DNA from: Planctomycetota bacterium
GTDB taxonomy: Bacteria; Planctomycetota; Phycisphaerae; Sedimentisphaerales; Anaerobacaceae
Reading direction: 5' to 3'
DNA: 64,000 nucleotides
Assembly (NCBI GenBank): GCA_030605475.1
Contig: JAUWIG010000048.1
Location: 1-64,000, forward strand
Shown: positions 1-64,000 of the stretch, piece by piece
Layout of the letters: the number at the start of each line of letters is the position of its first letter
Position numbering within the stretch: the stretch's first letter is position 1
The notes under the pieces: model-generated
The model's database searches: none
What the model was told of the DNA's origin: nothing
Seen by the model: only the letters and a program-made list of their open reading frames with translations
Program-made: the position numbers and the translations under genes

Positions 1-307
1 AGACCGAGACCGTAATAGAGTCTCCGGCTTTGTATTCCGGTTCAGCGCCGTTCGGCAGTCGCATCTCTTTGACAAACTTCTTCGGTGTTGTACCGGCTTT
101 TTTGGCATGTACAACTGCCGGGTTCTTTCTGCGCGAGGGCTTTACATCATCATAACCAAGCTGAATAGCATTGTAGCCGTCTGTCTCGGCCATTTTGACC
201 TGCATAACCACACAAGGGCCGGCTTGTATGACCGTAACGGGCAGTAATTTGCCCGATTCGTCATAAACCTGAGTCATCCCAATCTTTTTTCCCAATAACA
301 TCGCCAT
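1..307 (-). CDS. rplC: 50S ribosomal protein L3, N-terminal part (cut by window edge)
   Basis: About 102 residues of L3, an early-assembling 23S rRNA-binding protein whose later loop reaches towards the peptidyl-transferase centre. The start reads MAMLLGKKIGMTQVYDESG, the L3 N-terminal signature (LGKKIGMTQ). The frame stays open to base 1, so the C-terminal half lies outside the window. It begins 16 bp after the rpsJ stop, in the usual S10-operon order rpsJ-rplC. The spacer is a short heptad tract, so no strong Shine-Dalgarno sequence is seen apart from GAG-type purines. Confidence 0.95.
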   Translation of the reverse strand, partial: MAMLLGKKIGMTQVYDESGKLLPVTVIQAGPCVVMQVKMAETDGYNAIQLGYDDVKPSRRKNPAVVHAKKAGTTPKKFVKEMRLPNGAEPEYKAGDSITVSV

Positions 308-329
308 TATCTCGTATCTCGCCTCACGC
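308..329. repeat. Short heptad tract in the rpsJ-rplC spacer
   Basis: Units of the ATCTCGT type repeat every 7 bp. The tract fills the whole spacer and runs into the rpsJ stop codon. It belongs to the same word family as the tracts before rplK and nusG. Confidence 0.55.
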
Positions 330-638
330 TTTTATTTTGACGAAGACGCCGGCTGGTACCACCAAACGATTCAACACTTCGACCGTTCGGGCGTTGGCCT
401 CGTGAATATCAATCAGCCGTTTGTGAGTCCTTAACTCAAACTGCTCACGCGACTTTTTATCAATGTGAGGGCTTCGCAAAACGGTGTATCTTTCAATACG
501 CGTAGGCAAAGGTACCGGACCACTGACACGGGCATTGGTCCTTCGAGCGTGCTCTACTATCTCCTTGGCAGATGCATCAAGCGCCCTGTGGTCGTAGGCC
601 TCCATTCTAATTCTGATTCTCTCGGTTTCAGTAGCCAT
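324..638 (-). CDS. rpsJ: 30S ribosomal protein S10
   Basis: S10 of 104 residues, the usual length. It is a 30S head protein and, as NusE, part of the NusB-NusE antitermination complex. The core contains GPVPLPTR and the C-terminal [14 protein letters not shown]-type end. It is the first gene of the S10 operon fragment, with rplC following on the same strand. A 546-bp gap containing a likely promoter (about 1108-1136) separates it from fusA, so it is probably transcribed as the head of its own operon with a long leader. There is nothing unusual in the protein. Confidence 0.97.
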
Positions 639-755
639 AACTTATCCTTATGCTCTTCGACGAACCGCCGTCTTATTTCAAATTCATATCCCAAAACTCA
701 TAACAGCTTAGAGTACATCAACTTATAAACCAAATACAAAATAAAAAAAATGGCC

Positions 756-793
756 TTTAGCGTATTTGTTATCGACTATACACTAACGCTATC
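756..793. repeat. Heptad tract, TTTAGCG word family
   Basis: Five successive 7-bp units (TTTAGCG, TATTTGT, TATCGAC and so on) lie in the fusA-rpsJ gap. A near-identical word series recurs at 28954-28996, 28 kb away, so the tract content is dispersed as well as periodic. Confidence 0.7.
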
Positions 794-886
794 TTGCTTG
801 ATTTTGGCAGGAAAGGCCTTTTTCTGCACCGATTGGTACAGAACACCTTCCTTAAAGAATTCGGGTTCGGACCAATTTGTTGGACC

Positions 887-933
887 CCATTTGTGGGGTA
901 CCAAACGCAATAAAAGGCGTTTGGGGGTCTCCT
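887..933. repeat. Dispersed palindromic repeat, copy 1
   Basis: It holds an imperfect palindrome around GGACCCCA/TGGGGTACC, then AAACGC-AATAAAAG-GCGTTT, which can form a second stem. The stretch from CCATTT to the CTCC end matches 14053-14101 closely (same order, a few substitutions). Its first half resembles the hairpin inside rpoC at 4925-4962. Confidence 0.6.
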
Positions 934-1107
934 GCAATAAGCCGCAAAATGGAAACCCTACGGCCCTTCCAAAACCGTTTATCGGCTTTGGTATACCCTA
1001 TAAGTACCATAAACCATCCTTGACCACCAAATTACAGATATGCCACAGCCCAACTGGTTTTACGCAAAGTCGTCCTTGACTATGCTCGCTACGGCTGAAA
1101 AACCCCA

Positions 1108-1136
1108 AAAGTATCACGCAAGTCGGCTATTGTCAA
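1108..1136 (-). promoter_or_regulatory. Candidate sigma-70-type promoter for rpsJ-rplC
   Basis: On the minus strand a perfect TTGACA (1131-1136) is followed after 17 bp by TACTTT (1108-1113). The -10 is poor (3 of 6), but spacing and -35 are ideal. It lies 470 bp before rpsJ. No experimental support. Confidence 0.45.
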
Positions 1137-1184
1137 CAAAATATCACAAAAATCTTGGCTTAAATTTGAAAAATAACCCTATTT

Positions 1185-3248
1185 TTAAAAAATAATTTGC
1201 TTGGCAATCTGTTCCGGCACTTTCTCATAGCTTAACGGCTCCATAGTGAAGGTTCCTCTGCCGGCTGTGAGGCTTCTAATTTCGCTGGAATACCCGGACA
1301 TCTCCACCAGGGGCACCTTAGAGTCAATTATCCGCATATTTCCATGCATCCTGCTATCCGTGATTAAGGCCCTTTTTCCGAGCAAATTGCTCTGGACCCC
1401 ACCAAAATAAGCTTCTGGGACCACTACTTGAAGACGCATTATCGGCTCGAGCAGAACCGGCCCTGCCTTTTTGAGTGCTTCCGTTGCTGCTATTGCCCCT
1501 GCCTGTTCAAAAGCTATATCCGAAGAATCCACCGGATGGAATGAGCCGTCAATTAGCGTAACTTTAGCTCCGATAACGGGATAGCCTGCCAATACGCCGC
1601 TGCCAAAGGTGTCTCTGACCCCCGCTTCCACAGAAGGTATATACTCTCTCGGCACAGTACCGCCAACAGTTTTGTTTTCAAATTTAATCTCGCTACTCCA
1701 ATGATTATCTTCTGTCATCAACGGCTCAATTGTCAAAACAACATGTCCGTATTGGCCTCGACCTCCTGTTTGACGCACAAATTTACCCTCTGCCTGCGCC
1801 AATTTGGTAGCGGCTTCCTTATAAGCGACCTTCGGCTTGCCAACCCTGACATTAACTCCTTTTTCTCTTATCAGTTTGTGCTGAAGTATTTCCAGATGCA
1901 GCTCACCCATTCCGCTGATGATTGTCTGGCCTGTTTCGCTGTCTACTTTGGACTCAAAAGTTGGGTCTTCACGCCTCAAAACGGCCAGTGCCTCTGCCAA
2001 TTTCGCCTTTTCTGCGATGGTTTTGGGTTCTATCGACATACTGATAACTGTCTGAGGAAATGTAATGCTCGGCAGGCAGATGGGTTTTTTGGGGTCGCAA
2101 ATCGTATCGCCTGTAAGGGTTTTTTTTAACCCTACAACTGCGACAATATCACCGGCACTGACTGAGTCTAAGATTTCTCGCTCGTTGGCGTGCATCTCAA
2201 ATATTCTGGTAATATTTTCCCGCTTGTTGCGACTTGTATTTAAAACTCTGCTGCCGGATTTCAATGTGCCTTGATAAATCCTTAGAAAGTTCAAATCGCC
2301 GTGCATATCGCTGGTAATCTTAAATGCAAGTGCGACCAGGCTGGCACCTCTGTCGCACTTAACCGATATTTTTTTGTTTTCATCGGTCGGTTTGTGCCCC
2401 ACTATGTCAGGTTTATCCAGCGGAGAAGGCAAATACGCTGCAACTCCATCAAGCACTCTTTGCACGCCAATATATCTCAGGGCTGAGCCGACAAATACCG
2501 GATGAAGCTTGTTGCTTAAAGTTGCCTTTCTGATCGCTCTATTAATTATTTTAATATCGATTGGCTTATCGCGGACGTAGAGGTCCATCAGTTCTTCGTC
2601 GTATTCGGCTGCAAGCTCAATCATCCGGTTCCTTTGCAGCTCCGCGGCTTGCCGCAATTCGACCGGAATTTCGGTCTCTTCAAAAGTCGCTCCCAGCTTT
2701 TCGGTCTTGTAGAAAACCGCCCGCATCTTCATAAGGTCTATTATTCCGGCAAAAGAGCCTTGGGCCCCGATAGGCAGTTGCAGTAGAATCGGATTGGCAA
2801 TGAGTTTATCGTGAATGCTTTCGATGGTCATCTCGAAATCGGCGCCGGTTTTGTCCATCTTGTTCACGAAGCAAAGGCAGGGCAAATCGTATTTTTGCCC
2901 CTGTCTCCAGACGGTCTCGCTCTGGGCCTGCACACCTTCGCTGCCGTCAAATACCGCTACTGCACCATCGAGAACACGCAAAGACCGTTCAACCTCAGCG
3001 GTAAAGTCAATGTGGCCGGGTGTATCAATAAGGTTAATTTCAAAGCCCTTCCAGGGGCATTTCGTCACGGCCGAAGTAATAGTAATGCCCCTTTTTTGCT
3101 CCTCTTCCATAAAGTCCATAACCGCAGTGCCGTCGTGGACCTCGCCCATTTTGTATGTTTTGCCCGTATAGTAAAGTATACGCTCGGTTATTGTTGTCTT
3201 ACCGGCGTCGATATGAGCCATAATTCCTATATTGCGTAATCTGTTCAT
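1185..3248 (-). CDS. fusA: Translation elongation factor G
   Basis: EF-G of 687 residues, the GTPase that drives tRNA-mRNA translocation. The G domain shows G1 AHIDAGKTT (11-19), the switch-I RGITI (53-57), G3 DTPGH (75-79) and G4 NKMD. Domain II and the III-V region follow, with GGRGQYGHV in domain IV and SEIRSLTAGRGTF near the C-terminus. The start MNRLRNIGIMAHID is the family start. It follows rpsG in str-operon order, but a strong terminator (3318-3369) lies between the two, so part or all of fusA transcription must arise from readthrough or a separate start. Planctomycetes often have several EF-G paralogues. Which subgroup this is cannot be settled by eye. Confidence 0.97.
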   Translation of the reverse strand: MNRLRNIGIMAHIDAGKTTITERILYYTGKTYKMGEVHDGTAVMDFMEEEQKRGITITSAVTKCPWKGFEINLIDTPGHIDFTAEVERSLRVLDGAVAVFDGSEGVQAQSETVWRQGQKYDLPCLCFVNKMDKTGADFEMTIESIHDKLIANPILLQLPIGAQGSFAGIIDLMKMRAVFYKTEKLGATFEETEIPVELRQAAELQRNRMIELAAEYDEELMDLYVRDKPIDIKIINRAIRKATLSNKLHPVFVGSALRYIGVQRVLDGVAAYLPSPLDKPDIVGHKPTDENKKISVKCDRGASLVALAFKITSDMHGDLNFLRIYQGTLKSGSRVLNTSRNKRENITRIFEMHANEREILDSVSAGDIVAVVGLKKTLTGDTICDPKKPICLPSITFPQTVISMSIEPKTIAEKAKLAEALAVLRREDPTFESKVDSETGQTIISGMGELHLEILQHKLIREKGVNVRVGKPKVAYKEAATKLAQAEGKFVRQTGGRGQYGHVVLTIEPLMTEDNHWSSEIKFENKTVGGTVPREYIPSVEAGVRDTFGSGVLAGYPVIGAKVTLIDGSFHPVDSSDIAFEQAGAIAATEALKKAGPVLLEPIMRLQVVVPEAYFGGVQSNLLGKRALITDSRMHGNMRIIDSKVPLVEMSGYSSEIRSLTAGRGTFTMEPLSYEKVPEQIAKQIIF

Positions 3249-3276
3249 TAGCGTTTAGCGTTTCTCATCGAGTATC
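3249..3276. repeat. Heptad tract directly upstream of fusA
   Basis: Two exact TAGCGTT units, then TCTCATC and GAGTATC, begin at the base after the fusA start codon (reading outward). No Shine-Dalgarno is seen in the last 20 bases before fusA other than what this tract supplies. Confidence 0.65.
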
Positions 3277-3317
3277 TCCGCAGGACACCTGACGGTGGAG
3301 TATCCAGCATCGAGAAT

Positions 3318-3369
3318 AAAAAAATCCCGCACCTATTGAGCTTAGACTCACGTCTAATAGGTGCGGGAT
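3318..3369 (-). terminator. Rho-independent terminator between rpsG and fusA
   Basis: A perfect 14-bp inverted repeat (3356-3369 with 3324-3337, core CCCGCACCTATT) with an 18-nt loop is followed on the minus strand by seven T residues (A-run 3318-3324). Its orientation fits transcription coming out of rpsG. No T-run follows on the plus strand, so it is unidirectional. Confidence 0.9.
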
Positions 3370-3373
3370 AAAA

Positions 3374-3847
3374 TTACCAGGCAAAATGGGCAAATGCCTT
3401 ATTTGCATCAGCCATTCTGTGGATATTTTCCCGGATTGTCATTGCACCACCGCGTTCATTATAAGCATCAATTAACTCGGAGGCCAATTGCTCACACATA
3501 GGTTTGCCTTTCTTGCTCCTGGCTGATTGCAATATCCACCGAAAAGCTAATGATTGCTGGCGTTTGGCGCTTACCTGCATCGGCACCTGATAACTGGCCC
3601 CGCCAATACGCCTGCTGCGAACTTCGATTAATGGCTTTACATTATTTACTGCTTTCTCGAACACCTCAAACGGGCTGGCATCCTTCATCTTTTTGGAGAT
3701 AATATCCATAGCATCATAAAAAACCCGCTGTGCAACGCTTTTTTTGCCGTCCCACATCAAACAGTTAATAAACTTCGAGACCAGCTTGCTGTTGTATTTA
3801 GAGTCAGGCTTTAATTGTTGATTTGAAGCAGTAAACTTTTTAGCCAT
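3374..3847 (-). CDS. rpsG: 30S ribosomal protein S7
   Basis: S7 of 157 residues, the assembly initiator of the 30S head, contacting tRNA in the E site. Motifs include the N-terminal [14 protein letters not shown] region, the central [13 protein letters not shown]-type segment and [15 protein letters not shown] at the end. The start is placed at MAKKF (3847), preceded by a purine stretch GAGGAA on the minus strand. A longer in-frame reading to 3898 would translate a heptad tract and is unlikely. It follows rpsL after 178 bp and is followed by a strong terminator. Confidence 0.96.
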
Positions 3848-3864
3848 ACTCTCATTCCTCGTAT

Positions 3865-3930
3865 AAATCCTAATATCTAAATCCGAAATACTAAACAAAT
3901 CCGAAATTCAAATGTTCAAATTTTCAAAAC
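3865..3930. repeat. Heptad tract, AAATCCG word family (rpsL-rpsG spacer)
   Basis: Nine units in 7-bp register, running from AAATCCT and AATATCT through AAATCCG and AAATACT to GTTCAAA and TTTTCAA. The consensus word drifts gradually along the tract while the period is kept. Confidence 0.75.
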
Positions 3931-4025
3931 TTATTATTTTGGTCATTTGTATTTTGGTAATTTGAATCTTGACTGTCGTCAGACAAGTTTGTTTAGTGCT
4001 TAGAGATTAGGATTTACTCTTTTAA

Positions 4026-4397
4026 CTATTTTGCCCTTTTTGCACCATATTTACTTCTACCCTGTTTGCGATTATCCACACCGGCACAGTCAAGGACACC
4101 GCGAACGATATGATAGCGAACGCCTGGTAGGTCCCTGACCCGGCCGCCACGAAGAATAACGGTGCTGTGCTCTTGCAGGTTGTGGTCAATGCCCGGTATG
4201 TAAGCTGTAACTTCCTTGCCGTTGGTCAGTCTGACACGAGCGATTTTTCGTAAAGCAGAGTTCGGCTTCTTGGGTGTTTGAGTTCTTACAATCAAACACA
4301 CCCCTCTTTTTTGCGGCGAACCGCTAATATCAGACACCCGTTTTCGGCCCTTTGATTTTGACCTTGGACGTTTAACCAACTGGTTTATAGTAGGCAT
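4026..4397 (-). CDS. rpsL: 30S ribosomal protein S12 with Arg at position 88
   Basis: S12 of 123 residues at the 30S decoding centre. The two conserved loops are visible. The first, [11 protein letters not shown], keeps Lys43. In the second, [13 protein letters not shown], residue 88 is Arg (codon AGG on the coding strand) where most bacteria have Lys. K88R is a well-known streptomycin-resistance substitution in mycobacteria and other bacteria, so a naturally resistant ribosome is a reasonable inference. The rest looks normal, including the C-terminal [10 protein letters not shown]. It lies 99 bp downstream of rpoC, with a palindromic repeat in the spacer. Confidence 0.97.
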
Positions 4398-4423
4398 CCT
4401 TCGGCTCCTTTCAGTCGCTTAGG

Positions 4424-4452
4424 ATGCCCCTGAGCGAAGTCGAACGGGGCAT
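4424..4452. repeat. Palindromic GAGCGAAGTCGAA repeat in the rpoC-rpsL spacer
   Basis: The arms ATGCCCC (4424-4430) and GGGGCAT (4446-4452) enclose TGAGCGAAGTCGAAC. This CTGAGCGAAGTCGAA-type palindrome is a motif I know to recur in many unrelated bacterial intergenic regions. It has no T-run, so it is not a typical terminator. Confidence 0.65.
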
Positions 4453-4462
4453 AATTCGTTTC

Positions 4463-4504
4463 CAATTTCAATTTTCGATTTTTCAATTATCAATAGTTAA
4501 TCGA
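4463..4504. repeat. Heptad tract at the rpoC 3' end
   Basis: Six units (CAATTTC, AATTTTC, GATTTTT, CAATTAT and so on) in 7-bp register. The last units overlap the rpoC stop codon. Confidence 0.7.
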
Positions 4505-7500
4505 TTCCCAAAGCTTCCTTGACGGCGGCATCCGCTTTTGCTGCTGCCTCTTTGACTTCTTTAACCTCTTCAAATCCCTTCGGCAGCGGAGCCTCTACAA
4601 GGTGCTTAACCTTCATTTCCAGATGTAGCTTGAAGGCCGTACCAGCCGGAATCAGATGGCCGAGTATTACGTTTTCCTTCAAGCCGCAAAGTTCATCTAC
4701 TCTACCGGCTAAGGACGCCTCAGTCAAGACCTTAGTGGTTTCTTGGAAGCTGGCTGCTGCGATAAAGCTCTCAGACTGCAGCGAAGCCTTCGTTATCCCT
4801 AAAAGCAATGTCTTGGCGGTTGCAGGTTTTGGTTTTTTCCCTTTTGCCGGTGTGCCGCCAATCGCTTCAATCTTTTCGTTGATGCTGGCAAGCCCTTCCT
4901 TGCTGACAACTTGACCTTTTTCCAGGGACCCCATTTTGCCATCTTTCGCAAAATGGGAACCCTCCAGACCAGTTGCATCACCGACCTGTGTAATCTTGAC
5001 ACTATTGGCCAATCTCTCATTCTCTTTTCGGAATATGAATTTATCGACGACTTCGCCCGGAAGGTATGAGCTGTCGCCGACAGATTCAATTTCAACCTTT
5101 CGCATCATTTGAGAGCAGATAATTTCAATGTGTTTGTCGTTGATATTGACATTTTGTGAGCGGTAGACACTTTGAATTTCTTCAGTTAAATATCTCTGCA
5201 GTGCCTCCTCACCTTTAATCCGCAGAATATCGTGCGGAACCAATGGCCCATCGGTCAAGGGGTCTCCGGCTTCGGACGTATCACCGGTGTGAACATTCAG
5301 GTGCCTGTCTCGTGGAACATGGTGTTCTTTCTCCATCCCACTTTCACTTCGAACTATAACTGTCATTTTCCCTCTGCGTTTATCGCTGTGAAGTTCCACC
5401 CGCCCGCTAATCTCAGACATCGCGGCAGGGTCTTTAGGTTTGCGTGCTTCAAATAGTTCTGTAATTCGGGGAAGTCCCCCTGTGATGTCCTGAGTGCCGG
5501 TGGTCGCTCTGGGCTGATGGGCAAGAAGTTGCCCTGCCTGGACCTGCTGGCCTTCATCAACCTCAATTCTGGCACCTGCAGGCAAGTAGTGGACATCAAG
5601 TATCTTGCTGTCGACATCTTCTATGATAATCTGCGGATGCTTATCGCCTTTATGCTCGATTACCACGCTCCTGCCGACCTGTCCTTTTCGCTCTTCTTCA
5701 ACTCGAATTGTTTCGCCTTCAATGACATCTACAAATTGTATTCTACCGGGCACTTCGGCCAGAATGGGGGTGCGGTGCGGGTCCCATTCGAACAACACGG
5801 CTCCAGCTTTGACCTTCTTGCCGTCCTCAACTCTAACGGTGGCACCATAGGGCACTTTGAACTTGTCGAGTTCTCGCCCCTTTGCGTCAAGGATAACCAT
5901 TTCGCCGTTTCGCTTGAGCGCAACCACTTCAGTAGTGCCATCCTCTCGCTGGAGAGAAACCGCATTTATATCGCGATACCGAATCTTTCCTGCTTGTGTG
6001 GCTGTCTGCTCTCGCTCAAGAATAGCTCTCGATGCAACACCGCCGGTATGGAACGTACGCAGTGTCAACTGAGTACCCGGCTCTCCGATTGACTGTGCGG
6101 CGATTATACCAACTGCCGAACCTTCCTCGACAAGGCAGCCGGTGCTCAGGTCCCATCCATAACATTTCGCACAAATACCAATGGGACTGTCACAGGTAAG
6201 CGGGCTTCTGACTCTGATGGCATCAAGCCCAAGAGCTTCAATCTTTTCTGCTGCCTCGGGGCCAACAACCTTGTTCTCACGAACAATCATTTCATCGGTA
6301 ATCGGGTTACGAATATTGTCTCTGGCGGTTCTGCCAATAACAACTTGAGAAAGCGGCACATCAATTTCCTCACCTCTGCTGACCGCGCTTTTGGTAATTC
6401 CCTGCAGGGTCCCACAGTCGTATTCGGTGACAATTACATTTTGTGCCACGTCGATGAGTTTTCGTGTAAGATATCCTGAATTGGCCGTTTTCAAAGCCGT
6501 ATCAGCCAGCCCTTTACGCGCCCCGTGTGTAGAGCTAAAGTACTCAAGAACGGTCAAGCCCTCGCGGAAGTTTGATTTGATTGGTGTTTCGATAATCTCT
6601 CCGCTGGGTTTAGCCATTAACGCTCGCATCCCTGCAAGCTGCTGAATCTGGTCGACACTGCCTCTTGCACCGGAATCGGTCATAAGAAATATAGGATTTA
6701 TCTCGTGTTCCGCCGGTCGTATCTGCTGTCTTATGTCTCGGTCTACGAGGAATGATTCACGATTCACGGGATTTAGTTCTTTTAGTGCCTTCATCATTTC
6801 GTTGGTAACGGCCACGCGGGCGTGCGTCCAGGCATCGATAACCTGATTATACCTTTCGCCTTCGGTCAAGACGCCAGCTTGGTAGTTCTTATGGATTTTG
6901 CCGACCCTGCTTTCTGTCTCATCGATAATATCCTGTTTCTTTGCCGGTATTTTCAAGTCCATAATGCCAAAGCTCAATCCTGCAAGTGTTGCATATTTGA
7001 AACCTAAGTCTTTTATTCTGTCGAGCAGGTCTACTGTTTCGGCATTGCCGGCAAACTTGAAGCAGTCGCTAATTACTTGGCTCAACTTCTTCTGCGACAT
7101 CGCCGTATTGTAAAACGGCATCCCGCCTCCAGCGCCAACCTGGGCTCGGCCCCTCTTTAGTACGGACCCACAAACCATATCGTTGAATATACACCTGCCG
7201 ACTGTTGTTGAAATATAATTTTTAGGTTTTAAACTGCCAACTTCATCACGTTTGGCGCCACAGTCGTCACCCACAACTGGTCTATCAATACGCACCTTAA
7301 TCTTTGTGTGTAAGCCGACTTTGCCCATTTGATATGCCATTATTGCTTCGAAAGTGTCTCTAAAGGCTGGCATGGCGCCAAGCGTATCTCCCAAAACGTA
7401 TCTCGCTTCACCCTCCACGCTTTCCGCTTCACCCTCTTGCATATAAGTCAAATAATAGTTACCCATCACCATATCCTGAGAGGGTCCAACCATTGGTGAA

Positions 7501-8972
7501 CCATTGGACGGCGAAAAGATATTATTGGTGGTCGTCATTAGCGTATGAGTTTCGGCCTGTGCTTCAATACTCAGCGGAAGATGCACCGCCATTTGGTCGC
7601 CGTCAAAGTCAGCGTTGAAGCCCTTACAGGCTAATGGGTGAAGCATAATGGCGTTGCCTTCCACAAGTGTCGGCTCAAAGGCCTGAATACCCATTCGATG
7701 AAGGGTCGGAGCACGGTTGAGCAAAACAGGATGCTGATGAATGACTTCTTCGAGGATATCCCATATCTGCTCATCCTGGCGTTCAATCATTCTCTTGGCG
7801 CTCTTAATCGTATCAGTAAGGCCTCGTTGCTTGAGTTTTCGGATAATGAAAGGCTGATACAATTCCAGGGCTATTCTCTTCGGCAGGCCGCATTGATGCA
7901 GTTTCAAATTCGGGCCTACTACAATTACCGAACGCGCTGAGTAATCTACGCGTTTGCCAAGAAGGTTCTCACGGAATCGGCCCTGCTTACCCTTAATCAT
8001 ATCGCTCAAGCTCTTCAGCGGGCGATTATTACTGCCGAGTACCGGCCTGCGGCAGCGGCTGTTGTCTAACAGTGAATCGACAGCCTGCTGAAGCATCCTT
8101 TTCTCATTGCGAATAATCACCTCAGGTGCGTTGAGGTCTATGAGCTTTTTTAACCTGTTGTTACGATTGATAATCCGCCTGTAGAGGTCATTTAAATCGC
8201 TCGTTGCGAAATTGCCGCTTTCGAGAAGAACCAGGGGACGCAAATCAGGCGGAATAACAGGAACAACTTCAAGCACCAGCCACTCCGGCTTGTTATTGCT
8301 GTTCTTAATTGCGTTGACACCCTTAAGACGTTTCGTGAGGTCTTTGATTTTCTGAATGCTGCTGGTCTTAGCCAGGTCAGCTTTCAGCTCACTGCTCAAA
8401 ACATCGAGGTCAAGATTGACCAACAGTGCCTTGATGGCTTCGGCGCCCATTAGTGACTTAAACGCATTTCCATATTTGTTCGTCGCTTCGCGGAATTCCT
8501 CTTCGCTTAGCAGTTGGCCCAACTTCAGCGGGCTTTGACCCGGGTCAGTAACAACGTAGTCCTGGAAGTAGATTATTTTCTCCAGGTCTGCCGTTTTCAT
8601 CGCCAAAAGGGTACCGAGATGGTTTGGTATGGCCTTGAAAAACCATATATGCACCACCGGTGCCGCGAGATTGATATGGCCCATTCGCTTGCGGCGAACA
8701 CGACTGTGCGTAACTTTGACTCCGCAGCGGTCACAAATTATCCCCTTGAACTTGGTGCCTTTGTATTTACCGCAGGCGCATTCCCAGTCGCGTTCGGGCC
8801 CGAAGATTCGCTCGCAGAATAAGCCGTCCTTCTCCGGCCGATATGTACGGTAGTTGATGGTCTCGGGCTTGCGGACTTCGCCAAAAGACCAGCTGCGAAT
8901 GTCGTTAGGACTGGCCAGTGAAATCTTGACCGAACCGTAATCATTAATGCGGTCGTAAATATTTCCTAACAT
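4497..8972 (-). CDS. rpoC: DNA-directed RNA polymerase subunit beta'
   Basis: Beta' of 1491 residues, with the catalytic Mg site NADFDGDQ (453-460). The N-terminal zinc ribbon has C65, C67, C80 and C83. The switch/clamp motif [15 protein letters not shown], the bridge-helix/trigger-loop region and a second cysteine cluster ([13 protein letters not shown]) follow. It is longer than many beta' subunits. Three extra stretches coincide with repeat-like DNA: residues about 513-526 (heptapeptide repeat [14 protein letters not shown]), about 732-759, and about 1337-1349 (a 38-bp DNA palindrome). Core motifs are intact, so the gene is surely functional. It lies 40 bp after rpoB and starts at [10 protein letters not shown] with AAGGGG upstream. 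Confidence 0.97.
4925..4962. repeat. 38-bp palindrome inside rpoC
   Basis: The arms GGGACCCCATTTTGC (4925-4939) and its near-perfect complement (4948-4962, 13 of 15 paired) flank an 8-nt loop. It encodes beta' residues about 1337-1349. The CCATTTTGC arm is shared with the intergenic repeats at 887-933 and 14053-14101. Confidence 0.7.
6697..6777. repeat. Heptad tract within rpoC coding sequence (second)
   Basis: About eleven 7-bp units (for example TCGTATC, TTATGTC, ATGATTC, ACGATTC) lie in the coding strand complement. They encode residues about 732-759 of beta', just before the conserved [10 protein letters not shown] segment. Confidence 0.6.
7396..7436. repeat. Heptad tract within rpoC coding sequence (first)
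   Basis: The 12-mer CGCTTCACCCTC occurs at 7404-7415 and again at 7425-7436, exactly 21 bp (three heptads, seven codons) apart, within a 41-bp tract of CGTATCT/CGCTTCA-type words. It yields the [14 protein letters not shown] peptide repeat. Confidence 0.75.
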
Positions 8973-8983
8973 TTAAGGCCCCT

Positions 8984-9011
8984 TTCTCGTATCTCGTTTG
9001 AGATACGCTCT
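8984..9011. repeat. Heptad tract in the rpoB-rpoC spacer
   Basis: TTTCTCG, TATCTCG, TTTGAGA and TACGCTC in register occupy most of the 40-bp spacer. The word family is the same as before rplK and nusG. Confidence 0.65.
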
Positions 9012-9012
9012 T

Positions 9013-12000
9013 TTATAGACCGGTACCTCCAAGTCGTTTCTTTTCAAGCTGGATATTCAGTCCCAATCCTCTTATTTCATTACACAATACATCAAAGGAC
9101 AGCGGAGTACCGGCTTCGAGGGTGTTTTGCCCTTTGACCATTGATTCATAGATTTTTGTTCGGCCCTCAACATCGTCGCTTTTGACCGTCAGCATTTCCT
9201 GCAGGGAATAAGCCGCTCCGTAGCCTTCCAGAGCCCAGACTTCCATTTCGCCGAACCTTTGTCCGCCGGTCCTGGCCTTGCCGCCTAACGGCTGTTGTGT
9301 AATCAGACTATATGGACCGGTTGCCCTGGCGTGGATTTTATCGTCAACAAGATGATGCAATTTCATCATATAAAGGTATCCGATGGTTGCACTCTGGTCG
9401 AATGGCTTACCCGTCCTGCCATCGTGCAGTTGAGTCTTCAGGGTTTGAGGGACATGCACGAAAAACTCGTCGTCGGACGGAGCTTGTTTATTTTCTTCGA
9501 GTTCAGCAGCTCGTTGTCTCATAAGCTCATTCGCTTCAACGGTGAGCTTTTCGATATCATCTTCAATAGCACCGTCGAAAACTGGTGTAATAGCGTTAAA
9601 GCCCAACACCTTTGCCGCCCAGCCGAGGTGCGTCTCTAGAATCTGCCCGACATTCATTCGGCTCGGCACGCCAAGAGGATTCAGCAATATATCGAGAGGC
9701 GTACCGTCTCCGAGGAACGGCATATCCTCTTCCGGCATAATCTTTGCGATAACGCCTTTGTTGCCGTGACGCCCGGCCATTTTGTCGCCAATCGACAATG
9801 TTCTTTTGGTTGCAGTGTAGACCTTTACCATCTGCAAAACGCCGCTGGGCAGTTCATCGCCGCGTTTCATACTCTCAATCCTGTGTTTCTTTTCCTTTTG
9901 AATTTCGGCAATCTCGACCCAGAGTTTATCGATAATCTTTTGTACCCCTTCTCGAGCCGAAGCAGGCCTGACCCACTTAATACCAAAGTTCTCCACCTGC
10001 TCATAGATAACCTCATCATCATCACTGGTACCGACTTTCTGACGTGTGGATGGGTCGACGATATTAACGTCGAACTTTCTGTGGATAGCTTCTATCATTC
10101 GCCTGAATATCACACATCCTTTGGCCCTCATCTGCTTTTCATATTGTTTTATCTGGGCCGCCAGTGCCTTCTTTGCTTCTTCACCGCCTGCGCCACGTCT
10201 GGCGAACTGTTCCGTTTTTATTACCACTCCCTCATAACCGCTGGGCAGTTCAAGAGAGTCATTTTTGACATCTTCGCCGGCTCTGCCGAATATAGCGTGC
10301 AGCAGTTTCTCCTCAGGCGTCAGTTCGGTCTTGCCCTTGGGCACCACCTTGCCTACCAGGATATCTCCAGGGCATACTCTTGTGCCTTCACGGACTATTC
10401 CGTGTTCATCAAGGTTTCGCAGCGCCTTCTCGCCGACATTGGGAATATCACTGGTAAATTCTTCCTTGCCGAGTCGGGTTTCACGAACCTCTGCGGTAAA
10501 TTCATCGATGTGAATACTTGTGAAACTATCGTTCTTGACGAGTCTTTCGCTGATGATGATTGCGTCCTCAAAGTTAAAACCATCGAAAGAGACAAATCCT
10601 ACGAGGATGTTTTTACCGAGTGCCAGCACCCCCTCAGCGGTTCCTCCGCCGTCTGCTATAATCTGGTTCTTCTCAACTTTTTCACCGAGTTTAACTACAG
10701 GCACTTGATTGAGACAGGTTCTTTCATTTAACCCGACGAATTTTTTCAGTTTATACTCAATGGTATTTGGCGTATAGCGTTTGTCCGTTCCTCCATCAGA
10801 TATTACTATCCGCTGTGAATCCACCTCTGTAACGACGCCGGCTCTTTGCGCATGGACGACCATACTTGAGTTTCGGCCGATTACTTCTTCCATACCGGTA
10901 CCAACGAAGGGCCTCTCTGTTTTTAGCAGTGGAACTGCCTGTCGCTGCATATTAGAGCCCATCAGAGCTCGGTTTGCATCATCGTGCTCCAGGAACGGGA
11001 TAAGCGAGGCTGAAATGCCAACAGTTTGTTTGGGTGAAATATCAACGTAGTCAACCTCATCGCTGGGTACATGGGCCAGTTCACCGCTTTTTCTGGCCAA
11101 TACCATTCCCTTTTTTACGTGGTTCGACGGCTTATCGTCTGACTGCTCGACTGCGCTCGGCGGCGCAAATATTGCTTTCATCTCCTCATCAGCACGCAAA
11201 TATTCCACCTCATTGGTAACCTTACCATTCTTGATTTTGCGGTATGGCGTAAGCAGAAATCCATATTCGTCAACCCTTGAAAATATTGCTAACGAAGCAA
11301 TCAAGCCGATATTGGTCCCTTCTGGTGTTTCAATCGGGCAGATTCTGCCGTAGTGACTGATATGAACGTCGCGGACTTCAAAGCCTGCCCGCCTTCTGTT
11401 CAAACCGCCGGGGCCGAGAGCTGATAGACGCCTTTCATGACTTAATTGACTTAAAGCGTTGGTCTGGTCAACAATCTGGCTCAATTCACCGCGACCAAAG
11501 AAATAGTTGATACTGCTTGATACACTCTTGGAATTTACCAAATCAGCTATGCGCACCGACTCATCAATGTCTTTTTTCATACTCATTCGTTCCTGAACGG
11601 TCTTGCGGAGCTTTAGCAGCCCTTTTCTGAATTCGTCGGCGGCGAGCTCGTCGATTGTACGCAGCCTTCTGTTACCCAAATGGTCGATATCATCAATTTC
11701 ACCCTCGTTGTTGCGCAGGGCTATTATGTATTTCATTGTGTTGAGGAAATCTTCGGGCCGAAGTGTCATCTCATTTTCGTCTGCCCTTTGCTCAAACTTG
11801 CGATTCAGTCTGAACCTTCCAACCTTTCCCAGACGATAGCGGTTCATATCAGAAAATTTCTCTTCAAAGAAGGTTTTTGCTTTCTCTTCATTGGGTGGAT
11901 TGCCCGGTCTTAATCTCATATAAAACTTTAGCAACGCCTGTTCGTGGCTTTGGCAATCGTCTTCCGCAAGAGTGTTCAAAATGAGTGCATCACGCACTTG

Positions 12001-12813
12001 GTTGATAACTTCGACTTTTTTGATACCGCTTTGTTGGATTAAAGAGACCTTATCACCGATTTGCTCGCCGGCTTTTACTGTGATTTCACCCGTCTCTTTG
12101 TCCACAATGGGTCCTACCGACCACATAGTAGGTGTCAGTTTACTTTTTGGAATAGTTTCTGTTTGATAAAAGAGACGTAAAATGGTCTCGGTGTTGCCGT
12201 AGTCAGGTTCTATCGCACGCAGAAAGACAGTTGCAGGTATTTTGCTGGACTGGTCAATCTTGACGACCAGCACGTCTTTACGCGTAACGCCTATTTCTAT
12301 CCAGCTGCCCCTTTCGGGTATGATTCTGCCGCCGTGTAGTACTCTATCACCTTCTTTGCTGCCGATAACAAAATCAACGCCTGGGCTTCGGTGTAGCTGG
12401 CTTACAATCACCCGCTCGGCACCGTTTATGATAAACTCTCCGCCGCCTATCATAACCGGCATCTCGCCAAGGTATATTGTCTGCTCGGCCAAATCTTCGC
12501 CTTCATTGGTCCGCAGTCTGCAGCAAATCTTCAACGGGTAACCGTATGTCAGACGTAGCTGTCGGCACTCAGTAGGGGTATAACGTGGCTTTTCCAGCTC
12601 GTAGTAGAGATATTCCAAAAGCATAGTTTTGTCGTAGCTTTCGATGGGGAATATCTCCTGAAACAGCCCTTCGAAACCTACGGGTTTTCTTTTGGTTGGT
12701 GGCACATCTTTTTGCAAAAAGTTTTCGTAGCTTCTTTTCTGTATCGCTACCAGGTCTGGAACATCAACAGCATCTTGGACTTTGCCAAAATTGCGAACAT
12801 TTTGTAAAACCAT
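9013..12813 (-). CDS. rpoB: DNA-directed RNA polymerase subunit beta
   Basis: Beta of 1266 residues. Recognisable blocks are the rifampicin pocket ([15 protein letters not shown], then [12 protein letters not shown]), [13 protein letters not shown], the active-centre block [24 protein letters not shown] and the C-terminal [20 protein letters not shown]. In the pocket, E. coli positions Q513, D516, H526, R529 and S531 are kept. F514 is Ile, M515 is Val, N518 is Thr and P520 is Ala. Start [10 protein letters not shown] has GGGAG upstream. A heptad-like DNA stretch lies in frame at 10760-10794. It is transcribed after rplL and before rpoC in the usual order. Confidence 0.97.
10760..10794. repeat. 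Possible heptad tract within rpoB coding sequence
   Basis: Five units (ATGGTAT, TTGGCGT, ATAGCGT, TTGTCCG, TTCCTCC) are in 7-bp register and use the same TAGCGT words as the intergenic tracts. They encode part of the [15 protein letters not shown] segment of beta. This is weaker than the two rpoC cases because the match is short. Confidence 0.4.
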
Positions 12814-12849
12814 CTCACACTCCCGTAATCATATCGTACTGCGTTTTTC

Positions 12850-12891
12850 TTTTCACGCGATACGCATCGCGCACAATGCATCACGAGATTT
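12850..12891. repeat. Heptad tract at the rplL 3' end
   Basis: Six units (TTTTCAC, GCGATAC, GCATCGC, GCACAAT, GCATCAC, GAGATTT) fill the rpoB-rplL spacer and run through the rplL stop codon. Confidence 0.65.
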
Positions 12892-13363
12892 CAACCACTG
12901 CGCCCGCCGCTTCAAGCTGCTTTTTTGCAGCATCGGCGTCTTCCTTGCTCAGGCCTTCTTTGATAGGCTTGGGAGCACTCTCAACCAGGTCCTTGGCTTC
13001 TTTCAATCCCAGGCTTGTCAAAGCTCTTACTTCTTTGATAACCTGAATCTTTTTATCGCCGAATTCTTTTAGGATTACATCAAAGCTGGTTTTCTCTTCA
13101 GCTTTCTCAACCGGCCCTTGTGCTGCGGGGCCTGCAACGGAAACAACCCCGCTGGCAGCCGGCTCAATTCCGTATTCACCCTTGAGATAGTCGCCGAGCT
13201 CTTTGGCCTGCATCAGCGTCAGACCAACTATCTTGTCGCCAAGCTTCTTAATATCACTGCTCCACTTCTTTGTCTCTTTAGCCTTCTTTGTCTCTTTGGC
13301 TTCCTTTGCGGCTTCCTTTGCTCCTTTCGTTTCGTCGGTTTCTTTTGCTTTTTCCTCTGCCAT
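12881..13363 (-). CDS. rplL: 50S ribosomal protein L7/L12 with extended N-terminus
   Basis: L7/L12 forms the stalk that recruits translation GTPases. The C-terminal domain is clear ([20 protein letters not shown], then [19 protein letters not shown]) and a hinge of Ala/Val/Gly precedes it. At 160 residues it is about 35 longer than usual because of a Lys/Glu/Ala/Thr-rich N-terminal extension (residues 1-34, repeated KAKET and KEAKE) ahead of the dimerisation domain. The start has AGGAG at a suitable distance, so the extension is probably translated. An alternative internal start is not obvious. It sits between rplJ and rpoB as expected. Confidence 0.93.
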
Positions 13364-13472
13364 TTCTCTTAACTCCTATTAGCCAGTGCTTGATGGTAGC
13401 CGAAACTACGCCGTTTCGTTTAACCCATTATTGGGGCAGCCACATAAGCAACCTCATATCTTGTATTTCGAT

Positions 13473-14006
13473 TCACGCTGCTTGTCTTTCAGCCTTTTCA
13501 GCAATAGTTTTTATACAGCCTGCAATAATTCCGGTAGGAGCCGTAAAAATAGAGACCAATCTTGTCGCAGGCGACTGTGCCAATGTGACAATCTCGCTTT
13601 GCAATTCCGCTCGCGTTGGTATCCTTGAAAGTCCCTCTACTGCTTTGGCATCTAAAGCCGAGCCATCCAGAAAAGCGCCTTTAATCTCTATTGCAGGCAC
13701 CTTCCTGTGCCACTCGACCAGTTCTTTCGCAACGTCAACTATGCTGTCGCAACCATAAGCAATAGCGCAGGGCCCGCTGAATAAAGCTGCCGCTGCTTCC
13801 ATCTGTTGGCCAAGCAGCGACTTTTTGAATAGTGAATTTCTCACCACCAATAATCTGACGCCTTTTACCTTAAGCTCACCTCGCATCAGATTGTTGTCAA
13901 CGCCTTTTACACCTTTGGTACTGACAACCAAAAAATCTTTGATATTTTCGTTGGAAATTTTCTTTTCCAATTCCGACTGTAGCAGCTCTTTTACGTATTT
14001 GCTCAT
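13473..14006 (-). CDS. rplJ: 50S ribosomal protein L10
   Basis: L10 of 177 residues, the base of the L7/L12 stalk. The N-terminal RNA-binding part contains [11 protein letters not shown], followed by the GPCAIAYG segment. The C-terminal helix that binds L12 dimers ends the protein ([13 protein letters not shown]). AGGTGA precedes the start. It is followed by rplL after 109 bp, the place where an L10-dependent leader often controls the pair in other bacteria. No fold was established here. Confidence 0.95.
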
Positions 14007-14019
14007 CTTATCACCTGTG

Positions 14020-14050
14020 TTTCGTATCTCGTGGAGCGTATCTGGGTTCG
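14020..14050. repeat. Heptad tract upstream of rplJ
   Basis: TTTCGTA, TCTCGTG, GAGCGTA and TCTGGGT in 7-bp register lie between rplJ and a palindromic repeat copy. Confidence 0.6.
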
Positions 14051-14052
14051 AG

Positions 14053-14101
14053 TTCCATTTTGCGGGGTCCCCGAACGCAATAAAGGTCGTTTAGGCTCCC
14101 T
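14053..14101. repeat. Dispersed palindromic repeat, copy 2
   Basis: It matches 887-933 from CCATTTTG through GAACGCAATAAAGG to the CTCCC end, including the GAACGC/CGTTT stem. It lies in the rplA-rplJ spacer between two heptad tracts. Confidence 0.6.
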
Positions 14102-14128
14102 CTCGTATTTCGCTTCACACTTCACGTA
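14101..14128. repeat. Heptad tract at the rplA 3' end
   Basis: Four units (TCTCGTA, TTTCGCT, TCACACT, TCACGTA) overlap the rplA stop codon. Confidence 0.6.
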
Positions 14129-14799
14129 CTAACCGTTATACCAGGGCACATCGTCGCGGATATACACATTTTTTTGATATACGTGCCTTTCGCTGTTACC
14201 GGTTTGATTTCCTTTATATGTGATACAAGAGCCTCGATGTTGTCGATTAGTTTTTCGTTCTCGAAGCTTTGCTTGCCGACTACTACGTGGACATTTCCGC
14301 CGGCGTCATTTCTATACTCGACCTTCCCAGCAGAAAATTCGGCTACTGCGGTTGCAACATCGGCAGTTATCGTGCCGTTTTTTGGCGAAGGCATCTTGCC
14401 CTGTGGACCGAGAGTTCGGCCGAGCTTGCCCACCTTGCCCATCACCTTTGGCGAAGCGATAGCAACATCGAAATCCATCCAGCCGTCCGAGACCTTTTTT
14501 ATCAGCTCATCGCAGCCGGCCTCAATGGCGCCGGCCTTTCTGGCTGCTTCAATATCTGGGTCTTCACAAAAGGCGATAACTTTCTTCTGTTTACCTATTC
14601 CGTGAGGCAGAGATATTGAGCCGCGAACCAACTGGTCAGCCTGCTTCGGGTCAATACCCAGATGCAGCACACATTCTATGCTCTGGTCGAATTTCACCGA
14701 CTTAAACGATTTGATTTTTTCGACCGCATCCGCCAGGCTCATCGGCCCTTTGCCTGCCTGTTGTGATTCATTTTTGTATCTTTTGCTTCTAAATCCCAT
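14122..14799 (-). CDS. rplA: 50S ribosomal protein L1
   Basis: L1 of 225 residues, the mobile L1 stalk protein that helps eject E-site tRNA and often autoregulates the rplK-rplA mRNA. The hallmark [17 protein letters not shown] lies mid-protein, and the C-terminal lobe includes [16 protein letters not shown]. The start MGFRSKRYK is preceded only by a GAGA-rich tract, not by a strong Shine-Dalgarno. It lies between rplK and rplJ, as usual. Confidence 0.95.
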
Positions 14800-14852
14800 A
14801 TCTCGCTTCTCGCATTGTCAGGTTATCAGGTAGCGGGCATCGGATGAGCTTT

Positions 14853-14922
14853 TCCTGATATCCTGATGTCCTGATACCCTGATATCCTTTCGTATTTCGT
14901 ATCTCGTTTCACGCTTCACGAG
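14853..14922. repeat. 8-bp TCCTGATA tract running into a heptad tract
   Basis: Four 8-bp units (TCCTGATA, TCCTGATG, TCCTGATA, CCCTGATA) are followed by five 7-bp units (TTTCGTA twice, TCTCGTT, TCACGCT, TCACGAG) that cross the rplK stop codon. Just before, 14820-14834 carries the inverted word (TCAGGTTA, TCAGGTAG), so a hairpin is possible. Confidence 0.7.
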
Positions 14923-15343
14923 GTACAACTTCTATGCCCATACTGCGGGCGGTGCCTTCTATAATTTTCTCGGCCTGGGCCAAATCGTATGCGTTCAAAT
15001 CTTTAAACTTGGTCTCAGCGATTTTACGCACTTGCTCTGCGGTGACTTTTCCAACTTTCTCTTTATTTGGAACCCCGCTTCCCTTTGCTATTTCCGCTGC
15101 CTGTTTTAAGAGCACCGCTGCCGGCGGACTTTTGACCTCAAAGGTAAAGCTTTTGTCCGCATAGACGGTTATTACAACCGGCACAACCGTTCCGTTAAGG
15201 TCTTTTGTTCGTTCGTTGAACTGTGAGACGAACTGACCGATATTAACCCCGTTTTGACCCAGCGCAGGTCCTATCGGCGGAGCTGGCGTCGCCTGTCCGC
15301 CATTTGCCTGCAATTTAATCTTTACTGCTATTTTTTTGGCCAT
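14909..15343 (-). CDS. rplK: 50S ribosomal protein L11
   Basis: L11 of 144 residues, part of the GTPase-associated centre and the thiostrepton site. Motifs are the N-terminal [18 protein letters not shown] with its prolines, the FNERT segment, and the C-terminal rRNA-binding domain ending ARSMGIEVV. It follows nusG and precedes rplA. There is nothing unusual in the protein. The spacer on its 5' side is a heptad tract rather than a clear ribosome-binding site. Confidence 0.96.
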
Positions 15344-15392
15344 TGTCTCGTATCTCGTACCTCGTTGTTTGTGATTCGATTCACGAATTACA
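15344..15392. repeat. Heptad tract in the nusG-rplK spacer
   Basis: Seven units (TGTCTCG, TATCTCG, TACCTCG, TTGTTTG, TGATTCG and so on) begin at the base next to the rplK start codon and end in the last codons of nusG. Confidence 0.75.
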
Positions 15393-15933
15393 ATTTTTCC
15401 ACCTGCCAGTACTCTATATCCAGCGGTGTGCTTCGACCGAATATCGCAACAATTACCTTTACAACCCCACGCTCGGGGTCAATCGAATCGACCGTACCTT
15501 CAAAGTTTTCAAAGGCACCTTCTCTAATTTTAATCATATCACCTTTTTTAAACTCGACTTTGATACTTGGTGTTTCATCTGGCTTTTCCGCATCCAAAAG
15601 CATCTTAGCTACATCAGTGTCGCGCATCGGCGTGGGGGTTCCTTCTGTGCCGACAAAATCTCCCGCGCCGGTAGTCTCCTTAATCATAAACCAGGCCTTT
15701 TCCTGGACCCGACCGTTATCAGCCGGCTCCATCTCCATAAAAACATAGCCAGGATACAGTTTCCGCTTATGGATAGTCTGCTTACTGCCGCGGATACGCT
15801 TAATCCGCTCAACGGGAACCTCTATCCTGCCGACAATGTCACCTAAATTGTCCATCTTTACTCTCTGCGAAAGAGCTTCTTTGACTTGCTCTTCTTTATT
15901 TGACGCAACTCGTAAAACGTACCACTTCTTCAT
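15388..15933 (-). CDS. nusG: Transcription termination/antitermination factor NusG
   Basis: NusG of 181 residues couples RNA polymerase to ribosomes and Rho. The N-terminal NGN domain starts [16 protein letters not shown] and includes [11 protein letters not shown]. The KOW domain ([19 protein letters not shown]) occupies roughly residues 125-175. It lies between secE and rplK, the usual order. No strong Shine-Dalgarno precedes the ATG because the spacer is an 84-bp heptad tract. Confidence 0.95.
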
Positions 15934-16017
15934 ATTTCATATCTCGTATTTCACATCTTGTATCTTGTGCTTTGTTCTTCTCGGTTCGTATCACAATTCA
16001 CGGGATACGGCATCAGC
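15934..16017. repeat. Longest clear heptad tract (secE-nusG spacer)
   Basis: Twelve consecutive 7-bp units starting ATTTCAT, ATCTCGT, ATTTCAC, ATCTTGT, ATCTTGT and continuing to TTCACGG and GATACGG fill the whole spacer and enter the secE stop. The consensus drifts from ATCTTGT to TTCACGG while the register is unbroken. Confidence 0.8.
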
Positions 16018-16402
16018 TCAGCATCCAGCTAAAAAACATTTGAAAACCTAAATCTGTGACACCGAGAAGCGCAGCCATAATAACCACAACCACAATAACG
16101 ATAAATGTCGAGACCGCTATTTCCTTCTTGCTTGACCAGCTGACCTTTTTCATTTCGCCTTCAGCGGCAATCATAAAATCTGTAATTGTCTGTTTATTTA
16201 TCAGCCAGAATATCAAGAAGCACAGCCCAACGAACAAGCCGGCAGGCACCATAGTTTCGACCCACAACCCTAAGTCGGTGGCCTGTAATTGCTTGTAAAG
16301 CTGCAAACAGCCCAACCCTGCAATTATTGCTGCGCCAAAGGCACTGCAGAGCCTCGTGTATTTGCCTTGACCGCGTTTATAAATGTTAAATACTAATCCC
16401 AT
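16013..16402 (-). CDS. secE: Preprotein translocase subunit SecE
   Basis: SecE of 129 residues clamps SecY in the Sec translocon. It has three membrane segments like the E. coli protein. The conserved last part contains EMKKVSWSSKKEI followed by a long hydrophobic helix (TFIVIVVVVIMAALLG). The start is placed at MGLVFNIYKRG (16402). A start 18 bp further upstream (16420) would leave only 7 bp to the tRNA-Trp 3' end and lacks a ribosome-binding site. It lies between tRNA-Trp and nusG. A near-palindrome TATCTCG-CT-CGAGATA (16402-16417) overlaps the start region. Confidence 0.92.
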   Translation of the reverse strand: MGLVFNIYKRGQGKYTRLCSAFGAAIIAGLGCLQLYKQLQATDLGLWVETMVPAGLFVGLCFLIFWLINKQTITDFMIAAEGEMKKVSWSSKKEIAVSTFIVIVVVVIMAALLGVTDLGFQMFFSWMLS

Positions 16403-16427
16403 ATCTCGCTCGAGATACATTTCAAAG

Positions 16428-16500
16428 CAGGCCAGGGAGGAATTGAACCCCCAACCTTCGGTTTTGGAGACCGACGCTCTGCCAATTGAGCTACTGGCCT
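16428..16500 (-). tRNA. tRNA-Trp (anticodon CCA)
   Basis: A 73-nt cloverleaf. The acceptor stem AGGCCAG pairs with CTGGCCT, and the D-arm AGCTCAATTGGCAGAGC, anticodon loop CTCCAAA and T-arm with GGTTCAATTCC are all visible. The CCA tail is not encoded. Its position between rpmG and secE is conserved in many bacteria. Confidence 0.95.
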
Positions 16501-16504
16501 ATCT

Positions 16505-16553
16505 AATTGATTATTGATTACTGATTACCGATTATTGATTGTTGATTACTTTT
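16505..16553. repeat. Heptad tract, TATTGAT word family
   Basis: Seven units (AATTGAT, TATTGAT, TACTGAT, TACCGAT, TATTGAT, TGTTGAT, TACTTTT) in perfect 7-bp register between rpmG and tRNA-Trp. It is the clearest example of invariant GAT positions with variable flanks. Confidence 0.85.
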
Positions 16554-16579
16554 TTAACTTTAGGCACTTTAGTTCACTT

Positions 16580-16750
16580 CTACTTACGTCGTATCTTATG
16601 AACAGTATGCTTACGTTCATTTTTACAAAACTTTTTCAACTCTAATTTCGGTGTACCTTCTGCTACACTGACACTTGTGCGATAATTTCTGTGCCTGCAC
16701 TCTTTGCACTCGAGCCAGACATATTCCCTTTTGCTCTTTTTTTTAGCCAT
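16580..16750 (-). CDS. rpmG: 50S ribosomal protein L33
   Basis: L33 of 56 residues. It starts at MAKKKSKREYVWL; the in-frame upstream extension to 16804 has no family support. The first zinc knuckle is present (CKEC). In the second, only one cysteine remains (KFCKNERKHT, where zinc-type L33 has CxxC), so this copy probably binds zinc poorly or not at all. It lies between tuf and tRNA-Trp on the same strand. Confidence 0.93.
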   Translation of the reverse strand: MAKKKSKREYVWLECKECRHRNYRTSVSVAEGTPKLELKKFCKNERKHTVHKIRRK

Positions 16751-16850
16751 AAAACTTATTTCGCCAGGCAAACAGGTTCGCTTAAAGAAAATAGTGTATA
16801 GCAATGGCGGATAGAGAAAGAAAACTATACGCTATATGCTAATTGGGTGC

Positions 16851-18065
16851 TTATTCAAGGATTTTGGTTACTACACCGGCGCCGACTGTCCGGCCACCCT
16901 CACGAATAGCGAAGCGAAGGCCGTCCTCCATGGCGATTGGAGAAATAATCTCCACCTCCATCGTTATATTATCACCAGGTATACACATCTCTGCACTCTT
17001 GCCGTCCCGGCTCATTAACGCGTTAACCGCGCCGGTGACATCGGTTGTTCTAAAATAAAACTGGGGCTTGTAGCCTGCGAAAAACGGTGTATGACGGCCG
17101 CCTTCCTCTTTGGTCAAAACATACACTTCGGCGTGAAACTTGGTGTGGGGAGTAATACTCTTGGGAGCGGCAATGACCTGTCCACGCTCCAAATCTTTCT
17201 TTTCCACACCGCGCAAAAGTATGCCAATGTTGTCGCCGGCCTGGCCTTCACTAAGTGTTTTGTTAAACATCTCTACGCCGGTACATATGGTCTTGCGAGT
17301 CTCTTTTACAAGCCCAACAACTTCAACTTCGTCACCAACGCGGACAATACCGCGATCAACGCGCCCTGTACCAACCGTACCACGACCCTTAATGCTGAAA
17401 ACGTCCTCAACCGGCATAAGAAACGGCTTGTCAACATCACGCTCAGGAATCGGGATGTAATCGTCAACCGCCACCATCAGCTCATCGATACACTTGCAAA
17501 TCTCGTCATCTTTGCCTTCGTTTTCCATCGCTTTCAGTGCTGAACCTCTAATAATAGGAACATCGTCACCCGGGAAGTCATATTTGCTCAGCAGTTCTCT
17601 TATCTCCAGTTCGACCAAATCCAGAAGTTCAGGGTCATCAACCAGGTCAACCTTGTTCAGGAAGACTGCAATCTTGGGCACATTAACCTGACGGGCAAGA
17701 AGGATGTGCTCACGAGTCTGAGGCATAGGACCATCATTGGCTGCCACAACCAAAACCGTCCCGTCCATTTGGGCTGCTCCGGTAATCATATTCTTGATAT
17801 AATCGGCGTGTCCGGGACAATCAACGTGGGCGTAGTGGCGCTTGTCCGTCTCATACTCTACATGGGCGGTATTTATCGTGATGCCGCGCTCTTTTTCTTC
17901 CGGGGCATTGTCTATCTCTTCAAATCGCTTGATATTACCGCCACCCCTCGTATGAGCCAGTCGCATCATGATTGCTACTGTTAGTGTTGTTTTACCGTGG
18001 TCAATATGACCAATCGTTCCAATATTGATATGTGGTTTTGTCCGCTCAAATACCGCCTTAGCCAT
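16851..18065 (-). CDS. tuf: Translation elongation factor Tu
   Basis: EF-Tu of 404 residues delivers aminoacyl-tRNA to the ribosome. G1 is GHIDHGKT, G3 is DCPGHADY, G4 is [25 protein letters not shown] and the domain II/III blocks ([15 protein letters not shown]) follow. The start is at [12 protein letters not shown] (18065), with GGAGG 11 bp upstream. An in-frame ATG 18 bp further upstream overlaps that ribosome-binding site and is rejected. It is the first protein gene of the block, behind tRNA-Thr. Confidence 0.97.
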
Positions 18066-18184
18066 TTTAATATAAACCTCCAATGTGCAGTGTTAGTATT
18101 TATTTCCTCTTTCAAACCTCTATAATCAACCCACAGCCAAGATTGCTGATTAATTCTACCAAACTATCTCAGCTTGACCTGCTT

Positions 18185-18216
18185 GCCCCGTAAGACCAAC
18201 GGCTAACTTACGGGGC
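18185..18216. repeat. Perfect hairpin between tRNA-Thr and tuf
   Basis: GCCCCGTAAG (18185-18194) and CTTACGGGGC (18207-18216) are exact complements around a 12-nt loop. There is no T-run on the minus strand, so it looks like a processing or attenuation hairpin between the tRNA and tuf rather than a full terminator. Its loop sequence recurs at 18445-18465. Confidence 0.7.
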
Positions 18217-18224
18217 TTGCTTTT

Positions 18225-18296
<72 letters not shown>

Positions 18297-18713
18297 AATA
18301 CCGAATTCGCCGTTCGCCATTCCGGCGGCGAATCAAATATCTGCCTGGCTTTCAAGCCGTAAAACAAAGAATAAGTCTCTCTCGGTTCCTGCCTTAACAA
18401 GCCTATACGGCAAGTGCAGAGACCCCATACTTCCGTTGGCCCAACAAGACCAATGGCTAACTTACAAAATTGGCTTTTCAATGTAAACATAGTAGTTTAC
18501 GAAACAAACAGTAAGAGTGCAAACATAAAAAATGCGAGAAAACGCAAAAAAACTAAAAAAAAACTAAAAAAACTGAAAATTTCTCGATTTTTTCCTTTTT
18601 GCAGAAAAATCACAAGGAAGAAGATTAGCCACAGAAACGCAGAGCATAATCAATTATCACCATTATTTATTTGGGTCATAGGTGTATAAGTTAAAACTCT
18701 CAGTTGTCAATAA
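18297..18713. other. 417-bp gap upstream of tRNA-Thr/tuf
   Basis: No convincing gene. It contains a GATTCGCCG-type hairpin (about 18304-18335), a second copy of the AAGACCAATGGCTAACTTAC motif (18445-18465), a weak minus-strand promoter candidate (TTTACA at 18482-18487, TAAGTT at 18459-18464, 17-bp spacing), a 10-bp-phased A-tract stretch (18517-18580) and an AGCCACAGAAACGCAGAG phrase of a type commonly dispersed in bacterial intergenic DNA. Confidence 0.55.
18517..18580. repeat. 10-bp-phased A-tracts upstream of tRNA-Thr/tuf
   Basis: Runs of 4-9 A separated by CT, CG or TG at about 10-bp intervals (AACTAAAAAA-type units). A-tracts in helical phase bend DNA. The stretch lies 220-280 bp upstream of tRNA-Thr. 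Confidence 0.55.
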
Positions 18714-20960
18714 TCAACTATTAGCTTCTTTTGGCTCATCTGGCTCTTCGGCCCGGCCAAAGCGCTCGGCCCAGCGTTTCAGCTGTTCTTGCCACATCGG
18801 TCTGGCTTGGGGCAGCCTTTTGGACAATCTTTCCAAGATAGCATTAGGGTCAGTACCGGCAGGCGGCTCGCTTAGATAATTGTTAATTGAGCGAACAATA
18901 ACGTTGTTAGGCTCTAAGTCCTTTTCCAGCAAGCAATTATCCACCAATTGAATCGCAAGCCCCACCTTTGGCCATCTCAGATACACATCCAGCAGGTCGG
19001 CTAAAATCCGCTCCTTCTCCTCGGCGGTCTGGGCAACTTCACGCAACTTCCCGAAATACTCTGCCGCCCGTTCAAAATCGCCGCTTTTATTGTAAAGTCG
19101 CGCCAATTTCTCTCTAATACCTTTGAGTATCTCTGCCTTGTTTTCGCCTATGGCCTTTCGCTCTGCTATCTCAAGAAAAGAGAGCCTTTGCTCATCAGAC
19201 AACCTGGCTTGGGTGCTTTGCGAGTTGAATTTACTTATCCATTCGTTTAATACGCCAAATTCAGAGTGGTTGAATATTTTGAGCATCGCCTGCCAGGCCG
19301 GTTCGTTTTCGGCCGTTGTTCCTATTTTCTCTGCCAGCCAGACCAAATCTTCGCTGCCGCCGACTTCGCTGGCAAGGTCTATCAGCTTCTTTCTTACTAT
19401 GACGCTGCTGTCGTTGACAAAATCTTTTCTCAGTCTTTTCAGCGCCTTTGTTTTATCAATATAGACGAGCCCATCTACGGCTGCTTCCCGGACCAAATCT
19501 GTTTCGTCACGCACAGCTTCTTCAAATAAAGGCGCAAATCGCTTCGCTGATTCAGCTTTGTAAACACTCTGTGCACACAGACTTGCCATTGCATTGAGCA
19601 ATTCTCCGCGCAGGGCCCCGTCGGCACTGTCCTTTTCCTGTTCGTATCTTTCTGCAAGCAAACCAAGATATTTATCAACCTCGCCAGGTGTTAATCCATC
19701 CTGCTCAAGCAGCTTTTTTATGACTTCAGCACCTTTTTGTGCCTTTTTCAGGTCCTGCTCAGCCAGGTACTTTTCCGCCCATTCCAAGGTCTGTTTTCTT
19801 ATCTCCTCGGGAATCCTGAACTCCGGATTGGGAGAAAAAGCATAGTGACACGCTCCACCTAGCGCAACGAACAGCTCCATTCTTACCTCGTCGTCTGGCT
19901 CGACTTTGAGCTGTTCGAGCAGCTTTTCGGCTGAATCCAACTGACCCATCAAAGACAGCAGATTTGCCGTTTTTAGCCGAACATCTCTATTCTGGTCGGA
20001 AACCAAACTAATCAAAACAGGCCCAACTTTAGCAGGAAATTTTGCCCTCGTTCCTATTCGCCATTGCTCGACCTTTTTCAACGCCCACAATTTCACCACC
20101 TCTTCAGGACTACTCAGATGCTCAGCTAAAAACTGACCCTTGGCTGCATCTTCGCTAATGCCGTCGTATATCCTCCCCAATGCAGCTAAATACAGTCCTT
20201 TCCACAAGTTCGCTTCGGTTCTCAACTTGCTCATCTGGGCTTCCTGGCGAATCAACCAATCTCGCAGAAATGCGTCTTTGCCTTTGCGCTCGAGTTCATC
20301 TCTTATTTGCTTGCGAGTTTTGGCGTCTTTGCTCACCGGTATACCTAAAGATTGCAGAGCTTTCTCTGATGCCTCAACTACTTGTTTTTCAGGGTCATCA
20401 AGCAGTTCCATAAGCTTAAATATCGCCCTCATATCCGGCTGAAGTTTCAATGCATTTATTGCATTTAGTCTGGCTTTGACCGGAAGTGAGGAGTCTGTTA
20501 TTAGTTTTTCCAGAGGCTCTGATATCTGCTCATACTCAAAAATCAAGGTCGCTTCAGCGGCCAATTTAGCCACGGCAGAATCCTCTGTGGTCAAAATCTC
20601 AAGCAATGGCTGGATAAAGTCGCCCTTTTGCCTTATGGGTTCCTTCATACCTCTGGTCTGACTCAATGCCTTGCAGACAGCCACGCGTGCGGCGATATTT
20701 TCGGGTTGCTTTAGTACGGAAATGAGTATTTCTCTGGCCAGTGGGTCTTCGCTAAACAGCATTATAGTTGCTGCGTCTATGCGTATCTGTTCGCTTGCTC
20801 CTTTGAGCAGCGTGTCTTTGTTGATTTTCAGTTGTTTGTCAAGCCCGGCTTCTGCAGCGGCATTATTAGCCAGCAGCGCTGGGTTGTTTGCACCTATGCC
20901 AGACTGTTGGCATCCTATCACCAACAGTAGTATTACCGGATATAGCTGTTTTGCACTCAT
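18714..20960 (-). CDS. HEAT-repeat lipoprotein, function unknown
   Basis: A 748-residue protein. It starts at MSAKQLYPVILLLVIGC with a lipobox ending in Cys17, so it is predicted to be a lipid-anchored envelope protein. The middle consists of alpha-helical HEAT-like repeats, for example VKARLNAINAL, EKQVVEASEKALQSLG and DVRLKTANLLSLMG. The last third looks TPR-like (KLARLYNKSGDFERAAEYFGKLREV). The in-frame extension to 21080 would translate a hairpin repeat (20990-21058) and lacks family sense. No catalytic motif is visible. HEAT/TPR solenoids are protein-binding scaffolds, but no partner can be named. It lies downstream of a xerD-like gene on the same strand after a 387-bp gap. Confidence 0.8.
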   Translation of the reverse strand: MSAKQLYPVILLLVIGCQQSGIGANNPALLANNAAAEAGLDKQLKINKDTLLKGASEQIRIDAATIMLFSEDPLAREILISVLKQPENIAARVAVCKALSQTRGMKEPIRQKGDFIQPLLEILTTEDSAVAKLAAEATLIFEYEQISEPLEKLITDSSLPVKARLNAINALKLQPDMRAIFKLMELLDDPEKQVVEASEKALQSLGIPVSKDAKTRKQIRDELERKGKDAFLRDWLIRQEAQMSKLRTEANLWKGLYLAALGRIYDGISEDAAKGQFLAEHLSSPEEVVKLWALKKVEQWRIGTRAKFPAKVGPVLISLVSDQNRDVRLKTANLLSLMGQLDSAEKLLEQLKVEPDDEVRMELFVALGGACHYAFSPNPEFRIPEEIRKQTLEWAEKYLAEQDLKKAQKGAEVIKKLLEQDGLTPGEVDKYLGLLAERYEQEKDSADGALRGELLNAMASLCAQSVYKAESAKRFAPLFEEAVRDETDLVREAAVDGLVYIDKTKALKRLRKDFVNDSSVIVRKKLIDLASEVGGSEDLVWLAEKIGTTAENEPAWQAMLKIFNHSEFGVLNEWISKFNSQSTQARLSDEQRLSFLEIAERKAIGENKAEILKGIREKLARLYNKSGDFERAAEYFGKLREVAQTAEEKERILADLLDVYLRWPKVGLAIQLVDNCLLEKDLEPNNVIVRSINNYLSEPPAGTDPNAILERLSKRLPQARPMWQEQLKRWAERFGRAEEPDEPKEANS

Positions 20961-20989
20961 TCGGACGACCTTAAAGAAACCCCTGCTTG

Positions 20990-21058
20990 CCCTGTTAGAG
21001 GTCCGCTCCGTTTTACGGGTCGCGGCAGCCGCCAGCGGAGATTTACTTCTAACCGGGC
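20990..21058. repeat. Inverted-repeat element with GTTAGAGGT/ACTTCTAAC arms
   Basis: The arms GCCCTGTTAGAGGT and ACTTCTAACCGGGC are imperfect complements. The same arm words recur at 51373-51425 and, in part, in the element at 34979-35130. It overlaps the upstream in-frame extension of the lipoprotein gene. Confidence 0.5.
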
Positions 21059-21162
21059 TTGTCAATTTAGCTATCGTCATAATAATACCGCAACTCTATT
21101 CAAGTCAACCGGCTATTGGCCATTTTCGCCATTCGGGCATAAATTTGGCCAAATCCTTTGCC

Positions 21163-21219
21163 GATTGATTATCGTTTATTACCCCTGCCGGCGATAAGCA
21201 GGGGTGTCGATTATCAATC
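21163..21219. repeat. Nested inverted repeat (cruciform-type)
   Basis: Outer arms GATTGATTATCG (21163-21174) and CGATTATCAATC (21208-21219) pair at 11 of 12. Inner arms ACCCCTG (21181-21187) and CAGGGGT (21199-21205) pair perfectly. There is no adjacent T-run. Confidence 0.65.
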
Positions 21220-21224
21220 TTACT

Positions 21225-21350
21225 TAAGTCATAAGTGCATAAGACACAAGAGCTAAGAGACAAGACTCAGGACATAAGCGTAGCTTTTGGTCATCGGTCT
21301 TTTGCTCTCGTGCTCTGTCGATTTCGAATTATCGATTATCAATAACGTTA
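21225..21350. repeat. Long heptad tract, ATAAGAC word family then TCGATTA family
   Basis: In the first part an AAG/AGG trinucleotide recurs at intervals of 7, 8, 7, 7, 7, 7 and 7 bp (TAAGTCA, TAAGTGC, ACAAGAG, CTAAGAG and so on). The second part (from 21291) changes words (CTCTCGT, GAATTAT, CGATTAT) and runs into the stop codon of the recombinase gene. Confidence 0.75.
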
Positions 21351-22286
21351 TGGCCTGGGGTGGAATTTTTTGTGAATACTTCGCAGCCTTTCCTGGTCGA
21401 CGTGTGTATAAATCTGGGTAGTGGCTATATCAACATGTCCGAGCATTTCCTGAATGCTTCGCAAATCGGCTCCGCCGGCCAACAGATGTGTTGCGAAGCA
21501 ATGCCTCAACGTATGGACGGTTAAATTTCTGGGCATACCCGCGCGAATTGCGTATTTTTTGACTAATCTCCAGATTTCGATTCGGCCCATAGGCCGACCT
21601 GTGCGGGATAGCAGCAGGTAATCGTTGCTGAACGGCTTGGCCAGTTTGGGACGCAGCCCTGTCAGATACTCGACTGTCGCGGCGATGGCGGCTTTGCCGA
21701 CCGGGATTATGCGCTCTCTATTACCCTTGCCCAGGCAGCGCAAATAGCCGATATCAATATTGAAATCGGGGATTTTCAGGCCGGCTAACTCGCTGGCACG
21801 TATGCCGGTGGCATAGAGCAATTCGAGCATTGCCCTGTCGCGAAGGTAAAAAGGCTCACTCGGTGAAGGAGCGTTAATGATATCGATAACCTGCTTTTTG
21901 CTGCAAATAGCGGGCAGTTTCTGCCAAGTCTTTGGGGTTTCAAGGGTTGTGGAGAAGTCGTCTTCGACAAGGCCGGTAAGTTTGGCAAATCGCAGGAACA
22001 TTCTTATAGCGACGAGAGAGCGCTTAATCGAGCTTTCGCCTTTATTGTCTGTGGTGAGGATTCGCAGATAGTTCTGTATAAGGGCCGGTTTTATTTGCTG
22101 TAACTGACTTATTTTACCGGACTTGCAGTATTTCAGGAAGCTTTTTAAATCGCGGCCGTAGGCCAAAATGGTGTTGGGGGACAGGCCGGCCTCGACGGTG
22201 AGAAAGCTTAGAAAATCTGTAGCGGCCCGGCCTAAGGGCAACGTAAGTAGTTTATCTGTAACAGATTGTGTCTGAGTCGGCGGCAC
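21348..22286 (-). CDS. xerD: XerD-like tyrosine recombinase
   Basis: A 312-residue phage-integrase-family recombinase. The N-terminal SAM-like core-binding domain (about 20-108) is followed by the catalytic domain. The six catalytic positions are visible: R163 (ATGIRASEL), K187 (GKGNRER), H258 and R261 (HTLRHCFATHLL), H284 (LGHVDIATTQIY) and Tyr293. Length and motifs fit chromosomal XerC/XerD, which resolve chromosome dimers at dif with FtsK. XerC versus XerD cannot be separated by eye. No attachment sites were recognised nearby, but the gene borders a small island (22.4-25.2 kb), so an integrase role is a possible alternative. Confidence 0.88.
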   Translation of the reverse strand: MPPTQTQSVTDKLLTLPLGRAATDFLSFLTVEAGLSPNTILAYGRDLKSFLKYCKSGKISQLQQIKPALIQNYLRILTTDNKGESSIKRSLVAIRMFLRFAKLTGLVEDDFSTTLETPKTWQKLPAICSKKQVIDIINAPSPSEPFYLRDRAMLELLYATGIRASELAGLKIPDFNIDIGYLRCLGKGNRERIIPVGKAAIAATVEYLTGLRPKLAKPFSNDYLLLSRTGRPMGRIEIWRLVKKYAIRAGMPRNLTVHTLRHCFATHLLAGGADLRSIQEMLGHVDIATTQIYTHVDQERLRSIHKKFHPRP

Positions 22287-22291
22287 TTTTA

Positions 22292-22319
22292 ATTGACTAT
22301 TTACTATTGACTATTTTTT
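22292..22319. repeat. Heptad tract, ATTGACT/ATTTACT
   Basis: ATTGACT, ATTTACT, ATTGACT, ATTTTTT in 7-bp register lie 6 bp upstream of the recombinase start codon. Confidence 0.7.
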
Positions 22320-22454
22320 AAACTTTAGGCACTTACGGTATCAATATCGGCGTTAAAACAAGCTAACCTTTAGTTGCGAATATGCGGTTAAAATAGGCAA
22401 GAATCAGCAGGGTCGGCGGTGAAAATTTCGAACAGACGCTCAAGTTAGAGTGAA

Positions 22455-22570
22455 AAATGCGCAAAAAATTGTAAAAAAGTGTGCAAAAATTGCAAGAAAT
22501 TGCAAGAAATTGCAAAAAAATGCAAGAAAGTGCAAGAAAATGCTAAAAAGTACGCTTTTTTGCACACTTT
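22455..22570. repeat. Left 10-bp-phased A-tract array (TGCAAGAAAT units)
   Basis: About eleven units of 10 bp, best seen from 22491 (TGCAAGAAAT twice, TGCAAAAAAA, TGCAAGAAAG, TGCAAGAAAA, TGCTAAAAAG). The period equals one helical turn, so curvature is expected. An array of the complementary words lies at 25099-25215. Confidence 0.85.
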
Positions 22571-22573
22571 TAG

Positions 22574-22619
22574 TTCATAGTTGGTAGTTCGTTGCTCGAT
22601 GCTTGATGCTCGTGGTAGG
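22574..22619. repeat. Heptad tract, CTCGATG/CTTGATG words
   Basis: TTCATAG, TTGGTAG, TTCGTTG, CTCGATG, CTTGATG and CTCGTGG in 7-bp register abut the A-tract array. Confidence 0.7.
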
Positions 22620-22805
22620 AGGGTGAAAAGTGGATAGCAAGGGTCAAGATTTAGCCACAGATTTCACTGATTGCACGGAAAAGTATAGCCATAAATTTTG
22701 CTTTGACGGGAATTGCGGTTTGGGGTAGTGTGTGGTTTGAAAGTCGAAGGTATCAGAAAAAAATGGTGGCTATATGCAAGAAAAAATAACAGAATCGTAA
22801 GGATT

Positions 22806-24689
22806 ATGGGAACGACTGCTGTGGAAATTAAATCATTTAGAATAAAGAATTATCGCTCAATAAAAGATAGCGGTGTGTGTTATCTGTCGGGCGATAATAT
22901 TACAATCTTAGCAGGAAAGAACGAGTCGGGGAAAACTGCAATTTTAGAAGCTCTGGAAGATTTTGATACAGAGGAAGAAATCAGAAAAGAAGCAATTCCT
23001 TACCACAATCCAGAAGCCGTGCCAGAAATAGCGGTGACTTTTGAAATAGACAAGGAAGCGCTTCAGGAAATTTCTGAGGAGATAGACTTTGAGCTAGAAA
23101 CGCTTAAATCGAGCGATATAGAAATTATAAAAAAATATCCGAAGGAGTATTCTGTTTCTGAAGAAAGTAAAAAAATGTTAGGTATAAGCGAGAAGGAGCT
23201 GTTAGGAAAAAAGGAAAAAGAAATCGCAGATACTTACAAACGAATTAAGAAAATCTATTCAAAAATTTCAGAGCCTAGTGGAATTTTGCCCGAAATAAAT
23301 GTCGACGACATTTCCAAGTTTAAAACCGAACTTGAGAATTTTCAGAATCAAACAGAAGCTGATTTGGAAAAAATACCCGATGAAGAAAAAAGGACTAACT
23401 TCGTAATAGGGCTTAATGAAATCGTATGCAACCTTGAGGAGATAGAGGGTTCAAGATCAGTAGAGCAAAAGTTCATTGACACAATAGCAACATACTGGAT
23501 TCCGAACTTCATTTTATTTATCTCCTTTGAGGATGTGTTCCCTTCGGAAGTGCCTTTGGGTGAAGCTGCTGATAACGAGTTAATTAAGGATCTGGCTATT
23601 ATCAGTGATTTAAATTTGGAACTGATTACATCCGATTCTATTGCTCTTAAAACAAAACACAAACAACAACTGAATGTGAGACTGAAAGAAGATTATCAGA
23701 AATTTTGGACGCAAGACCTTACAAATTTACATATAGAGTGGGATTCTGAGAAATTATATTTCCTTATTAAAGAAGACGAAGACTTTTATCCCCCGAGTTT
23801 ACGAAGCAAAGGGAAACAGTGGCATTTGGCATTTTATGTAAGAGTTGCTGCAAGGGCAAGGGAAGGCGTACCTAACATCATACTAATTGATGAACCAGGG
23901 CTCTTTCTTCATGCTAAAGCTCAAAAAGATGTTCTTAAGAGACTGGAGGATTCAGCTCAGGATGCACCAATCATTTTTTGTACTCACTCACCCTATTTAA
24001 TCAAAATTGGTAAGCTTGGTAGGATCCGCTTAATCTCACGAACTACGAAAAAAGGAACTCTTATTTCAAACAAAATCCATAAGGGGGCTGATAAGGAAAC
24101 TCTAACTCCAATAATAACAGCAATAGGTTTAGATTTGTCGATGGGCTTGGACATAGCAAAAGATAACAACGTTATTCTTGAAGGAATAACAGATTATTAC
24201 TACATATCAGCGTTTAAAGAGCTTCTCAACTACAGCTTCGATAAAGAGGTACACTTTATTCCAAGTGTAGGAGCGGATAAATTCAACTTTTTAGTGCCGT
24301 TAATGATTGGATGGGGATTAAATTACTGTTGTGTTTTAGATAATGATGACAAAGGAATACGCATAGAAAAGAAATTATTGGAGGATTTCGAGCACATAGG
24401 TGTTAAGACAAAATTGGTTGGCAAAAGCAAAGGTGAAGAGATAGAGGACTTATTTGAGAGGGAAGATTTTATCAAATATGTTTTAAATGAGAATTCTAAC
24501 GAAGTAGTAACCGACAAAAAGAATTCTGAGATAATTAAACAAAGAGATAGAAACTATGATAAAGTGTTACTGTCTAAATTGTTTTTAGAAAAAATAAAAG
24601 ACGGAGGTATTTCTCTTTCAGAAGATACGAAGGGAAACTTCAGAAATCTCCTCGAAGAAATAAATAGATTGATGTTTCCAAAAGTTTAG
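22806..24689 (+). CDS. OLD-family ATPase/TOPRIM nuclease (candidate phage defence)
   Basis: A 627-residue protein. An N-terminal ABC/SMC-type ATPase has Walker A GKNESGKT (37-44), a long Glu/Lys-rich helical insertion (about 80-225), a signature-like SLRSKGKQW (331-339), Walker B IILIDEP (358-364) and the switch histidine THSP (393-396). A C-terminal TOPRIM domain has Glu459 (ILEG) and the D512-x-D514 pair (LDNDDKG). This is the OLD (overcoming lysogenisation defect) architecture, whose members include phage-restriction nucleases. No UvrD-like partner gene is adjacent, so it is not a Gabija pair. The start at ATG 22806 has TAAGGA just upstream. An earlier in-frame TTG has no ribosome-binding site. 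It is A-rich compared with its neighbours, which suggests acquisition. Confidence 0.85.
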   Translation: MGTTAVEIKSFRIKNYRSIKDSGVCYLSGDNITILAGKNESGKTAILEALEDFDTEEEIRKEAIPYHNPEAVPEIAVTFEIDKEALQEISEEIDFELETLKSSDIEIIKKYPKEYSVSEESKKMLGISEKELLGKKEKEIADTYKRIKKIYSKISEPSGILPEINVDDISKFKTELENFQNQTEADLEKIPDEEKRTNFVIGLNEIVCNLEEIEGSRSVEQKFIDTIATYWIPNFILFISFEDVFPSEVPLGEAADNELIKDLAIISDLNLELITSDSIALKTKHKQQLNVRLKEDYQKFWTQDLTNLHIEWDSEKLYFLIKEDEDFYPPSLRSKGKQWHLAFYVRVAARAREGVPNIILIDEPGLFLHAKAQKDVLKRLEDSAQDAPIIFCTHSPYLIKIGKLGRIRLISRTTKKGTLISNKIHKGADKETLTPIITAIGLDLSMGLDIAKDNNVILEGITDYYYISAFKELLNYSFDKEVHFIPSVGADKFNFLVPLMIGWGLNYCCVLDNDDKGIRIEKKLLEDFEHIGVKTKLVGKSKGEEIEDLFEREDFIKYVLNENSNEVVTDKKNSEIIKQRDRNYDKVLLSKLFLEKIKDGGISLSEDTKGNFRNLLEEINRLMFPKV

Positions 24690-24743
24690 ATTGTCTTTGC
24701 CTATTACAATCAGGGCAAGTAAAGAAGTGGGGAGACCGCTTAA

Positions 24744-24757
24744 ATGTGTGAACACAT
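24744..24757. promoter_or_regulatory. Operator-like palindrome ATGTGT-GA-ACACAT
   Basis: Two perfect 6-bp arms around a 2-bp centre lie 84 bp before the methyltransferase remnant. It could be a regulator site of the former restriction-modification gene. Function not shown. Confidence 0.3.
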
Positions 24758-24840
24758 AGAAGGCTAATTCTGTATCGGTATAGTTTTTACATATACATAC
24801 TAAGTTTTAAGCGTAGGCGATCGTTTGCCGGAGATAATGT

Positions 24841-24951
24841 ATGACGAAAAACCGTTTGTACTGTGGGGATAATTTAGAAATACTGGCCACTATGGAAAAG
24901 GAAAGCGTTGACCTTATCTATATTGACCAGCAGTGGGGCGGTTTGAATTGA
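24841..24951 (+). pseudogene. Remnant of a site-specific DNA methyltransferase (N-terminal 36 codons)
   Basis: The ATG has GGAG 8 bp upstream and encodes MTKNRLYCGDNLEIL, then ESVDLIYIDQQW, then a stop. This is the start of the N4/N6 amino-methyltransferase family (normally LYYGDNLEIL...VDLIYIDPPF). The catalytic DPPF motif has become DQQW and the frame ends immediately afterwards, so it is non-functional. The gene has been truncated, and the following sequence is repeat DNA. It is likely a relic of a restriction-modification or methylation module that shared the island with the OLD gene. Confidence 0.8.
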
Positions 24952-25229
24952 TTATTTATTCTCAACACCACCCAAACAAAGCTTCGTGGGAAAAGTCATC
25001 CCCAAGCTTCGCTTGAGGCTGCCACCCAGTTGCTCCTTCGGGGTACGAGCCACGAGTCACGAAATGATCGACCATTTGCGCAGGGGGGTATGAAGAAAGT
25101 ACTCAAAAAGCGCACTTTTTAGCATTTTTTTGCATTTTTTACTTCATTTCTTGCAATTTTTACTCACTTTTTGGCACTTTCCTGCACTTTTTTGCAATTT
25201 TTCTGTACAACTTGCGCGTTTGATTGAAG
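24952..25229. other. Gap between methyltransferase remnant and mtaB
   Basis: No gene. It holds a short heptad phrase (TACGAGC, CACGAGT, CACGAAA near 25058-25078) and the right A-tract array (25099-25215). The join between the truncated methyltransferase and this DNA is probably a deletion endpoint. Confidence 0.5.
25099..25215. repeat. Right 10-bp-phased T-tract array (inverted relative to the left array)
   Basis: Units such as TGCATTTTTT, TTGCAATTTT, TTGGCACTTT and CCTGCACTTT every 10 bp are the reverse complement of the left array words (22455-22570). The array ends 15 bp from the mtaB stop codon. Confidence 0.85.
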
Positions 25230-26675
25230 TTATATCGCTTGACCAATTACCCCATTTTCGCTATTTTGAATCAGCTTTACTTTCAGCAGCTCGTTTTCTT
25301 TGAAGCACTTCTTTGTCTTTTCGAGGTGGACCGTAAAATATCTTTGGCTTCGCCCACAGGCTGGTGAGCAGGGGGGTGATGTTTCTGTTAAAACTGTATC
25401 GGTTTGGCTGATGAATTGCTGGCGGAATTTGTAGCCTAATTCGGCGTCGAGCTGGCGCAGTATTTTTGACCTTGTCTTCGTAACTCTGTTATCTACGGTG
25501 GGTTGCAAACCTGCTGCGGCGGTGCCTTTACGTGGCGAAAAGCTGAAAACGTGCATTTTTGCAAAGCCGGCATCTTTCGCTAAATCGACGGTCGCTTTGA
25601 AGTCAGCATCCGTTTCACCCGGAAAACCAACGATAATGTCAACGGTTATGGCAGGCCTGTCGAGCCGGGATTTGATTAGCTCAACTTTCTCTTTGAATTC
25701 GTCGGCGCTGTATTGTCTGCGCATCTTTTTCAGGATTGCGTTTGAGCCCGACTGCAGTGATAAGTGCAGATGTGGCATAATGTTATGGTGTTTGCAGAAA
25801 GTATCGAGTAATCCCGGCGTTACATCGCCCGGCTCTAATGAGCTAAGTCTGACCCTTGCAAGATTTGGTATTTCTGCCAGTTTGTCGAGCAGCTCAACGA
25901 GTTGTCCGTTTGTCCGGCTGTCCCAGTTTTTTCGTCTCACGCTTCTTCGGCCGTAAGCCCCGAGGCATATTCCTGTTACGACGATTTCCTTATGTCCGGC
26001 TTCAACAAGCTCTTGCGCCTCCTTGATGACCGCCTCGGCGGGCTTGCTGTGAACAAAAGGGCGGGTTTTGGGTATGATACAATAGCTGCAGTAGCCGTCG
26101 CAGCCATCCTGAACTTTAAGAAATGCCCTGGTATGGCCCTTAAATGATGTTAATGGTGATAGTTTAAGCTGGTTGGTTAGCTTGTTTTTACACTTGATTT
26201 CGGGGTCATTTTCCGCTTTAATGGTGCTGTTTTCGTGGATTTTGGGGCATTTTGAATTAGTGGTGGTCCCGTGCCTATGCACAGGGGCGGGGTTGGCTGT
26301 TCGGCTTAGCGCAGCAGCGTTCAAAGCGGCAGCTTTGGTGGTGGTTATTCGATTTAAGGTGTCAGCGAGGTTGTTTCGATGTCTAATAAGATGGATGTTT
26401 TTATCTGGATTGCCTAATTCGCCGATTTCTACAGTAGGCAGACAGCCGGAAACGATTATAGCCGCGTCAGGGCTTAGCCTTTGTGCTTTTCGGATGTATC
26501 GTCTGCTTTTGGCTGAGGCGGTATGAGTAACGCAGCAGGTATTGATAACAATCAGGTCGGGTTTTTTAGACGTTTCGACCTGTTCGAGCCCGAGCCGCTC
26601 GAGCAGCTCTCGAATCTGCTGACTTTCATATTGATTGACTTTGCAGCCAAATGTATTTATGGAAAAAGTTTTCAT
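25230..26675 (-). CDS. mtaB: MtaB-like tRNA (N6-threonylcarbamoyladenosine) methylthiotransferase
   Basis: A radical-SAM methylthiotransferase of 481 residues, predicted to convert t6A37 to ms2t6A37 in tRNAs. The N-terminal domain has the three cluster cysteines in FGCKVNQ (C11), NTCCVT and SGCLP. The radical-SAM triad CDGYCSYC follows in KVQDGCDGYCSYC. NTFGCKVNQYES and the late SLEPGDVTP and IIVGFPGETDADF motifs favour MtaB over MiaB or RimO. Between about residues 105 and 178 there is an unusually long Thr/Ala/Asn-rich linker, where relatives have roughly half as many residues. The gene starts 104 bp from, and divergent to, the PilM-PilN fusion gene. Confidence 0.88.
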   Translation of the reverse strand: MKTFSINTFGCKVNQYESQQIRELLERLGLEQVETSKKPDLIVINTCCVTHTASAKSRRYIRKAQRLSPDAAIIVSGCLPTVEIGELGNPDKNIHLIRHRNNLADTLNRITTTKAAALNAAALSRTANPAPVHRHGTTTNSKCPKIHENSTIKAENDPEIKCKNKLTNQLKLSPLTSFKGHTRAFLKVQDGCDGYCSYCIIPKTRPFVHSKPAEAVIKEAQELVEAGHKEIVVTGICLGAYGRRSVRRKNWDSRTNGQLVELLDKLAEIPNLARVRLSSLEPGDVTPGLLDTFCKHHNIMPHLHLSLQSGSNAILKKMRRQYSADEFKEKVELIKSRLDRPAITVDIIVGFPGETDADFKATVDLAKDAGFAKMHVFSFSPRKGTAAAGLQPTVDNRVTKTRSKILRQLDAELGYKFRQQFISQTDTVLTETSPPCSPACGRSQRYFTVHLEKTKKCFKENELLKVKLIQNSENGVIGQAI

Positions 26676-26779
26676 AATATGATATAATTTATATTTGTTG
26701 AGATGGATTTACAAGTGTAATTGACCTGGCAGCTGGTAGTTCGTAGACTACGAAGTAAAAACTAAGCGAGAGGTTTATT

Positions 26780-28957
26780 ATGGTGTTAAAATCCGATGCG
26801 GTTTGGGCAATAGATATAGGCAATAATTCTTTAAAAGCACTGCACTTGAGCGTTGCCAGCGGCGTTGTTGAAGTAATCGGTTTCGACAATATCCAGCACG
26901 GCAAAGTTCTTACCGGAAGCGGGATAAAGGCCTCTGAAAGGGACGAGCTGATTGCCTTAAGTCTGCGTCAGTTTGTAAGGAATAATAATCTTGGCAGAGA
27001 TGATGTAGTTGTTTCTGTTCCGAGCCAGAACAGTTTTGCGCGTTTTGTGAACCTTCCGCCAGTTGAGCCGAAGCGCATTCCCGAAATAGTCAGGTTCGAG
27101 GCAGCTCAGCAGATTCCTTTTGATATTGATGATGTGCAGTGGGACTGGCAGTTGATGACGGAGGTCGGCGGGCCTGAAAGCAAGGTTGGCATTTTTGCGA
27201 TTAAGAATGAAGTAGTCACCTCGGTATTAGAGCACTTTAGCAGAGAAAATGTGACGGTTGGCTATGTTCAGATGGCGCCGATGGCTCTGTATAATTACGT
27301 GGTGTACGACCGTCCTGATTTGGTTAAGTCCGACGACCAAGCCACCGTTGTTCTTAACATAGGAGCGGAAAATACCGATTTGGTTGTCTGTACAAAGTCG
27401 ACAGTTTGGCAGAGAAATGTCCCGATGGGCGGTAATGCTTTTACCAGAGCGATAGCAGATACATTTAAGCTCAATTTTGAGAAGGCGGAGAAACTGAAAC
27501 GTACCGCTCCGATGAGCAAATATGCCCGGCAGATACTGCAGGCGATGAGGCCGGTTTTTACAGATTTAGCTTCCGAAGTTCAGAGGTCACTTGGCTATTA
27601 CAAGAGTTCCAATCCCAATACTAAACTAATCAAGGTTATTTCCCTGGGCGGGGGGACGAAGATGCGCGGCCTGCTTAAGTATCTGCAGCAGACACTTCAG
27701 ATGCCTATTGAGATGCCGGATTCGTTTAAGAAGCTTACGATAGGTTCATCTGTCTCTGCAGCGAAGTTCCACGAGAGTGTCTGCGATTTTGGTATTGTTT
27801 ATGGTCTTGGTTTGCAGGGTTTGGGCCTGGCCAAGATAGGGAGTAACCTGTTACCGCGTAGTATTGCCCGGTCAATGGCCTGGGCAGGTAAAGCCAAGCA
27901 CTTTACTGCTGCGGCGTGTGTACTGCTTCTGGTTTTAGTATTGTCCTTTGGGAGAACGATTTTCGACAAGGCCAATTACAGCGATAAAGCAGACGTGCGT
28001 CAGAAAGTCAGCAGTATTGTTAAGACAGCCGGCCGGGCCCGTGACAAGCTCAAAGCCCAAGAAAGTAAAGGTGTAGGTTTCGAAGCGACAATACAAAAGG
28101 CATTTGAACCTTTTAATTATCGTAATGTGGTTCCACTATTGCATCAAACCATAATATCAGCCTTGCCAAACGAAAAAAACAATCCCGAGCAAGAAGGTCT
28201 TTATAAGGCTTTTGACGAGGCGCGAGTAGAAGATGTTTTGGGGGTTTCCCGTGAGGAACGAAAGCAGATATTTGTAACGAGTATGTCAGTTTGCTTTACA
28301 AATGATGTTGCGACTGCGAGGTTTGGTAGTCCGGGCAGGGGTAAAAGGAGGAGAGGCAGCGATTATGAGGACGATTATGATGACGATTATGGAGGGGGAG
28401 CTAAGTATAGAGTGGTGGGGTATTCAAGAGTCGGAACAGGTGCCGCTGCGGGAGCGGAGATGTGGGAAGGGGCTGGATTTGTAGTAACTATAGCTGGGTA
28501 CAGTCCCTATAAAAACATAGGTGAATTGATGGACCCTGCCGGAGTGGAAGACGACCAGAGTAGATGGGGGGTTATTACCCGTCTGATGCATCTTGATGAT
28601 ATTACTGATGGGAACAGCCCATTTAAGCTGTACAAGAAGACCGAGGTCGAGCATTTTAAGTTGGAAACAGGTGAAGTGGATTGGGATGCTGAGATGCCTG
28701 CAGGGATAGGGCTTGAGGATGTCAGATTTGAAAAAGCAAGGGTAGAAAAGGCAAGGCATAGGGGCAGTGGTGAGCGGGTTTTGATTGACCCTATGACAAA
28801 AGAGATTATCAGTAAGGTTGTTGAGTTTGACGAGTACGGAAGAGAGAAGATAGACAAGTCTGGCAACATTGTCCATAAAGTCAACGACCATTGGTTCATA
28901 TTAAATGTTAAATTTCTCTGGAAAGAAGCACCGGAGGAGATTGAAAGTAGTGTATAG
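26780..28957 (+). CDS. PilM-PilN fusion-type pilus/secretion assembly protein
   Basis: A 725-residue protein. Residues 1-350 are PilM-like (FtsA/actin fold): AIDIGNNSLKAL (10-21), RFEAAQQIPF and the late ISLGGGTKMRGL. Directly after comes SNLLP (355-359), resembling the INLLP motif by which PilN binds PilM, then one membrane helix (about 374-390) and a periplasmic part with LLHQTIISALP, as in PilN. PilM and PilN would thus be covalently joined across the inner membrane. An Asp/Tyr-rich linker (528-537) precedes a C-terminal domain of unknown type. It is first of three plus-strand genes, divergent from mtaB. A separate PilM and PilN lie at 39-41 kb, so this is a second, diverged alignment complex. 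Confidence 0.75.
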   Translation: MVLKSDAVWAIDIGNNSLKALHLSVASGVVEVIGFDNIQHGKVLTGSGIKASERDELIALSLRQFVRNNNLGRDDVVVSVPSQNSFARFVNLPPVEPKRIPEIVRFEAAQQIPFDIDDVQWDWQLMTEVGGPESKVGIFAIKNEVVTSVLEHFSRENVTVGYVQMAPMALYNYVVYDRPDLVKSDDQATVVLNIGAENTDLVVCTKSTVWQRNVPMGGNAFTRAIADTFKLNFEKAEKLKRTAPMSKYARQILQAMRPVFTDLASEVQRSLGYYKSSNPNTKLIKVISLGGGTKMRGLLKYLQQTLQMPIEMPDSFKKLTIGSSVSAAKFHESVCDFGIVYGLGLQGLGLAKIGSNLLPRSIARSMAWAGKAKHFTAAACVLLLVLVLSFGRTIFDKANYSDKADVRQKVSSIVKTAGRARDKLKAQESKGVGFEATIQKAFEPFNYRNVVPLLHQTIISALPNEKNNPEQEGLYKAFDEARVEDVLGVSREERKQIFVTSMSVCFTNDVATARFGSPGRGKRRRGSDYEDDYDDDYGGGAKYRVVGYSRVGTGAAAGAEMWEGAGFVVTIAGYSPYKNIGELMDPAGVEDDQSRWGVITRLMHLDDITDGNSPFKLYKKTEVEHFKLETGEVDWDAEMPAGIGLEDVRFEKARVEKARHRGSGERVLIDPMTKEIISKVVEFDEYGREKIDKSGNIVHKVNDHWFILNVKFLWKEAPEEIESSV

Positions 28958-28996
28958 GCGCTTAGCGTATTTGCTGTCATCTATCGACTAAGCGCC
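28954..28996. repeat. Heptad tract after the PilM-PilN fusion gene
   Basis: ATAGGCG, CTTAGCG, TATTTGC, TGTCATC, TATCGAC, TAAGCGC in 7-bp register start inside the stop codon. The word order parallels the tract at 756-793. Confidence 0.75.
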
Positions 28997-29134
28997 GGTG
29001 GAGTAGGTTGGTGAACTAAAAAGGTGATTAGATTCAGGCTGCTAAGGCGCAAATTAAGAAGGTAGAAGTAAAAAGGCAAGAGGAAAAACTTTTTACCTTG
29101 CGTTGGTGTCCTGGGGACGAAAAAAGGATTCATA

Positions 29135-30367
29135 ATGGATATCCCAAAATTTGGTGATTTTATACGAAAACTAAGTGTTATTAGGAATTATTCGTCACTG
29201 CTGGTGCCGGTTGTTGTAGGGCTGGTTTGTGTACTTGTTTTTGTTGTTACACTATTGATGGGCAGTAAGTTTAAGGAGGAAATAGCCAAGGAAAGTGTCC
29301 CGATAGGCAAGAAAGTTAAATCGCTGAGCAAAAGTGTCGTTTCCAGAGACCAATGGAGCGAAGAGGAAAAGTATCAGCGGGCTTATGAGGAAGATGCCAA
29401 TCAAATAGCACTTTTAGCCGAGCAAAGCACTCAAAGGCAGTTATTAAGCTATAAGATATTTCCTGAGCCGAAAGATACCTCTACGTTGATTTTCGAGGGA
29501 TTCGGCTGGCAGTTTCGAGACAAAGTAGAGAGTCTAATTGACCGTGTAAATGCGCGTGATTGTCCTACAGATGCCGAGTTGCAGAGAAGTTTGCAAAGCT
29601 CCGGTTCATTAGGCCCCCGTCTTGGCGGGCGAAGATTATCGAGGAGTTTGGGCGAGCTTGGTGCTACGATAAGGGACGTTCTTTGCCGAGCGAAAGCAGA
29701 GTCTGCTTCTGTTTATGCTAATCCAGTTGGTTTGAGTGGGTACGAGTTCTGGAGAGAATACAAATATGCCACCTCCGGCAGTTGGGACGAGGCGGTTAAG
29801 GACTGCTGGTATTGGCAATTGGCTTATTGGGTCATCGAAGATGTCATCGATACGATAGGCGCTTTGAATTCCGGGTCGAATAGCGTTTTCACATCGCCGG
29901 TCAAACGGCTTATGAGCGTAGATTTCATTATGGGCGGCAGGGGGGTGAGGTCTGGAGGAAGAACAACTGGTAGTCCAAGTTATGTTTTTTCAATTGAAGA
30001 AGGTCTTACAATGCCCTGGACGGGTAGGGTTTGCAATGATGGCATTGATGTTGTGCATTTCAATGTTGTTGTTGTGGTTAGTGCAGAGTCGGTTTTGCCG
30101 TTTATGCAGCAACTTTGCAGTGCCAAGCGACATAAATTCAAAGGGTATTTCGGCGATGAGCAGGAGCAGACCTTTAAGCATAATCAGATAACGATTTTAG
30201 AAAGTAATATTGGGTCAGTTGACCGGGCAGATGAAACTCATGAGCTCTACCGCTACGGCGAAGATGCTGTGGTAGAATTGGATTTAATTTGCGAATATAT
30301 CTTTAACAAAAACGGCTATGATGCAATTAAGCCTGAATCAATTAAAAGACTCGCGAGTGGTGGATAG
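29135..30367 (+). CDS. Single-pass membrane protein, PilO-position, function unknown
   Basis: 410 residues. One membrane helix lies at about 21-43 after a short cytoplasmic N-terminus, followed by a helical charged stretch (45-100) and a mixed periplasmic region. No family motif was recognised. Topology and position behind a PilM-PilN fusion suggest a PilO-like role in an inner-membrane alignment complex, but the protein is much longer than PilO (about 200). A good ribosome-binding site (AAAGGA) lies upstream of ATG 29135. The 177-bp spacer before it holds a small GTAAAAAG/CTTTTTAC hairpin. Confidence 0.55.
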   Translation: MDIPKFGDFIRKLSVIRNYSSLLVPVVVGLVCVLVFVVTLLMGSKFKEEIAKESVPIGKKVKSLSKSVVSRDQWSEEEKYQRAYEEDANQIALLAEQSTQRQLLSYKIFPEPKDTSTLIFEGFGWQFRDKVESLIDRVNARDCPTDAELQRSLQSSGSLGPRLGGRRLSRSLGELGATIRDVLCRAKAESASVYANPVGLSGYEFWREYKYATSGSWDEAVKDCWYWQLAYWVIEDVIDTIGALNSGSNSVFTSPVKRLMSVDFIMGGRGVRSGGRTTGSPSYVFSIEEGLTMPWTGRVCNDGIDVVHFNVVVVVSAESVLPFMQQLCSAKRHKFKGYFGDEQEQTFKHNQITILESNIGSVDRADETHELYRYGEDAVVELDLICEYIFNKNGYDAIKPESIKRLASGG

Positions 30368-30421
30368 TGAGTCGGGCCACGAACCACGAGATGCGAGATA
30401 CGTAATGTGAGATACGAGATA
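30366..30421. repeat. Heptad tract, CGAGATA word family
   Basis: Eight units from AGTGAGT and CGGGCCA to CGAGATG, CGAGATA, CGTAATG, TGAGATA, CGAGATA in strict register fill the whole spacer and end in the A of the next start codon. The final GAGATA-like purines are all that could serve as a ribosome-binding site. Confidence 0.85.
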
Positions 30422-32349
30422 TGGGTAGAAAAGGCGGTAATTTTTTCGAAGAACATGTTGAAAAGATGGTCTTTGCCATTGTTGGGGTTGTCTGTATATG
30501 GCTTTTGATTACCCGTGTTCTTTTCAGTCCCAGCTGCGTCGAATACGAGGGTAAGAAGTTTAGTTCTGGTAATATTGATAATTACATAAGCGAGCAGGCA
30601 GAGCTTTTGGAGGACAAGCTGGACCACAAGCCCGAGCTGTCGCAGACATATAGGCGGAGATTAAGCGAATTTATTGCTCTGGTGGACTCAGCCATACGTG
30701 AGATTGATGTTGGCCTCAGTCTGCCGCAACCTAATAGAGTAATGGAAGTAAATGTTAGAAGGGCATATCATATTCCGCAGATTAGTGAGGTCAACGAGGT
30801 ATCAGTTGAGCATATCAGGGCAGTTGCTTATGTTCCTACCGAAAAGATTACCGAAGAGAATATTTATGATAGAGCTGAGCATGAGCCGAACGACCTTGAT
30901 TTTGTGACTGTGGAAGCGAAGTTTGGTGTTGTTGGATTGTATGTGGATTTTTATGAAAGTTTTGCCGGTGATAATGTTCCTGACCAATGGCGTGACCCGT
31001 GCCTTGCTGACCCGATTTTTGCGGCAGTGCAGTTGCAAAGACGAGAGCTGCTCTCTGAGCCCAACGGTAGTTGGAGTGATTGGCAAATCGTGCCTCGAAC
31101 CAGGATTGACCATCGCAAAGGAATGTTTGAGGTTATAGAAGATGTTGAAGAGCTGCCGGTGGGTGGAATAAAAGTGCGTCTGATTCAATTTGATGATGTG
31201 CAGGTGAGAATGGACCTGCTGCAGCCGCAGGCTTATAAGATTGCGTCTGCAGAGGAGGAGTGGTTTCCTCCGTCATTGCATAAGAGATTTGTAAAGATGC
31301 AGAGCGATTTAGAAGCGCAAGAGAAGCGTAAAGCCAGAGCGGCAAAAAGGGAGGAGCGTGAAAAAGGTCAGTCAGGGCGGCGCAGCAAGATATCACAAAC
31401 AAGAGTACGTTCGACAGCGGTAGGTGATGAGTATGGTGATATGGATGAATATTCTGATGCTGAAGTGTCTTCAAGGAAAACTTCTGCAAGAAGAGCCCGT
31501 ATGGAGCGTTTGAGTGAGCGATTGAGTGAGCGCTTGAGCGAGAAAGAACGTCTGGAAAAAAGCAGAGAGAGAGGGACTTTAAAGATAGAAACGATAGGTG
31601 ATATTTATGATGAATTAGGTGGGATTTTGATTACCGAGCAAAGTGACCTTGGCAAGATGCGTGAGCCGTTGGTGTTTTGGGCGCATGATGACACTGTTGA
31701 GCTGGGGAGGAGCTACCAATACAGAATTCGGTTTGGTGTTTTTAATCCGGTAGCCGGGACGAATCAGTTCAGCGAGCAAGACAAACACTTCAAGAGCAAA
31801 GCCATTTTATGGAGCGAGTTTTCCGGCATAACGGAGACAGTAGAGATTCCGAAGAGGTTGTACTTTTTCCCGCGTGCTATACAAGAGCTTGCCAGGACTG
31901 TGACGGTGACAGTCTGCCGGTATGCGTTGGGTTATTGGCATAGTAAGGACTTTACGGTCAAGCAGGGAGAGGTTATAGGCAAGGTTGTTGAGTCCGAGGT
32001 TACAGAGGATGAAGTGAAGAAGAATATTACAGTGCCGGAGACAATTAATTATGCTACTAGAGTAGTTTTGGTGGATGTTATACCTATTAATGATTGGTGG
32101 GGCAGGAGGAGTCTGCGCCCCAGACATTATTTTGATATGCTTTACAGCTTTGATGGGACGCACATAGAGCGCATACCTATTAAAACGAGGTATTGGGCTG
32201 AAGAATTGCAGGCCAAGTTTAATGAAATCAAGAAATCCGAAAAAGAGCCGAAAGAACCTTTGCGAGTGTGGGGCAGTAGACGTCGTGGATACAGGCGGGC
32301 TGTTCCTGGGCTGGAATATGAGGACCTCGATGAGTCAGGTGAATGGTAA
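30421..32349 (+). CDS. Single-pass membrane protein with basic coiled-coil segment, function unknown
   Basis: 642 residues. One membrane helix lies at about 16-34, then a long extracytoplasmic part. Residues about 290-400 are highly charged and include LSERLSERLSEKERL, a coiled-coil-like stretch rich in Arg, Glu and Ser. The end is Arg/Tyr/Asp-rich. No known domain was recognised. As third gene of the plus-strand trio with the PilM-PilN fusion, it may be the PilP-like or outer partner of that complex. This is inference from position only. It is convergent with the beta-mannosidase gene, which ends 42 bp away. Confidence 0.5.
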   Translation: MGRKGGNFFEEHVEKMVFAIVGVVCIWLLITRVLFSPSCVEYEGKKFSSGNIDNYISEQAELLEDKLDHKPELSQTYRRRLSEFIALVDSAIREIDVGLSLPQPNRVMEVNVRRAYHIPQISEVNEVSVEHIRAVAYVPTEKITEENIYDRAEHEPNDLDFVTVEAKFGVVGLYVDFYESFAGDNVPDQWRDPCLADPIFAAVQLQRRELLSEPNGSWSDWQIVPRTRIDHRKGMFEVIEDVEELPVGGIKVRLIQFDDVQVRMDLLQPQAYKIASAEEEWFPPSLHKRFVKMQSDLEAQEKRKARAAKREEREKGQSGRRSKISQTRVRSTAVGDEYGDMDEYSDAEVSSRKTSARRARMERLSERLSERLSEKERLEKSRERGTLKIETIGDIYDELGGILITEQSDLGKMREPLVFWAHDDTVELGRSYQYRIRFGVFNPVAGTNQFSEQDKHFKSKAILWSEFSGITETVEIPKRLYFFPRAIQELARTVTVTVCRYALGYWHSKDFTVKQGEVIGKVVESEVTEDEVKKNITVPETINYATRVVLVDVIPINDWWGRRSLRPRHYFDMLYSFDGTHIERIPIKTRYWAEELQAKFNEIKKSEKEPKEPLRVWGSRRRGYRRAVPGLEYEDLDESGEW

Positions 32350-32391
32350 ATATCAGGGATAACTTTGTGGGTTTTTGAGGATATGTATTAA

Positions 32392-34965
32392 TTAGTCTGA
32401 GATACCGATATCCACCTGCGGGGGCATAAGCTTAAGTGAGCGTAGCTGAAGTGCTGATTCGAGTGAGGCAAGCTGCTGCTCACAATCGATAGTTATCTCA
32501 AACTCGTCCGGAGGTATCAAATCTATAAAATTGTCACTAAATTGCGCGGACGTCCCGGCATGCCGGCACTGTATTTGTACATCTTTTGCAACTGTGTTTG
32601 ACTTGAGGTTGAGTTTCCAGAGCTTGTCGGTTATTTGGGATAGGCGTTTGGTAATTTCTACTTCAGGCCAATCGATATATTTGTCGGGCAGGTAAAAGAA
32701 TAGATTTTCTGAGATTTTTTTGCCGTTTTTTTCCATCAGCAGATGTAAGGCTGATTTGTCCGGATTGGTTGGAAAAACAATCGCTTTTGGAAGTTTAAGC
32801 GGGGCAGAAGTAGTAAACGGGGCAATCGCAATTGGAGACGCAACCTGGTCAAGTGGAGACCCAAATAAATCAATCAGTCGGCAATTTAGCGTAGCAGTTA
32901 TTGGCTGATTGCTGTCGTTTACTACAATAACACTAATCGATTGCAGTTTCGAAGACAAGCCGGCTTGTGCTTTGTCCAATTCGGGTACAGCTGCAATCAA
33001 CAGCTTTGAAAAAAACCGTTTTGCGTAATAGTAGAGCGCTTTCGGCCTTTTTCTATAGTCTATTGCCGACCAGCTTATTGCCGGACAGCAGTCGTTGAAC
33101 TGCCAGAATAATACGCCGTTGTTTTTAGAATTGTGTGCCCTTAGGTGTTCGACATATGCCTTGACGGCACGAGCCTGCGTGATTTGTGACAAATACGCGA
33201 ACTGCTCAAGATTTTCAGCGGCGCCGAATAAATCGCCCACATAACGATATAAGCGACTGTTGCCGTCTAATTGATAGTTGTGTTTTTCGATTAGGAAGCT
33301 TCCGATGCGTAGTTGGTCAGGAGGACAAAGATTTTTGATGGTTTCCATACGTGGCAGTGATTGTAGGCCGAATTCTGTAACAAATGTGGGGATATTTTGA
33401 GGCGGGCAGAGATATTGTCGAATCGGCTGATGGCCTGACCAAACGTCCCATTGGTGTGTTGTTAGGGGTTGGTTGATTTTGAGTTTGTCTCTTTGGCCAA
33501 GCGGTGTTGTTGGGATGTAATCGGTGTCGGGGTCCAGGTCGGCAACGAGTCTCGGCAGTAGTTGATGGTAGATTGCTTTGCCATAAAATTTTCTGCCCTT
33601 GCCGAGTTTTCCGGTGCTGTGCATCCAGTCGATTTCGTTGTTGCCGCACCACAAAGCTAAGCATGGGTGATTGCGGAGCTGCTTTATAATGGCGGTTGCT
33701 TCGTTTTTTACTTCGGTCAGGAACCATTGTCGGTCCGGGTAGTATGCGCAGGCGAACATAAAATCCTGCCAGACCATTATTCCGAGCTGGTCGCAGAGCT
33801 CATAAAATTCGCCTGCTTCGTAGTAGCCGCCGCCCCATATACGAAGCATATTTATATTGGATTCGGCTGCGGCGAGCAGGAGTTTGTGATAATCGCCACT
33901 GGTGACCGAACCTGCAAATATAGAGGCCGGTACCCAGTTTGCACCCTTGGCGAAAATGGGTTGGCCGTTTACTTCAAACTGGAATTTTTCGCCGTCCCTT
34001 CGCTTTGCTCGAGGGTATGGTTCGTCCGAAGAGCGATTGAGCTTTACGGTTCTTATCCCGAATCTTTTTTGTGCCTGGTCTATGATTTCATCACCGCTTA
34101 GCAGTTTAAGGCCGAGTAGGTAGAGATGCTGCCGACCATATCCGGCCGGCCACCAAAGGAACGGTCTTTCAATACGAATTACCGTTGATTGAGAGCATTC
34201 ACCGGGGCTGAAAGTCAGGTTGTGCTCAATCGTTTTGTCGAGACAGGACAAGGTTAGCTTGCAAAGGAACTCTTTTCTTGTCACTGTGTCCAGCTTTATG
34301 GCGACTTTAATGTCGGCGTAGTGCTGATTGCAGCCTATTGTTCGGATATGCAGGTCGGCGAGTCTGGCTTTTTTAGTGCCTTCGAGGCGGACCGGTCGCC
34401 AGATTCCGCAGCCGGGCAGAGCAGGACAGAAGTCCCAACCAAATTGGTACTGGGCTTTTCTTATGTAAACGCGATACGGATTTCTAAAATCCGATTCACT
34501 AAACGAGGTGTATCGGTTCATTAGCTTTCCGGCGTATTGGATTGCGGGCTCGAATTTGACCAGCAGCGAATTGTTTCGCGGCTTCAAGAATGGTGTTACA
34601 TCAAACCGAAAAGGGGTGAACATATTATTTGTTCTGCCGATGAGTTTATTGTTGAGCCAGATGCTGGCAATTGTGTCCAGGCCGTCGAAAACCAGGTCAA
34701 CGCGGTCGCAGTTGAGCAGTTCTGTGGGGGCGTCGAAAATTTTTCTGTATATCCAGGGTCTTTCGCTGACCCAGGAGAAATTTTCCGGGTGGGCGTTAAT
34801 GTCAGCCTGTTTTATTTGACCGGCTGCGATTAGGCTATTAAAGATTGAGCAGGGGACGCTGGTTGTCTGCCAGTGAGCAGAATCGATGTCGCGCATTCGC
34901 CGGGCCGAAAGCGGATAGTCCTTAAATTCCCATTTTCCTGTCAGTTCCAGAGATATTTTGGGCAT
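32392..34965 (-). CDS. Beta-mannosidase (glycoside hydrolase family 2)
   Basis: An 857-residue GH2 enzyme predicted to release beta-mannose from the non-reducing end of manno-oligosaccharides. The N-terminal sugar-binding domain has the typical VDLVFDGLDTIASIWLN segment, then an immunoglobulin-like domain and a TIM barrel. Acid/base Glu444 (ALWCGNNEIDW) and nucleophile Glu531 (TFVTEFGLQS) are both present. The QFGWDFCPALPGCGIW block is a beta-mannosidase hallmark. There is no signal peptide, so it acts in the cytoplasm on imported sugars. It lies downstream of the pilus operon on the same strand, separated by a 319-bp gap with a repeat element, so it is probably a separate unit. Confidence 0.92.
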   Translation of the reverse strand: MPKISLELTGKWEFKDYPLSARRMRDIDSAHWQTTSVPCSIFNSLIAAGQIKQADINAHPENFSWVSERPWIYRKIFDAPTELLNCDRVDLVFDGLDTIASIWLNNKLIGRTNNMFTPFRFDVTPFLKPRNNSLLVKFEPAIQYAGKLMNRYTSFSESDFRNPYRVYIRKAQYQFGWDFCPALPGCGIWRPVRLEGTKKARLADLHIRTIGCNQHYADIKVAIKLDTVTRKEFLCKLTLSCLDKTIEHNLTFSPGECSQSTVIRIERPFLWWPAGYGRQHLYLLGLKLLSGDEIIDQAQKRFGIRTVKLNRSSDEPYPRAKRRDGEKFQFEVNGQPIFAKGANWVPASIFAGSVTSGDYHKLLLAAAESNINMLRIWGGGYYEAGEFYELCDQLGIMVWQDFMFACAYYPDRQWFLTEVKNEATAIIKQLRNHPCLALWCGNNEIDWMHSTGKLGKGRKFYGKAIYHQLLPRLVADLDPDTDYIPTTPLGQRDKLKINQPLTTHQWDVWSGHQPIRQYLCPPQNIPTFVTEFGLQSLPRMETIKNLCPPDQLRIGSFLIEKHNYQLDGNSRLYRYVGDLFGAAENLEQFAYLSQITQARAVKAYVEHLRAHNSKNNGVLFWQFNDCCPAISWSAIDYRKRPKALYYYAKRFFSKLLIAAVPELDKAQAGLSSKLQSISVIVVNDSNQPITATLNCRLIDLFGSPLDQVASPIAIAPFTTSAPLKLPKAIVFPTNPDKSALHLLMEKNGKKISENLFFYLPDKYIDWPEVEITKRLSQITDKLWKLNLKSNTVAKDVQIQCRHAGTSAQFSDNFIDLIPPDEFEITIDCEQQLASLESALQLRSLKLMPPQVDIGISD

Positions 34966-35284
34966 CGAAAGTTACTCCGTCTTAGAGTCTCTAACAAAAT
35001 GACCCGCTTGTCATTCTGAGTGGAACGAAGTGGAGCGAGGAATCTCACCCGTTGTGAAAATAAGAGATTCTTCACTTCGTTCAGAATGATAAATGAAATA
35101 TCCAATTCATTTTGTTAGAAGTTCTTAGTCAAATAAGTATCGCTAATTATATGTCGGGCGGAGTGGCTTACAACAAAATTTATTTTTGTTCGTTGGTTTT
35201 AAGCGTGTATTTCTCTGGATTAAACTTTACCGTTAACGAGCGATTATTAAGCATTTGTTATCCGGCACCTAATAACAGCAACGG
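34966..35284. other. 319-bp gap between secretin and beta-mannosidase
   Basis: It is mostly occupied by the inverted-repeat element at 34979-35130. The remaining 150 bp show no gene, only a small AATAAC/GTTATT hairpin over the secretin stop codon. Confidence 0.55.
34979..35130. repeat. MITE-like nested inverted-repeat element, about 150 bp
   Basis: Outer arms TCTAACAAAATGA (34990-35002) and TCATTTTGTTAGA (35107-35119) are exact complements and extend imperfectly outward. Inside lies a second pair: TCATTCTGAG...GAACGAAGTG...GAATCTC against GAGATTC...CACTTCGTTCAGAATGA. The inner ATTCTGAG-GAACGAAGTG-GAATCTC palindrome is a type I know to be widespread in unrelated bacterial genomes. No transposase or clear target duplication. 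Confidence 0.75.
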
Positions 35285-36760
35285 TTATTTGTCAGGTTTC
35301 TCGACTCTGGTAATAGCAGGTTCCGGTCCGCTGAACTCTGTTACTTCAAATCGCTTTGATTCAGCTTCTGAGAGGACTGCCTGTTCGACAATCCTGGGAG
35401 TTATGAAGATAAGCAGTTCGTTTGTAACGGTTTCTTCGCCTTCAAATCTAAACAACCCACCCAGAAGTGGTATATCGCCGAGGAATGGTATCTTATTGGT
35501 CTGTTTCGAGGCGTCCCGTTTGCGAAGGCCGCCAATTACAACCGTCTGGCCGTCTTTTACCAATGCTATTGTGTCAACTTTGCGTGTATCAACAGTCGGC
35601 GGGCTCGTTGAACCTACCTGAACACTAAATTCCGGTGCGATGTGCAATCTTATTATACCGTCCCTTGCAACATGCGGTTTAACCGTAAGCTCGACGCCGA
35701 CCTCTTTAAATTCGGTCGATGTCATTAGGCCGCCTTGCTCTGTTTGTGTTTCTTCTTCGTAAGGAATTTCGCGTACAATTTTGAAATTGGCAACTTCATT
35801 ATCAAGTACCAGAATTCGAGGGTTGGCGAGGAGCTTGGCGGAGATGTTTTCCTGCTCTGCTCTGATAATGGCGTCAATGTTAATACTGGCGTTTAGTATG
35901 CCAAAACGAATCAGTGCGCTGGTGTCAGTAGTATTGTTGAGTACTCCTGAGAAGCCGCCGGTGATGTAGGGGTCCCTTCTGGTCTCAATGTACCCTGTGC
36001 TTCCATCCTTTTTGGTATACGACATGGCACTACTGGTTGCGCTGCCGAGAGTTCCCGCCCCGCCGGTACCGTAGTTGGTTCGCCTGCCCAGTTGCCAGTC
36101 TACGCCCAGGTCAAAGCGGTCGGTAGAGGTTATATCATATATTCTCACCTCGACGAGTACCTGTGGTGTTATGCGGTCTATTTCGTTGACGAATGTTTCC
36201 ATGGCCTTCATCTTGCTCTGAGTATCGGTAACTATTATGTGGCTGGTGCCCGGGTTGGAAGATAAGGAGCCGCGGTTCGAGAGAAATTTCTTCAGGGCCT
36301 TTTCTACTTCTATAACATCTGCGTAAGTAATTCGAAAAATTTTGTTGATAAGGGCTTCTTCTCTCTCAGTGATTTCCCCGATAGGCGCTATTCTTATCAT
36401 ATTCTTATCTGCTACGTAGCCGTAACCGTGCGCTATAAGAATATTGTTCAGCGCTTCTTCCAGCGGCACATCCGTAAGCGTGGCGGTCACTTCGCCGATG
36501 ACCTTGGGGTTTTTGATAATGTCCACATCCGCCTGTTCAGCCATTATCCTTATGACGTCGTCGATGGGTGTGTCCCTGAAATTGACGCTTATTTTTTTTA
36601 GCATCCGCTGCTCGAGCGTTGTCAAGACCTCAATGTTTTCCAAGTCATTATCATCGTCCTGGGCGGCGGTGATAGGGCAAGCAGCCATAACGAGTCCGAC
36701 GGCGATGCCGAGCCAGGTCAGAAACTTTAATCCTCTACGTTTTATCATGGAGCCTTTCAT
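35285..36760 (-). CDS. Secretin (PilQ/GspD-type outer-membrane channel)
   Basis: A 491-residue secretin with an N-terminal signal peptide (about 1-33, ending near ITAAQ). A secretin/TonB short domain follows (ISVNFRDTPIDDVIRIMAEQADVDI, then DVPLEEALNNILIAHGYGY), next an N1-type KH fold (TYADVIEVEKALKKFLS, GTSHIIVTDTQSK). The conserved beta-barrel core has RDGIIRLHIAPEFSVQ, VVIGGLRKRD and the IPFLGDIPLLGGLFR signature, ending LLIFITPRIVE. It forms the outer-membrane pore of a type IV pilus or type II secretion system. It is the last gene of the minus-strand assembly operon, 53 bp after the PilP/GspB-like gene. Confidence 0.92.
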   Translation of the reverse strand: MKGSMIKRRGLKFLTWLGIAVGLVMAACPITAAQDDDNDLENIEVLTTLEQRMLKKISVNFRDTPIDDVIRIMAEQADVDIIKNPKVIGEVTATLTDVPLEEALNNILIAHGYGYVADKNMIRIAPIGEITEREEALINKIFRITYADVIEVEKALKKFLSNRGSLSSNPGTSHIIVTDTQSKMKAMETFVNEIDRITPQVLVEVRIYDITSTDRFDLGVDWQLGRRTNYGTGGAGTLGSATSSAMSYTKKDGSTGYIETRRDPYITGGFSGVLNNTTDTSALIRFGILNASINIDAIIRAEQENISAKLLANPRILVLDNEVANFKIVREIPYEEETQTEQGGLMTSTEFKEVGVELTVKPHVARDGIIRLHIAPEFSVQVGSTSPPTVDTRKVDTIALVKDGQTVVIGGLRKRDASKQTNKIPFLGDIPLLGGLFRFEGEETVTNELLIFITPRIVEQAVLSEAESKRFEVTEFSGPEPAITRVEKPDK

Positions 36761-36813
36761 AGTAGTCCCTTTCTTGAATTAGCGATTAAGCAGCAGCATT
36801 TCTGTTTACTTTT

Positions 36814-37677
36814 TTACTGAACTTTTTGTGTCCATTTTCTGCCGTTCATTTCAAACTCAACGCTACGTTTATTTATCTTTATGATGGTTGCACCTGATAT
36901 TTTGTCACCCACATACAGTATTTGACCGCTAATCATTGCGCATGGGTTATCCTTGCTATAGACAATGGCCTTTACGATTAGTTTGCCTGATGTATCGGTT
37001 TGGCTCTGAGCAATCGAAACCGAGCCGAATTGCGTAGGGTCGCGAAGCCTTGTCGGATAAGGTTCCGGAATCTGCCAATCAATTTCATGCTCAGAACCAG
37101 CAACGACTTTTGTCGGCTTAAAACTGTGAAGCTCACCTGTTTTGCCCGAAGGCGTGCTCAGTACCAGTGTAAGCATAAAAATCAAGAGGATAAAGAGAAC
37201 GGGCACCGATATCAGCACTACTTTTTGCTTTGTGGCACTGACGCCCGGTTTTGGTGTAAGTAGTTTGTCTTTTATTTGTTGCCAGGCCTGTTGCCAAGGG
37301 GCTTGTTTTGCAGCTTTTATGGTAACATCAACTTCAGGGGGTTTAAGTAGAGCAGCTTCGAGTTTGGGTGGAGTAACTTCAGGTGATTTAGGCGGAGCAG
37401 CTTCAGGTTGTTCGGGTGTAGCAGTTTCAGGTTGTTCGGGCGGAGCGGCTTCGGATTGTTTGGGTGGAGTAACTTCAGGTGGTGGCTGGGTAGGTTGCTG
37501 AGATTCTGGCGCCGGCGAAGTTGGTTGGTCTGGAGCAGGTGGTTTCGAAGGGGCGTGGTTAGCGCAGTGCGGTGTAGGCGCGCCAGAAGACTGCTGGGCG
37601 TCGCTTTTTTTCGGAATCGGCACGCCATCAAAAATCACTGAAATTTCTTTGTGCAACCCTGTTCTATGTTTTGGCAT
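36814..37677 (-). CDS. PilP/GspB-like proline-rich membrane protein
   Basis: 287 residues: a cytoplasmic Pro/Glu/Ala-rich stretch (about 40-115, with repeated PEQPE and PPK words), one membrane helix (about 152-170), then a periplasmic C-terminal domain with MISGQILYVGDKISGATII and VEFEMNGRKW. That last block resembles the homology domain of PilP/GspB/GspC proteins, which link the inner-membrane platform to the secretin. Its place directly before the secretin gene fits. Its start overlaps the end of the ParA gene by 14 bp, so translation is probably coupled. Confidence 0.72.
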   Translation of the reverse strand: MPKHRTGLHKEISVIFDGVPIPKKSDAQQSSGAPTPHCANHAPSKPPAPDQPTSPAPESQQPTQPPPEVTPPKQSEAAPPEQPETATPEQPEAAPPKSPEVTPPKLEAALLKPPEVDVTIKAAKQAPWQQAWQQIKDKLLTPKPGVSATKQKVVLISVPVLFILLIFMLTLVLSTPSGKTGELHSFKPTKVVAGSEHEIDWQIPEPYPTRLRDPTQFGSVSIAQSQTDTSGKLIVKAIVYSKDNPCAMISGQILYVGDKISGATIIKINKRSVEFEMNGRKWTQKVQ

Positions 37678-38578
37678 TACTTATCTCCTCAGCCGAAGCC
37701 ACGTCATTGATTATCTCCTCAGCCGAAGCGTCGTTATTACTTATCTCCTCAGCCAGAGCGTCGTTATTACTTATCTCCTCAGCCGGAGCGTTGTCATTAC
37801 TTATGTCCTCAGCCGGAGCCCTGCCATTGATTATCTCCTCAGCCAAAGCCTTGTATTCAGCAGCACCTTTGCTTTGTGGAGCGTAAGTCAAAACAGGCTC
37901 ACCGGCACTTGGCGCTTCAGCCAGCCTTACAGTTCTGTGAATGACCGTATCAAATACCAAGCTGCCGAAAAGTTCCCTCATCTGTCTTTGTATTTGTCTG
38001 CTCAATGTTGTCCTGCTTTCGACGAAGGTCAGCAGCATGCAAGGTGTTTCCAGGCGTTGATTGAAGCGTTCCCTAATGATTGCTATGGTCTTAAGTAGTT
38101 GTTTTAGCCCCTCGAGAGCATAATAATGTGCCTGAATTGGTATTATTACATCAGTGCTCGCTACCAGGGCGTTCAACGTCAACAGACTAAGCGACGGTGA
38201 GCAATCAATAACGCATATCTCATAATTGCCATCTATATTGGCAAGCTGCCGGCTTAGTACGTATTCTCTTTCGTGTAGCGTTGCCAACTCATACTCGACG
38301 CCGGAGAGCAAAATATTGCTCGGAGCCAGATTAAGCCATCTCTCGCCGGTGCTTAGCACCACGTTGGAGATGGGAATTTGCGCATTGGTAAGAGTGTCAT
38401 AGATGGTTTTATCCAACGTCTCAGGGTCATAGCCAAATCCCAGTGTGGAGTGGGCCTGGGCGTCGAGGTCAATTAGCAGCACCCTCACGTTTTTTTGCGC
38501 AAAGGCGGCAGCGAGGTTCACTGCTGTAGTTGTTTTGCCGCAACCACCCTTTTGATTTGTTATTGCTATTGTTTTCAT
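37664..38578 (-). CDS. ParA/MinD-type ATPase with C-terminal decapeptide repeats
   Basis: 304 residues. It starts at MKTIAITNQKGGCGKTTTAVNLA (deviant Walker A KGGCGKTT). Switch I/Walker A' VLLIDLDAQAHSTLGF and Walker B YEICVIDCSPSLSLLTLNAL complete a ParA/Soj ATPase. After the ATPase core the last ~60 residues are six copies of a ten-residue AEEISNNDAS-like repeat, encoded by exact 30-bp DNA units. No parB-like gene is adjacent. The gene is embedded between pilO-like and pilP-like genes and overlaps the latter, so it may place or count pilus/secretion complexes, as ParA-like proteins do for other envelope machines. That role is inference. Confidence 0.85.
   Translation of the reverse strand: MKTIAITNQKGGCGKTTTAVNLAAAFAQKNVRVLLIDLDAQAHSTLGFGYDPETLDKTIYDTLTNAQIPISNVVLSTGERWLNLAPSNILLSGVEYELATLHEREYVLSRQLANIDGNYEICVIDCSPSLSLLTLNALVASTDVIIPIQAHYYALEGLKQLLKTIAIIRERFNQRLETPCMLLTFVESRTTLSRQIQRQMRELFGSLVFDTVIHRTVRLAEAPSAGEPVLTYAPQSKGAAEYKALAEEIINGRAPAEDISNDNAPAEEISNNDALAEEISNNDASAEEIINDVASAEEISNAKT
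37681..37860. repeat. Six 30-bp tandem repeats at the 3' end of the ParA gene
   Basis: Units begin TTATCTCCTCAGCC at 37681, 37711, 37741, 37771, 37801 (one G for C) and 37831, exactly 30 bp apart. They encode an acidic ten-residue peptide. The copy number is likely variable between strains. Confidence 0.93.
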
Positions 38579-38618
38579 TTTTATATCGTAAAAGTGAGCC
38601 GAGAGCCCATCGGCTCTT

Positions 38619-39188
38619 TTAGCTGTCCTGCTGCTTTCTGACAAAAATCGCCAGGTCCATACGTACCCGGTGTCCTAAATTATCGTAGCTTGCGCGAGTT
38701 ATTGTGAACTTATCTACAAAGATGACCGGCTGGTACCTCTCCAGAGCATTTAAGAAAGCGGCAAACCGATTGAAACCCGAAGTGAAGCTGATATCAATGT
38801 GATTCTCACGTATGTGGTTACAATTTGGTATTGCTGAGCCTTCGCGCTTGCCTACGGTTCTAATGCTGAACGAACTGACGTTTTTCTCCTTGGCAATTTC
38901 ACTTATATCGAGTGTCAAATTAGCCGAATCTCTATAGTCAGTAACAAAATCGTTCAATTTATGTCGTAAAAGGTCGACCTCTTCATTTAACTGAATTTTG
39001 TTTTTCTCTTGTGTTGCCTGGAGTATGGAGCGGTACATCTGCTTTTTCTCGTTGAGCTGCCTTTTGATACGTTTTTTGTCCTTTCTTTGTGGCGCCAGCA
39101 CGAAAATATTGGCTAATAGAAACAGTACGAAACAACCTGCCCATACTAAAGCCGCTGTTCTAAAATATTTTTTATAAATCACTTTCAT
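38619..39188 (-). CDS. PilO-like pilus assembly protein
   Basis: 189 residues. It starts at MKVIYKKYFRTAA with a single membrane helix (about 10-32), then a coiled-coil stretch (KKRIKRQLNEKKQMYRSIL to about 90) and a ferredoxin-like C-terminal part with HIDISFTSGFNRFAAFLNALERYQP, as in PilO. With PilN it forms the inner-membrane alignment complex. Upstream in-frame codons to 39356 overlap pilN and are rejected. It lies 10 bp after the PilN-like gene. The ParA gene follows after 40 bp. Confidence 0.82.
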   Translation of the reverse strand: MKVIYKKYFRTAALVWAGCFVLFLLANIFVLAPQRKDKKRIKRQLNEKKQMYRSILQATQEKNKIQLNEEVDLLRHKLNDFVTDYRDSANLTLDISEIAKEKNVSSFSIRTVGKREGSAIPNCNHIRENHIDISFTSGFNRFAAFLNALERYQPVIFVDKFTITRASYDNLGHRVRMDLAIFVRKQQDS

Positions 39189-39198
39189 AAAAGTTCCA

Positions 39199-39855
39199 CT
39201 ACAATGCCGGTTTGAAAATACAATCCATTTCATAAGAGACAACATCCTGTTGCTCAAGCGAACCAAGCTGCTGCGAAACTTTGATGTGCTCAAGCTTTGG
39301 TCCGAGCACGGCTGAAGAGCGAAGATTGTTTCGAAATTTCCTGATTGCTTCATCATAGCTGGCGGAGGCCAGCCCGGACTGTGGATTTCCGCAAATATTT
39401 ATCTGCAATGTTCTTACAGGGACAGTGACATCAACCATTTTTTGGGGGTTATCTTTTGCAGGAACTTTTCTTTTTATGGAACTATGCTTTACCTCAAACT
39501 TTGTTAACACCATCGAATCCGGCATATTTTTTACCAGTGTCGCCAAAATAGGCGACCATTGAGTATACCTGCCAATGGCGGACGAAACTTCCGATAGGCT
39601 GCTGTTTATGTCGCTTTTCTCTCTTCCGAGCGTGTCTTGCAACTCCACAGCGTCCGACAATTGGTTAATCTTTGTTTCGTAAATAGCTATTCCCTGCTCC
39701 TGTATTGATGCGATAATGTTGGTGTGCCAATGATAGCCGAATATTGCTATTGCGATAATAGCGGGTACTGTAAAGGTTGCCACGGCAATAGCTATACCTT
39801 CAGGCCCGCTCTTTGCCGGAATACCCTGGCCCTTTAACAAATCCATAGTGAACAT
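39199..39855 (-). CDS. PilN-like pilus assembly protein
   Basis: 218 residues: a short cytoplasmic N-terminus (MFTMDLLKGQG), a hydrophobic helix (about 22-42), a coiled coil (IYETKINQLSDAVELQDTL) and a periplasmic part with WSPILATLVKNMPDSMVLTKFEV, a typical PilN pattern. It starts one base after the PilM stop codon (TGA-T-ATG), so the two are translationally linked. The canonical INLLP motif is replaced by MDLLKG at the N-terminus. MTMDLL from the fourth codon is an alternative start. Confidence 0.82.
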   Translation of the reverse strand: MFTMDLLKGQGIPAKSGPEGIAIAVATFTVPAIIAIAIFGYHWHTNIIASIQEQGIAIYETKINQLSDAVELQDTLGREKSDINSSLSEVSSAIGRYTQWSPILATLVKNMPDSMVLTKFEVKHSSIKRKVPAKDNPQKMVDVTVPVRTLQINICGNPQSGLASASYDEAIRKFRNNLRSSAVLGPKLEHIKVSQQLGSLEQQDVVSYEMDCIFKPAL

Positions 39856-39856
39856 A

Positions 39857-40999
39857 TCAGATAGACCTCATAGCAAGACCGGCTGCTACTGCCATTGCAG
39901 TACCGTTTTTTTGTAGAATATCTTGATAGTGCTGCTCTGCGTCGCAGCGCACGTTGTCAAACGGGTTCCACAACACAGCTTTTGCTGGAAGCCGGCTGTC
40001 CAATAACTCGATAAATCCTTTGGCCAGAGCGAAACCGCCGCAGACAAATACCTTTTCAACGATGGTTGATTTCGCTTCCTGAGCCGTGTAGTAGCGCAAC
40101 GTATCAGTAACATCGGTAATCAATTTCTGACAGGCCTTGGCCAAACTGTCACCAAATTCTAATTGAAGCTGGCTCGAATCCTCGCGGCTGGTTAGAGCGC
40201 TGCTGACAGTTTTTGCTGGGACATCGCATTCACTTGCAATCTGCTCAACGATATCGTTACCGGCATAGGCCATATCGCGAATAAACGGTAAGTTATTATC
40301 ACTCATAATTGCCACAGTGGTGTGGGAGCTGCCGACGTTCAAAATGGCTGTTGCTCGGCTGGCCTCTGGTTCTTCGTATTCGTCGCTGAGGCCATTTTGC
40401 GACTTTTCGGGTTTGCCTTTTGTGCTCTTTTGAGAATGAGCTTCCTCGTAAAATGGGAGGGCCTCGAAGCAATTCAAAAGCGCCAGTCCGTCCACATCCA
40501 TCAGGACATTGTTAAGAGAAGCCTTTTCAGTAAGTCGGCTTTTGCTTTTTATCACCTTATTCGTCGCTGCCACTAAAAAGCCACTGATACTATCCTTGTC
40601 ACTGGGTATCAATCGGTACTCAACGACACCATCGTCAACGTTGAACGGGCAAACCTGCGCTGCTTCGAGCATGACCGCTCCTTGCATTTCTTCCATTGAC
40701 AACGAGGGAAACTTAAAGTAGCGGACGGCCACTTCCGGGCCGCATACCCCACAAACAGCCAATCGCGTCCTAATCCCGGTTGACTCAACACAGTTGCGAA
40801 TTGCCTTGACGGCGTTTATTTCTTTGGAAGTTTGGTCACTTTCTGTTTCATCAGCAATGTCAGCTATACCGGCTGCAGTAACTGTGTAGCCGCCGTCGTC
40901 TTTGCGCAGCTGGATTAGCTTGACTGACGATGAACCGATATCTAGACCCAGGACTTCGTCCTGTTTGAGTTTAAGCAATTGTTTCCAATCCAGGTTCAT
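39857..40999 (-). CDS. pilM: PilM-like cytoplasmic pilus assembly ATPase fold
   Basis: 380 residues of the actin/FtsA-like PilM family. Motifs are VLGLDIGSSSVKLIQL (phosphate 1), AVMLEAAQVCPF, ATAILNVGSSHTTVAI (phosphate 2), VEKVFVCGGFALAKGF (adenosine) and a late AVAAGLAMRSI. It binds the cytoplasmic tail of PilN. The region around 205-235 is a low-complexity insertion (KSTKGKPEKSQNG). The ribosome-binding site GGAGGAG lies directly before ATG 40999. It heads the PilM-N-O-ParA-P-Q series. Confidence 0.9.
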   Translation of the reverse strand: MNLDWKQLLKLKQDEVLGLDIGSSSVKLIQLRKDDGGYTVTAAGIADIADETESDQTSKEINAVKAIRNCVESTGIRTRLAVCGVCGPEVAVRYFKFPSLSMEEMQGAVMLEAAQVCPFNVDDGVVEYRLIPSDKDSISGFLVAATNKVIKSKSRLTEKASLNNVLMDVDGLALLNCFEALPFYEEAHSQKSTKGKPEKSQNGLSDEYEEPEASRATAILNVGSSHTTVAIMSDNNLPFIRDMAYAGNDIVEQIASECDVPAKTVSSALTSREDSSQLQLEFGDSLAKACQKLITDVTDTLRYYTAQEAKSTIVEKVFVCGGFALAKGFIELLDSRLPAKAVLWNPFDNVRCDAEQHYQDILQKNGTAMAVAAGLAMRSI

Positions 41000-41014
41000 A
41001 GCTCCTCCATAAGG

Positions 41015-41049
41015 AAACTAAAAACTAAGAGCTAAAAGCGAAAAACTAT
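41015..41049. repeat. Heptad tract, AAACTAA words
   Basis: AAACTAA twice, GAGCTAA, AAGCGAA and AAACTAT in strict 7-bp register, 16 bp upstream of the pilM start. Confidence 0.8.
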
Positions 41050-41117
41050 TGCGTCTGAAGCCGGATAGAGCTTTTCTCCGGCACGCATCAGGTCTGAATA
41101 TGAGCCCAATGGATGCG

Positions 41118-41166
41118 GGATACGCTATGTTTTACGCTTTTTGTTTTTTGTTTTACGCTTCTTTAA
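41118..41166. repeat. Heptad tract, TTACGCT/TTTTGTT words
   Basis: GGATACG, CTATGTT, TTACGCT, TTTTGTT twice, TTACGCT and TCTTTAA: seven units in register, with a mirrored order of words. Confidence 0.8.
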
Positions 41167-41411
41167 TCGGCCTAAAAAGACAGCTGTTTTACTTAGAAAT
41201 TACAATATGTGATTTGATAGGTGAGTGTGTTTGATTTAAGATGCCAGGTCCTATAAATAGCGGGTAGCCGATAGCAAGCAGGGGGGTAGAAGAAGGAAAA
41301 CTAAAGGCTGTGTGCTAAACGTTATGTGCTATTATTGAGGCCCTTAGGAGTTATCGGTCGTGTTTTAGTGATGGGTATTGCGCAATGCGATATACGCTTT
41401 TAATTGCCTGC

Positions 41412-43100
41412 TCAATAATCGCGCCAGCCGCCCGGCGCCGGAATATACTTGCCTACCATGGAGAAATCGCCCGGCAAAATTCCCTGCAATAATCTCTTGT
41501 CGAGGTAGTAGTCTTTCGTATAACCATTGAGCACCATGCCCGACCATAGTGGCGATGCGGTCCCTACGATGCCCCTGAGGGCCTCTGTAATGGTGCCGCG
41601 AATAATCAGCTCGTCATACCCTAACCACGAGATTGTTTTTCTGTTTCCGACATTTTCAGCGCCCCATCCACCACCACCGACGGTGATAGCCGCTTCAACT
41701 TCCGTTTGACGGAGGAGTTTGCGCCTATGGGGTGTTGCGCCGTCAGGCCGAGCTACAGGTACGTAATTAAAGCCTTCAGGTTCAACGGGCGTATCGTCAA
41801 CATAGCTGTAATCGCTCATACCCGGGTCAACCACCTTTACTACACCCTGGGCAACGAGGCCTAATGTATTTGGGTTATTTGCTGCCGGCATGGCGCCATC
41901 GCGGTCACCGTCAACTTTTATACTGTCAGCAATCCAAATATTTCCTGTGGCGACAACGGTAATTTTACCTTTTATTGCCTGGTCATTATTGTGGAGGGAA
42001 TTGTCACCGCCAATAATTACGTTGCCATTGACGAAAATCTGACCGCCTGGTTCGGATTCCACTTCGCCGAATGATTGTGTAACGTACGTATCTTCAATTG
42101 GCACCGTAACCGATGGTTCTCCAGTCGGTTTCAAATGGTAGGCGTAAGTGTTGTATTTTATATATGTATCCCCGATGCCATTATTAATTTTGTAATCGTA
42201 GGTCGGCTTAGGGCCGGGGTTGTCCTCATACCGGTAACCTCGCACCGTGCAATTGTTCGTAATGCGGACCTTGCCGACGCCATCTTCAACAAAGAACTCA
42301 AGCTGAGTAGCAGCGTTCGGTCTTGTAACAGGGGCATTGGCAGCGGGGGTAAATTTAAAGTTAGAGTCTGTCGTGTCTGCGAAGCGGTCAACTTTCTGCT
42401 GGACGGCAGATGCATCAGTAATTTTGCAGTCGGGCTGATTGAAACAGATTCCACCATCGAAAAGGTGCATAACACCGCTATACTTATCCGTTCCCCCGGC
42501 TGTATATCGTGACTCGCCCATTGAGATGCTCTGTCGAAAGTCAGGACTGCCGATTATATAAATATCTTTTCCATCCGGGTCGTCGTCATGTTTATTAATG
42601 TGTATGGGGATATCAATCACTTCACCGCCGGCGAAAGGCCATGCCACGGTCGATGAAGGTCCGCTGGGTACTCTGTGTGATGACCCCCAACCCTCCATTG
42701 CCTGGACTACGAGAACATCCACCGTTCTGTCAGATGTGCCACTGTGGCCGTTGGAGACAACTCTGTAAATTGGACGGGAACCTATAAATGAATAAAAGGA
42801 AATGGTGTAATCACAGCTATTATCTCCGAAGGAGATGGTGTCGCTCGGTGTTCCCTTTTGCTGGAGTACGGTTAGTAAATCCTGCTGCTGGCTCATCCAG
42901 AAGATTGCCTGTTCATAGCCGGCTTCAGCGGCGAGTATTGCGGCCTGTTCATTTTTCGCTGTAATGGCCTGATGCCTGACGCCGTAAGCGACTGTTAATA
43001 GTCCCACTCCCAGAATAGATAGAATAACCAGTGATACAGCTATCAGAGCAAGTGCTGAGCCGTCCCGATAAAATTTACGTTTGTTGGCTTTGATTTTCAT
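41412..43100 (-). CDS. PilX-type pilus assembly/minor pilin-like protein
   Basis: 562 residues. The N-terminus RKFYRDGSALALIAVSLVILSILGVGLL has the Gly-x-Ala-Leu pattern and long hydrophobic helix of PilX N-terminal-domain proteins (minor pilin class without a classic FTLIE site). A coiled stretch (AKNEQAAILAAEAGYEQAI) follows. The large C-terminal part is beta-rich with INGNVIIGGDN and KGKITVVATGNIWI repeats, resembling a beta-helix adhesin-like domain. It is predicted to be a pilus-associated surface or tip protein. It lies 85 bp downstream of the PilW-like gene in the same operon. Confidence 0.72.
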   Translation of the reverse strand: MKIKANKRKFYRDGSALALIAVSLVILSILGVGLLTVAYGVRHQAITAKNEQAAILAAEAGYEQAIFWMSQQQDLLTVLQQKGTPSDTISFGDNSCDYTISFYSFIGSRPIYRVVSNGHSGTSDRTVDVLVVQAMEGWGSSHRVPSGPSSTVAWPFAGGEVIDIPIHINKHDDDPDGKDIYIIGSPDFRQSISMGESRYTAGGTDKYSGVMHLFDGGICFNQPDCKITDASAVQQKVDRFADTTDSNFKFTPAANAPVTRPNAATQLEFFVEDGVGKVRITNNCTVRGYRYEDNPGPKPTYDYKINNGIGDTYIKYNTYAYHLKPTGEPSVTVPIEDTYVTQSFGEVESEPGGQIFVNGNVIIGGDNSLHNNDQAIKGKITVVATGNIWIADSIKVDGDRDGAMPAANNPNTLGLVAQGVVKVVDPGMSDYSYVDDTPVEPEGFNYVPVARPDGATPHRRKLLRQTEVEAAITVGGGGWGAENVGNRKTISWLGYDELIIRGTITEALRGIVGTASPLWSGMVLNGYTKDYYLDKRLLQGILPGDFSMVGKYIPAPGGWRDY

Positions 43101-43146
43101 AATCTTGTCCCTTTAGCGCTTAGTATTGTCATTTCTGCGCAAGCAC

Positions 43147-43188
43147 GAATCTATACGCTAAACGCTATTTGCTAAACGCCATTTTTTA
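43147..43188. repeat. Heptad tract, AACGCTA/TTTGCTA words
   Basis: GAATCTA, TACGCTA, AACGCTA, TTTGCTA, AACGCCA and TTTTTTA in 7-bp register at the 3' end of the PilW-like gene. A further short tract (about 43108-43142) precedes the PilX-like start. Confidence 0.8.
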
Positions 43189-43866
43189 CCTCGGCCATAT
43201 ATTTCGCATCAGAACCGCTGTGGTCACATCAATACTATCGTCATTTTCCGGGTCCGTTAGCGTAATATTGATTCTGACGCATCCCTGTCCTATCCCGTTT
43301 AAGGTTGTGTGGCTAAAAGCCCCGGTGTTAGGGTCGGCAGTAACATTTTCTGCAAGAATGATTGTGGTTATATTGGAGGTATTTCTGGTGCCGCCGCCAT
43401 TATACACACCCCCCGGCGGATACGGGCCATAGTCAACTTTCAACCGGTCGCCGTCAATATAGAAAAGTGCATAAGCTGTTGCCGTCTTGGTAACATCCAA
43501 CAGGCCATGGCTGTCGGTTGCGTCGAGCTCAACGTCCCAGTATCTGAATTCCGCGGCATCGCCGGAAACCACCTCTTCCGGCTCTGTGCCTTGCGGCGCT
43601 GCGGGCGTAAAAGTGTTACCGCTTATGTTGTAGATTACGTAATTAAGGCGGTTAGCTTTTCTTCCGACACTGCCAAATGTTAGCGGAGTAATCTGTGCAT
43701 CCTGTTTTATTTGCTTGTGTGCTGAATCGTAGGCTTTGTGCCAGGTTTGCTGGCCCATGACGAGCAAGACGCCGACCACTAATATGAGCACTGAGGTTAC
43801 GGCCATGGTGACAGTCAGCTCTATGATAGTGACGCCAGAAGGAGATTTTTTACTTTCAAAGTCCAT
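43186..43866 (-). CDS. PilW/GspJ-like minor prepilin
   Basis: 226 residues from MDFESKK. The start at 43866 is chosen because GGAAGGGG lies 7 bp upstream. An ATG 18 bp earlier is only 2 bp from the previous stop and has no such site. A type III prepilin signal is present: basic leader, SPSG then VTIIELTVTMAVTSVL, with cleavage after Gly and Glu at +5. The C-terminal part is beta-rich, typical of minor pseudopilins. It is likely part of the priming or tip complex of the pilus/secretion fibre. Confidence 0.82.
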   Translation of the reverse strand: MDFESKKSPSGVTIIELTVTMAVTSVLILVVGVLLVMGQQTWHKAYDSAHKQIKQDAQITPLTFGSVGRKANRLNYVIYNISGNTFTPAAPQGTEPEEVVSGDAAEFRYWDVELDATDSHGLLDVTKTATAYALFYIDGDRLKVDYGPYPPGGVYNGGGTRNTSNITTIILAENVTADPNTGAFSHTTLNGIGQGCVRINITLTDPENDDSIDVTTAVLMRNIWPR

Positions 43867-43886
43867 TGATTTGCCCCTTCCCATTT

Positions 43887-44384
43887 TTAGCCGCCTGATA
43901 TATCGACCCTGACATAAGTAGTTAGAACAACTGGCGTGATGTCGGAATTCTCATCCCATTTTATGATAACGGATAATTGCCTCAGCTCCATTGTTCCATC
44001 AGTATCAACAGCTTTCCATGCAAGCAGAGCCTTCATTGGCACGTCGTCAATGGTGACGTGCTGCAGCATACCATTGAGCAGAGAGCCCATTTGATTGTAT
44101 TCCATAATGAAATCAATATCTTCGGGTTGTACAGATGAGGGGGAAAAATCCAGTCCCAGAGTAGCTGGGTCATAGTTCGCTGCGGCGCCATTGCTTTTCC
44201 AGTCTTCGAGCAGCAACTGTGCGGTGCGTGTAGAGGTGGTTTGTTCCCTCGCTATACGGCCGTGTCCGGCTGTATGGTATTGAAGGCTTAATGCACCCAA
44301 GGCAGCTATAGCCAGAATAACCGTAGCTACCATCGTCTCAATTAGGGTGAACGACGCCACCGATTTGGGGCGTTTAAGAATCAT
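43887..44384 (-). CDS. PilV/GspI-like minor prepilin
   Basis: 165 residues. The prepilin N-terminus is RPKSVAS then FTLIETMVATVILAIAALGAL, with Glu at +5. The residue before the cleavage site is Ser rather than the usual Gly. The rest contains RTAQLLLEDWKSNG and a beta-rich tail. It is likely a minor pilin of the same complex as its neighbours and lies between the major pilin and the PilW-like gene. Confidence 0.82.
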   Translation of the reverse strand: MILKRPKSVASFTLIETMVATVILAIAALGALSLQYHTAGHGRIAREQTTSTRTAQLLLEDWKSNGAAANYDPATLGLDFSPSSVQPEDIDFIMEYNQMGSLLNGMLQHVTIDDVPMKALLAWKAVDTDGTMELRQLSVIIKWDENSDITPVVLTTYVRVDISGG

Positions 44385-44481
44385 CCCCCCCTCCTTACCT
44401 TTTAGGACATCTTCATATTTTGGGATAATGGGGGCCGCCTCTCCGGCCCCACAATCCCATTATGACCTGCTTTTTAGCACC

Positions 44482-44907
44482 TTACGGAGTTTCGCCCCAT
44501 GTACCAGCCTGATTCAGTGTTACGATCGAAGGCGTAGTTGGCTTCTCGGTGCTGCTGGAATTACTGGCGGTTACGGTAACCGTATAAGTATCGTAGCCGG
44601 TGAACACAATGGCATAAGCTCCATAATTTAGTCCAGCGTTGCTGAAGTACTTGCCGTTTAGGTCAGCCTCTGTGAAGCCCAGGTCATCCAAGTCCACACT
44701 AGCCCAGCCACCACCCCAGTTTGGCCCCTTTTCGGCACAGAAGGCCCTGGCTGCGGTGCGGATACTACCGGCACCGGCTTTGCCTTCCGACCACTTAGCT
44801 GAATCGATACGACCTCGCATGATCGGAATTGCCACCGCGGCCAGGATGCCGACGATGAGAATTACGACCATCAGTTCGATTAGCGTGAAGCCTTTTCTCT
44901 TTTTCAT
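44482..44907 (-). CDS. Major pilin/pseudopilin (GspG/PilA-like)
   Basis: 141 residues. It starts at MKKRKGFTLIELMVVILIVGILAAVAIP with AGGAGAAG 5 bp upstream. Cleavage after Gly6 gives FTLIE with methylated Phe1 and Glu5, the classic prepilin pattern. The globular part is short and includes CAEKGPNWGGGWASVDLDDLG and NSSSTEKPTTPS near the end. It is probably the abundant fibre subunit. It follows the GspF-type gene after 130 bp, which could hold its own promoter. No prepilin peptidase gene is present in the window. Confidence 0.9.
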   Translation of the reverse strand: MKKRKGFTLIELMVVILIVGILAAVAIPIMRGRIDSAKWSEGKAGAGSIRTAARAFCAEKGPNWGGGWASVDLDDLGFTEADLNGKYFSNAGLNYGAYAIVFTGYDTYTVTVTASNSSSTEKPTTPSIVTLNQAGTWGETP

Positions 44908-45037
44908 TTTTGCTTCTCCTAAAAAATGTGTTAAAATTACATTAGTTCTCATTTCCCACAACAGCATTCACAATCGGCTAAATTTATTAGCGACTTTATC
45001 AATTTTTCCTCTTTTTGCTGCTTGCGCCGCCCTGCCA

Positions 45038-46246
45038 CTATGCATTCATTGAGAAAATTGGCAGATATAATGCGAGAACTACCATCAATACAATTCCTCC
45101 AACTATTACAATCATTATCGGCTCAAGCATACTCATCAAAGTGGTTATTGTAGCGTCGACCTTTCGTTCATAATAATCGGCGGTTCTGTTTAGCACCTTG
45201 GACAGTGAGCCACTTTCTTCGCCGACTTGTATCATTTTGATGACCATATTTGGGAAGAAGCCGGTTGCGGCCATACCGGAAAAGATGCTTTCGCCCGCGA
45301 CGATATGGTCTTTGCTTCGCACTATGGCGGCCTGTGTAATGTGGTTATTGGTCATTGTGGCGAGAATATCGAATACCTCGAGCACTGAAACGCCCGCAGT
45401 AAGTAACGTTGCCATTGTCCTGCAGAACATTGTGATGAAGGATTGAGTGGATATCTTGCCGAAAAACGGCAGTGCAAGGAAGATTTTGTTAATTAGATAA
45501 TGGCCTTTTCGGGTTTTGGTGTAAGCGAGAACTGTGGAAATTATTATAAGTGAGATAAAGCCGATGATATAAATGAGATTGTAGCGGACGATATCGTAAA
45601 ACCCCATAAATGCCCGTGTAAAGCCAGGCAGTTCGCCGCCGAATGTGTCAAATATCGTTCGGAATCGTGGAATAATAAAGGCCATTATGAATATAACTAT
45701 TAGGGTAATGAAAACGAGTACAAAGACCGGATAGGCCATTGCCCCCTTAACCTTTTTCCCCAATTTATCGCGAGTGTCGAAGTGCTCAGCCAGTCTGCGC
45801 AGCGATATTGGCAGGCTACCGCCGGTTTCGCCGGCTAATATCATCGCACAGGCCAGTTTGTTGAAAGCCCTTGGAAATTCCGAAATACTCTCCGAAAAGG
45901 TCTCGCCTTTTTGCATGCTTTCCAAGACACGTTGTAATACTTCTTGAAGGCGTAAATTTTCTATGTCTTCGGAGATGGTCTCTAAAGCTGTGGTGAGGGG
46001 GATTCCTCCCTCTGCCATTGTGCTCAGCTGCCAGCAAAGCGCTGCCATGTCTGCTGATTTGATACGCTTTCGGTGCCTTGGTTGCCGGGCCTTTTTGTCA
46101 GCGCGAGCAGATATTCCCTTAACAGAGATAGGCGTAAGCCCCTGTTCGCGAAGCCAGCCGAGCACATCAGTTGGGCAAGCAGCCTCTTTGATGCCTTCTT
46201 TTCGCGTCCCTTCTGAATCCCGAGCGATGTAGTTGTAGGTTGCCAT
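45038..46246 (-). CDS. Type II secretion/pilus inner-membrane platform protein (PilC/GspF)
   Basis: 402 residues with an N-terminal cytoplasmic half (YNYIARDSEGTRKEG start), two repeats of the T2SSF domain (ALCWQLSTMAEGGIPLTTALE and MFCRTMATLLTAGVSVLEVF) and three membrane segments near residues 170-190, 220-240 and 375-395. Each repeat ends with a GEESG/GETGG-type turn (LAGETGGSLP, VGEESGSLSKVL). It is the membrane platform on which the ATPase acts during fibre assembly. It lies 116 bp after the ATPase gene, in the conserved order. Confidence 0.93.
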   Translation of the reverse strand: MATYNYIARDSEGTRKEGIKEAACPTDVLGWLREQGLTPISVKGISARADKKARQPRHRKRIKSADMAALCWQLSTMAEGGIPLTTALETISEDIENLRLQEVLQRVLESMQKGETFSESISEFPRAFNKLACAMILAGETGGSLPISLRRLAEHFDTRDKLGKKVKGAMAYPVFVLVFITLIVIFIMAFIIPRFRTIFDTFGGELPGFTRAFMGFYDIVRYNLIYIIGFISLIIISTVLAYTKTRKGHYLINKIFLALPFFGKISTQSFITMFCRTMATLLTAGVSVLEVFDILATMTNNHITQAAIVRSKDHIVAGESIFSGMAATGFFPNMVIKMIQVGEESGSLSKVLNRTADYYERKVDATITTLMSMLEPIMIVIVGGIVLMVVLALYLPIFSMNA

Positions 46247-46268
46247 TTACCGAACTTTTCTCCAAAAT

Positions 46269-46324
46269 ATTGATTATTGAATCGTCAATTATCAATTAGT
46301 ACTCATTTAGTACTCATTTTTTAC
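46269..46324. repeat. Heptad tract between ATPase and PilC-like genes
   Basis: Eight units: ATTGATT, ATTGAAT, CGTCAAT, TATCAAT, TAGTACT, CATTTAG, TACTCAT, TTTTTTA. The 7-bp register is kept while the words change completely. Confidence 0.75.
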
Positions 46325-46362
46325 TGTTTCGAAGAGCTTCGGCTGAAAAAATTATTCCCCAC

Positions 46363-48135
46363 TTAGATTTTTCTGTCTTCTGTAAATGTTACGCTAAGGA
46401 CTTCTTCAGCGGTGGTTAAGCCCTGTAGTATTTTGCTTACGCCGCTTTCAAGTAACCCTCCATAGCCTTTTTGACGTGCCAGCGCTCTTATGTGTGACTC
46501 AGGGTCGCCGGCAATAACCTTTTCCCGCATATCATTGTCCATAACCAGGAACTCAAATACGGGCAATCTACCCCAGTAACCTATCCCTCCACAGGCTTTG
46601 CAACCTTTGCCGTGATAAAAGACAGCGTCCTTAGCCTGCTCGGGACTGATGTTCAAGCGTTTGAGGGCCTCCTCACTTAAGGTTATAGGCTCCTTGCAGC
46701 GGTCACAAATTTTTCTTACGAGTCGCTGAGCGACGACTAAGTTCAGAGTCGAAGCCAGCAAATACGGCTCAATTCCCATATAGACAAATCTGCTTATCGC
46801 ACTGGGTGCGTCGTTAGTGTGGAACGTGCTCAAGACCAGATGGCCGGTCATAGATGCTTTCATCGCAATCTCGACTGTCTCTTTGTCTCTGATTTCGCCT
46901 ATTAAAATTATGTCCGGGTCTTGTCTCAGAATTGCTCGCAGGCAAATTGCGAAATCAAGGTCGATTTCCGGCTTGACTTGAATCTGGTTAATCCCCGCAA
47001 GGCGGTATTCAACGGGGTCTTCAACCGTTGTGATATTTTTCGTCGGGTTCTTCAGATGATTTAGCACCGAGTATAGCGTGGTGCTTTTACCACTGCCGGT
47101 CGGGCCGGTGACAACTATGATGCCGTGCGGCTGCGACACTATGGTCTTAAATTCTTCAAGAAGTTCCGGTTCAAACCCAAGTTGCTCCAGGTCGTGGTTT
47201 ACCGCTGAGGCGTCCAGGATTCGCATCACTATTTTTTCGCCGTATATCGTTGGAATTGTCGATACCCGCACGTCTATGTTTCTGCCGGAGGCTTTCATCT
47301 TGAATCGGCTGTCCTGAGGCAGTCTGCGTTCGGCAATATCCATTTCCGAGAGAATCTTTATTCTGGTAGCTACCGCAGCCTGCATCCTTCTGGCCGGCGG
47401 GACCATATCGCGAAGCACGCCGTCAATTCGCATACGAATCATCATTGAACGTTCCTGCGGCTCGATATGAATGTCGCTTGCTCTGCTTTTGACCGCCTGG
47501 CTTAGTAACAAGTCAACAAAGCGAACCACAGGCGCTTCTGCTGCGGCTTCTTCACTGCTGACATTTGCCTCTTCTTCAAGTAAGTTTTCCTGGTCTTCTT
47601 TGCCGACTTCGACCTCTACCAGGTCACGAAGGCGTTGTTCTTCGATATCGGAACCGTGATAAATCACCTCTATTGCCTGGTTGATTTCATGACGCGAACT
47701 GATTACTATCTTGAGCGGACGCTTTACTTTCGGTGCGATTGTATCTATTGCGATAACGTTAAGCGGGTCAGCCATCGCGATGATAACTTTGTTATCTGTC
47801 TCCCCAAGGGCTACAAGACAAAACCGCTTGGCGATACTCTCGGGCAGCATTCGGGCGATGTTCATATCTATCTTGGTGATATCCTCGAAACGGACGTACT
47901 CCATCGAGAGGTGTTCAGCGAGGGTGCGAGTAATCGCATCGTCTTTTAGCATCTTGCGCCGAAGCAGTACCTCGCCGAGTCGGCCGCCTCGCTCACGCTG
48001 GTCGTTTAGCGCCTCAATTAGCTCTCTATGGCTTAATAGCCCTTTGGAGACAAGCAATTCGCCGAAAAGAACATTGCTTTCTGTTTCAGGGATATTAGCT
48101 GTATCGGTATCTTGGACATCCTGTACAGTTTTCAT
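46363..48135 (-). CDS. PilB/GspE-type assembly ATPase
   Basis: 590 residues. An N-terminal MshEN/GspE-N domain (LVSKGLLSHRELIEAL, VRFEDITKID) can bind c-di-GMP in some relatives. Then come the secretion ATPase core with Walker A GPTGSGKST (344-352), the Asp box (VEDPVEY, 371-377), Walker B ILIGEIRD (410-417) and the His box. A zinc-type CxxC pair is present (C477, C480 and C512, C515), as in extension ATPases. It powers pilin polymerisation. It is the first gene of the assembly operon. A retraction ATPase (PilT) is not in the window. Confidence 0.94.
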   Translation of the reverse strand: MKTVQDVQDTDTANIPETESNVLFGELLVSKGLLSHRELIEALNDQRERGGRLGEVLLRRKMLKDDAITRTLAEHLSMEYVRFEDITKIDMNIARMLPESIAKRFCLVALGETDNKVIIAMADPLNVIAIDTIAPKVKRPLKIVISSRHEINQAIEVIYHGSDIEEQRLRDLVEVEVGKEDQENLLEEEANVSSEEAAAEAPVVRFVDLLLSQAVKSRASDIHIEPQERSMMIRMRIDGVLRDMVPPARRMQAAVATRIKILSEMDIAERRLPQDSRFKMKASGRNIDVRVSTIPTIYGEKIVMRILDASAVNHDLEQLGFEPELLEEFKTIVSQPHGIIVVTGPTGSGKSTTLYSVLNHLKNPTKNITTVEDPVEYRLAGINQIQVKPEIDLDFAICLRAILRQDPDIILIGEIRDKETVEIAMKASMTGHLVLSTFHTNDAPSAISRFVYMGIEPYLLASTLNLVVAQRLVRKICDRCKEPITLSEEALKRLNISPEQAKDAVFYHGKGCKACGGIGYWGRLPVFEFLVMDNDMREKVIAGDPESHIRALARQKGYGGLLESGVSKILQGLTTAEEVLSVTFTEDRKI

Positions 48136-48264
48136 TCTACTCGTCTCTCAATCTATATCTATAGTATCTATCTGCTATTTGTGAGGTTTTAACCTCTACA
48201 AATTGCAAATACACACTCTGCTTACACCACGTCCCTACTTAAATAGTGGCTGAAAGCTTAAAGT

Positions 48265-48290
48265 TAAAGGGTGGAAACCGTTTCCCTTTA
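48265..48290. promoter_or_regulatory. Palindromic leader/operator element before the pilus operon
   Basis: GGAAAC-C-GTTTCC (48273-48285) is a perfect palindrome, flanked by TAAAG and CTTTA arms with a 3-nt bulge. It lies between the candidate promoter and the ATPase start, so it could be an operator or a leader hairpin. Confidence 0.4.
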
Positions 48291-48634
48291 GTGGTATTCA
48301 TTATTTAAAGTATAATATAAAAAACATCGGATGCAAAAAATCGCAGGCTTATTTGAGATAATAAATGGCGCTGGAAACAAAGAAGTTTATAACTTCCACC
48401 GTAAGGTCAGCATCCTCTTCTATCCGGGCCTGCTTTATAGGACATCGGGCAATTCACCGGCAAAATCGTTGTCGCTGAGTTTCATATTTTCGTTACTATT
48501 TTGGAAATATGAAAAAAAATTTCGGCACTGATATAATCGATGCTGTTGTCAGGATTGTATCATAGGTATGAGGGTTCTAACCGCTAAGCGTTATTTTTGC
48601 AGTTTCCAAATGAAATGATGAAAATGTGGACCTA

Positions 48635-48674
48635 TAAAAAATAAGCGTGGCAGTCTTAACAACCACCACGCTTA
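48635..48674 (-). terminator. Rho-independent terminator of the dockerin-lyase gene
   Basis: Nine-bp arms TAAGCGTGG (48642-48650) and CCACGCTTA (48666-48674) are exact complements, followed on the minus strand by a run of six T (A-run 48636-48641). It lies 33 bp after the stop codon. Confidence 0.88.
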
Positions 48675-48706
48675 GAAGTCCTAAATGACCTTTCCTGATT
48701 TACATC

Positions 48707-51265
48707 TTAATAAATATATACTTCCTGTGCTAACAAATCTAATGCCACGTCTATTACTTGAGCACCATCGTCGATGGTCAAATAAAGTACGGAATCTACA
48801 AACGATGAGGACACAATCGAGCTGGCGTCCTCCTCATCTCTTCTTGGGTGCAAAACCGTTGCGAGCAGGTCTGAGCCGGTACTGTTGAAATTAGCTTTCA
48901 GAAAAGCGGTTCCAATGGTGCTGGTTGAAAAGCCCTCAAGCCCAGGATGGATAAAATGAACGTCCATAACCACAATGTCCGAATCATTGTTGTTTTCTAT
49001 AATGTAGTAATCATCGTTTTCTTTAACAATATTCATATTGTCAATAAACTGAGACCTTGTATGTGTAGTTCTGAGTCTCCATTCGAAATAATTTGAGGAA
49101 GCACTTGCTTCAAGCTCATCGGCAATCACAACCAGGTTCGGCTTGATATAGACAAAGTGCCGATAGAACTTGTCCAGACTCGAAGAGCGATAGATATTCT
49201 CAGCGTCTCCGATAATATAATCGTAATCTATTGTGTTCTCGGCTTTGATTATGGTACTGGAGCCATTTACAGCTATAACATCCTCTTCCTTAAACCAGGT
49301 CCCACCTTCACCCCATTGCCCCAGTCCGCCCGCCAGAATTGCACAATGGTCGTATGTATATTTCAGTCCAGATGGTGTATATTTACTATAACCAGGCTCC
49401 GTGGCTAACCATTTACCGTGTGCATAAATTTGAAAACTATCCACATCCGGCTGACCATGGCCTCCGTTAAGTAGGTGAGATGACCCATACTTCTCATAAA
49501 ATGACTGAACTTTGTGTCCGTGAAATGGCCCACACTTAAATCCGACCATAACCGCGTCTTCGTCCCAGCCGCTGCGGCTCGTAACCCAGCCGGTATCCTC
49601 AAAATGCTTAAATGTAGGAAGGCCAGAAAGGGCAGTAGCTGTTACAGTTTCGTCATACCAGAGCAGATTGCCCCATGCCCTGAAATCTATATCCGTAGTA
49701 CCGATACCTCGCGCAAGCATCTCTTCAGTAAGCCATTGTGCGTAACCGTTATTGTACACAGATGCGAGCAGGCAAAGACTATGAGTTGGCCCGTGAGAGC
49801 GATAGTCCCGATAGGAATCGCCATAGGACATCACGCAATTGGAATAATTGGCATCTGGTGATAGTTCATTAAAATCTGGTATTGTACTGAAAATAATGAA
49901 ATCCATCGCACCTTCTATCCATTGACTGTCATAGTAATCCTTGTCCATCAAATCCCTGGCTGCTTCCATAAAGCAAAGTAATGACTCCATCGAATACCCC
50001 CAGTATCCCTGCCCCTCTGTGGAACTTCCCTCATTACTGGCAACCAGAAACGTCGTTTGGAAAACCAGGTCCGCATGTTTTATCCAATTTATCGCATCGG
50101 GAGCGTTGGCATCGTCGTAAAGAACAAACCCCGCCGCTGCTAATCCGTTATATTCAACGTGGTTGTGATTTGCAAGATACTTTTCATTCTGCTTTGGCGG
50201 ATAATTTTTCATTCTGTTTGCCTGGTATTCTAATTTATCTCTGATAAATTCCATATTTGGGTCGCCCGCCAGGGCGTTATGAAGCCAGTCATAGCCGACA
50301 GAGATGCCCACAAGGCATTCGCCGGCACCCAAACTTTCACCGCCGTCCCAATCCGAACATTCGCATACGGTTATCATCCATTCCCTGGCGGCTTCAAGGT
50401 AATTTGGGTCCTCGGTCAGCAAATAGGCCAGTGCCAGCCAGGGGACACCGCGCCCGGCGTTTCGCATCTCGCCCTCGCTGCCGCAGTTCGGCGGCCACCA
50501 ATACGGCGGCGATGCTAAGTAGCCAAGGTGCATATCCGCCATTCGCTTGACGACATCGTTCCAGATATATTGGTGTGTTCCAGAGGTGATCTTGATTTTT
50601 AAGTCATTCACGTCCGCTGCTGTCAGCAGATACCTCGGGTGCACGCCGACAAAGTCATCCAATCTTGCAGGCGGGTCCCAGGACTGATTTACTATCGTGT
50701 TCCAGCTTATATCGGGGTAATCTATCCCTGTAGTAAAGCTCCATATATCACCGATTGTTGTGCCATCGTCGTTTTTCTCATCGATTCGCCAGTAGTAGGT
50801 GGTTTCGTAGTTCATAGTCCCGGGGTCATAGGTGGTGCCGGTCTGGTTCTGGATGAACTCACCTGCGTCTGGTGTGGAATCCGTGCCGAAGTACACATCA
50901 TGCGATGTTGCACCCTCACCGGCAGTCCAGCTCAAATGAGCATTTATGCTTACGTGTACTTGTGTGTTAAATGGACGGGGGCAGCGGGACTTATCGGGTC
51001 CTGATTTTAACCAATTTCGTGCCAATAAAGCAAAATCGTCAAAGTCAACGTTGCCACTATGGTTGATATCGGCACCGCTACACCAATCGCCTCCCGAACA
51101 GTTGGTGTTTAACCACTGCTCGGACAAGATGTCAATGTCGTTCATATCGACGGTGCCGTTCCCACCGATATCGCCTTCAATCGCTAAAGCCAGGCTGGAC
51201 AGGCCAAATATCAATGCCAGCACCGCCGGCGCCAGCCTCACAAAACTGAAAGTACTCTTTTTCAT
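48707..51265 (-). CDS. Secreted heparinase II/III-type polysaccharide lyase with N-terminal dockerin
   Basis: 852 residues. A signal peptide (about 1-28, LALIFGLSSLALA) is followed by a dockerin-type calcium-binding pair, DIGGNGTVDMNDIDILSEQW and DINHSGNVDFDDFALLARNW (about 32-88). Next is an Fn3-like domain (NAHLSWTAGEGATSHDVYFG to TTYYWRIDEKND). An alpha-toroid domain (ANHNHVEYNGLAAAG, GEGECL-like turns, SYGDSYRDYRSHGPTHS) and a C-terminal beta-sandwich with HHGQPDVDSF-like residues and RHFVYIKPNLVVIADEL follow, typical of heparinase II/III lyases. It probably cleaves uronic-acid-containing polysaccharide outside the cell. The exact substrate cannot be read. No cohesin protein is in the window. 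Confidence 0.82.
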   Translation of the reverse strand: MKKSTFSFVRLAPAVLALIFGLSSLALAIEGDIGGNGTVDMNDIDILSEQWLNTNCSGGDWCSGADINHSGNVDFDDFALLARNWLKSGPDKSRCPRPFNTQVHVSINAHLSWTAGEGATSHDVYFGTDSTPDAGEFIQNQTGTTYDPGTMNYETTYYWRIDEKNDDGTTIGDIWSFTTGIDYPDISWNTIVNQSWDPPARLDDFVGVHPRYLLTAADVNDLKIKITSGTHQYIWNDVVKRMADMHLGYLASPPYWWPPNCGSEGEMRNAGRGVPWLALAYLLTEDPNYLEAAREWMITVCECSDWDGGESLGAGECLVGISVGYDWLHNALAGDPNMEFIRDKLEYQANRMKNYPPKQNEKYLANHNHVEYNGLAAAGFVLYDDANAPDAINWIKHADLVFQTTFLVASNEGSSTEGQGYWGYSMESLLCFMEAARDLMDKDYYDSQWIEGAMDFIIFSTIPDFNELSPDANYSNCVMSYGDSYRDYRSHGPTHSLCLLASVYNNGYAQWLTEEMLARGIGTTDIDFRAWGNLLWYDETVTATALSGLPTFKHFEDTGWVTSRSGWDEDAVMVGFKCGPFHGHKVQSFYEKYGSSHLLNGGHGQPDVDSFQIYAHGKWLATEPGYSKYTPSGLKYTYDHCAILAGGLGQWGEGGTWFKEEDVIAVNGSSTIIKAENTIDYDYIIGDAENIYRSSSLDKFYRHFVYIKPNLVVIADELEASASSNYFEWRLRTTHTRSQFIDNMNIVKENDDYYIIENNNDSDIVVMDVHFIHPGLEGFSTSTIGTAFLKANFNSTGSDLLATVLHPRRDEEDASSIVSSSFVDSVLYLTIDDGAQVIDVALDLLAQEVYIY

Positions 51266-51372
51266 TATTGAACTCCTATTAAGAAGAAATAATTTGACTT
51301 TTCCCGCTCCTCGCTTTTACGGGGTCGAGTTTACACCTGAAAAAAGTAACTGTGGGCACGAGCTCACACCGT

Positions 51373-51425
51373 TAGAGGTAAGTCACCCTGCCTCTGCCCT
51401 GCTAACCCCATTCAGAAGCACCACT
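51373..51425. repeat. Second GTTAGAGGT/ACTTCTAAC inverted-repeat element
   Basis: CCGTTAGAGGT and ACTTCTAACGG are imperfect complements, with a nested CCCCATTCAGAAG/CTTCTAACGGGG hairpin. The downstream words (GGGCTGACAATAG) parallel the copy near 21053-21070 (GGGCTTGTCAATTTAG). Confidence 0.45.
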
Positions 51426-51545
51426 TCTAACGGGGCTGACAATAGACACTTCTCACGGGATTTACGCCCGCGCAAAGCGGCTGTAGAGGGCACACAAACC
51501 TTCTCATTTACGTCCGGTATTATATTAAAAATCATCCGACATGTC

Positions 51546-51605
51546 AATGTTTATCTGACAAAAATAATGTTTATCTGACAAAAATAATGTTCATCTGACA
51601 AAAAT
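51546..51605. repeat. Three tandem 20-bp repeats
   Basis: Units begin AATGTTTATCTGAC at 51546, 51566 and 51586 (the third has one T-to-C change). They are directly adjacent without spacers, so this is not CRISPR. Confidence 0.92.
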
Positions 51606-51693
51606 ATAACATGCACCCGATGCTCTTATTATCCCTACATTGGCTACAAAGAATATTTTTGTTAGTCTGCCGAGTCTTTAAGGGAGCAGTTAA

Positions 51694-51867
51694 ATGAAAA
51701 TTGGCCGTTTCGTTTTGTGTGCATATCAAACCAATTACTATATCCTGCGTGACAACGTAACGGCCAAAGAGTGCCTTGTCATCGACACGGGCCTTGATTC
51801 GGGCGAGCTGACAAAATCATTTGCCTGGCTGTTTTTGGCTCACAAACGGCTGAAATTGAATTTTTGA
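51694..51867 (+). pseudogene. Truncated metallo-beta-lactamase-fold protein
   Basis: 57 codons starting at an ATG with AGGGAG upstream. The peptide begins MKIGRFVLCAYQTNYYILRD and continues KECLVIDTGLDSGEL, the first strands of MBL-fold hydrolases (TNxYIL then VIDTG). The metal-binding HxHxDH motif is absent because the frame ends soon after (NF stop). It is probably a remnant of a hydrolase gene. It lies 105 bp before glnA on the same strand and is unlikely to be functional. Confidence 0.65.
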
Positions 51868-51972
51868 AATTATCTTGCATTTTCTTCCGTAAAGGTCAGA
51901 ATAATCGGGGTTACAATTATCGAGCGCAGTCGGAGAGCTCAAAAAACAGGTTAGTTTTGCAAGGGAGCCAAA

Positions 51973-53307
51973 ATGGAAGTTCAAAGGGTTTTAGAACAGG
52001 TAGAAAAAGACAATATAAAATTTATTACCCTACAGTTTACCGACCTACTCGGCGTTATAAAGGAGATTATCATACCGGTTGAAGAACTGGAGGATGCATC
52101 ACGCAACGGGGTTTGGTTTGATGGCTCTTCAGTTGAAGGTTTTGCGCGAATACAGGAGAGCGATTTGTTTTTGAAGCCGGACATGGCAACTTACGCAGTT
52201 GTCCCCTGGCTGACCGAAGACGGCAAGACAGCAAGACTAATCTGTGATATCTACCGCTCGGACGGCAAACCTTCCGAAGGTGACCCCAGATTTGTTCTTA
52301 AACAGGCGGTTGCCCAGGCGGCAAAGGAAGGCTTTGAATATAATGTGGGCCCTGAGCCGGAATTCTATTTGTTCAGGGCCGATGACCAGAGCAGAACCTT
52401 ACCCTTGGATTACGGCAGCTATTTCGACCTTTCTTCTCATGAAGGATACAAGGTCATAAAAAAGATAATGGCGGCCCTTGAGAATTTTGGGATTAAGGTT
52501 GAAACGTCCCATCACGAGGTCGGCTTTGGCCAATACGAAGTAGATTTTAATTACGGCCCCTGTCTGGGTATAGCCGACAAGGTGCTTACGTTGAAATATT
52601 GTGCAAAGAAAATTGCTCAAATGCACGATTTGCACGCCACCTTTATGCCCAAGCCGATTATGGATATGGCTGGTTCCGGTATGCATACCCATCAGAGCCT
52701 GTTTGACATTAAAGCAAAAGCAAAAACAAACGCTTTTTACGACGAGGACCACAAATACAATTTGTCAAAGATTGCCTGCAATTTTGTTGCCGGCCAGATA
52801 AAGCACATCAAAGCGGCCTGTGCGATTCTTTGTCCGACGGTAAATTCGTACAAGCGGCTGGTTTCCGGGTTTGAGGCGCCTGTCTATATTACCTGGGCCG
52901 CTATGAACCGTTCAGCTCTTTTGAGGGTGCCTAAATGGTTCAAGGCAAAGACCGAGGCCGCAAGAATCGAGCTGCGATGTCCCGACCCAAGCTGTAATCC
53001 CTATCTGGCTTTTGCGGTTATGTTAAGAGCCGGCTTAGATGGGATTAAAAATAAATTGGAGCCGCCTGAGCCGGTAGAGGAAAACATATACACTCTCGAC
53101 GATGAGAGCCGGGCCAACAAGAACATCGATGTTCTGCCGATGTCATTAAGCCAGGCCTTGTATGAGTTGAAAAGAGACAAGCTGCTGCAGGAGACACTCG
53201 GCGAGCATTTATTTGAAAGATATATTGACGTAAAGACAAAAGAGTGGGACGAGTTTAGAAAGCAGGTCACCCCCTGGGAAATTGATACGTATTTAGATAT
53301 TTTCTAA
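51973..53307 (+). CDS. glnA: Glutamine synthetase, type I (short form)
   Basis: 444 residues. It makes glutamine from glutamate, ammonia and ATP, the main ammonium assimilation step. The beta-Grasp part holds WFDGSSVEGFARIQESD. Active-site blocks are GPEPEFYLF, HHEVGFGQYEVDF, GSGMHTHQSLF, the NRSALLRVP arginine block and EARIELRCPDPSCNPYLAF-like residues. The length and the lack of the adenylylation-site tyrosine segment point to the GSI-alpha subtype, usually feedback-regulated rather than adenylylated. Its start MEVQRVLEQVEKDN has AAGGGAG upstream. It stands as a single gene. Confidence 0.95.
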   Translation: MEVQRVLEQVEKDNIKFITLQFTDLLGVIKEIIIPVEELEDASRNGVWFDGSSVEGFARIQESDLFLKPDMATYAVVPWLTEDGKTARLICDIYRSDGKPSEGDPRFVLKQAVAQAAKEGFEYNVGPEPEFYLFRADDQSRTLPLDYGSYFDLSSHEGYKVIKKIMAALENFGIKVETSHHEVGFGQYEVDFNYGPCLGIADKVLTLKYCAKKIAQMHDLHATFMPKPIMDMAGSGMHTHQSLFDIKAKAKTNAFYDEDHKYNLSKIACNFVAGQIKHIKAACAILCPTVNSYKRLVSGFEAPVYITWAAMNRSALLRVPKWFKAKTEAARIELRCPDPSCNPYLAFAVMLRAGLDGIKNKLEPPEPVEENIYTLDDESRANKNIDVLPMSLSQALYELKRDKLLQETLGEHLFERYIDVKTKEWDEFRKQVTPWEIDTYLDIF

Positions 53308-53451
53308 GTTCCCTGACTGGTTTTCCCGAGAAAGCGTGAATTGAAAATAGAACAGTTAGGGGTACGTGTTGGAGATTTACGGGTATGCCGCGGTTGGCGA
53401 CGCTGGTTTTTGCGTATCTGCACAAGAAATGCAGGCTGTACGGCTTTTATA

Positions 53452-53835
53452 TCATTGTGGCGTTGGGTCTTTGCCAAGCATCAGATTTACCGCTTTTAGT
53501 TTGCTTGGTTTGAGGTCCAGCGGTTCGTCAAAATGTACTGCAACACGGCGTAGTGACTTACCTATATTATCAACCCGGCAGATGTGGCTGATTCGGGTGA
53601 AAGTTGTCATATCGTAGGCGTCGTCCAAGCCAAGGTGCGGAACATTGAAGTGAGTGGTTACCTTTTGGCCAGGATTCGGGAATTTTTTTTCGGGATGACA
53701 GGTAAATGCCACACCATCGCTGGAAATGTCAAGCATCTGGCCCTGGTAAAGCATTTTTCCAAGGCCCTCGGTAAACCAGACGGGCCAATGGCAATACAGT
53801 CTCTGCTCTTTTCTTCGCTCGATAGTTCTATCCAT
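53452..53835 (-). CDS. PilZ-domain protein (probable c-di-GMP receptor)
   Basis: 127 residues. It starts at MDRTIERRKEQRLYCHWPV. RxxxR (R8-R12) and the D-x-S-x-x-G motif (MLDISSDGVAF) are the two c-di-GMP-binding signatures of PilZ. The rest is a single beta-barrel with no partner domain. An upstream ATG at 53865 has no ribosome-binding site, while GGGGG lies before 53835. PilZ proteins act as c-di-GMP-responsive adaptors in motility, pili or exopolysaccharide, which would suit the nearby pilus operon. This link is inference. Confidence 0.85.
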   Translation of the reverse strand: MDRTIERRKEQRLYCHWPVWFTEGLGKMLYQGQMLDISSDGVAFTCHPEKKFPNPGQKVTTHFNVPHLGLDDAYDMTTFTRISHICRVDNIGKSLRRVAVHFDEPLDLKPSKLKAVNLMLGKDPTPQ

Positions 53836-54220
53836 TGTCAATGCCCCCCAAAAAGCTGCTTGCATACATTTTTAAAAATCGGCAGATTTAAATAATGACT
53901 TTACAAAATGGTTTCAACTCATGTTCAGCCGTATAATGCAGCAAATAAAAACCTTCATTATTCGCTCAATAATTAAGGTTTTTCCAGTCAGGATGATAAG
54001 ATTTGGCTGTTTTTTGAGAAAACGGCAAGAACAGCATTATAGATTTACAGCGATGCCGTGGAATTTGAGGTGTTTTTTTATTTAATTTTCTTGTGTAGTG
54101 AAATTATTCCCGTAAAATTACCTATTGAAGGATTAGTTGAAGAGATGACGATGGTAATGCAGTAATTAATGACAGCCGGAATTCCGGCATGAATTTTTAA
54201 GGTTAAGAAAGGGAATCAAA
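53836..54220. other. 385-bp divergent gap before the RRM gene
   Basis: No gene. On the plus strand it has a weak promoter candidate (TTGTGT at 54091-54096, 16 bp, TAAAAT at 54113-54118) and a perfect 14-bp palindrome GCCGGAATTCCGGC at 54175-54188, 32 bp before the GTG start. The leader may regulate the RNA-binding protein. Confidence 0.5.
54175..54188. promoter_or_regulatory. Perfect 14-bp palindrome in the RRM-gene leader
   Basis: GCCGGAATTCCGGC. It could act as a leader hairpin near the ribosome-binding site or as an operator. Its position downstream of the promoter candidate favours an RNA element. Not proven. Confidence 0.35.
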
Positions 54221-54565
54221 GTGAATATTTATGTAGGCAATCTGTCCGGTGAGACAACCGAAGATGATTTGCGTCAGGCTTTTGCGGCCTTTGGCCAGGT
54301 CGAATCCGTCAATCTCATAAAGGACAAATTTACAGGCGAATCAAGAGGTTTCGGATTTGTGGAGATGCCATCCAAAGATGAAGCACAAAAGGCGATAGAT
54401 GAAATGAACGGCACGGATTTGAAAGGGCGCACTCTTAACGTCAATGTGGCTCGCCCCAGAACCGAGCGTCGCGGCGGCGGCGGCGGTGGCGGTGGAAAAC
54501 GAGGCGGTTTTAGTGGTGGCCGTGGCGGCGGTCGAGGTGGTTTTGGTGGCAGTCGCCGCTACTAA
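54221..54565 (+). CDS. RRM-type glycine-rich RNA-binding protein
   Basis: 114 residues with a GTG start and AAAGGGA upstream. One RNA recognition motif has RNP2 IYVGNL (3-8) and RNP1 RGFGFVEM (about 42-49). A glycine/arginine-rich tail (from about 84, GGGGGG, RGG and GGF words) follows. Such proteins are common in cyanobacteria and planctomycetes and bind single-stranded RNA, often with cold-shock or post-transcriptional roles. The role here is not known. It is convergent with hisF. Confidence 0.9.
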   Translation: MNIYVGNLSGETTEDDLRQAFAAFGQVESVNLIKDKFTGESRGFGFVEMPSKDEAQKAIDEMNGTDLKGRTLNVNVARPRTERRGGGGGGGGKRGGFSGGRGGGRGGFGGSRRY

Positions 54566-54602
54566 CAATTGAAAAATATGTGACGGGACAGTTGCCGTTG
54601 GG

Positions 54603-55367
54603 TTATAGATTTACAGGTACTCCGCGGCCTTTTAGGTATTCCTTCATTTGTTTTATCGTGTAATTTTCGTAGTGCGTAATTGAAGCCATAAGCACTGCGT
54701 CTGCGCCGCCGTCAACAATAGCATCATAGAGGTGCTCGAGCTTTCCCGCTCCGCCGGATGCAATTACAGGGATATTGACAGCGTCGGAAACAGCCTTGTT
54801 CAATTTGTTATCGTAGCCTTCCTTTGTACCGTCAGCGTCCATACTGGTTAGCAGTATTTCTCCGGCGCCTAACTTTTCGGCTTTAACAGCCCATTCAACT
54901 ACGTCGATATCGGTTGGCTCTGAGCCGGCCTTTACGCAGACCTGCCATTTGTCTTCTTTTTCTTTCGACCGGCGGGCATCGATGGCCAGAACTACACATT
55001 GATTTCCAAAACGCTGGGCGGCCTGGCGCAGCAGATTCGGATTTTCGACGGCAGCGGTATTGACCGAAACTTTTTCAGCCCCGCTTCGCAGAAGCTCGTC
55101 GATTTGTTCGACAGTTTGGATGCCGCCGCCCACGGTAAACGGGATGAAAACATTTTCGGCAACCTTTTCGACAAGCTCGACGATTGTTTTGCGGGAGCGA
55201 ATGGTGGCTGTGATATCCAAAAATACTAATTCATCGGCGCCAACCTCACTGTATCTTGCGCCTAATTCCACGGGGTCGCCGGCGTCACGCAGATTTAGAA
55301 ACTTGACGCCCTTAACCACACGGTCGTCTTTAACATCGAGGCAGGGAATGATTCTTTTCGTCAGCAT
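54603..55367 (-). CDS. hisF: Imidazole glycerol phosphate synthase, cyclase subunit
   Basis: 254 residues. With HisH it converts PRFAR and ammonia to IGP and AICAR in histidine synthesis. The (beta/alpha)8 barrel has the catalytic Asp11 ([10 protein letters not shown]) and Asp130 (VVLAIDARR), the phosphate loops FTVGGGIQ and PVIASGGAG, and the characteristic [17 protein letters not shown] start. It overlaps the end of hisH by 7 bp, so the two are probably co-translated. No other his genes are near. Confidence 0.96.
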
Positions 55368-55978
55368 CGGCGATTTTCCCTTTCACAAATTTCGGCAAAA
55401 TTCTTCAGGACTTTCAGGCCGGCCTGCCCACTTTTTTCAGGGTGAAATTGTGTGCCGTATATATTTGCTTTCTGCACCGATGCAGGCAAATCGAAACCGT
55501 AGTCGGTATAAGCGATTTTGGCCAGGCTGTCGGTGACCTCGGCATAGAAAGAGTGTGCAAAATAGAAATGTTTTTCATATCCGAGGCCAGCGAATAAATC
55601 CATATCTTCCGGCAATTTTACCAGGTTCCAGCCCATATGCGGGACTGTTTGGCCGGGCTGGATAGGGACAACGTTGCCGCCGACCAATCCAAGCCCGTTG
55701 TGCCGGCCGTATTCGCTGCTCTTCTCGAAAAGCATCTGATAGCCGACACAAATACCCAGAAGTGGTTTACCGCTTAAAGCAACCTTTTTTATCAGTTCGG
55801 ACAGAGGGCCTAAGGCACCGACGGCATAGCCAAAAGCCGCAACACCGGGCAAAACCAGGCCGGCAGCGTTTTCGATATCCGCAGGTTCACAGCTAAGCTT
55901 TACGTCGCAGCCAATATAGCAGAAGGCATTGCATACGCTCCTGACGTTTCCCACGTTATAGTCGATAACAACTATCAT
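55361..55978 (-). CDS. hisH: Imidazole glycerol phosphate synthase, glutaminase subunit
   Basis: 205 residues, a class-I amidotransferase supplying ammonia to HisF. The triad is Cys77 ([13 protein letters not shown]), His179 and Glu181 ([10 protein letters not shown]). The start [15 protein letters not shown] is the family start. The order hisH-hisF with overlap is a common minimal pair. It is divergent from the arabinofuranosidase gene. Confidence 0.96.
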
Positions 55979-56111
55979 AAATCAAATTAAAACCCGTAAA
56001 AGCCGAATCGTCAAATAAGAATACCTGATAGAACGGTTAAGCGGAATTGATTTGTTGAATGGGCCGGATTTTTCTATAATACCGGGACTGACCGATGTGA
56101 AAGGGTTTTTT

Positions 56112-58184
56112 ATGGACGAGAAAAATAAAGTTAGAATACCCATTTTAGTAATCATACTCATTTTTATTTCAGGGGCAATCGGCACAGAAGGATTTTCAGC
56201 ATTCGGCTCTTTGAATGCAGCAAACCAGCTTGAAGGAGAAATCACAGTTTCGACATCTGAGAAAGTCGGTAATATAAATCCTGATATTTACGGGCTGTTT
56301 ATGGAACTGGTCCTTCGTCAGTTCGATGGGGGAATATGGGCGGAGATGCTGAAAAGCCGAAAGTTTGCCGAAGACGATGGGGAGCCTGGTGAAGAATATT
56401 ACGGAATTGTCAGACCCTGGTTTGGAATAGGAAGAAACGAAAAAACACATTTCGCTCATGACAATACCATCTATTATACCGGCAAGCAGTCTCAAAAGAT
56501 TAGAAGTGAAGACCCTGCCAACCGGCGCACTGGAATCGGTCAGGACAAACTGTATTTTGAAAAAGAAAAAAACTACCACGTAAGAGTTAATCTAAATCAA
56601 CAAGGTATAGTCGGGCCGGTAACTATTGCACTGGAAGGTGAGAATGGTGTCTACGCCAAAAAAGAAATTACCATTACCGATACCGACTGGAGTCGATTCT
56701 CCTTCACACTCAAGCCCGGGCGCACAGATAAAAACGGCAAATTCACGATAACATTCTCCGGCAGCGGGACGCTCCGGGTGGGCACCGCTTCACTGATGGC
56801 CGATGACAATGTTTCAGGATTCAGAAAAGATGTTGTCGAGGTAATTAGAGCGATTTGTCCGCCGAATATACGATGGCCGGGCGGTAATATTTCTTCCTGT
56901 TATCACTGGGCCGATGGGATAGCAGACAGAGATAAAAGACCTCCCAGATATGATAAAGCATTCCCTAATGCTGATGAATGGCTGTCGAATGATGTTGGGA
57001 TAGATGAGTTTATGGAGCTTTGCCGACTGACGGGTGCAAAGGCTTGTGTTGCTTTGAACGCCGGCGACGGTACTGCCCGGGAAGCGGCAAATTGGGTCCA
57101 ATACTGCAACGGTGGGTTGAATACCAAATATGGCAAGCTAAGGGCCCAGAACGGACACCCCGAACCTTATGGAGTCAAGCTCTGGGGAATCGGCAATGAA
57201 ATGTTCGGGAACTGGCAAATTGGGCACGTGGATGAAGAGACTTACGCAAGAAGACATCTGGCAATTGCAAAAGCAATTCTTGCAGTGGATAAAAATATAA
57301 AAATTGTAGCTTCAGGAGGCAGATACTGGAAATATCCCCGCTGGAACCAGGCGCTTTTTAAGATTGCCGGAGAGTATTTTGATTATCTCTCACTCCATTC
57401 TTATGCGAAAAAATACAGAAGCATATTAAAGAAGCAAGACCTCAAAGACCCCAAATTGGCTGAAGAAACTTATTATTATATTGTATCATCACCTTATGGC
57501 CTCGAAGAGCAGATTATCGAAACGGATAAGGAAATAAGAAAAGCACTTCCCGGACGACCCGAAGTTACAATTGCCTTTGACGAATGGAATGCAATGTTGT
57601 ATAGACTGCCCAAAACTGACTTTGCATTGAGGGACGGGATTTATACTGCGGGTGTTTTACATGCTTTTCGAAGGCAGCTTAAAATACTGACCCTGGCAAA
57701 TTTTGCCTCAGTTGTAAATATGATACCTCTTATCAGGGTAAATGAATACGGTATTTTCTTTAATCCCCAGTATCTTGTTTTCAGGATGTACTTGAACCAC
57801 TCGGGTCCGATTTTGCTCGGCACTGTTGTAAAATGCGATGGTTTTGCTGCGCCGGAATACGAAAAGGGCCGCCCTCAGGCAAAAGGTCACATCCCTTATC
57901 TGGATGTTTCGGCCACGATGAGCAAAGATGAAAATATTATTTATGTGGCAGTGGTCAATTTACACGCAGATAAGAATATTAAAACCAGGATTTCGTTCGA
58001 GAAGTGGGATTTTTCTTCAGAAGTAAAGATTTTTGAACTTTATGATGACGATTATATGGCCGAAAATACCTTTGAGCAGACGGACAGGCTGACTATAAAA
58101 GAAGGTATCTTAAGCAATATAAGTAATCCTTTTGGCTATAACTTCAAGCCTCATTCAGTAACAATTATGGAATTCCGAAAGTAA
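56112..58184 (+). CDS. Secreted alpha-L-arabinofuranosidase (GH51-type)
   Basis: 690 residues from MDEKNKVRIP (AAAGGG 6 bp upstream). A signal-type hydrophobic stretch (about 9-24) follows. Residues 40-235 form a carbohydrate-binding-like part, then a TIM barrel with acid/base Glu363 (GIGNEMFGNWQ) and nucleophile Glu491 (AFDEWNAM), as in GH51. NPDIYGLFMELVLRQFDGGIWAEMLKSRKF is a family block near the N-terminus. It removes arabinose from arabinan or arabinoxylan. The stop codon shares its last base with the glmS start (TAATG), so the two are translationally coupled. Divergent from hisH. Confidence 0.88.
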   Translation: MDEKNKVRIPILVIILIFISGAIGTEGFSAFGSLNAANQLEGEITVSTSEKVGNINPDIYGLFMELVLRQFDGGIWAEMLKSRKFAEDDGEPGEEYYGIVRPWFGIGRNEKTHFAHDNTIYYTGKQSQKIRSEDPANRRTGIGQDKLYFEKEKNYHVRVNLNQQGIVGPVTIALEGENGVYAKKEITITDTDWSRFSFTLKPGRTDKNGKFTITFSGSGTLRVGTASLMADDNVSGFRKDVVEVIRAICPPNIRWPGGNISSCYHWADGIADRDKRPPRYDKAFPNADEWLSNDVGIDEFMELCRLTGAKACVALNAGDGTAREAANWVQYCNGGLNTKYGKLRAQNGHPEPYGVKLWGIGNEMFGNWQIGHVDEETYARRHLAIAKAILAVDKNIKIVASGGRYWKYPRWNQALFKIAGEYFDYLSLHSYAKKYRSILKKQDLKDPKLAEETYYYIVSSPYGLEEQIIETDKEIRKALPGRPEVTIAFDEWNAMLYRLPKTDFALRDGIYTAGVLHAFRRQLKILTLANFASVVNMIPLIRVNEYGIFFNPQYLVFRMYLNHSGPILLGTVVKCDGFAAPEYEKGRPQAKGHIPYLDVSATMSKDENIIYVAVVNLHADKNIKTRISFEKWDFSSEVKIFELYDDDYMAENTFEQTDRLTIKEGILSNISNPFGYNFKPHSVTIMEFRK

Positions 58185-60049
58185 TGTGCGGAATAGTAGC
58201 TTATCTTGGTAAGAAAGGTGCGCAGCCGATTCTTGTGGAGGGCCTGAAGCGCTTGGAGTATCGTGGTTACGACTCCGCTGGCGTTGCGCTATTGGGCGGC
58301 GGCGCGATAAGAATCAAAAAGACCGGCGGCAGAATCAGCGCTCTCGAAGAGATTTTAGATGAACCTGACAGCAGAGAGACACTCGGCCTCGGCCATACAC
58401 GCTGGGCCACACATGGCCGGCCGAACACCATTAACGCACATCCGCACCTTGACTATACCGGCAAAATCGCCGTTGTTCATAACGGCATTATCGAAAACTA
58501 TGGCACACTGAAAACCTGGCTGCAAAACGAGGGTGCCGACTTTGCCAGTGAAACCGATACTGAGGTGGTAGCAAACTTAATCGGCTATTTTTATGCCGGA
58601 GCCGACGAGGCCCAGCAGAAACAATCCGATGACCAGAATAAATTTGAATGGGCGGTGCAGCGGGCCCTTCAGGATGTGCATGGCACTTTCGGCCTGGCGA
58701 TTGTCTGCTCAGATTTCCCCGACATGCTCATCGGTGCAAAGAAGGGAAGTCCCTTGATTTTGGGTGTCGGTAATAACGAATATATCCTCGCCTCGGATGC
58801 CGCCGCGATAGTAGAGCATACAGCCCAGGCCGTTTATCTTGCTGACAACGAAATGGTTACCGTCAGCTCAGCGGGGTTTCATACCAAAACCATCGACAAT
58901 GTCGCTGTCAGCAAAGACCTAAAGCAGATTGAATTTTCATTGGAGCAAATAGAGCTGGGCGGTTTTCAGCACCATATGCTTAAAGAGATTTTTGAGCAGC
59001 CCAAGGCCTTGAGCACTTGTATGGGTGGCAGGATTGACCGAGCAAATAATAGAATTAGACTTGGCGGCATAGCTTCACATTTGCGCGAGCTGACCCACAC
59101 TAAACGCTTTATCCTCACTGCCTGCGGGACCGCGTTCCACGCCGCTCTGGTTGGTGAATTTTTGTTTGAGCAGTTGGCACGTGTCCCTACAGAGACCGAA
59201 TACGCCAGCGAATTTCGATATCGCAATCCAATCATTGAGGACGGCACCATAGTTATATCGATAAGCCAATCGGGGGAAACGGCCGATACTCTTGCAGCAG
59301 TAGAGCAGGCCAAAGAGCGTGGGGCGACCGTCCTGGGCATTGTTAATGTTGTCGGCTCATCTATTGCACGAGCAACCGATGCCGGTATTTATTTGCATGT
59401 TGGCCCAGAGATTGGAGTTGCCAGTACAAAGGCATTTACCGCGCAGGTGGCGGTGCTGACAATGCTGGCGATTGAATTAGCCAGAAGAAGACATATCAGC
59501 ACCGACGAGGCAGCGAGGGACATCGATGAGCTTTCCAAAATACCCGATAAGATAGGCCGAATACTGGAGCAGTCCGACCGTATTAAACAGATTGCCTCGG
59601 CAAATATTGACAAAAACAACTGGCTTTTCCTCGGCCGGGGCTTTAATTATCCGGTCGCCCTTGAAGGGGCGTTGAAGCTAAAGGAAATAAGCTATATTCA
59701 CGCTGAGGGACTTCCGGCTGCGGAGATGAAGCACGGCCCGATTGCTCTAATTGTTGACGGTATGCCTGCGGTTTTTATTGCCACACTGGGGCCGCAGTAT
59801 GACAAGATTATGGGCAACATCGCCGAGGTCAGGGCGCGCGGCGGAAAAACTATCATTGTTGCGACCGAAGGCGATGAGAATATCAGGCAATATGCCGACC
59901 ATCTAATCACCGTTCCGGATGTGCCGGAGCTTTTGCAGCCGATGCTGACCGTTGTGCCGCTGCAGCTGTTAGCCTATCACGCCGCCGTCCTCCGTGGACA
60001 CGATGTTGACAAACCTCGGAACCTTGCGAAAAGCGTCACCGTTGAGTAG
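58184..60049 (+). CDS. glmS: Glutamine-fructose-6-phosphate aminotransferase (isomerising)
   Basis: 621 residues. It makes glucosamine-6-phosphate from fructose-6-phosphate and glutamine, the first step to UDP-GlcNAc and the cell envelope. The N-terminal Ntn glutaminase starts MCGIVAYLG with Cys2 and contains RLEYRGYDSAG, GHTRWATHG and ETDTEVVANL. Two SIS domains (ISQSGETADTLAA, LGRGFNYPVALEGALKLKEISYIHAEGLPAAEMKHGP) and the terminal RNLAKSVTVE complete it. It overlaps the upstream arabinofuranosidase gene by one base. No glmS ribozyme-like leader is possible at this junction. Confidence 0.96.
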   Translation: MCGIVAYLGKKGAQPILVEGLKRLEYRGYDSAGVALLGGGAIRIKKTGGRISALEEILDEPDSRETLGLGHTRWATHGRPNTINAHPHLDYTGKIAVVHNGIIENYGTLKTWLQNEGADFASETDTEVVANLIGYFYAGADEAQQKQSDDQNKFEWAVQRALQDVHGTFGLAIVCSDFPDMLIGAKKGSPLILGVGNNEYILASDAAAIVEHTAQAVYLADNEMVTVSSAGFHTKTIDNVAVSKDLKQIEFSLEQIELGGFQHHMLKEIFEQPKALSTCMGGRIDRANNRIRLGGIASHLRELTHTKRFILTACGTAFHAALVGEFLFEQLARVPTETEYASEFRYRNPIIEDGTIVISISQSGETADTLAAVEQAKERGATVLGIVNVVGSSIARATDAGIYLHVGPEIGVASTKAFTAQVAVLTMLAIELARRRHISTDEAARDIDELSKIPDKIGRILEQSDRIKQIASANIDKNNWLFLGRGFNYPVALEGALKLKEISYIHAEGLPAAEMKHGPIALIVDGMPAVFIATLGPQYDKIMGNIAEVRARGGKTIIVATEGDENIRQYADHLITVPDVPELLQPMLTVVPLQLLAYHAAVLRGHDVDKPRNLAKSVTVE

Positions 60050-60226
60050 TACTTGTGGCTTGAAATTCAGCCGCTGGGATATTTTCCCTTTACCATATCG
60101 CCGCATTTGAGTATATTCACGCGTATATGTTAGCCAAAAGGAGTTTGTGGCCACGATATTCAGTCGTTTGGTGTTTTGTTCATAAGATTATTCAAAAAAT
60201 TACCATAGCAAAGGCAAAGCGACCCC

Positions 60227-62410
60227 ATGTTCGGGCTTGAAGTCATTGATATTGTTGTTCTTGCCGTCTATTTCGCCGTGGTGTTGTTCATCGGCTTTCG
60301 GTCAATGAAGCGTATCCACAATCAGGAGGACTACTTCCTGGGCGGCAGGCGCTTTGGCAAGGTGCTGCAGATTTTCACGGCTTTTGGTCAGGCGACATCT
60401 TCCGAAACTGCCGTCAGTGCCGTGACCACCACTTATAACAACGGTGCTTCGGGTGTATGGAGCGTGCTGTTGTATCTTTGGTCGACACCTGTCTTCTGGT
60501 TTACTTCCCCCTGGTATCGACGTATGCGTGTTTTGACTTTGGGTGATTACTTTGAGGAACGCTTCGGCTCAAAACGAATAGCCGGGTTCTTTTCCATTAT
60601 TGCATCTTTGTTTTTGATGACGATGATTGGCTTCGGAATGAAAGCGGTCTCCAAAACTGTTCTCGGAGTAACCCAAAAGCAAGAATCCGAATTTACTCAG
60701 GAAGAGTTGATAGAATACAACCAAGCTGTAGAGCTTGAGAAACTGAGGGTTCTAAGGGGAGAAAACAAGCTTGACCTCACTCAGGAAAAAAGACTGGAAA
60801 AGCTGGAAATTAAAAAGCCACGCAGGGAATTTTCCTATGTCGATGAGAATGTTCTAATCTGGTCCATCTGTGTTGTTGTATTTGTATATGCGTTGGCCGG
60901 CGGTTTGCAGGCCGCAGTATATACGGATATGCTGCAGGGTATATTTATCATCCTGCTTTCAATAATCCTTGTCCCATTTGGATTGAGTAAGGTAAATTCC
61001 ATCTTTGGCAGTACCGGCTTTTGGGGAGCTATGCATACAATCCACCAGCAGCTGCCGGAATGGTATTTTGATATATTCGGCTCGGCTAAAACAGTTGATT
61101 TTACATGGTACTACATTTTTGCGTTATCAGCTTTGGGGATGATAAATGTTGCCGTTCAAGCCAATCAGATGAATGCGATTGCTTCGGCTAAAGACGAGTT
61201 GACCGCCCGTATCGGCTTTACCTCGGGCTGCTTTATGAAGCGGTTTTGTACCGTGCTGTGGGGATTTACCGGCTTGATTACTATTGTGTTGTACAGCGGT
61301 ACAGTCAAGAATCCGGATTATGTATGGGGACATGCCACCCGTGACCTTTTGGGAGGCCTTGGTATAGGCCTGGTAGGCCTGATGATTGCCTGTCTGTTGG
61401 CTGCTTTGATGTCAACCGCCGACACCCTGATGATTACCACTTCAGGTGTGCTGACACACAATTTGTATCGACCGCTGCTGCCAAATTTTGAAGAAAAGCA
61501 TTACGTCAGGGTCGGCCGAGTATCCGGCGGGGTTGTCCTGGTTGGCGCGGCACTAATGGCAGCGAGGTTCGATACTATCCTTCAGATGTTGAAGTTCATA
61601 TACGAATTTAATGCAATTCTTGCCGCAGCTTTCTGGTGCGGTATAAAATGGCGGCGGACCAACCGGACAGGTGCCTGGAGTTCTATGATAGTTGCCATGC
61701 TCATCTTCGCTGTTATCCCGATTATACTTCCCGCCATGGTGCCCAAGTTGCGTACAAACAGTTATCTGCTAAAGCGCACCGACCCCGAGGCCTTAACACG
61801 TACATACACCGCCCATCAGATGGACGTGGCCCAACGTAATAAAGAAATCGAACAATGGGATGAACTTAACAAAGAAGGCCAGGCTATAGGGCCTCGCCCC
61901 ATACAGATTTTGGTTGGTCAGGAAGTTGTCAAGGTAATACAGCCGCCGAGAAAATCAGTGTTTTGGCAGAAGGGAATAAAGGAAACAGGCGGAGTTCCGA
62001 AGGGCCAGGGTTTGTTTTATATTGAAATGGTCGTGGTTGACCGGATTTTCGACCTCTCAAAAAATCCGCACGCCCTCAATGAAACAGTCCGAACACTCAT
62101 CAGAATCGTCCTGCCGTTTTCGGTTCTTATTATTGTTTCTCTCCTGACCAAACCGGATGACAAGCAGCAGCTCGACCGTTTTTATGTGAAAATGCGAACG
62201 CCGGTAATCCTCGACAGGGAAAAAGACCGAGTTGAACTCGAGAAATCTTACGCTAATCCGGACCGCTTCAGAGGGACATTGCTCTTTCCAAACTCAAATT
62301 TTGAGTTCTTCAAGTGGAAAAAGATTGACACTATCGGATTTGTATTATCTGTACTTACCGTCTTTGGTATCATCGGAATATTTTATTTGGTTCTGAATAT
62401 TGGTGCATAG
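60227..62410 (+). CDS. Sodium:solute symporter (SSS family) with long hydrophilic inserts
   Basis: 727 residues with about 13 membrane segments. It opens VIDIVVLAVYFAVVLFIGF, followed by the NQEDYFLGGRRFG block, then GQATSSETAVSAV, typical SSS signatures. Two hydrophilic insertions stand out: residues about 148-205 (Glu/Lys-rich, LEKLRVLRGENK) between the fourth and fifth segments, and about 510-640 with a soluble stretch. A sugar or small solute is the usual substrate. Its place among carbohydrate genes suggests sugar uptake, without direct evidence. It starts 178 bp after glmS on the same strand. Confidence 0.85.
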   Translation: MFGLEVIDIVVLAVYFAVVLFIGFRSMKRIHNQEDYFLGGRRFGKVLQIFTAFGQATSSETAVSAVTTTYNNGASGVWSVLLYLWSTPVFWFTSPWYRRMRVLTLGDYFEERFGSKRIAGFFSIIASLFLMTMIGFGMKAVSKTVLGVTQKQESEFTQEELIEYNQAVELEKLRVLRGENKLDLTQEKRLEKLEIKKPRREFSYVDENVLIWSICVVVFVYALAGGLQAAVYTDMLQGIFIILLSIILVPFGLSKVNSIFGSTGFWGAMHTIHQQLPEWYFDIFGSAKTVDFTWYYIFALSALGMINVAVQANQMNAIASAKDELTARIGFTSGCFMKRFCTVLWGFTGLITIVLYSGTVKNPDYVWGHATRDLLGGLGIGLVGLMIACLLAALMSTADTLMITTSGVLTHNLYRPLLPNFEEKHYVRVGRVSGGVVLVGAALMAARFDTILQMLKFIYEFNAILAAAFWCGIKWRRTNRTGAWSSMIVAMLIFAVIPIILPAMVPKLRTNSYLLKRTDPEALTRTYTAHQMDVAQRNKEIEQWDELNKEGQAIGPRPIQILVGQEVVKVIQPPRKSVFWQKGIKETGGVPKGQGLFYIEMVVVDRIFDLSKNPHALNETVRTLIRIVLPFSVLIIVSLLTKPDDKQQLDRFYVKMRTPVILDREKDRVELEKSYANPDRFRGTLLFPNSNFEFFKWKKIDTIGFVLSVLTVFGIIGIFYLVLNIGA

Positions 62411-62467
62411 CGACCGTCGAAACGATTGGTATTTGCTTGTAAAACAGGAAAGGTGACTATAGGAGAA

Positions 62468-63613
62468 ATGACATCTCTCGACAGAGTCTTGAAAACATTA
62501 AAGCACCAGGAACCCGACAGAATCCCTTTCGACCTGGCAAGTACGCTGGTTACCGGAATAACCAAAAATGCCTACATAAATTTAGCTGCTTATTTGGGAG
62601 AAGAAACGGGTCAAGTTGAATTATACGATACCATACAGCAACTTCCGGTTGTGCAGGAAGATATTCTTGAAAGATTAGAAGTCGATATCAGAGGGCTGAT
62701 ACCTAATTTTGCAAGAAAAAATCCGCCTCTGGAAAGCGATGGGGATGTCTGTTCATTTAGTGACGAATGGGGCGTAAAATGGGAGATGCCCAAAGGCACA
62801 CTTTATTTCAGCGCAACGGAATGTCCCCTCTCAGGAGATATTACTGAAGGAGATATCGATAACTTTCCGTGGCCCGAGCCCGCAGACTCCTTTCTTTTTG
62901 AAGGTCTTGAGGAGAAAGCAAGGAAATATCACGAGGCCGGATACGCCGTCATCCTCGAAAATTTGTGTGCGGGTATCTTTGAAATGGGCTGCAGAGTAAG
63001 AGGAACTGAGCAGTTCTACATGGATTTAGTAATGAATCCCGATATTGCCTGTAACCTTTTGGATAAATTCATCGAATTAAAAATACGGTTCTACAAAGCT
63101 GCTGCGGAAAAGTTGGGAGACTATATTCAATGCATAAGAGAGGTGGACGATGTTGCTGGTCAGGATGCTTTGTTGATTTCCCCACAGATGTATCGCAATT
63201 TTATAAAACCCAGACACAAGCGGTTATTTGAAGCGCAAAAACAGTTCTTCCCTAAACCTTTTTATGTCTGGTTTCATTCCGATGGTGCTATCTTCGACAT
63301 AATTCCGGATTTTATAGAGATAGGAGTAGAGGTGCTTAATCCTGTACAATTAACCGCTAAAGGCATGTACCCTGAAAAACTAAAGGCCGAGTACGGCAAG
63401 GACATTACCTTCTGGGGTGGTGGTGTAAATACACAGCAGATTCTCCCGACAGGTACTCCCGCGGAAGTTGAAAAGGAGGTTAAGGAAAGAATAAAGCATT
63501 TAGCACCCGGCGGAGGTTTCATTTTCGGCACCGTCCATAACATACAGGACGATGTTCCCCCGGAAAATATCATGGCTATGCTGAAAGCTCTCAATGAGCT
63601 AAGAGACTACTAA
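62468..63613 (+). CDS. Uroporphyrinogen decarboxylase-like protein (URO-D superfamily)
   Basis: 381 residues from ATG 62468 (AGGAG 5 bp upstream). An in-frame TTG 42 bp earlier is rejected. The start MTSLDRVLKTLKHQEPDRIP and the late HSDGAIFDIIPDFIEIGVEVLNPVQ and FWGGGVNTQQILPTGTPAEVEKEV match the URO-D/MtaA/CmuA superfamily. The conserved heme-pathway FAGAPFT-like region of true HemE is not seen, so a methyl-transfer or other role is more likely. It follows the symporter by 57 bp and may be co-transcribed. Confidence 0.8.
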   Translation: MTSLDRVLKTLKHQEPDRIPFDLASTLVTGITKNAYINLAAYLGEETGQVELYDTIQQLPVVQEDILERLEVDIRGLIPNFARKNPPLESDGDVCSFSDEWGVKWEMPKGTLYFSATECPLSGDITEGDIDNFPWPEPADSFLFEGLEEKARKYHEAGYAVILENLCAGIFEMGCRVRGTEQFYMDLVMNPDIACNLLDKFIELKIRFYKAAAEKLGDYIQCIREVDDVAGQDALLISPQMYRNFIKPRHKRLFEAQKQFFPKPFYVWFHSDGAIFDIIPDFIEIGVEVLNPVQLTAKGMYPEKLKAEYGKDITFWGGGVNTQQILPTGTPAEVEKEVKERIKHLAPGGGFIFGTVHNIQDDVPPENIMAMLKALNELRDY

Positions 63614-63789
63614 GTTTAGCTATATCCTTTTCCGGCCGGCGACTGCCAAATTGGCACATATCCGCAAAATCGCATAATCGCAAGTTGTTGCTGTTGCTAT
63701 AATTGCAGTTTTGGTTGTTTGGGCACGCGGTTTGCTATTTATTGAATATTAGAGCATATCCGATAGTTGATATTTGAAGGGATTTTGCT

Positions 63790-64000
63790 ATGAAATTCGA
63801 CAAATTTACATTGAAGGCCCAGGAGGCATTAGCCACCGCTCAGCAGATTGCGATGGCCAAGTCGCATACGGTTCTATCGCCGTTGCATTTGTTAGGCGCT
63901 GTTTGCGGTGATGATACCGGCATTGTGGTTATGGTCCTGAAAAAAATCGGCGCTAATGTTTCGCGGATTAAAGAGATGACAGACAGCGAGCTTAGCCGCC
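63790..64000 (+). CDS. clpB: Chaperone ClpB, N-terminal start (cut by window edge)
   Basis: The first 70 residues: MKFDKFTLKAQEALATAQQIA, then SHTVLSPLHLLGAV. This is the ClpB/ClpA N-domain, the first double-helical repeat of the hexameric disaggregase. The frame is open to the window end. ClpA or ClpC are alternatives, but the FTLKAQEAL start favours ClpB. Confidence 0.82.
   Translation, partial: MKFDKFTLKAQEALATAQQIAMAKSHTVLSPLHLLGAVCGDDTGIVVMVLKKIGANVSRIKEMTDSELSR

Follow-up and report, generated by a model that had tools for sequence, protein, structure and literature searches.

Two mutually inverted arrays of A-tracts, each with 10 tracts spaced approximately 10 bp apart, bracket an OLD-family gene together with a methyltransferase-like remnant. 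Are these arrays the two ends of one mobile unit, or boundary DNA beside which accessory genes come to lie? We addressed this question in the 64,000-nucleotide stretch that holds them (the window), in the rest of its genome (G000, 2.4 Mb), and in related genomes of the same family.

The inverted arrays and their 10-bp period, first noticed by reading the letters, are recovered by two programs. Tandem Repeats Finder reports a 10-bp unit in both the left array (8.8 copies, 22461–22549) and the right array (8.9 copies, 25112–25202), and the arms of the two are 72–91 per cent complementary. A detector of A-tract chains (A- or T-tracts of at least 3, situated 9–12 bp apart) finds 10 tracts at 22453–22549 on the A strand and 10 at 25116–25221 on the T strand, the top two chain lengths in the window, and no chain of at least seven in 10 first-order Markov sequences of 64 kb (equivalent to 1.28 Mb, as both strands were counted). 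The window also contains tandem repeats of other kinds: repeats of 24 and 30 bp at 37362–37481 and 37675–37851, which have in-frame length and probably encode a repetitive protein segment, and three near-perfect copies of a 20-bp repeat, AATGTTTATCTGACAAAAAT, at 51546–51606. An Rfam search returned tRNAs only.

Between the arrays, the gene at 22812–24689 (plus strand) has the AAA_15 and OLD-like TOPRIM domains of OLD/GajA-like proteins, as the sequence-only reading had proposed, and is accessory cargo: no relative was found in six other genera searched. The ‘truncated DNA methyltransferase’ of the same reading fared less well, being a 36-codon open reading frame (ORF; 24841–24951, plus strand) that resembles the start of an N6/N4-methyltransferase by eye only and has no match in a Pfam search. 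The arrays are flanked on the outside by two core genes on the minus strand, xerD (21348–22286; present in 58 of 60 family genomes) and an mtaB-like gene (25230–26675; in 53 of 60).

Copies, ends, and curvature of the element

As a DNA query against its own genome, a 58-contig assembly of which the stretches around the matches were read, the left array yielded 33 matches at approximately 31 distinct places. Most copies are solitary, and the search for further pairs like that of the window came back empty: only three pairs lie within 3 kb, and the two besides the inward-facing window pair (on contigs C39 and C32) face outward around core genes. Judged with a weak codon-based gene finder, none of the approximately 31 copies lies inside a coding gene.

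Each array forms its own element of approximately 140–160 bp with conserved ends (TCAATCAAATGCGCAAG ... ACCCCCCTGCGCATTTGATTGA), in which a pair of short inverted ends, built around a GCGC core, encloses the helically phased A-tracts. The left end, TTCAATCAWWYGCGCAAG, has 26 matches in the genome at up to two mismatches, most of them adjoining an array, against none for the reversed control; the right end, where retained, reads ACCCCCCTGCGCAAATGATTGA, and many copies terminate in the palindrome GTGCGC-TTTTTT-GCGCAC with flanking T-runs. In genome G062, from another genus, approximately 20 copies were found by search, most of them full-length (approximately 150–160 bp), 79–90 per cent alike, and sharply delimited by GGGTAGCACCAAACGCGCAAGTT ... 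AATTTTTTACCCCCCTGCGCATTTGATTGA. Both element ends carry sequence of the TCAAATGCGCA type, which in the loci is almost confined to element ends and is seen at those of most G062 copies; terminal inverted repeats are therefore present. Genome G014, of the same genus as G062, has identical ends around a different unit (AAACTTACAC in place of AAATTGCTAA).

In the window, the left element (plus strand) begins with TTCGAACAGACGCTCAAG (22427–22444), a diverged form of the TTCAATCAAATGCGCAAG / TTCGAACAGAATGCGCAAG terminus that is intact at other copies. It continues with the phased array (22453–22570) and closes with the inverted repeat AAAAGTACGC-TTTTTT-GCACACTTTT (22546–22571), whose GCGC-like right arm corresponds to the reduced right terminus found in other copies. 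The right element (minus strand) starts 2 bp past the mtaB stop codon with the left terminus TCAATCAAACGCGCAAG (25211–25227), followed by the phased array (25105–25221) and the right terminus ACCCCCCTGCGCAAAT (25074–25089). The two window arrays are 78 per cent alike, which is no closer than either is to other copies. By eye, no target-site duplication is visible at the two outer ends of the pair.

The spacing of the A-tracts averages 10.22 bp over all copies in the window's genome and remains at 10.2–10.4 bp across genomes, though the repeat units change. The strong intrinsic curvature attributed to the arrays is borne out insofar as the predicted values are high, in a wedge-parameter model, and is not peculiar to them, with other peaks in the window at least as strong. 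The top predicted curvature in the window belongs to an 8-tract A-chain with AAAAAAACTAA repeats at 18502–18579, between the tRNA-Thr/EF-Tu region and the next gene, which is not of this element family.

Some copies depart from the common form. Those at C7:26953 and C45:1573 of the window's genome carry the same palindromic insertion of approximately 32 bp, ACCATTAGAGACTCTTCTCTAACGGCATAA, at the same spot within the left end, and the copy beside menA in G014 carries a different insertion of approximately 31 bp at that spot; tiny mobile palindromes seem to target the left end of the element. At five loci of genome G053 (L258, L264, L272, L278, and L281), the interior consists of A-tracts, T-tracts, and G-runs (GCGGTTAAAGTGGGGCAAAACACGGGCGCTTTGGGG) in an alternation of approximately 11 bp, and two elements in that genome stand in tandem. 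When 84,980 named genomes were scanned with the left end followed by TTG, eight matches came up, none of them near an array; we reject these as chance matches. The right end has no match among viral contigs, and hence there is no sign of a phage origin in that search.

The element sits between a conserved core gene and variable accessory DNA

The element is polar. Similarity of repeats between copies ends within approximately 150 bp leftward and extends 200–800 bp rightward as a mosaic of short repeats, which in the window are found almost only adjoining the arrays. One such mosaic (AGTTCATAGTTCGTAGTTC...) occupies 22572–22616 on the plus strand, and the same kind of sequence lies on the right side of other arrays. 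Directly after the right end, there and at many other loci (e.g. L091 and L155), these mosaics have a period of approximately 7–9 and words such as AGTTCATAGTTCGTAG, AAGACCCAAGACACAAGACTC, and CCACAGAGAACACAGAG. Nine arrays are situated no more than 0.55 kb from a contig end, which is always on their right side.

The flanking genes are divided in the same way. When genes beside the copies in the window's genome were looked for in six other genera, 86 of 108 gene-by-genome combinations were positive for left genes (18 genes, picked for clear ORFs) and 17 of 114 for right genes. In an independent test on 22 elements of G062, in which a fixed rule picked, to either side, the closest ORF of 130 codons or more, the counts were 85 of 120 on the left, excluding one ORF antisense to rodA and one duplicate, and 18 of 132 on the right (Fisher test; P-value = 4e-21), the right-side matches being largely to repeated surface domains. 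Both tests used longest-ORF rules rather than a trained gene finder, after a codon-usage finder had proved weak, and the match counts from concatenated queries take in a few paralogues.

Left genes are housekeeping genes (LpxB, LeuA, PanB, CoaE, and FolC types), and in the window's genome include miaB, lpxB, leuA, menA, feoB, rodA, capD, tsaB, a sigma factor gene, mtaB, and others, most of them named by eye. To the right lie genes for the OLD protein, a type IIG restriction enzyme, PADLOC PDC-S45 and PDC-M30A candidates, a HEPN protein, a DNA methylase, a PAPS-reductase-type protein, a kinase, and surface proteins, along with unremarkable neighbors such as agmatinase and BrkB. The rule is not absolute, as one G062 element has xerD 4.5 kb to its right. 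Nonetheless, of the two roles first suggested for the arrays, that of curved boundary DNA at which insertions gather is supported and can be generalized: copy by copy in two genomes, core DNA lies to the left and variable, often defence-type DNA to the right.

The direction of the neighboring genes is disregarded by the element. Among right genes, those directed at the array and those directed away from it are similar in number (13:7 and 8:14), and elements also occur between divergent genes. In the complete genome of a relative (G010), a check of replication orientation by sampled GC skew gave no clear origin or terminus.

The DNA on the right is exchangeable, so that a core gene on one side faces replaceable cargo on the other, as at the border of an integration hotspot. 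At two loci (C24/L284 and C47/L290), the same core genes flank different cargo in the window's genome and in G062, with synteny restored 3.4–4.6 kb rightward. Conversely, arrays at separate loci have the same modules on their right: a TcmP/DUF5131-like module on contig C57 of the window's genome and contig C120 of G053 (70–74 per cent identity), and a BlaI-M56 module on C7 of the former and C11 of G018. The TcmP-like (PADLOC PDC-M30A) plus DUF5131-like module, present in two genera (L032, 5595–8000, and L278), is a candidate defence cassette. A search of the distal edge of the cargo zones gave no element ends, which makes the element a border and not an end of the cargo. Searches for an empty site or a target duplication found neither, and rightward insertion is thus something that we infer.

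Place and polarity are kept across genera while the interior is rewritten within each genome

Phased arrays adjoin the 3' end of mtaB in G010, G059/G003, G018, G052, and G062, and weaker ones were recognized by eye in G015, G053, G008, and G001, each with its own repeat unit. Wherever the flank of these arrays was read, the OLD gene was absent. None of 29 relatives shows an array upstream of xerD. The expectation that both arrays would come and go with the DNA they enclose therefore fails, as the right array occurs in other genera without the island and the left one is missing in the relatives read. Most of 29 relatives from other genera keep the motif TATCGGCGTTAAAACAAGCTAACCTTTAG (22345–22373 in the window) ahead of xerD, though the neighboring gene changes; this motif may serve as promoter, as operator, or as a dif-like site.

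Beyond this locus, 18 array-flanking genes of the window's genome were searched in six other genera, and approximately 20 of approximately 80 orthologous flanks have a chain of at least seven tracts on the expected side, nearly all of them in the same polarity. For background, a random 280 kb of G010 contains one array and one T-rich chain of another kind. Additionally, 11 of the 22 G062 elements share their left gene with an element of the window's genome, where approximately 0.3 would be expected (a rough figure, from 31 and 22 elements and 2000 genes). The element thus keeps its place and its polarity across genera.

The sequence between the ends behaves differently. Identity among copies is 0.84 within the window's genome and 0.84 within G062, and between the two genomes it is 0.748 for orthologous and 0.747 for non-orthologous copies, close to a shuffled baseline of 0.69. 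Because orthologous copies are no more alike than unrelated ones, the interior holds no memory of its locus and is homogenized per genome. At the menA locus of G014 and G062, the gene start and both element ends align, the interior differs, and the DNA to the right is wholly different. The arrays at C3:86505 and C4:22 of the window's genome (L038, 5006–5136, and L037, 1–131) are identical, have different left flanks, and both reach contig ends; their identity could be due to recent gene conversion or to assembly overlap.

The enterobacterial small intergenic repeats (ERIC/IRU, REP/BIME, and RU) resemble the element in being approximately 100–170 bp long, intergenic, and dispersed in tens of copies with imperfect inverted ends. 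However, those families keep a recognizable sequence across species, whereas here conservation is limited to the ends, the position, and the 10-bp phase, the interior is replaced per genome, and each copy sits with fixed polarity between core and accessory DNA. Staphylococcal STAR elements are likewise intergenic arrays of short repeats with lineage-specific content, but their locations differ between species and their loci keep distinct sequences (PMC3532100). The element described here is the reverse on both counts, with locations common to genera (11 of 22) and loci without sequence memory.

A proposed polar boundary and its alternatives

We propose that the element is a polar, curved-DNA boundary at core/accessory borders, which marks where incoming DNA enters or is tolerated; we put the probability of this reading at roughly 60 per cent, and its boundary aspect is strongly supported by the polarity. 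Right genes pointing either way and elements between divergent genes argue against a classical terminator or promoter and for a role at the level of DNA, at which the bent array would act. A nucleoid or recombination protein probably binds the array, with the GCGC ends as its sites and the conserved GCGC core as a candidate attachment core. Incoming DNA would be inserted or tolerated immediately to the right, leaving the left core gene intact, and with time cargo (OLD, type IIG restriction–modification, TcmP-type, and surface proteins) and scars of short repeats would build up rightward only. The window pair consists of the outward-facing borders of two core blocks, the xerD side and the mtaB side, which meet over one variable zone with the OLD gene.

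A selfish, MITE-like, non-autonomous transposon that re-expands in each lineage into the same permissive hotspots at the edges of core blocks, with a functionless array, would account for several of these observations. Like MITEs and other IS-derived elements, the element is non-coding and multicopy with short inverted ends; its approximately 150-bp copies are dispersed, intergenic, and alike within a genome; and both the shared 32-bp palindromic insertion in copies at two loci and the tandem elements of G053 fit such a history. We nevertheless consider it unlikely, since core genes and polarity are shared across genera far more often than expected, the A-tract phase is retained while the unit changes, no target-site duplication was seen, and within 6 kb the ends of the 22 G062 copies and 31 copies in the window's genome flank neither cargo nor a transposase partner.

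Rather doubtful, too, is a transcriptional insulator or terminator that keeps transcription in the variable zone from reading through into core genes. Its appeal lies in the terminal palindrome and T-runs, in a polarity that always faces the variable side, and in the composition of the reverse strand, which is C/U-rich, as Rho sites are. Against it, elements occur between divergent promoters, right-side gene direction is unbiased, folding z-scores near −3 are explained by TGC/GCA words, and neither array gave a hit when the island was scanned for terminators (in terminator and promoter scans alike, nothing exceeded shuffled sequences).

That the arrays serve as terminal inverted repeats for a single 2.8-kb, OLD-carrying mobile element, the other role first suggested for them and one that their inversion, matched length, and enclosed accessory gene invite, is very hard to credit, given that each array has its own inverted ends, the approximately 31 copies are mostly single, the mtaB array exists in other genera without the OLD gene, cargo zones lack a second copy at their far ends, and the two arrays resemble each other no more than they resemble other copies.

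Returning to the polar boundary, its nearest counterparts include the well-known integration hotspots and defence islands, such as those of Escherichia coli, where variable and partly defence-related cargo likewise lies between conserved core genes (PMC10121019); here, however, one element family marks approximately 30 borders with fixed polarity. A literature search, in which subscription journals were sparsely covered, found no description of such elements or of a multicopy element marking hotspots. To our knowledge, no shared multicopy DNA element is known at the borders of such hotspots.

In keeping its position while its sequence is rewritten, the element offers a clear example of concerted evolution in dispersed bacterial intergenic DNA. 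More tentatively, it is possible that each chromosome vertically maintains a set of approximately 20–30 polar, curved-DNA landing sites that steer accessory and defence genes to a single side of core gene blocks, with the sequence of these sites rewritten together in each genome, presumably to keep pace with a rapidly changing DNA-binding protein. Most known hotspots lack a common DNA signature, and what makes accessory and defence genes cluster at few places among the core genes is an open question. In this family, approximately 30 such spots per genome share one recognizable polar element, which makes the question testable, and in practice one should find defence and other cargo genes by reading rightward from each element.

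Follow-up and report, generated by a model that had tools for sequence, protein, structure and literature searches.

A PilM-PilN-type fusion protein and its two partners: a probable second type IV-filament alignment complex in Planctomycetota

Background

The closest described counterpart of the locus analyzed here is the MUL2 locus of Akkermansia muciniphila (Amuc_1098-1102; NCBIfam families NF045709, NF038287 and NF042912), which resembles it in the collinear arrangement of a PilM fusion, an Amuc_1100/PilO-type protein, a third protein and a large secretin. A role in mucin uptake has been described for the MUL genes, among them Amuc_1101 (MUL2B) and Amuc_1102 (MUL2A) (PMC13174399, PMC12418764), and Amuc_1102 has been called pilin-like (PMC13174399).

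The PilMNOP-PilQ system of type IVa pili shares with our locus the PilM domain, the LLP motif, the PilO fold and the order M-N-O-P-Q, but in our locus M and N are fused, and N and P are matched by position and motif only. In type II secretion systems, GspL is a fusion of PilM-like and PilN-like parts, GspM is PilO-like and GspC contacts the secretin. A PilM-PilN fusion is, accordingly, not unusual in itself.

Planctomycetes take up whole macromolecules and possess crateriform envelope structures with pili-like fibres; in the literature on these structures, we found no genes assigned to planctomycete uptake or to the crateriform structures themselves (PMC5394234, PMC12078418). Here we describe three adjacent genes of a Phycisphaerae bacterium that probably encode an inner-membrane alignment complex, part of a second type IV-filament machine common to Planctomycetota and Verrucomicrobiota (Akkermansia MUL2 Amuc_1101-1100-1099-1098).

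Organization and conservation of the locus

The window, that is, the whole analyzed stretch of 64,000 nucleotides, contains three consecutive open reading frames on the + strand, denoted P1, P2 and P3, with the following features:

26780-28957, + strand: P1, PilM-PilN-type fusion of 725 aa, a relative of Amuc_1101 (MUL2B) by NCBIfam match
26810-27817, + strand: PilM-like actin-fold domain of P1, residues 11-346 (PilM_2 match, motif positions)
27845-27856, + strand: NLLP, the PilM-binding motif of PilN, present in cis in P1, residues 356-359
27893-27964, + strand: the sole membrane helix of P1, approximately residues 372-395 (hydropathy; model helix 360-402)
27989-28954, + strand: predicted periplasmic part of P1, a coiled coil followed by an alpha/beta domain, in the PilN position (AF2 model m52daae22f0a4)
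29135-30367, + strand: P2, 410 aa, with an N-terminal membrane helix, a coiled coil and a PilO/Amuc_1100-type domain (Foldseek, VIA)
30421-32349, + strand: P3, 642 aa, with an N-terminal membrane helix, a split FN3 domain and a C-terminal beta domain, in the PilP position (AF2 model)
31051-31668, + strand: insertion of about 200 aa within the FN3 domain of P3, residues 211-416, consisting of charged helices and a low-confidence linker (AF2 model)
31858-32190, + strand: C-terminal beta domain of P3, residues 480-590 (phylum-shared motif, profile match)

The order and sizes of the three genes are kept in 59 of the 61 Phycisphaerae loci with enough sequence, the set to which this count applies, so the arrangement is not due to chance. 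Profile comparison extends the conservation to Planctomycetia and deeper classes: the profiles of the P1 C-terminus (P1C), P2 and P3 are homologous one-to-one among Phycisphaerae, Planctomycetia and the deep classes at 96-99.8%, against 20-25% for P2 vs P3 and 44-83% for P1C vs P2. The trio is near phylum-wide in Planctomycetota, in keeping with the sequence-only reading, an earlier annotation that had treated the three genes as a unit. The 80 matches listed in a scan of genome contigs for P1 loci all come from Planctomycetota/Phycisphaerae, with no Verrucomicrobiota among them. No P1 relative was found in a viral contig collection, and there was no sign of phage carriage there; promoter and terminator scans of the locus returned chance-level results only.

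No ATPase, pilin or secretin was found in the trio operon. An operon devoid of pilin and ATPase, yet conserved across the phylum, could encode a static tether between the inner and outer membranes that functions without a filament, similar to the press-stud contacts of the crateriform structures, and inner-outer membrane contacts without known genes have indeed been described (PMC5394234). We consider such a tether unlikely because the nucleotide motifs of the PilM domain are intact, the homologous Akkermansia locus includes the pilin-like Amuc_1102 (PMC13174399), and a secretin implies a gated pore.

The PilM-type fusion

The best NCBIfam match of P1 is Amuc_1101_fam (NF045709; E 6.2e-69, 233 bits, residues 53-436), with pilM (TIGR01175) below it at 133 bits, whereas the canonical PilM encoded in the same window shows the reverse ranking, with 138 bits for pilM and 84 for Amuc_1101. 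A deep-class P1 aligns with the Amuc_1101 profile over almost its full length (residues 30-595 to 34-597 of 608).

The PilM-like domain is complete (Pfam PilM_2, residues 11-346, E 2.4e-36, 125.8 bits at a gathering cut-off of 27), and inspection by eye shows that its nucleotide motifs, IDIGNNSLK, LNIGAENTDLVV and LGGGTKMRGL, are retained. In a 21-sequence alignment from the phylum, P359 of the NLLP motif is invariant and L357 and L358 are conserved in more than 90% of the sequences; in relatives, the N in the first position is replaced by S, D or other residues. The sequence-only reading of P1 as a complete PilM-like domain joined to NLLP and one membrane helix is therefore upheld.

The periplasmic part, of about 320 aa, contains the PilN-type motif R..helix..LP..strand. 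Comparison of the P1 C-terminus with PilN using hhalign yields weak values, 41% when the profile is that of the deep classes and 5% when it is that of Phycisphaerae; Pfam PF05137 (PilN) gives no match to the P1 C-terminus, and PilN is not among the fold matches of the C-domain (model 100-366), a result still compatible with the putative PilN fold of the sequence-only reading. These fold matches are phage tail terminators, with Z about 5, a similarity that we read as a common arrangement.

The PilO-type and FN3 proteins

Both P2 and P3 have one strong N-terminal helix by hydropathy, and neither has a Pfam or NCBIfam match of its own. The earlier description of the two as proteins of no recognisable family is nonetheless not supported. 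When the AlphaFold model of P1C and P2 is compared with the PDB, Amuc_1100 comes first and PilO next, the aligned region lying within P2 (Foldseek probability 0.96 for 6laf (Amuc_1100), 0.89 for 6kny and 0.92 for 2rjz (PilO)). With VIA, residues 88-394 of P2 match 6kny_A with Z 11.7 (3.3 A over 160 residues) and 2rjz_A (PilO) with Z 7.2. The deeper-class P2 profile, which is homologous to that of Phycisphaerae (98.8%), retrieves Amuc_1100 (E 6.8e-7) and PilO (0.013) from PDB sequences. On the combined evidence of modelled fold and profiles, P2 is a protein of the Amuc_1100/PilO type, which agrees with the PilO position given to it by the sequence-only reading. P2 has no match to the Amuc_1100 family NF038287, whose cut-off is 180 bits, the best score in the phylum being 22 bits, and the equivalog cut-off of NF045709, 650 bits as compared with 233 for P1, is reached in none of 149 Planctomycetota genomes. 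Because these cut-offs are never reached, strict orthology to Amuc_1101 and Amuc_1100 is not established.

The model of P3 (m401f77eee56d) has a mean pLDDT of 85.8, dropping to 41-51 at residues 321-360 of the insertion. The FN3 domain is matched by VIA with Z 6.8 in the range 120-479, with just 109 residues aligned, and Foldseek returns only weak immunoglobulin/FN3-type rows for P3; in the deep-class P3 family, FN3 is recognized by sequence (E 2e-22 vs titin). The C-terminal motif W..F.V..GE.IG...TG..LVDI is common to the whole phylum, and residues 430-562 of the Phycisphaerae P3 profile (P3_phy) match residues 180-298 of the deep-class profile (P3_deep) at 99.0%. In a search of PDB sequences, no credible hit came from the profiles built on Phycisphaerae, whether of P1C, P2 or P3, and only the deeper-class P2 and P3 profiles gave matches. 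No homology to GspC or PilP was detected in P3, and the PilP family PF04351 has no match in P3 or elsewhere in this genome. We propose P3 as the PilP counterpart by position only.

A canonical pilus set in the same window

The sequence-only reading also reported a normal PilM-N-O set nearby, and such a set, together with PilQ, is present on the strand opposite to the trio:

39857-40999, - strand: canonical PilM (profile match)
39199-39855, - strand: PilN-like
38619-39356, - strand: PilO-like
35285-36760, - strand: PilQ

Given the closeness of the two sets in this genome, and considering that motor proteins would have to be shared anyway, the trio might be an accessory or paralogous alignment complex that works for the canonical PilQ machine at a distance of 3-8 kb. 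This appears very unlikely: in many other genomes the trio is linked to a TPR-secretin of its own, and at least five Planctomycetota genomes (G004, G022, G030, G086 and G145) have no PilM-like match besides the fusion. The latter finding bears out the suggestion of a second alignment-type complex belonging to a distinct machine.

The secretin partner

A secretin lies within 6 kb of the trio in 45 of 75 loci of the phylum; the linked TPR-secretin is of the Amuc_1098 type in many other classes. By hand count, 22 of the 61 genomes from Phycisphaerae show this linkage, and none of the 22 belongs to the same order as the window. The matching TPR-secretin of this genome is unlinked to the trio, on another contig (C54, L074:4418-7678): it is the best match to five linked secretins, at 92-113 bits, vs at most 60 for others, and its own top NCBIfam match is Amuc_1098_fam (5e-26). 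The genome also encodes three unlinked PilT-type ATPases.

The existence of a secretin partner, the shared domain logic of GspL and P1 (PilM-like and PilN-like parts in one chain) and the presence in the genome of further clusters resembling type II secretion systems, with fusions of 490-523 aa, are all compatible with a type II secretion platform exporting enzymes, in which P1, P2 and P3 would be GspL, GspM and GspC, working with GspD. We find this improbable: P1 is a full PilM that fails the GspL model (18.8 bits on TIGR01709, cut-off 65, vs 233 for Amuc_1101 and 126 for PilM_2) and retains the nucleotide motifs, the other clusters have their own ATPase, platform and pilins, and the partner secretin best fits Amuc_1098.

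The comparison with MUL2 leads back to the filament machine. P1 is a PilM-helix-arm fusion with Amuc_1101 as its best family match, and the next gene is of the Amuc_1100 type, both relationships being detected by profile and fold. The differences are that the trio sequences fall far under the equivalog cut-offs, the P1 C-terminus is longer, P3 has 642 aa with a split FN3 domain, the Amuc_1098-type secretin is linked in MUL2 and unlinked in this genome, and no Amuc_1102-like pilin was identified for the trio; the third MUL2 protein, Amuc_1099, is likened to P3 by gene order. The earlier view of the trio as an undescribed, phylum-specific complex holds in part at most: P1 is homologous to Amuc_1101 (MUL2B) of Akkermansia, P2 belongs to the Amuc_1100/PilO type, and the partner secretin to the Amuc_1098 type. 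The trio therefore represents the planctomycete branch of the system already described in Verrucomicrobiota (PMC13174399, PMC5332112).

Proposed machine and implications

In the machine that we propose, P1 would form the subunit of a cytoplasmic PilM actin-fold ring, tied, by way of an LLP motif and a membrane helix that P1 itself carries, to a periplasmic arm in the PilN position, and the PilO/Amuc_1100-type P2 would pair with this arm. P3 would extend from the inner membrane via its FN3 and beta domains and dock the platform onto the outer-membrane TPR-secretin, here that of contig C54, with ATPases, platform protein and pilins supplied from elsewhere in the genome. The PilN and PilP roles, the assembly and the sharing of motors are what we infer from this arrangement. 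The likeliest output would be a retractile pilus or a short pseudopilus, with polymers bound and pulled across the secretin so as to reach the spacious periplasm of planctomycetes; polymer uptake is a possible function, to which we give somewhat less than an even chance. More tentative, and rather doubtful, is the idea that the PilM-PilN fusion, PilO-type protein, FN3 protein and TPR-secretin build the central part of the crateriform structures and of the fibres with which they bind dextran; the four would then be the polymer-uptake machine of Planctomycetes and a homologue of the one that takes up mucin in Akkermansia.

Because the trio is near phylum-wide and related to the MUL2 mucin-uptake genes of Akkermansia, it is a concrete candidate for planctomycete pili and uptake. 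These observations suggest that pilus-linked polymer uptake may be ancestral in the Planctomycetota-Verrucomicrobiota lineage. The trio supplies testable candidate genes for planctomycete pili and uptake structures, and a short deletion list for Planctopirus limnophila, a species for which the deletion of three pilQ-like genes has been reported (PMC11958385).

Gene layout and conservation of the trio

Three neighbouring genes, P1, P2 and P3, lie on the strand opposite to a canonical set of separate pilus genes, with gaps of 177 bases between P1 and P2 and of 53 bases between P2 and P3:

26780-28957, + strand, P1, PilM-PilN-type fusion, 725 aa
29135-30367, + strand, P2, 410 aa
30421-32349, + strand, P3, 642 aa
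35285-40999, - strand, canonical PilM, PilN-like, PilO-like and PilQ genes

P2 and P3 each carry a single N-terminal helix and have no family match of their own in Pfam or NCBIfam, and the trio operon includes neither an ATPase nor a pilin gene. The canonical pilM-pilN-pilO ... pilQ operon encloses a ParA/MinD-like ATPase (window 37664-38644), and a 287-aa proline-rich single-pass protein with a weakly GspC/CdsD-like C-terminal stretch (window 36814-37677) is possibly the PilP of this set. An AAA-type ATPase at window 22713-24689 weakly resembles the retron defence protein PtuA (39 bits).

P1 matches are present in 147 of 149 Planctomycetota genomes, and the best one lies in a reading frame of at least 520 aa in 112 of 119 genomes among the matches listed; some weaker matches contain an in-frame stop and are actually canonical PilM followed by PilN. 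Within Phycisphaerae, the class of the window, matches occur in 59 of 61 genomes and none of them scores under 288 bits. The sequence-only reading that the three genes are conserved together is borne out: P1, P2 and P3 follow one another at the spacing seen here in 59 of the 61 Phycisphaerae-type loci with enough sequence, and profiles of the P1 C-terminal part (P1C), P2 and P3 from Phycisphaerae, Planctomycetia and deeper classes of the phylum each pair one to one (96.2-99.8%). Cross-pairs reach 20-25% for P2-P3 and 44-83% for P1C-P2, the latter being expected of a helix plus a coiled coil. In the wider phylum, P1 is directly followed by a protein with an N-terminal anchor in 72/75 loci, and by two anchored proteins, or one and a secretin, in 64/75. 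At one locus (L119), the P1 frame is broken despite a 77% identity match (429 aa, with P2 starting 946 bases later), reflecting a frameshift, an assembly error or decay.

P1 is kin to Amuc_1101

Residues 11-346 of P1 form a full PilM domain (Pfam PilM_2, E 2.4e-36) with nucleotide motifs that, judged by eye, are intact, followed by an NLLP motif (residues 356-359), a membrane helix (residues ~372-395) and a periplasmic part. Among 21 aligned homologues, LLP is near-invariant (L357 and L358 >90%, P359 invariant), the first motif residue being variable. Against NCBIfam, P1 scores higher with Amuc_1101, encoded in the Akkermansia muciniphila MUL2 cluster (233 bits, E 6.2e-69), than with pilM (133.5 bits), whereas the window's canonical PilM ranks the two models the other way round (pilM 138, Amuc_1101 84). 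A P1 homologue of a deeper planctomycete class covers the Amuc_1101 profile almost end to end. Because all phylum matches across the 149 genomes score under the 650 bits set for curated equivalogs, P1 and Amuc_1101 are kin and at most putative orthologues.

Predicted folds

P1 residues 350-725 and P2 (common frame) were modelled as a single read-through chain (code 27; mean pLDDT 83.8, pTM 0.77), whose 60-residue linker does not exist as protein. Among all PDB chains, the best Foldseek matches, none of them reaching E 0.001, were Amuc_1100 (6laf, prob 0.96; 6kny, 0.89) and PilO (2rjz, 0.92). In VIA-align, 6kny_A aligned with P2 residues 88-394 (Z 11.7, 3.3 A, 160 residues) and PilO 2rjz_A gave Z 7.2. 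In the PDB, the deeper-class P2 sequence profile matches Amuc_1100 nearly full length (E 6.8e-7) and, second, PilO of 3jc8, a model of the type IVa pilus machine (0.013). Together, the structure matches and this independent profile match indicate that P2 is of the Amuc_1100/PilO type.

A PilN fold of the P1 C-domain is plausible. Its structural matches are phage tail terminators only (Z about 5, VIA-align); profile comparison with PilN yields 41% when P1 is taken from the deep classes and 5% when it is taken from Phycisphaerae, with the alignment falling at the expected helix-LP-strand motif.

The P3 model (pLDDT 85.8) contains an FN3 domain into which ~200 residues are inserted (Ihog FN3, VIA Z 6.8); the FN3 assignment is confirmed by sequence in the deeper-class P3 family (titin E 2e-22; Pfam fn3 1.9e-7). 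Its C-terminal beta domain bears a motif that is retained across the phylum. PilP models match neither P3 nor any other protein of the genome.

A secretin linked in relatives and a probable separate machine

In deeper classes, a secretin, mostly of 850-1000 aa, lies within 6 kb in 45/75 loci. By hand count, 22 of 61 Phycisphaerae genomes encode one that shares contig and strand with the trio, downstream in 20 and upstream in 2, and none of these genomes belongs to the window's own order. The best counterpart in the window's genome is a 1086-aa TPR-secretin on another contig (C54), with 92-113 bits to five linked secretins versus at most 60 for the other secretins of this genome, and with Amuc_1098_fam as its best NCBIfam match (E 5e-26); we infer that it is the partner of the trio. 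Directly upstream of it, a 380-aa gene (L074:3042-4184), 53-55% identical to the secretin N-terminal region, is a partial tandem duplication.

Judged by homology and gene order, the trio most likely serves a type IV-filament machine as its inner-membrane alignment complex. In P1, the cytoplasmic PilM ring would be covalently joined to its own periplasmic arm, with P2 as the PilO-type partner and the FN3 protein P3 in the PilP position, docking to the TPR-secretin. As the sequence-only reading considered possible, this second complex belongs to a machine separate from the nearby canonical set, because many relatives have its own secretin linked and the fusion is the sole PilM-like match in at least 5 genomes (G004, G022, G030, G086, G145).

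Relation to known systems

The PilM-PilN fusion is not new, GspL being one, and the Verrucomicrobiota system has already been described, so that the initial label "undescribed, phylum-specific" holds only in part. No description of the Planctomycetota set, or of its near phylum-wide conservation, was found in the open-licence PubMed Central literature. The homologous Akkermansia MUL2 genes are reported to mediate mucin transport and probably to aid attachment (PMC13174399, PMC12418764). In Planctomycetes, the crateriform structures, whose composition is unknown, bear pili-like fibres to which dextran binds (PMC5394234), and a review hypothesizes that pili act as molecular fishing rods (PMC12078418); the trio may be linked to these observations.

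Candidate motors and other filament clusters

Three unlinked PilT-family ATPases of the same genome are possible motors for the trio machine:

L075:10311-11444, PilT-family ATPase
L077:5934-7070, PilT-family ATPase
L078:7161-8255, PilT-family ATPase

At L075:6736-10288 and L076:6422-8761, orphan PilB/GspE-type ATPases adjoin membrane proteins of the CvpA (Colicin V production) type; the L075 ATPase has predicted N-terminal membrane helices. Four or more additional type II/IV-filament clusters occur in the genome (L079, L080, L081, L082), with their own ATPase, platform and pilins, and with GspL-like fusions (490-523 aa) or PilM.
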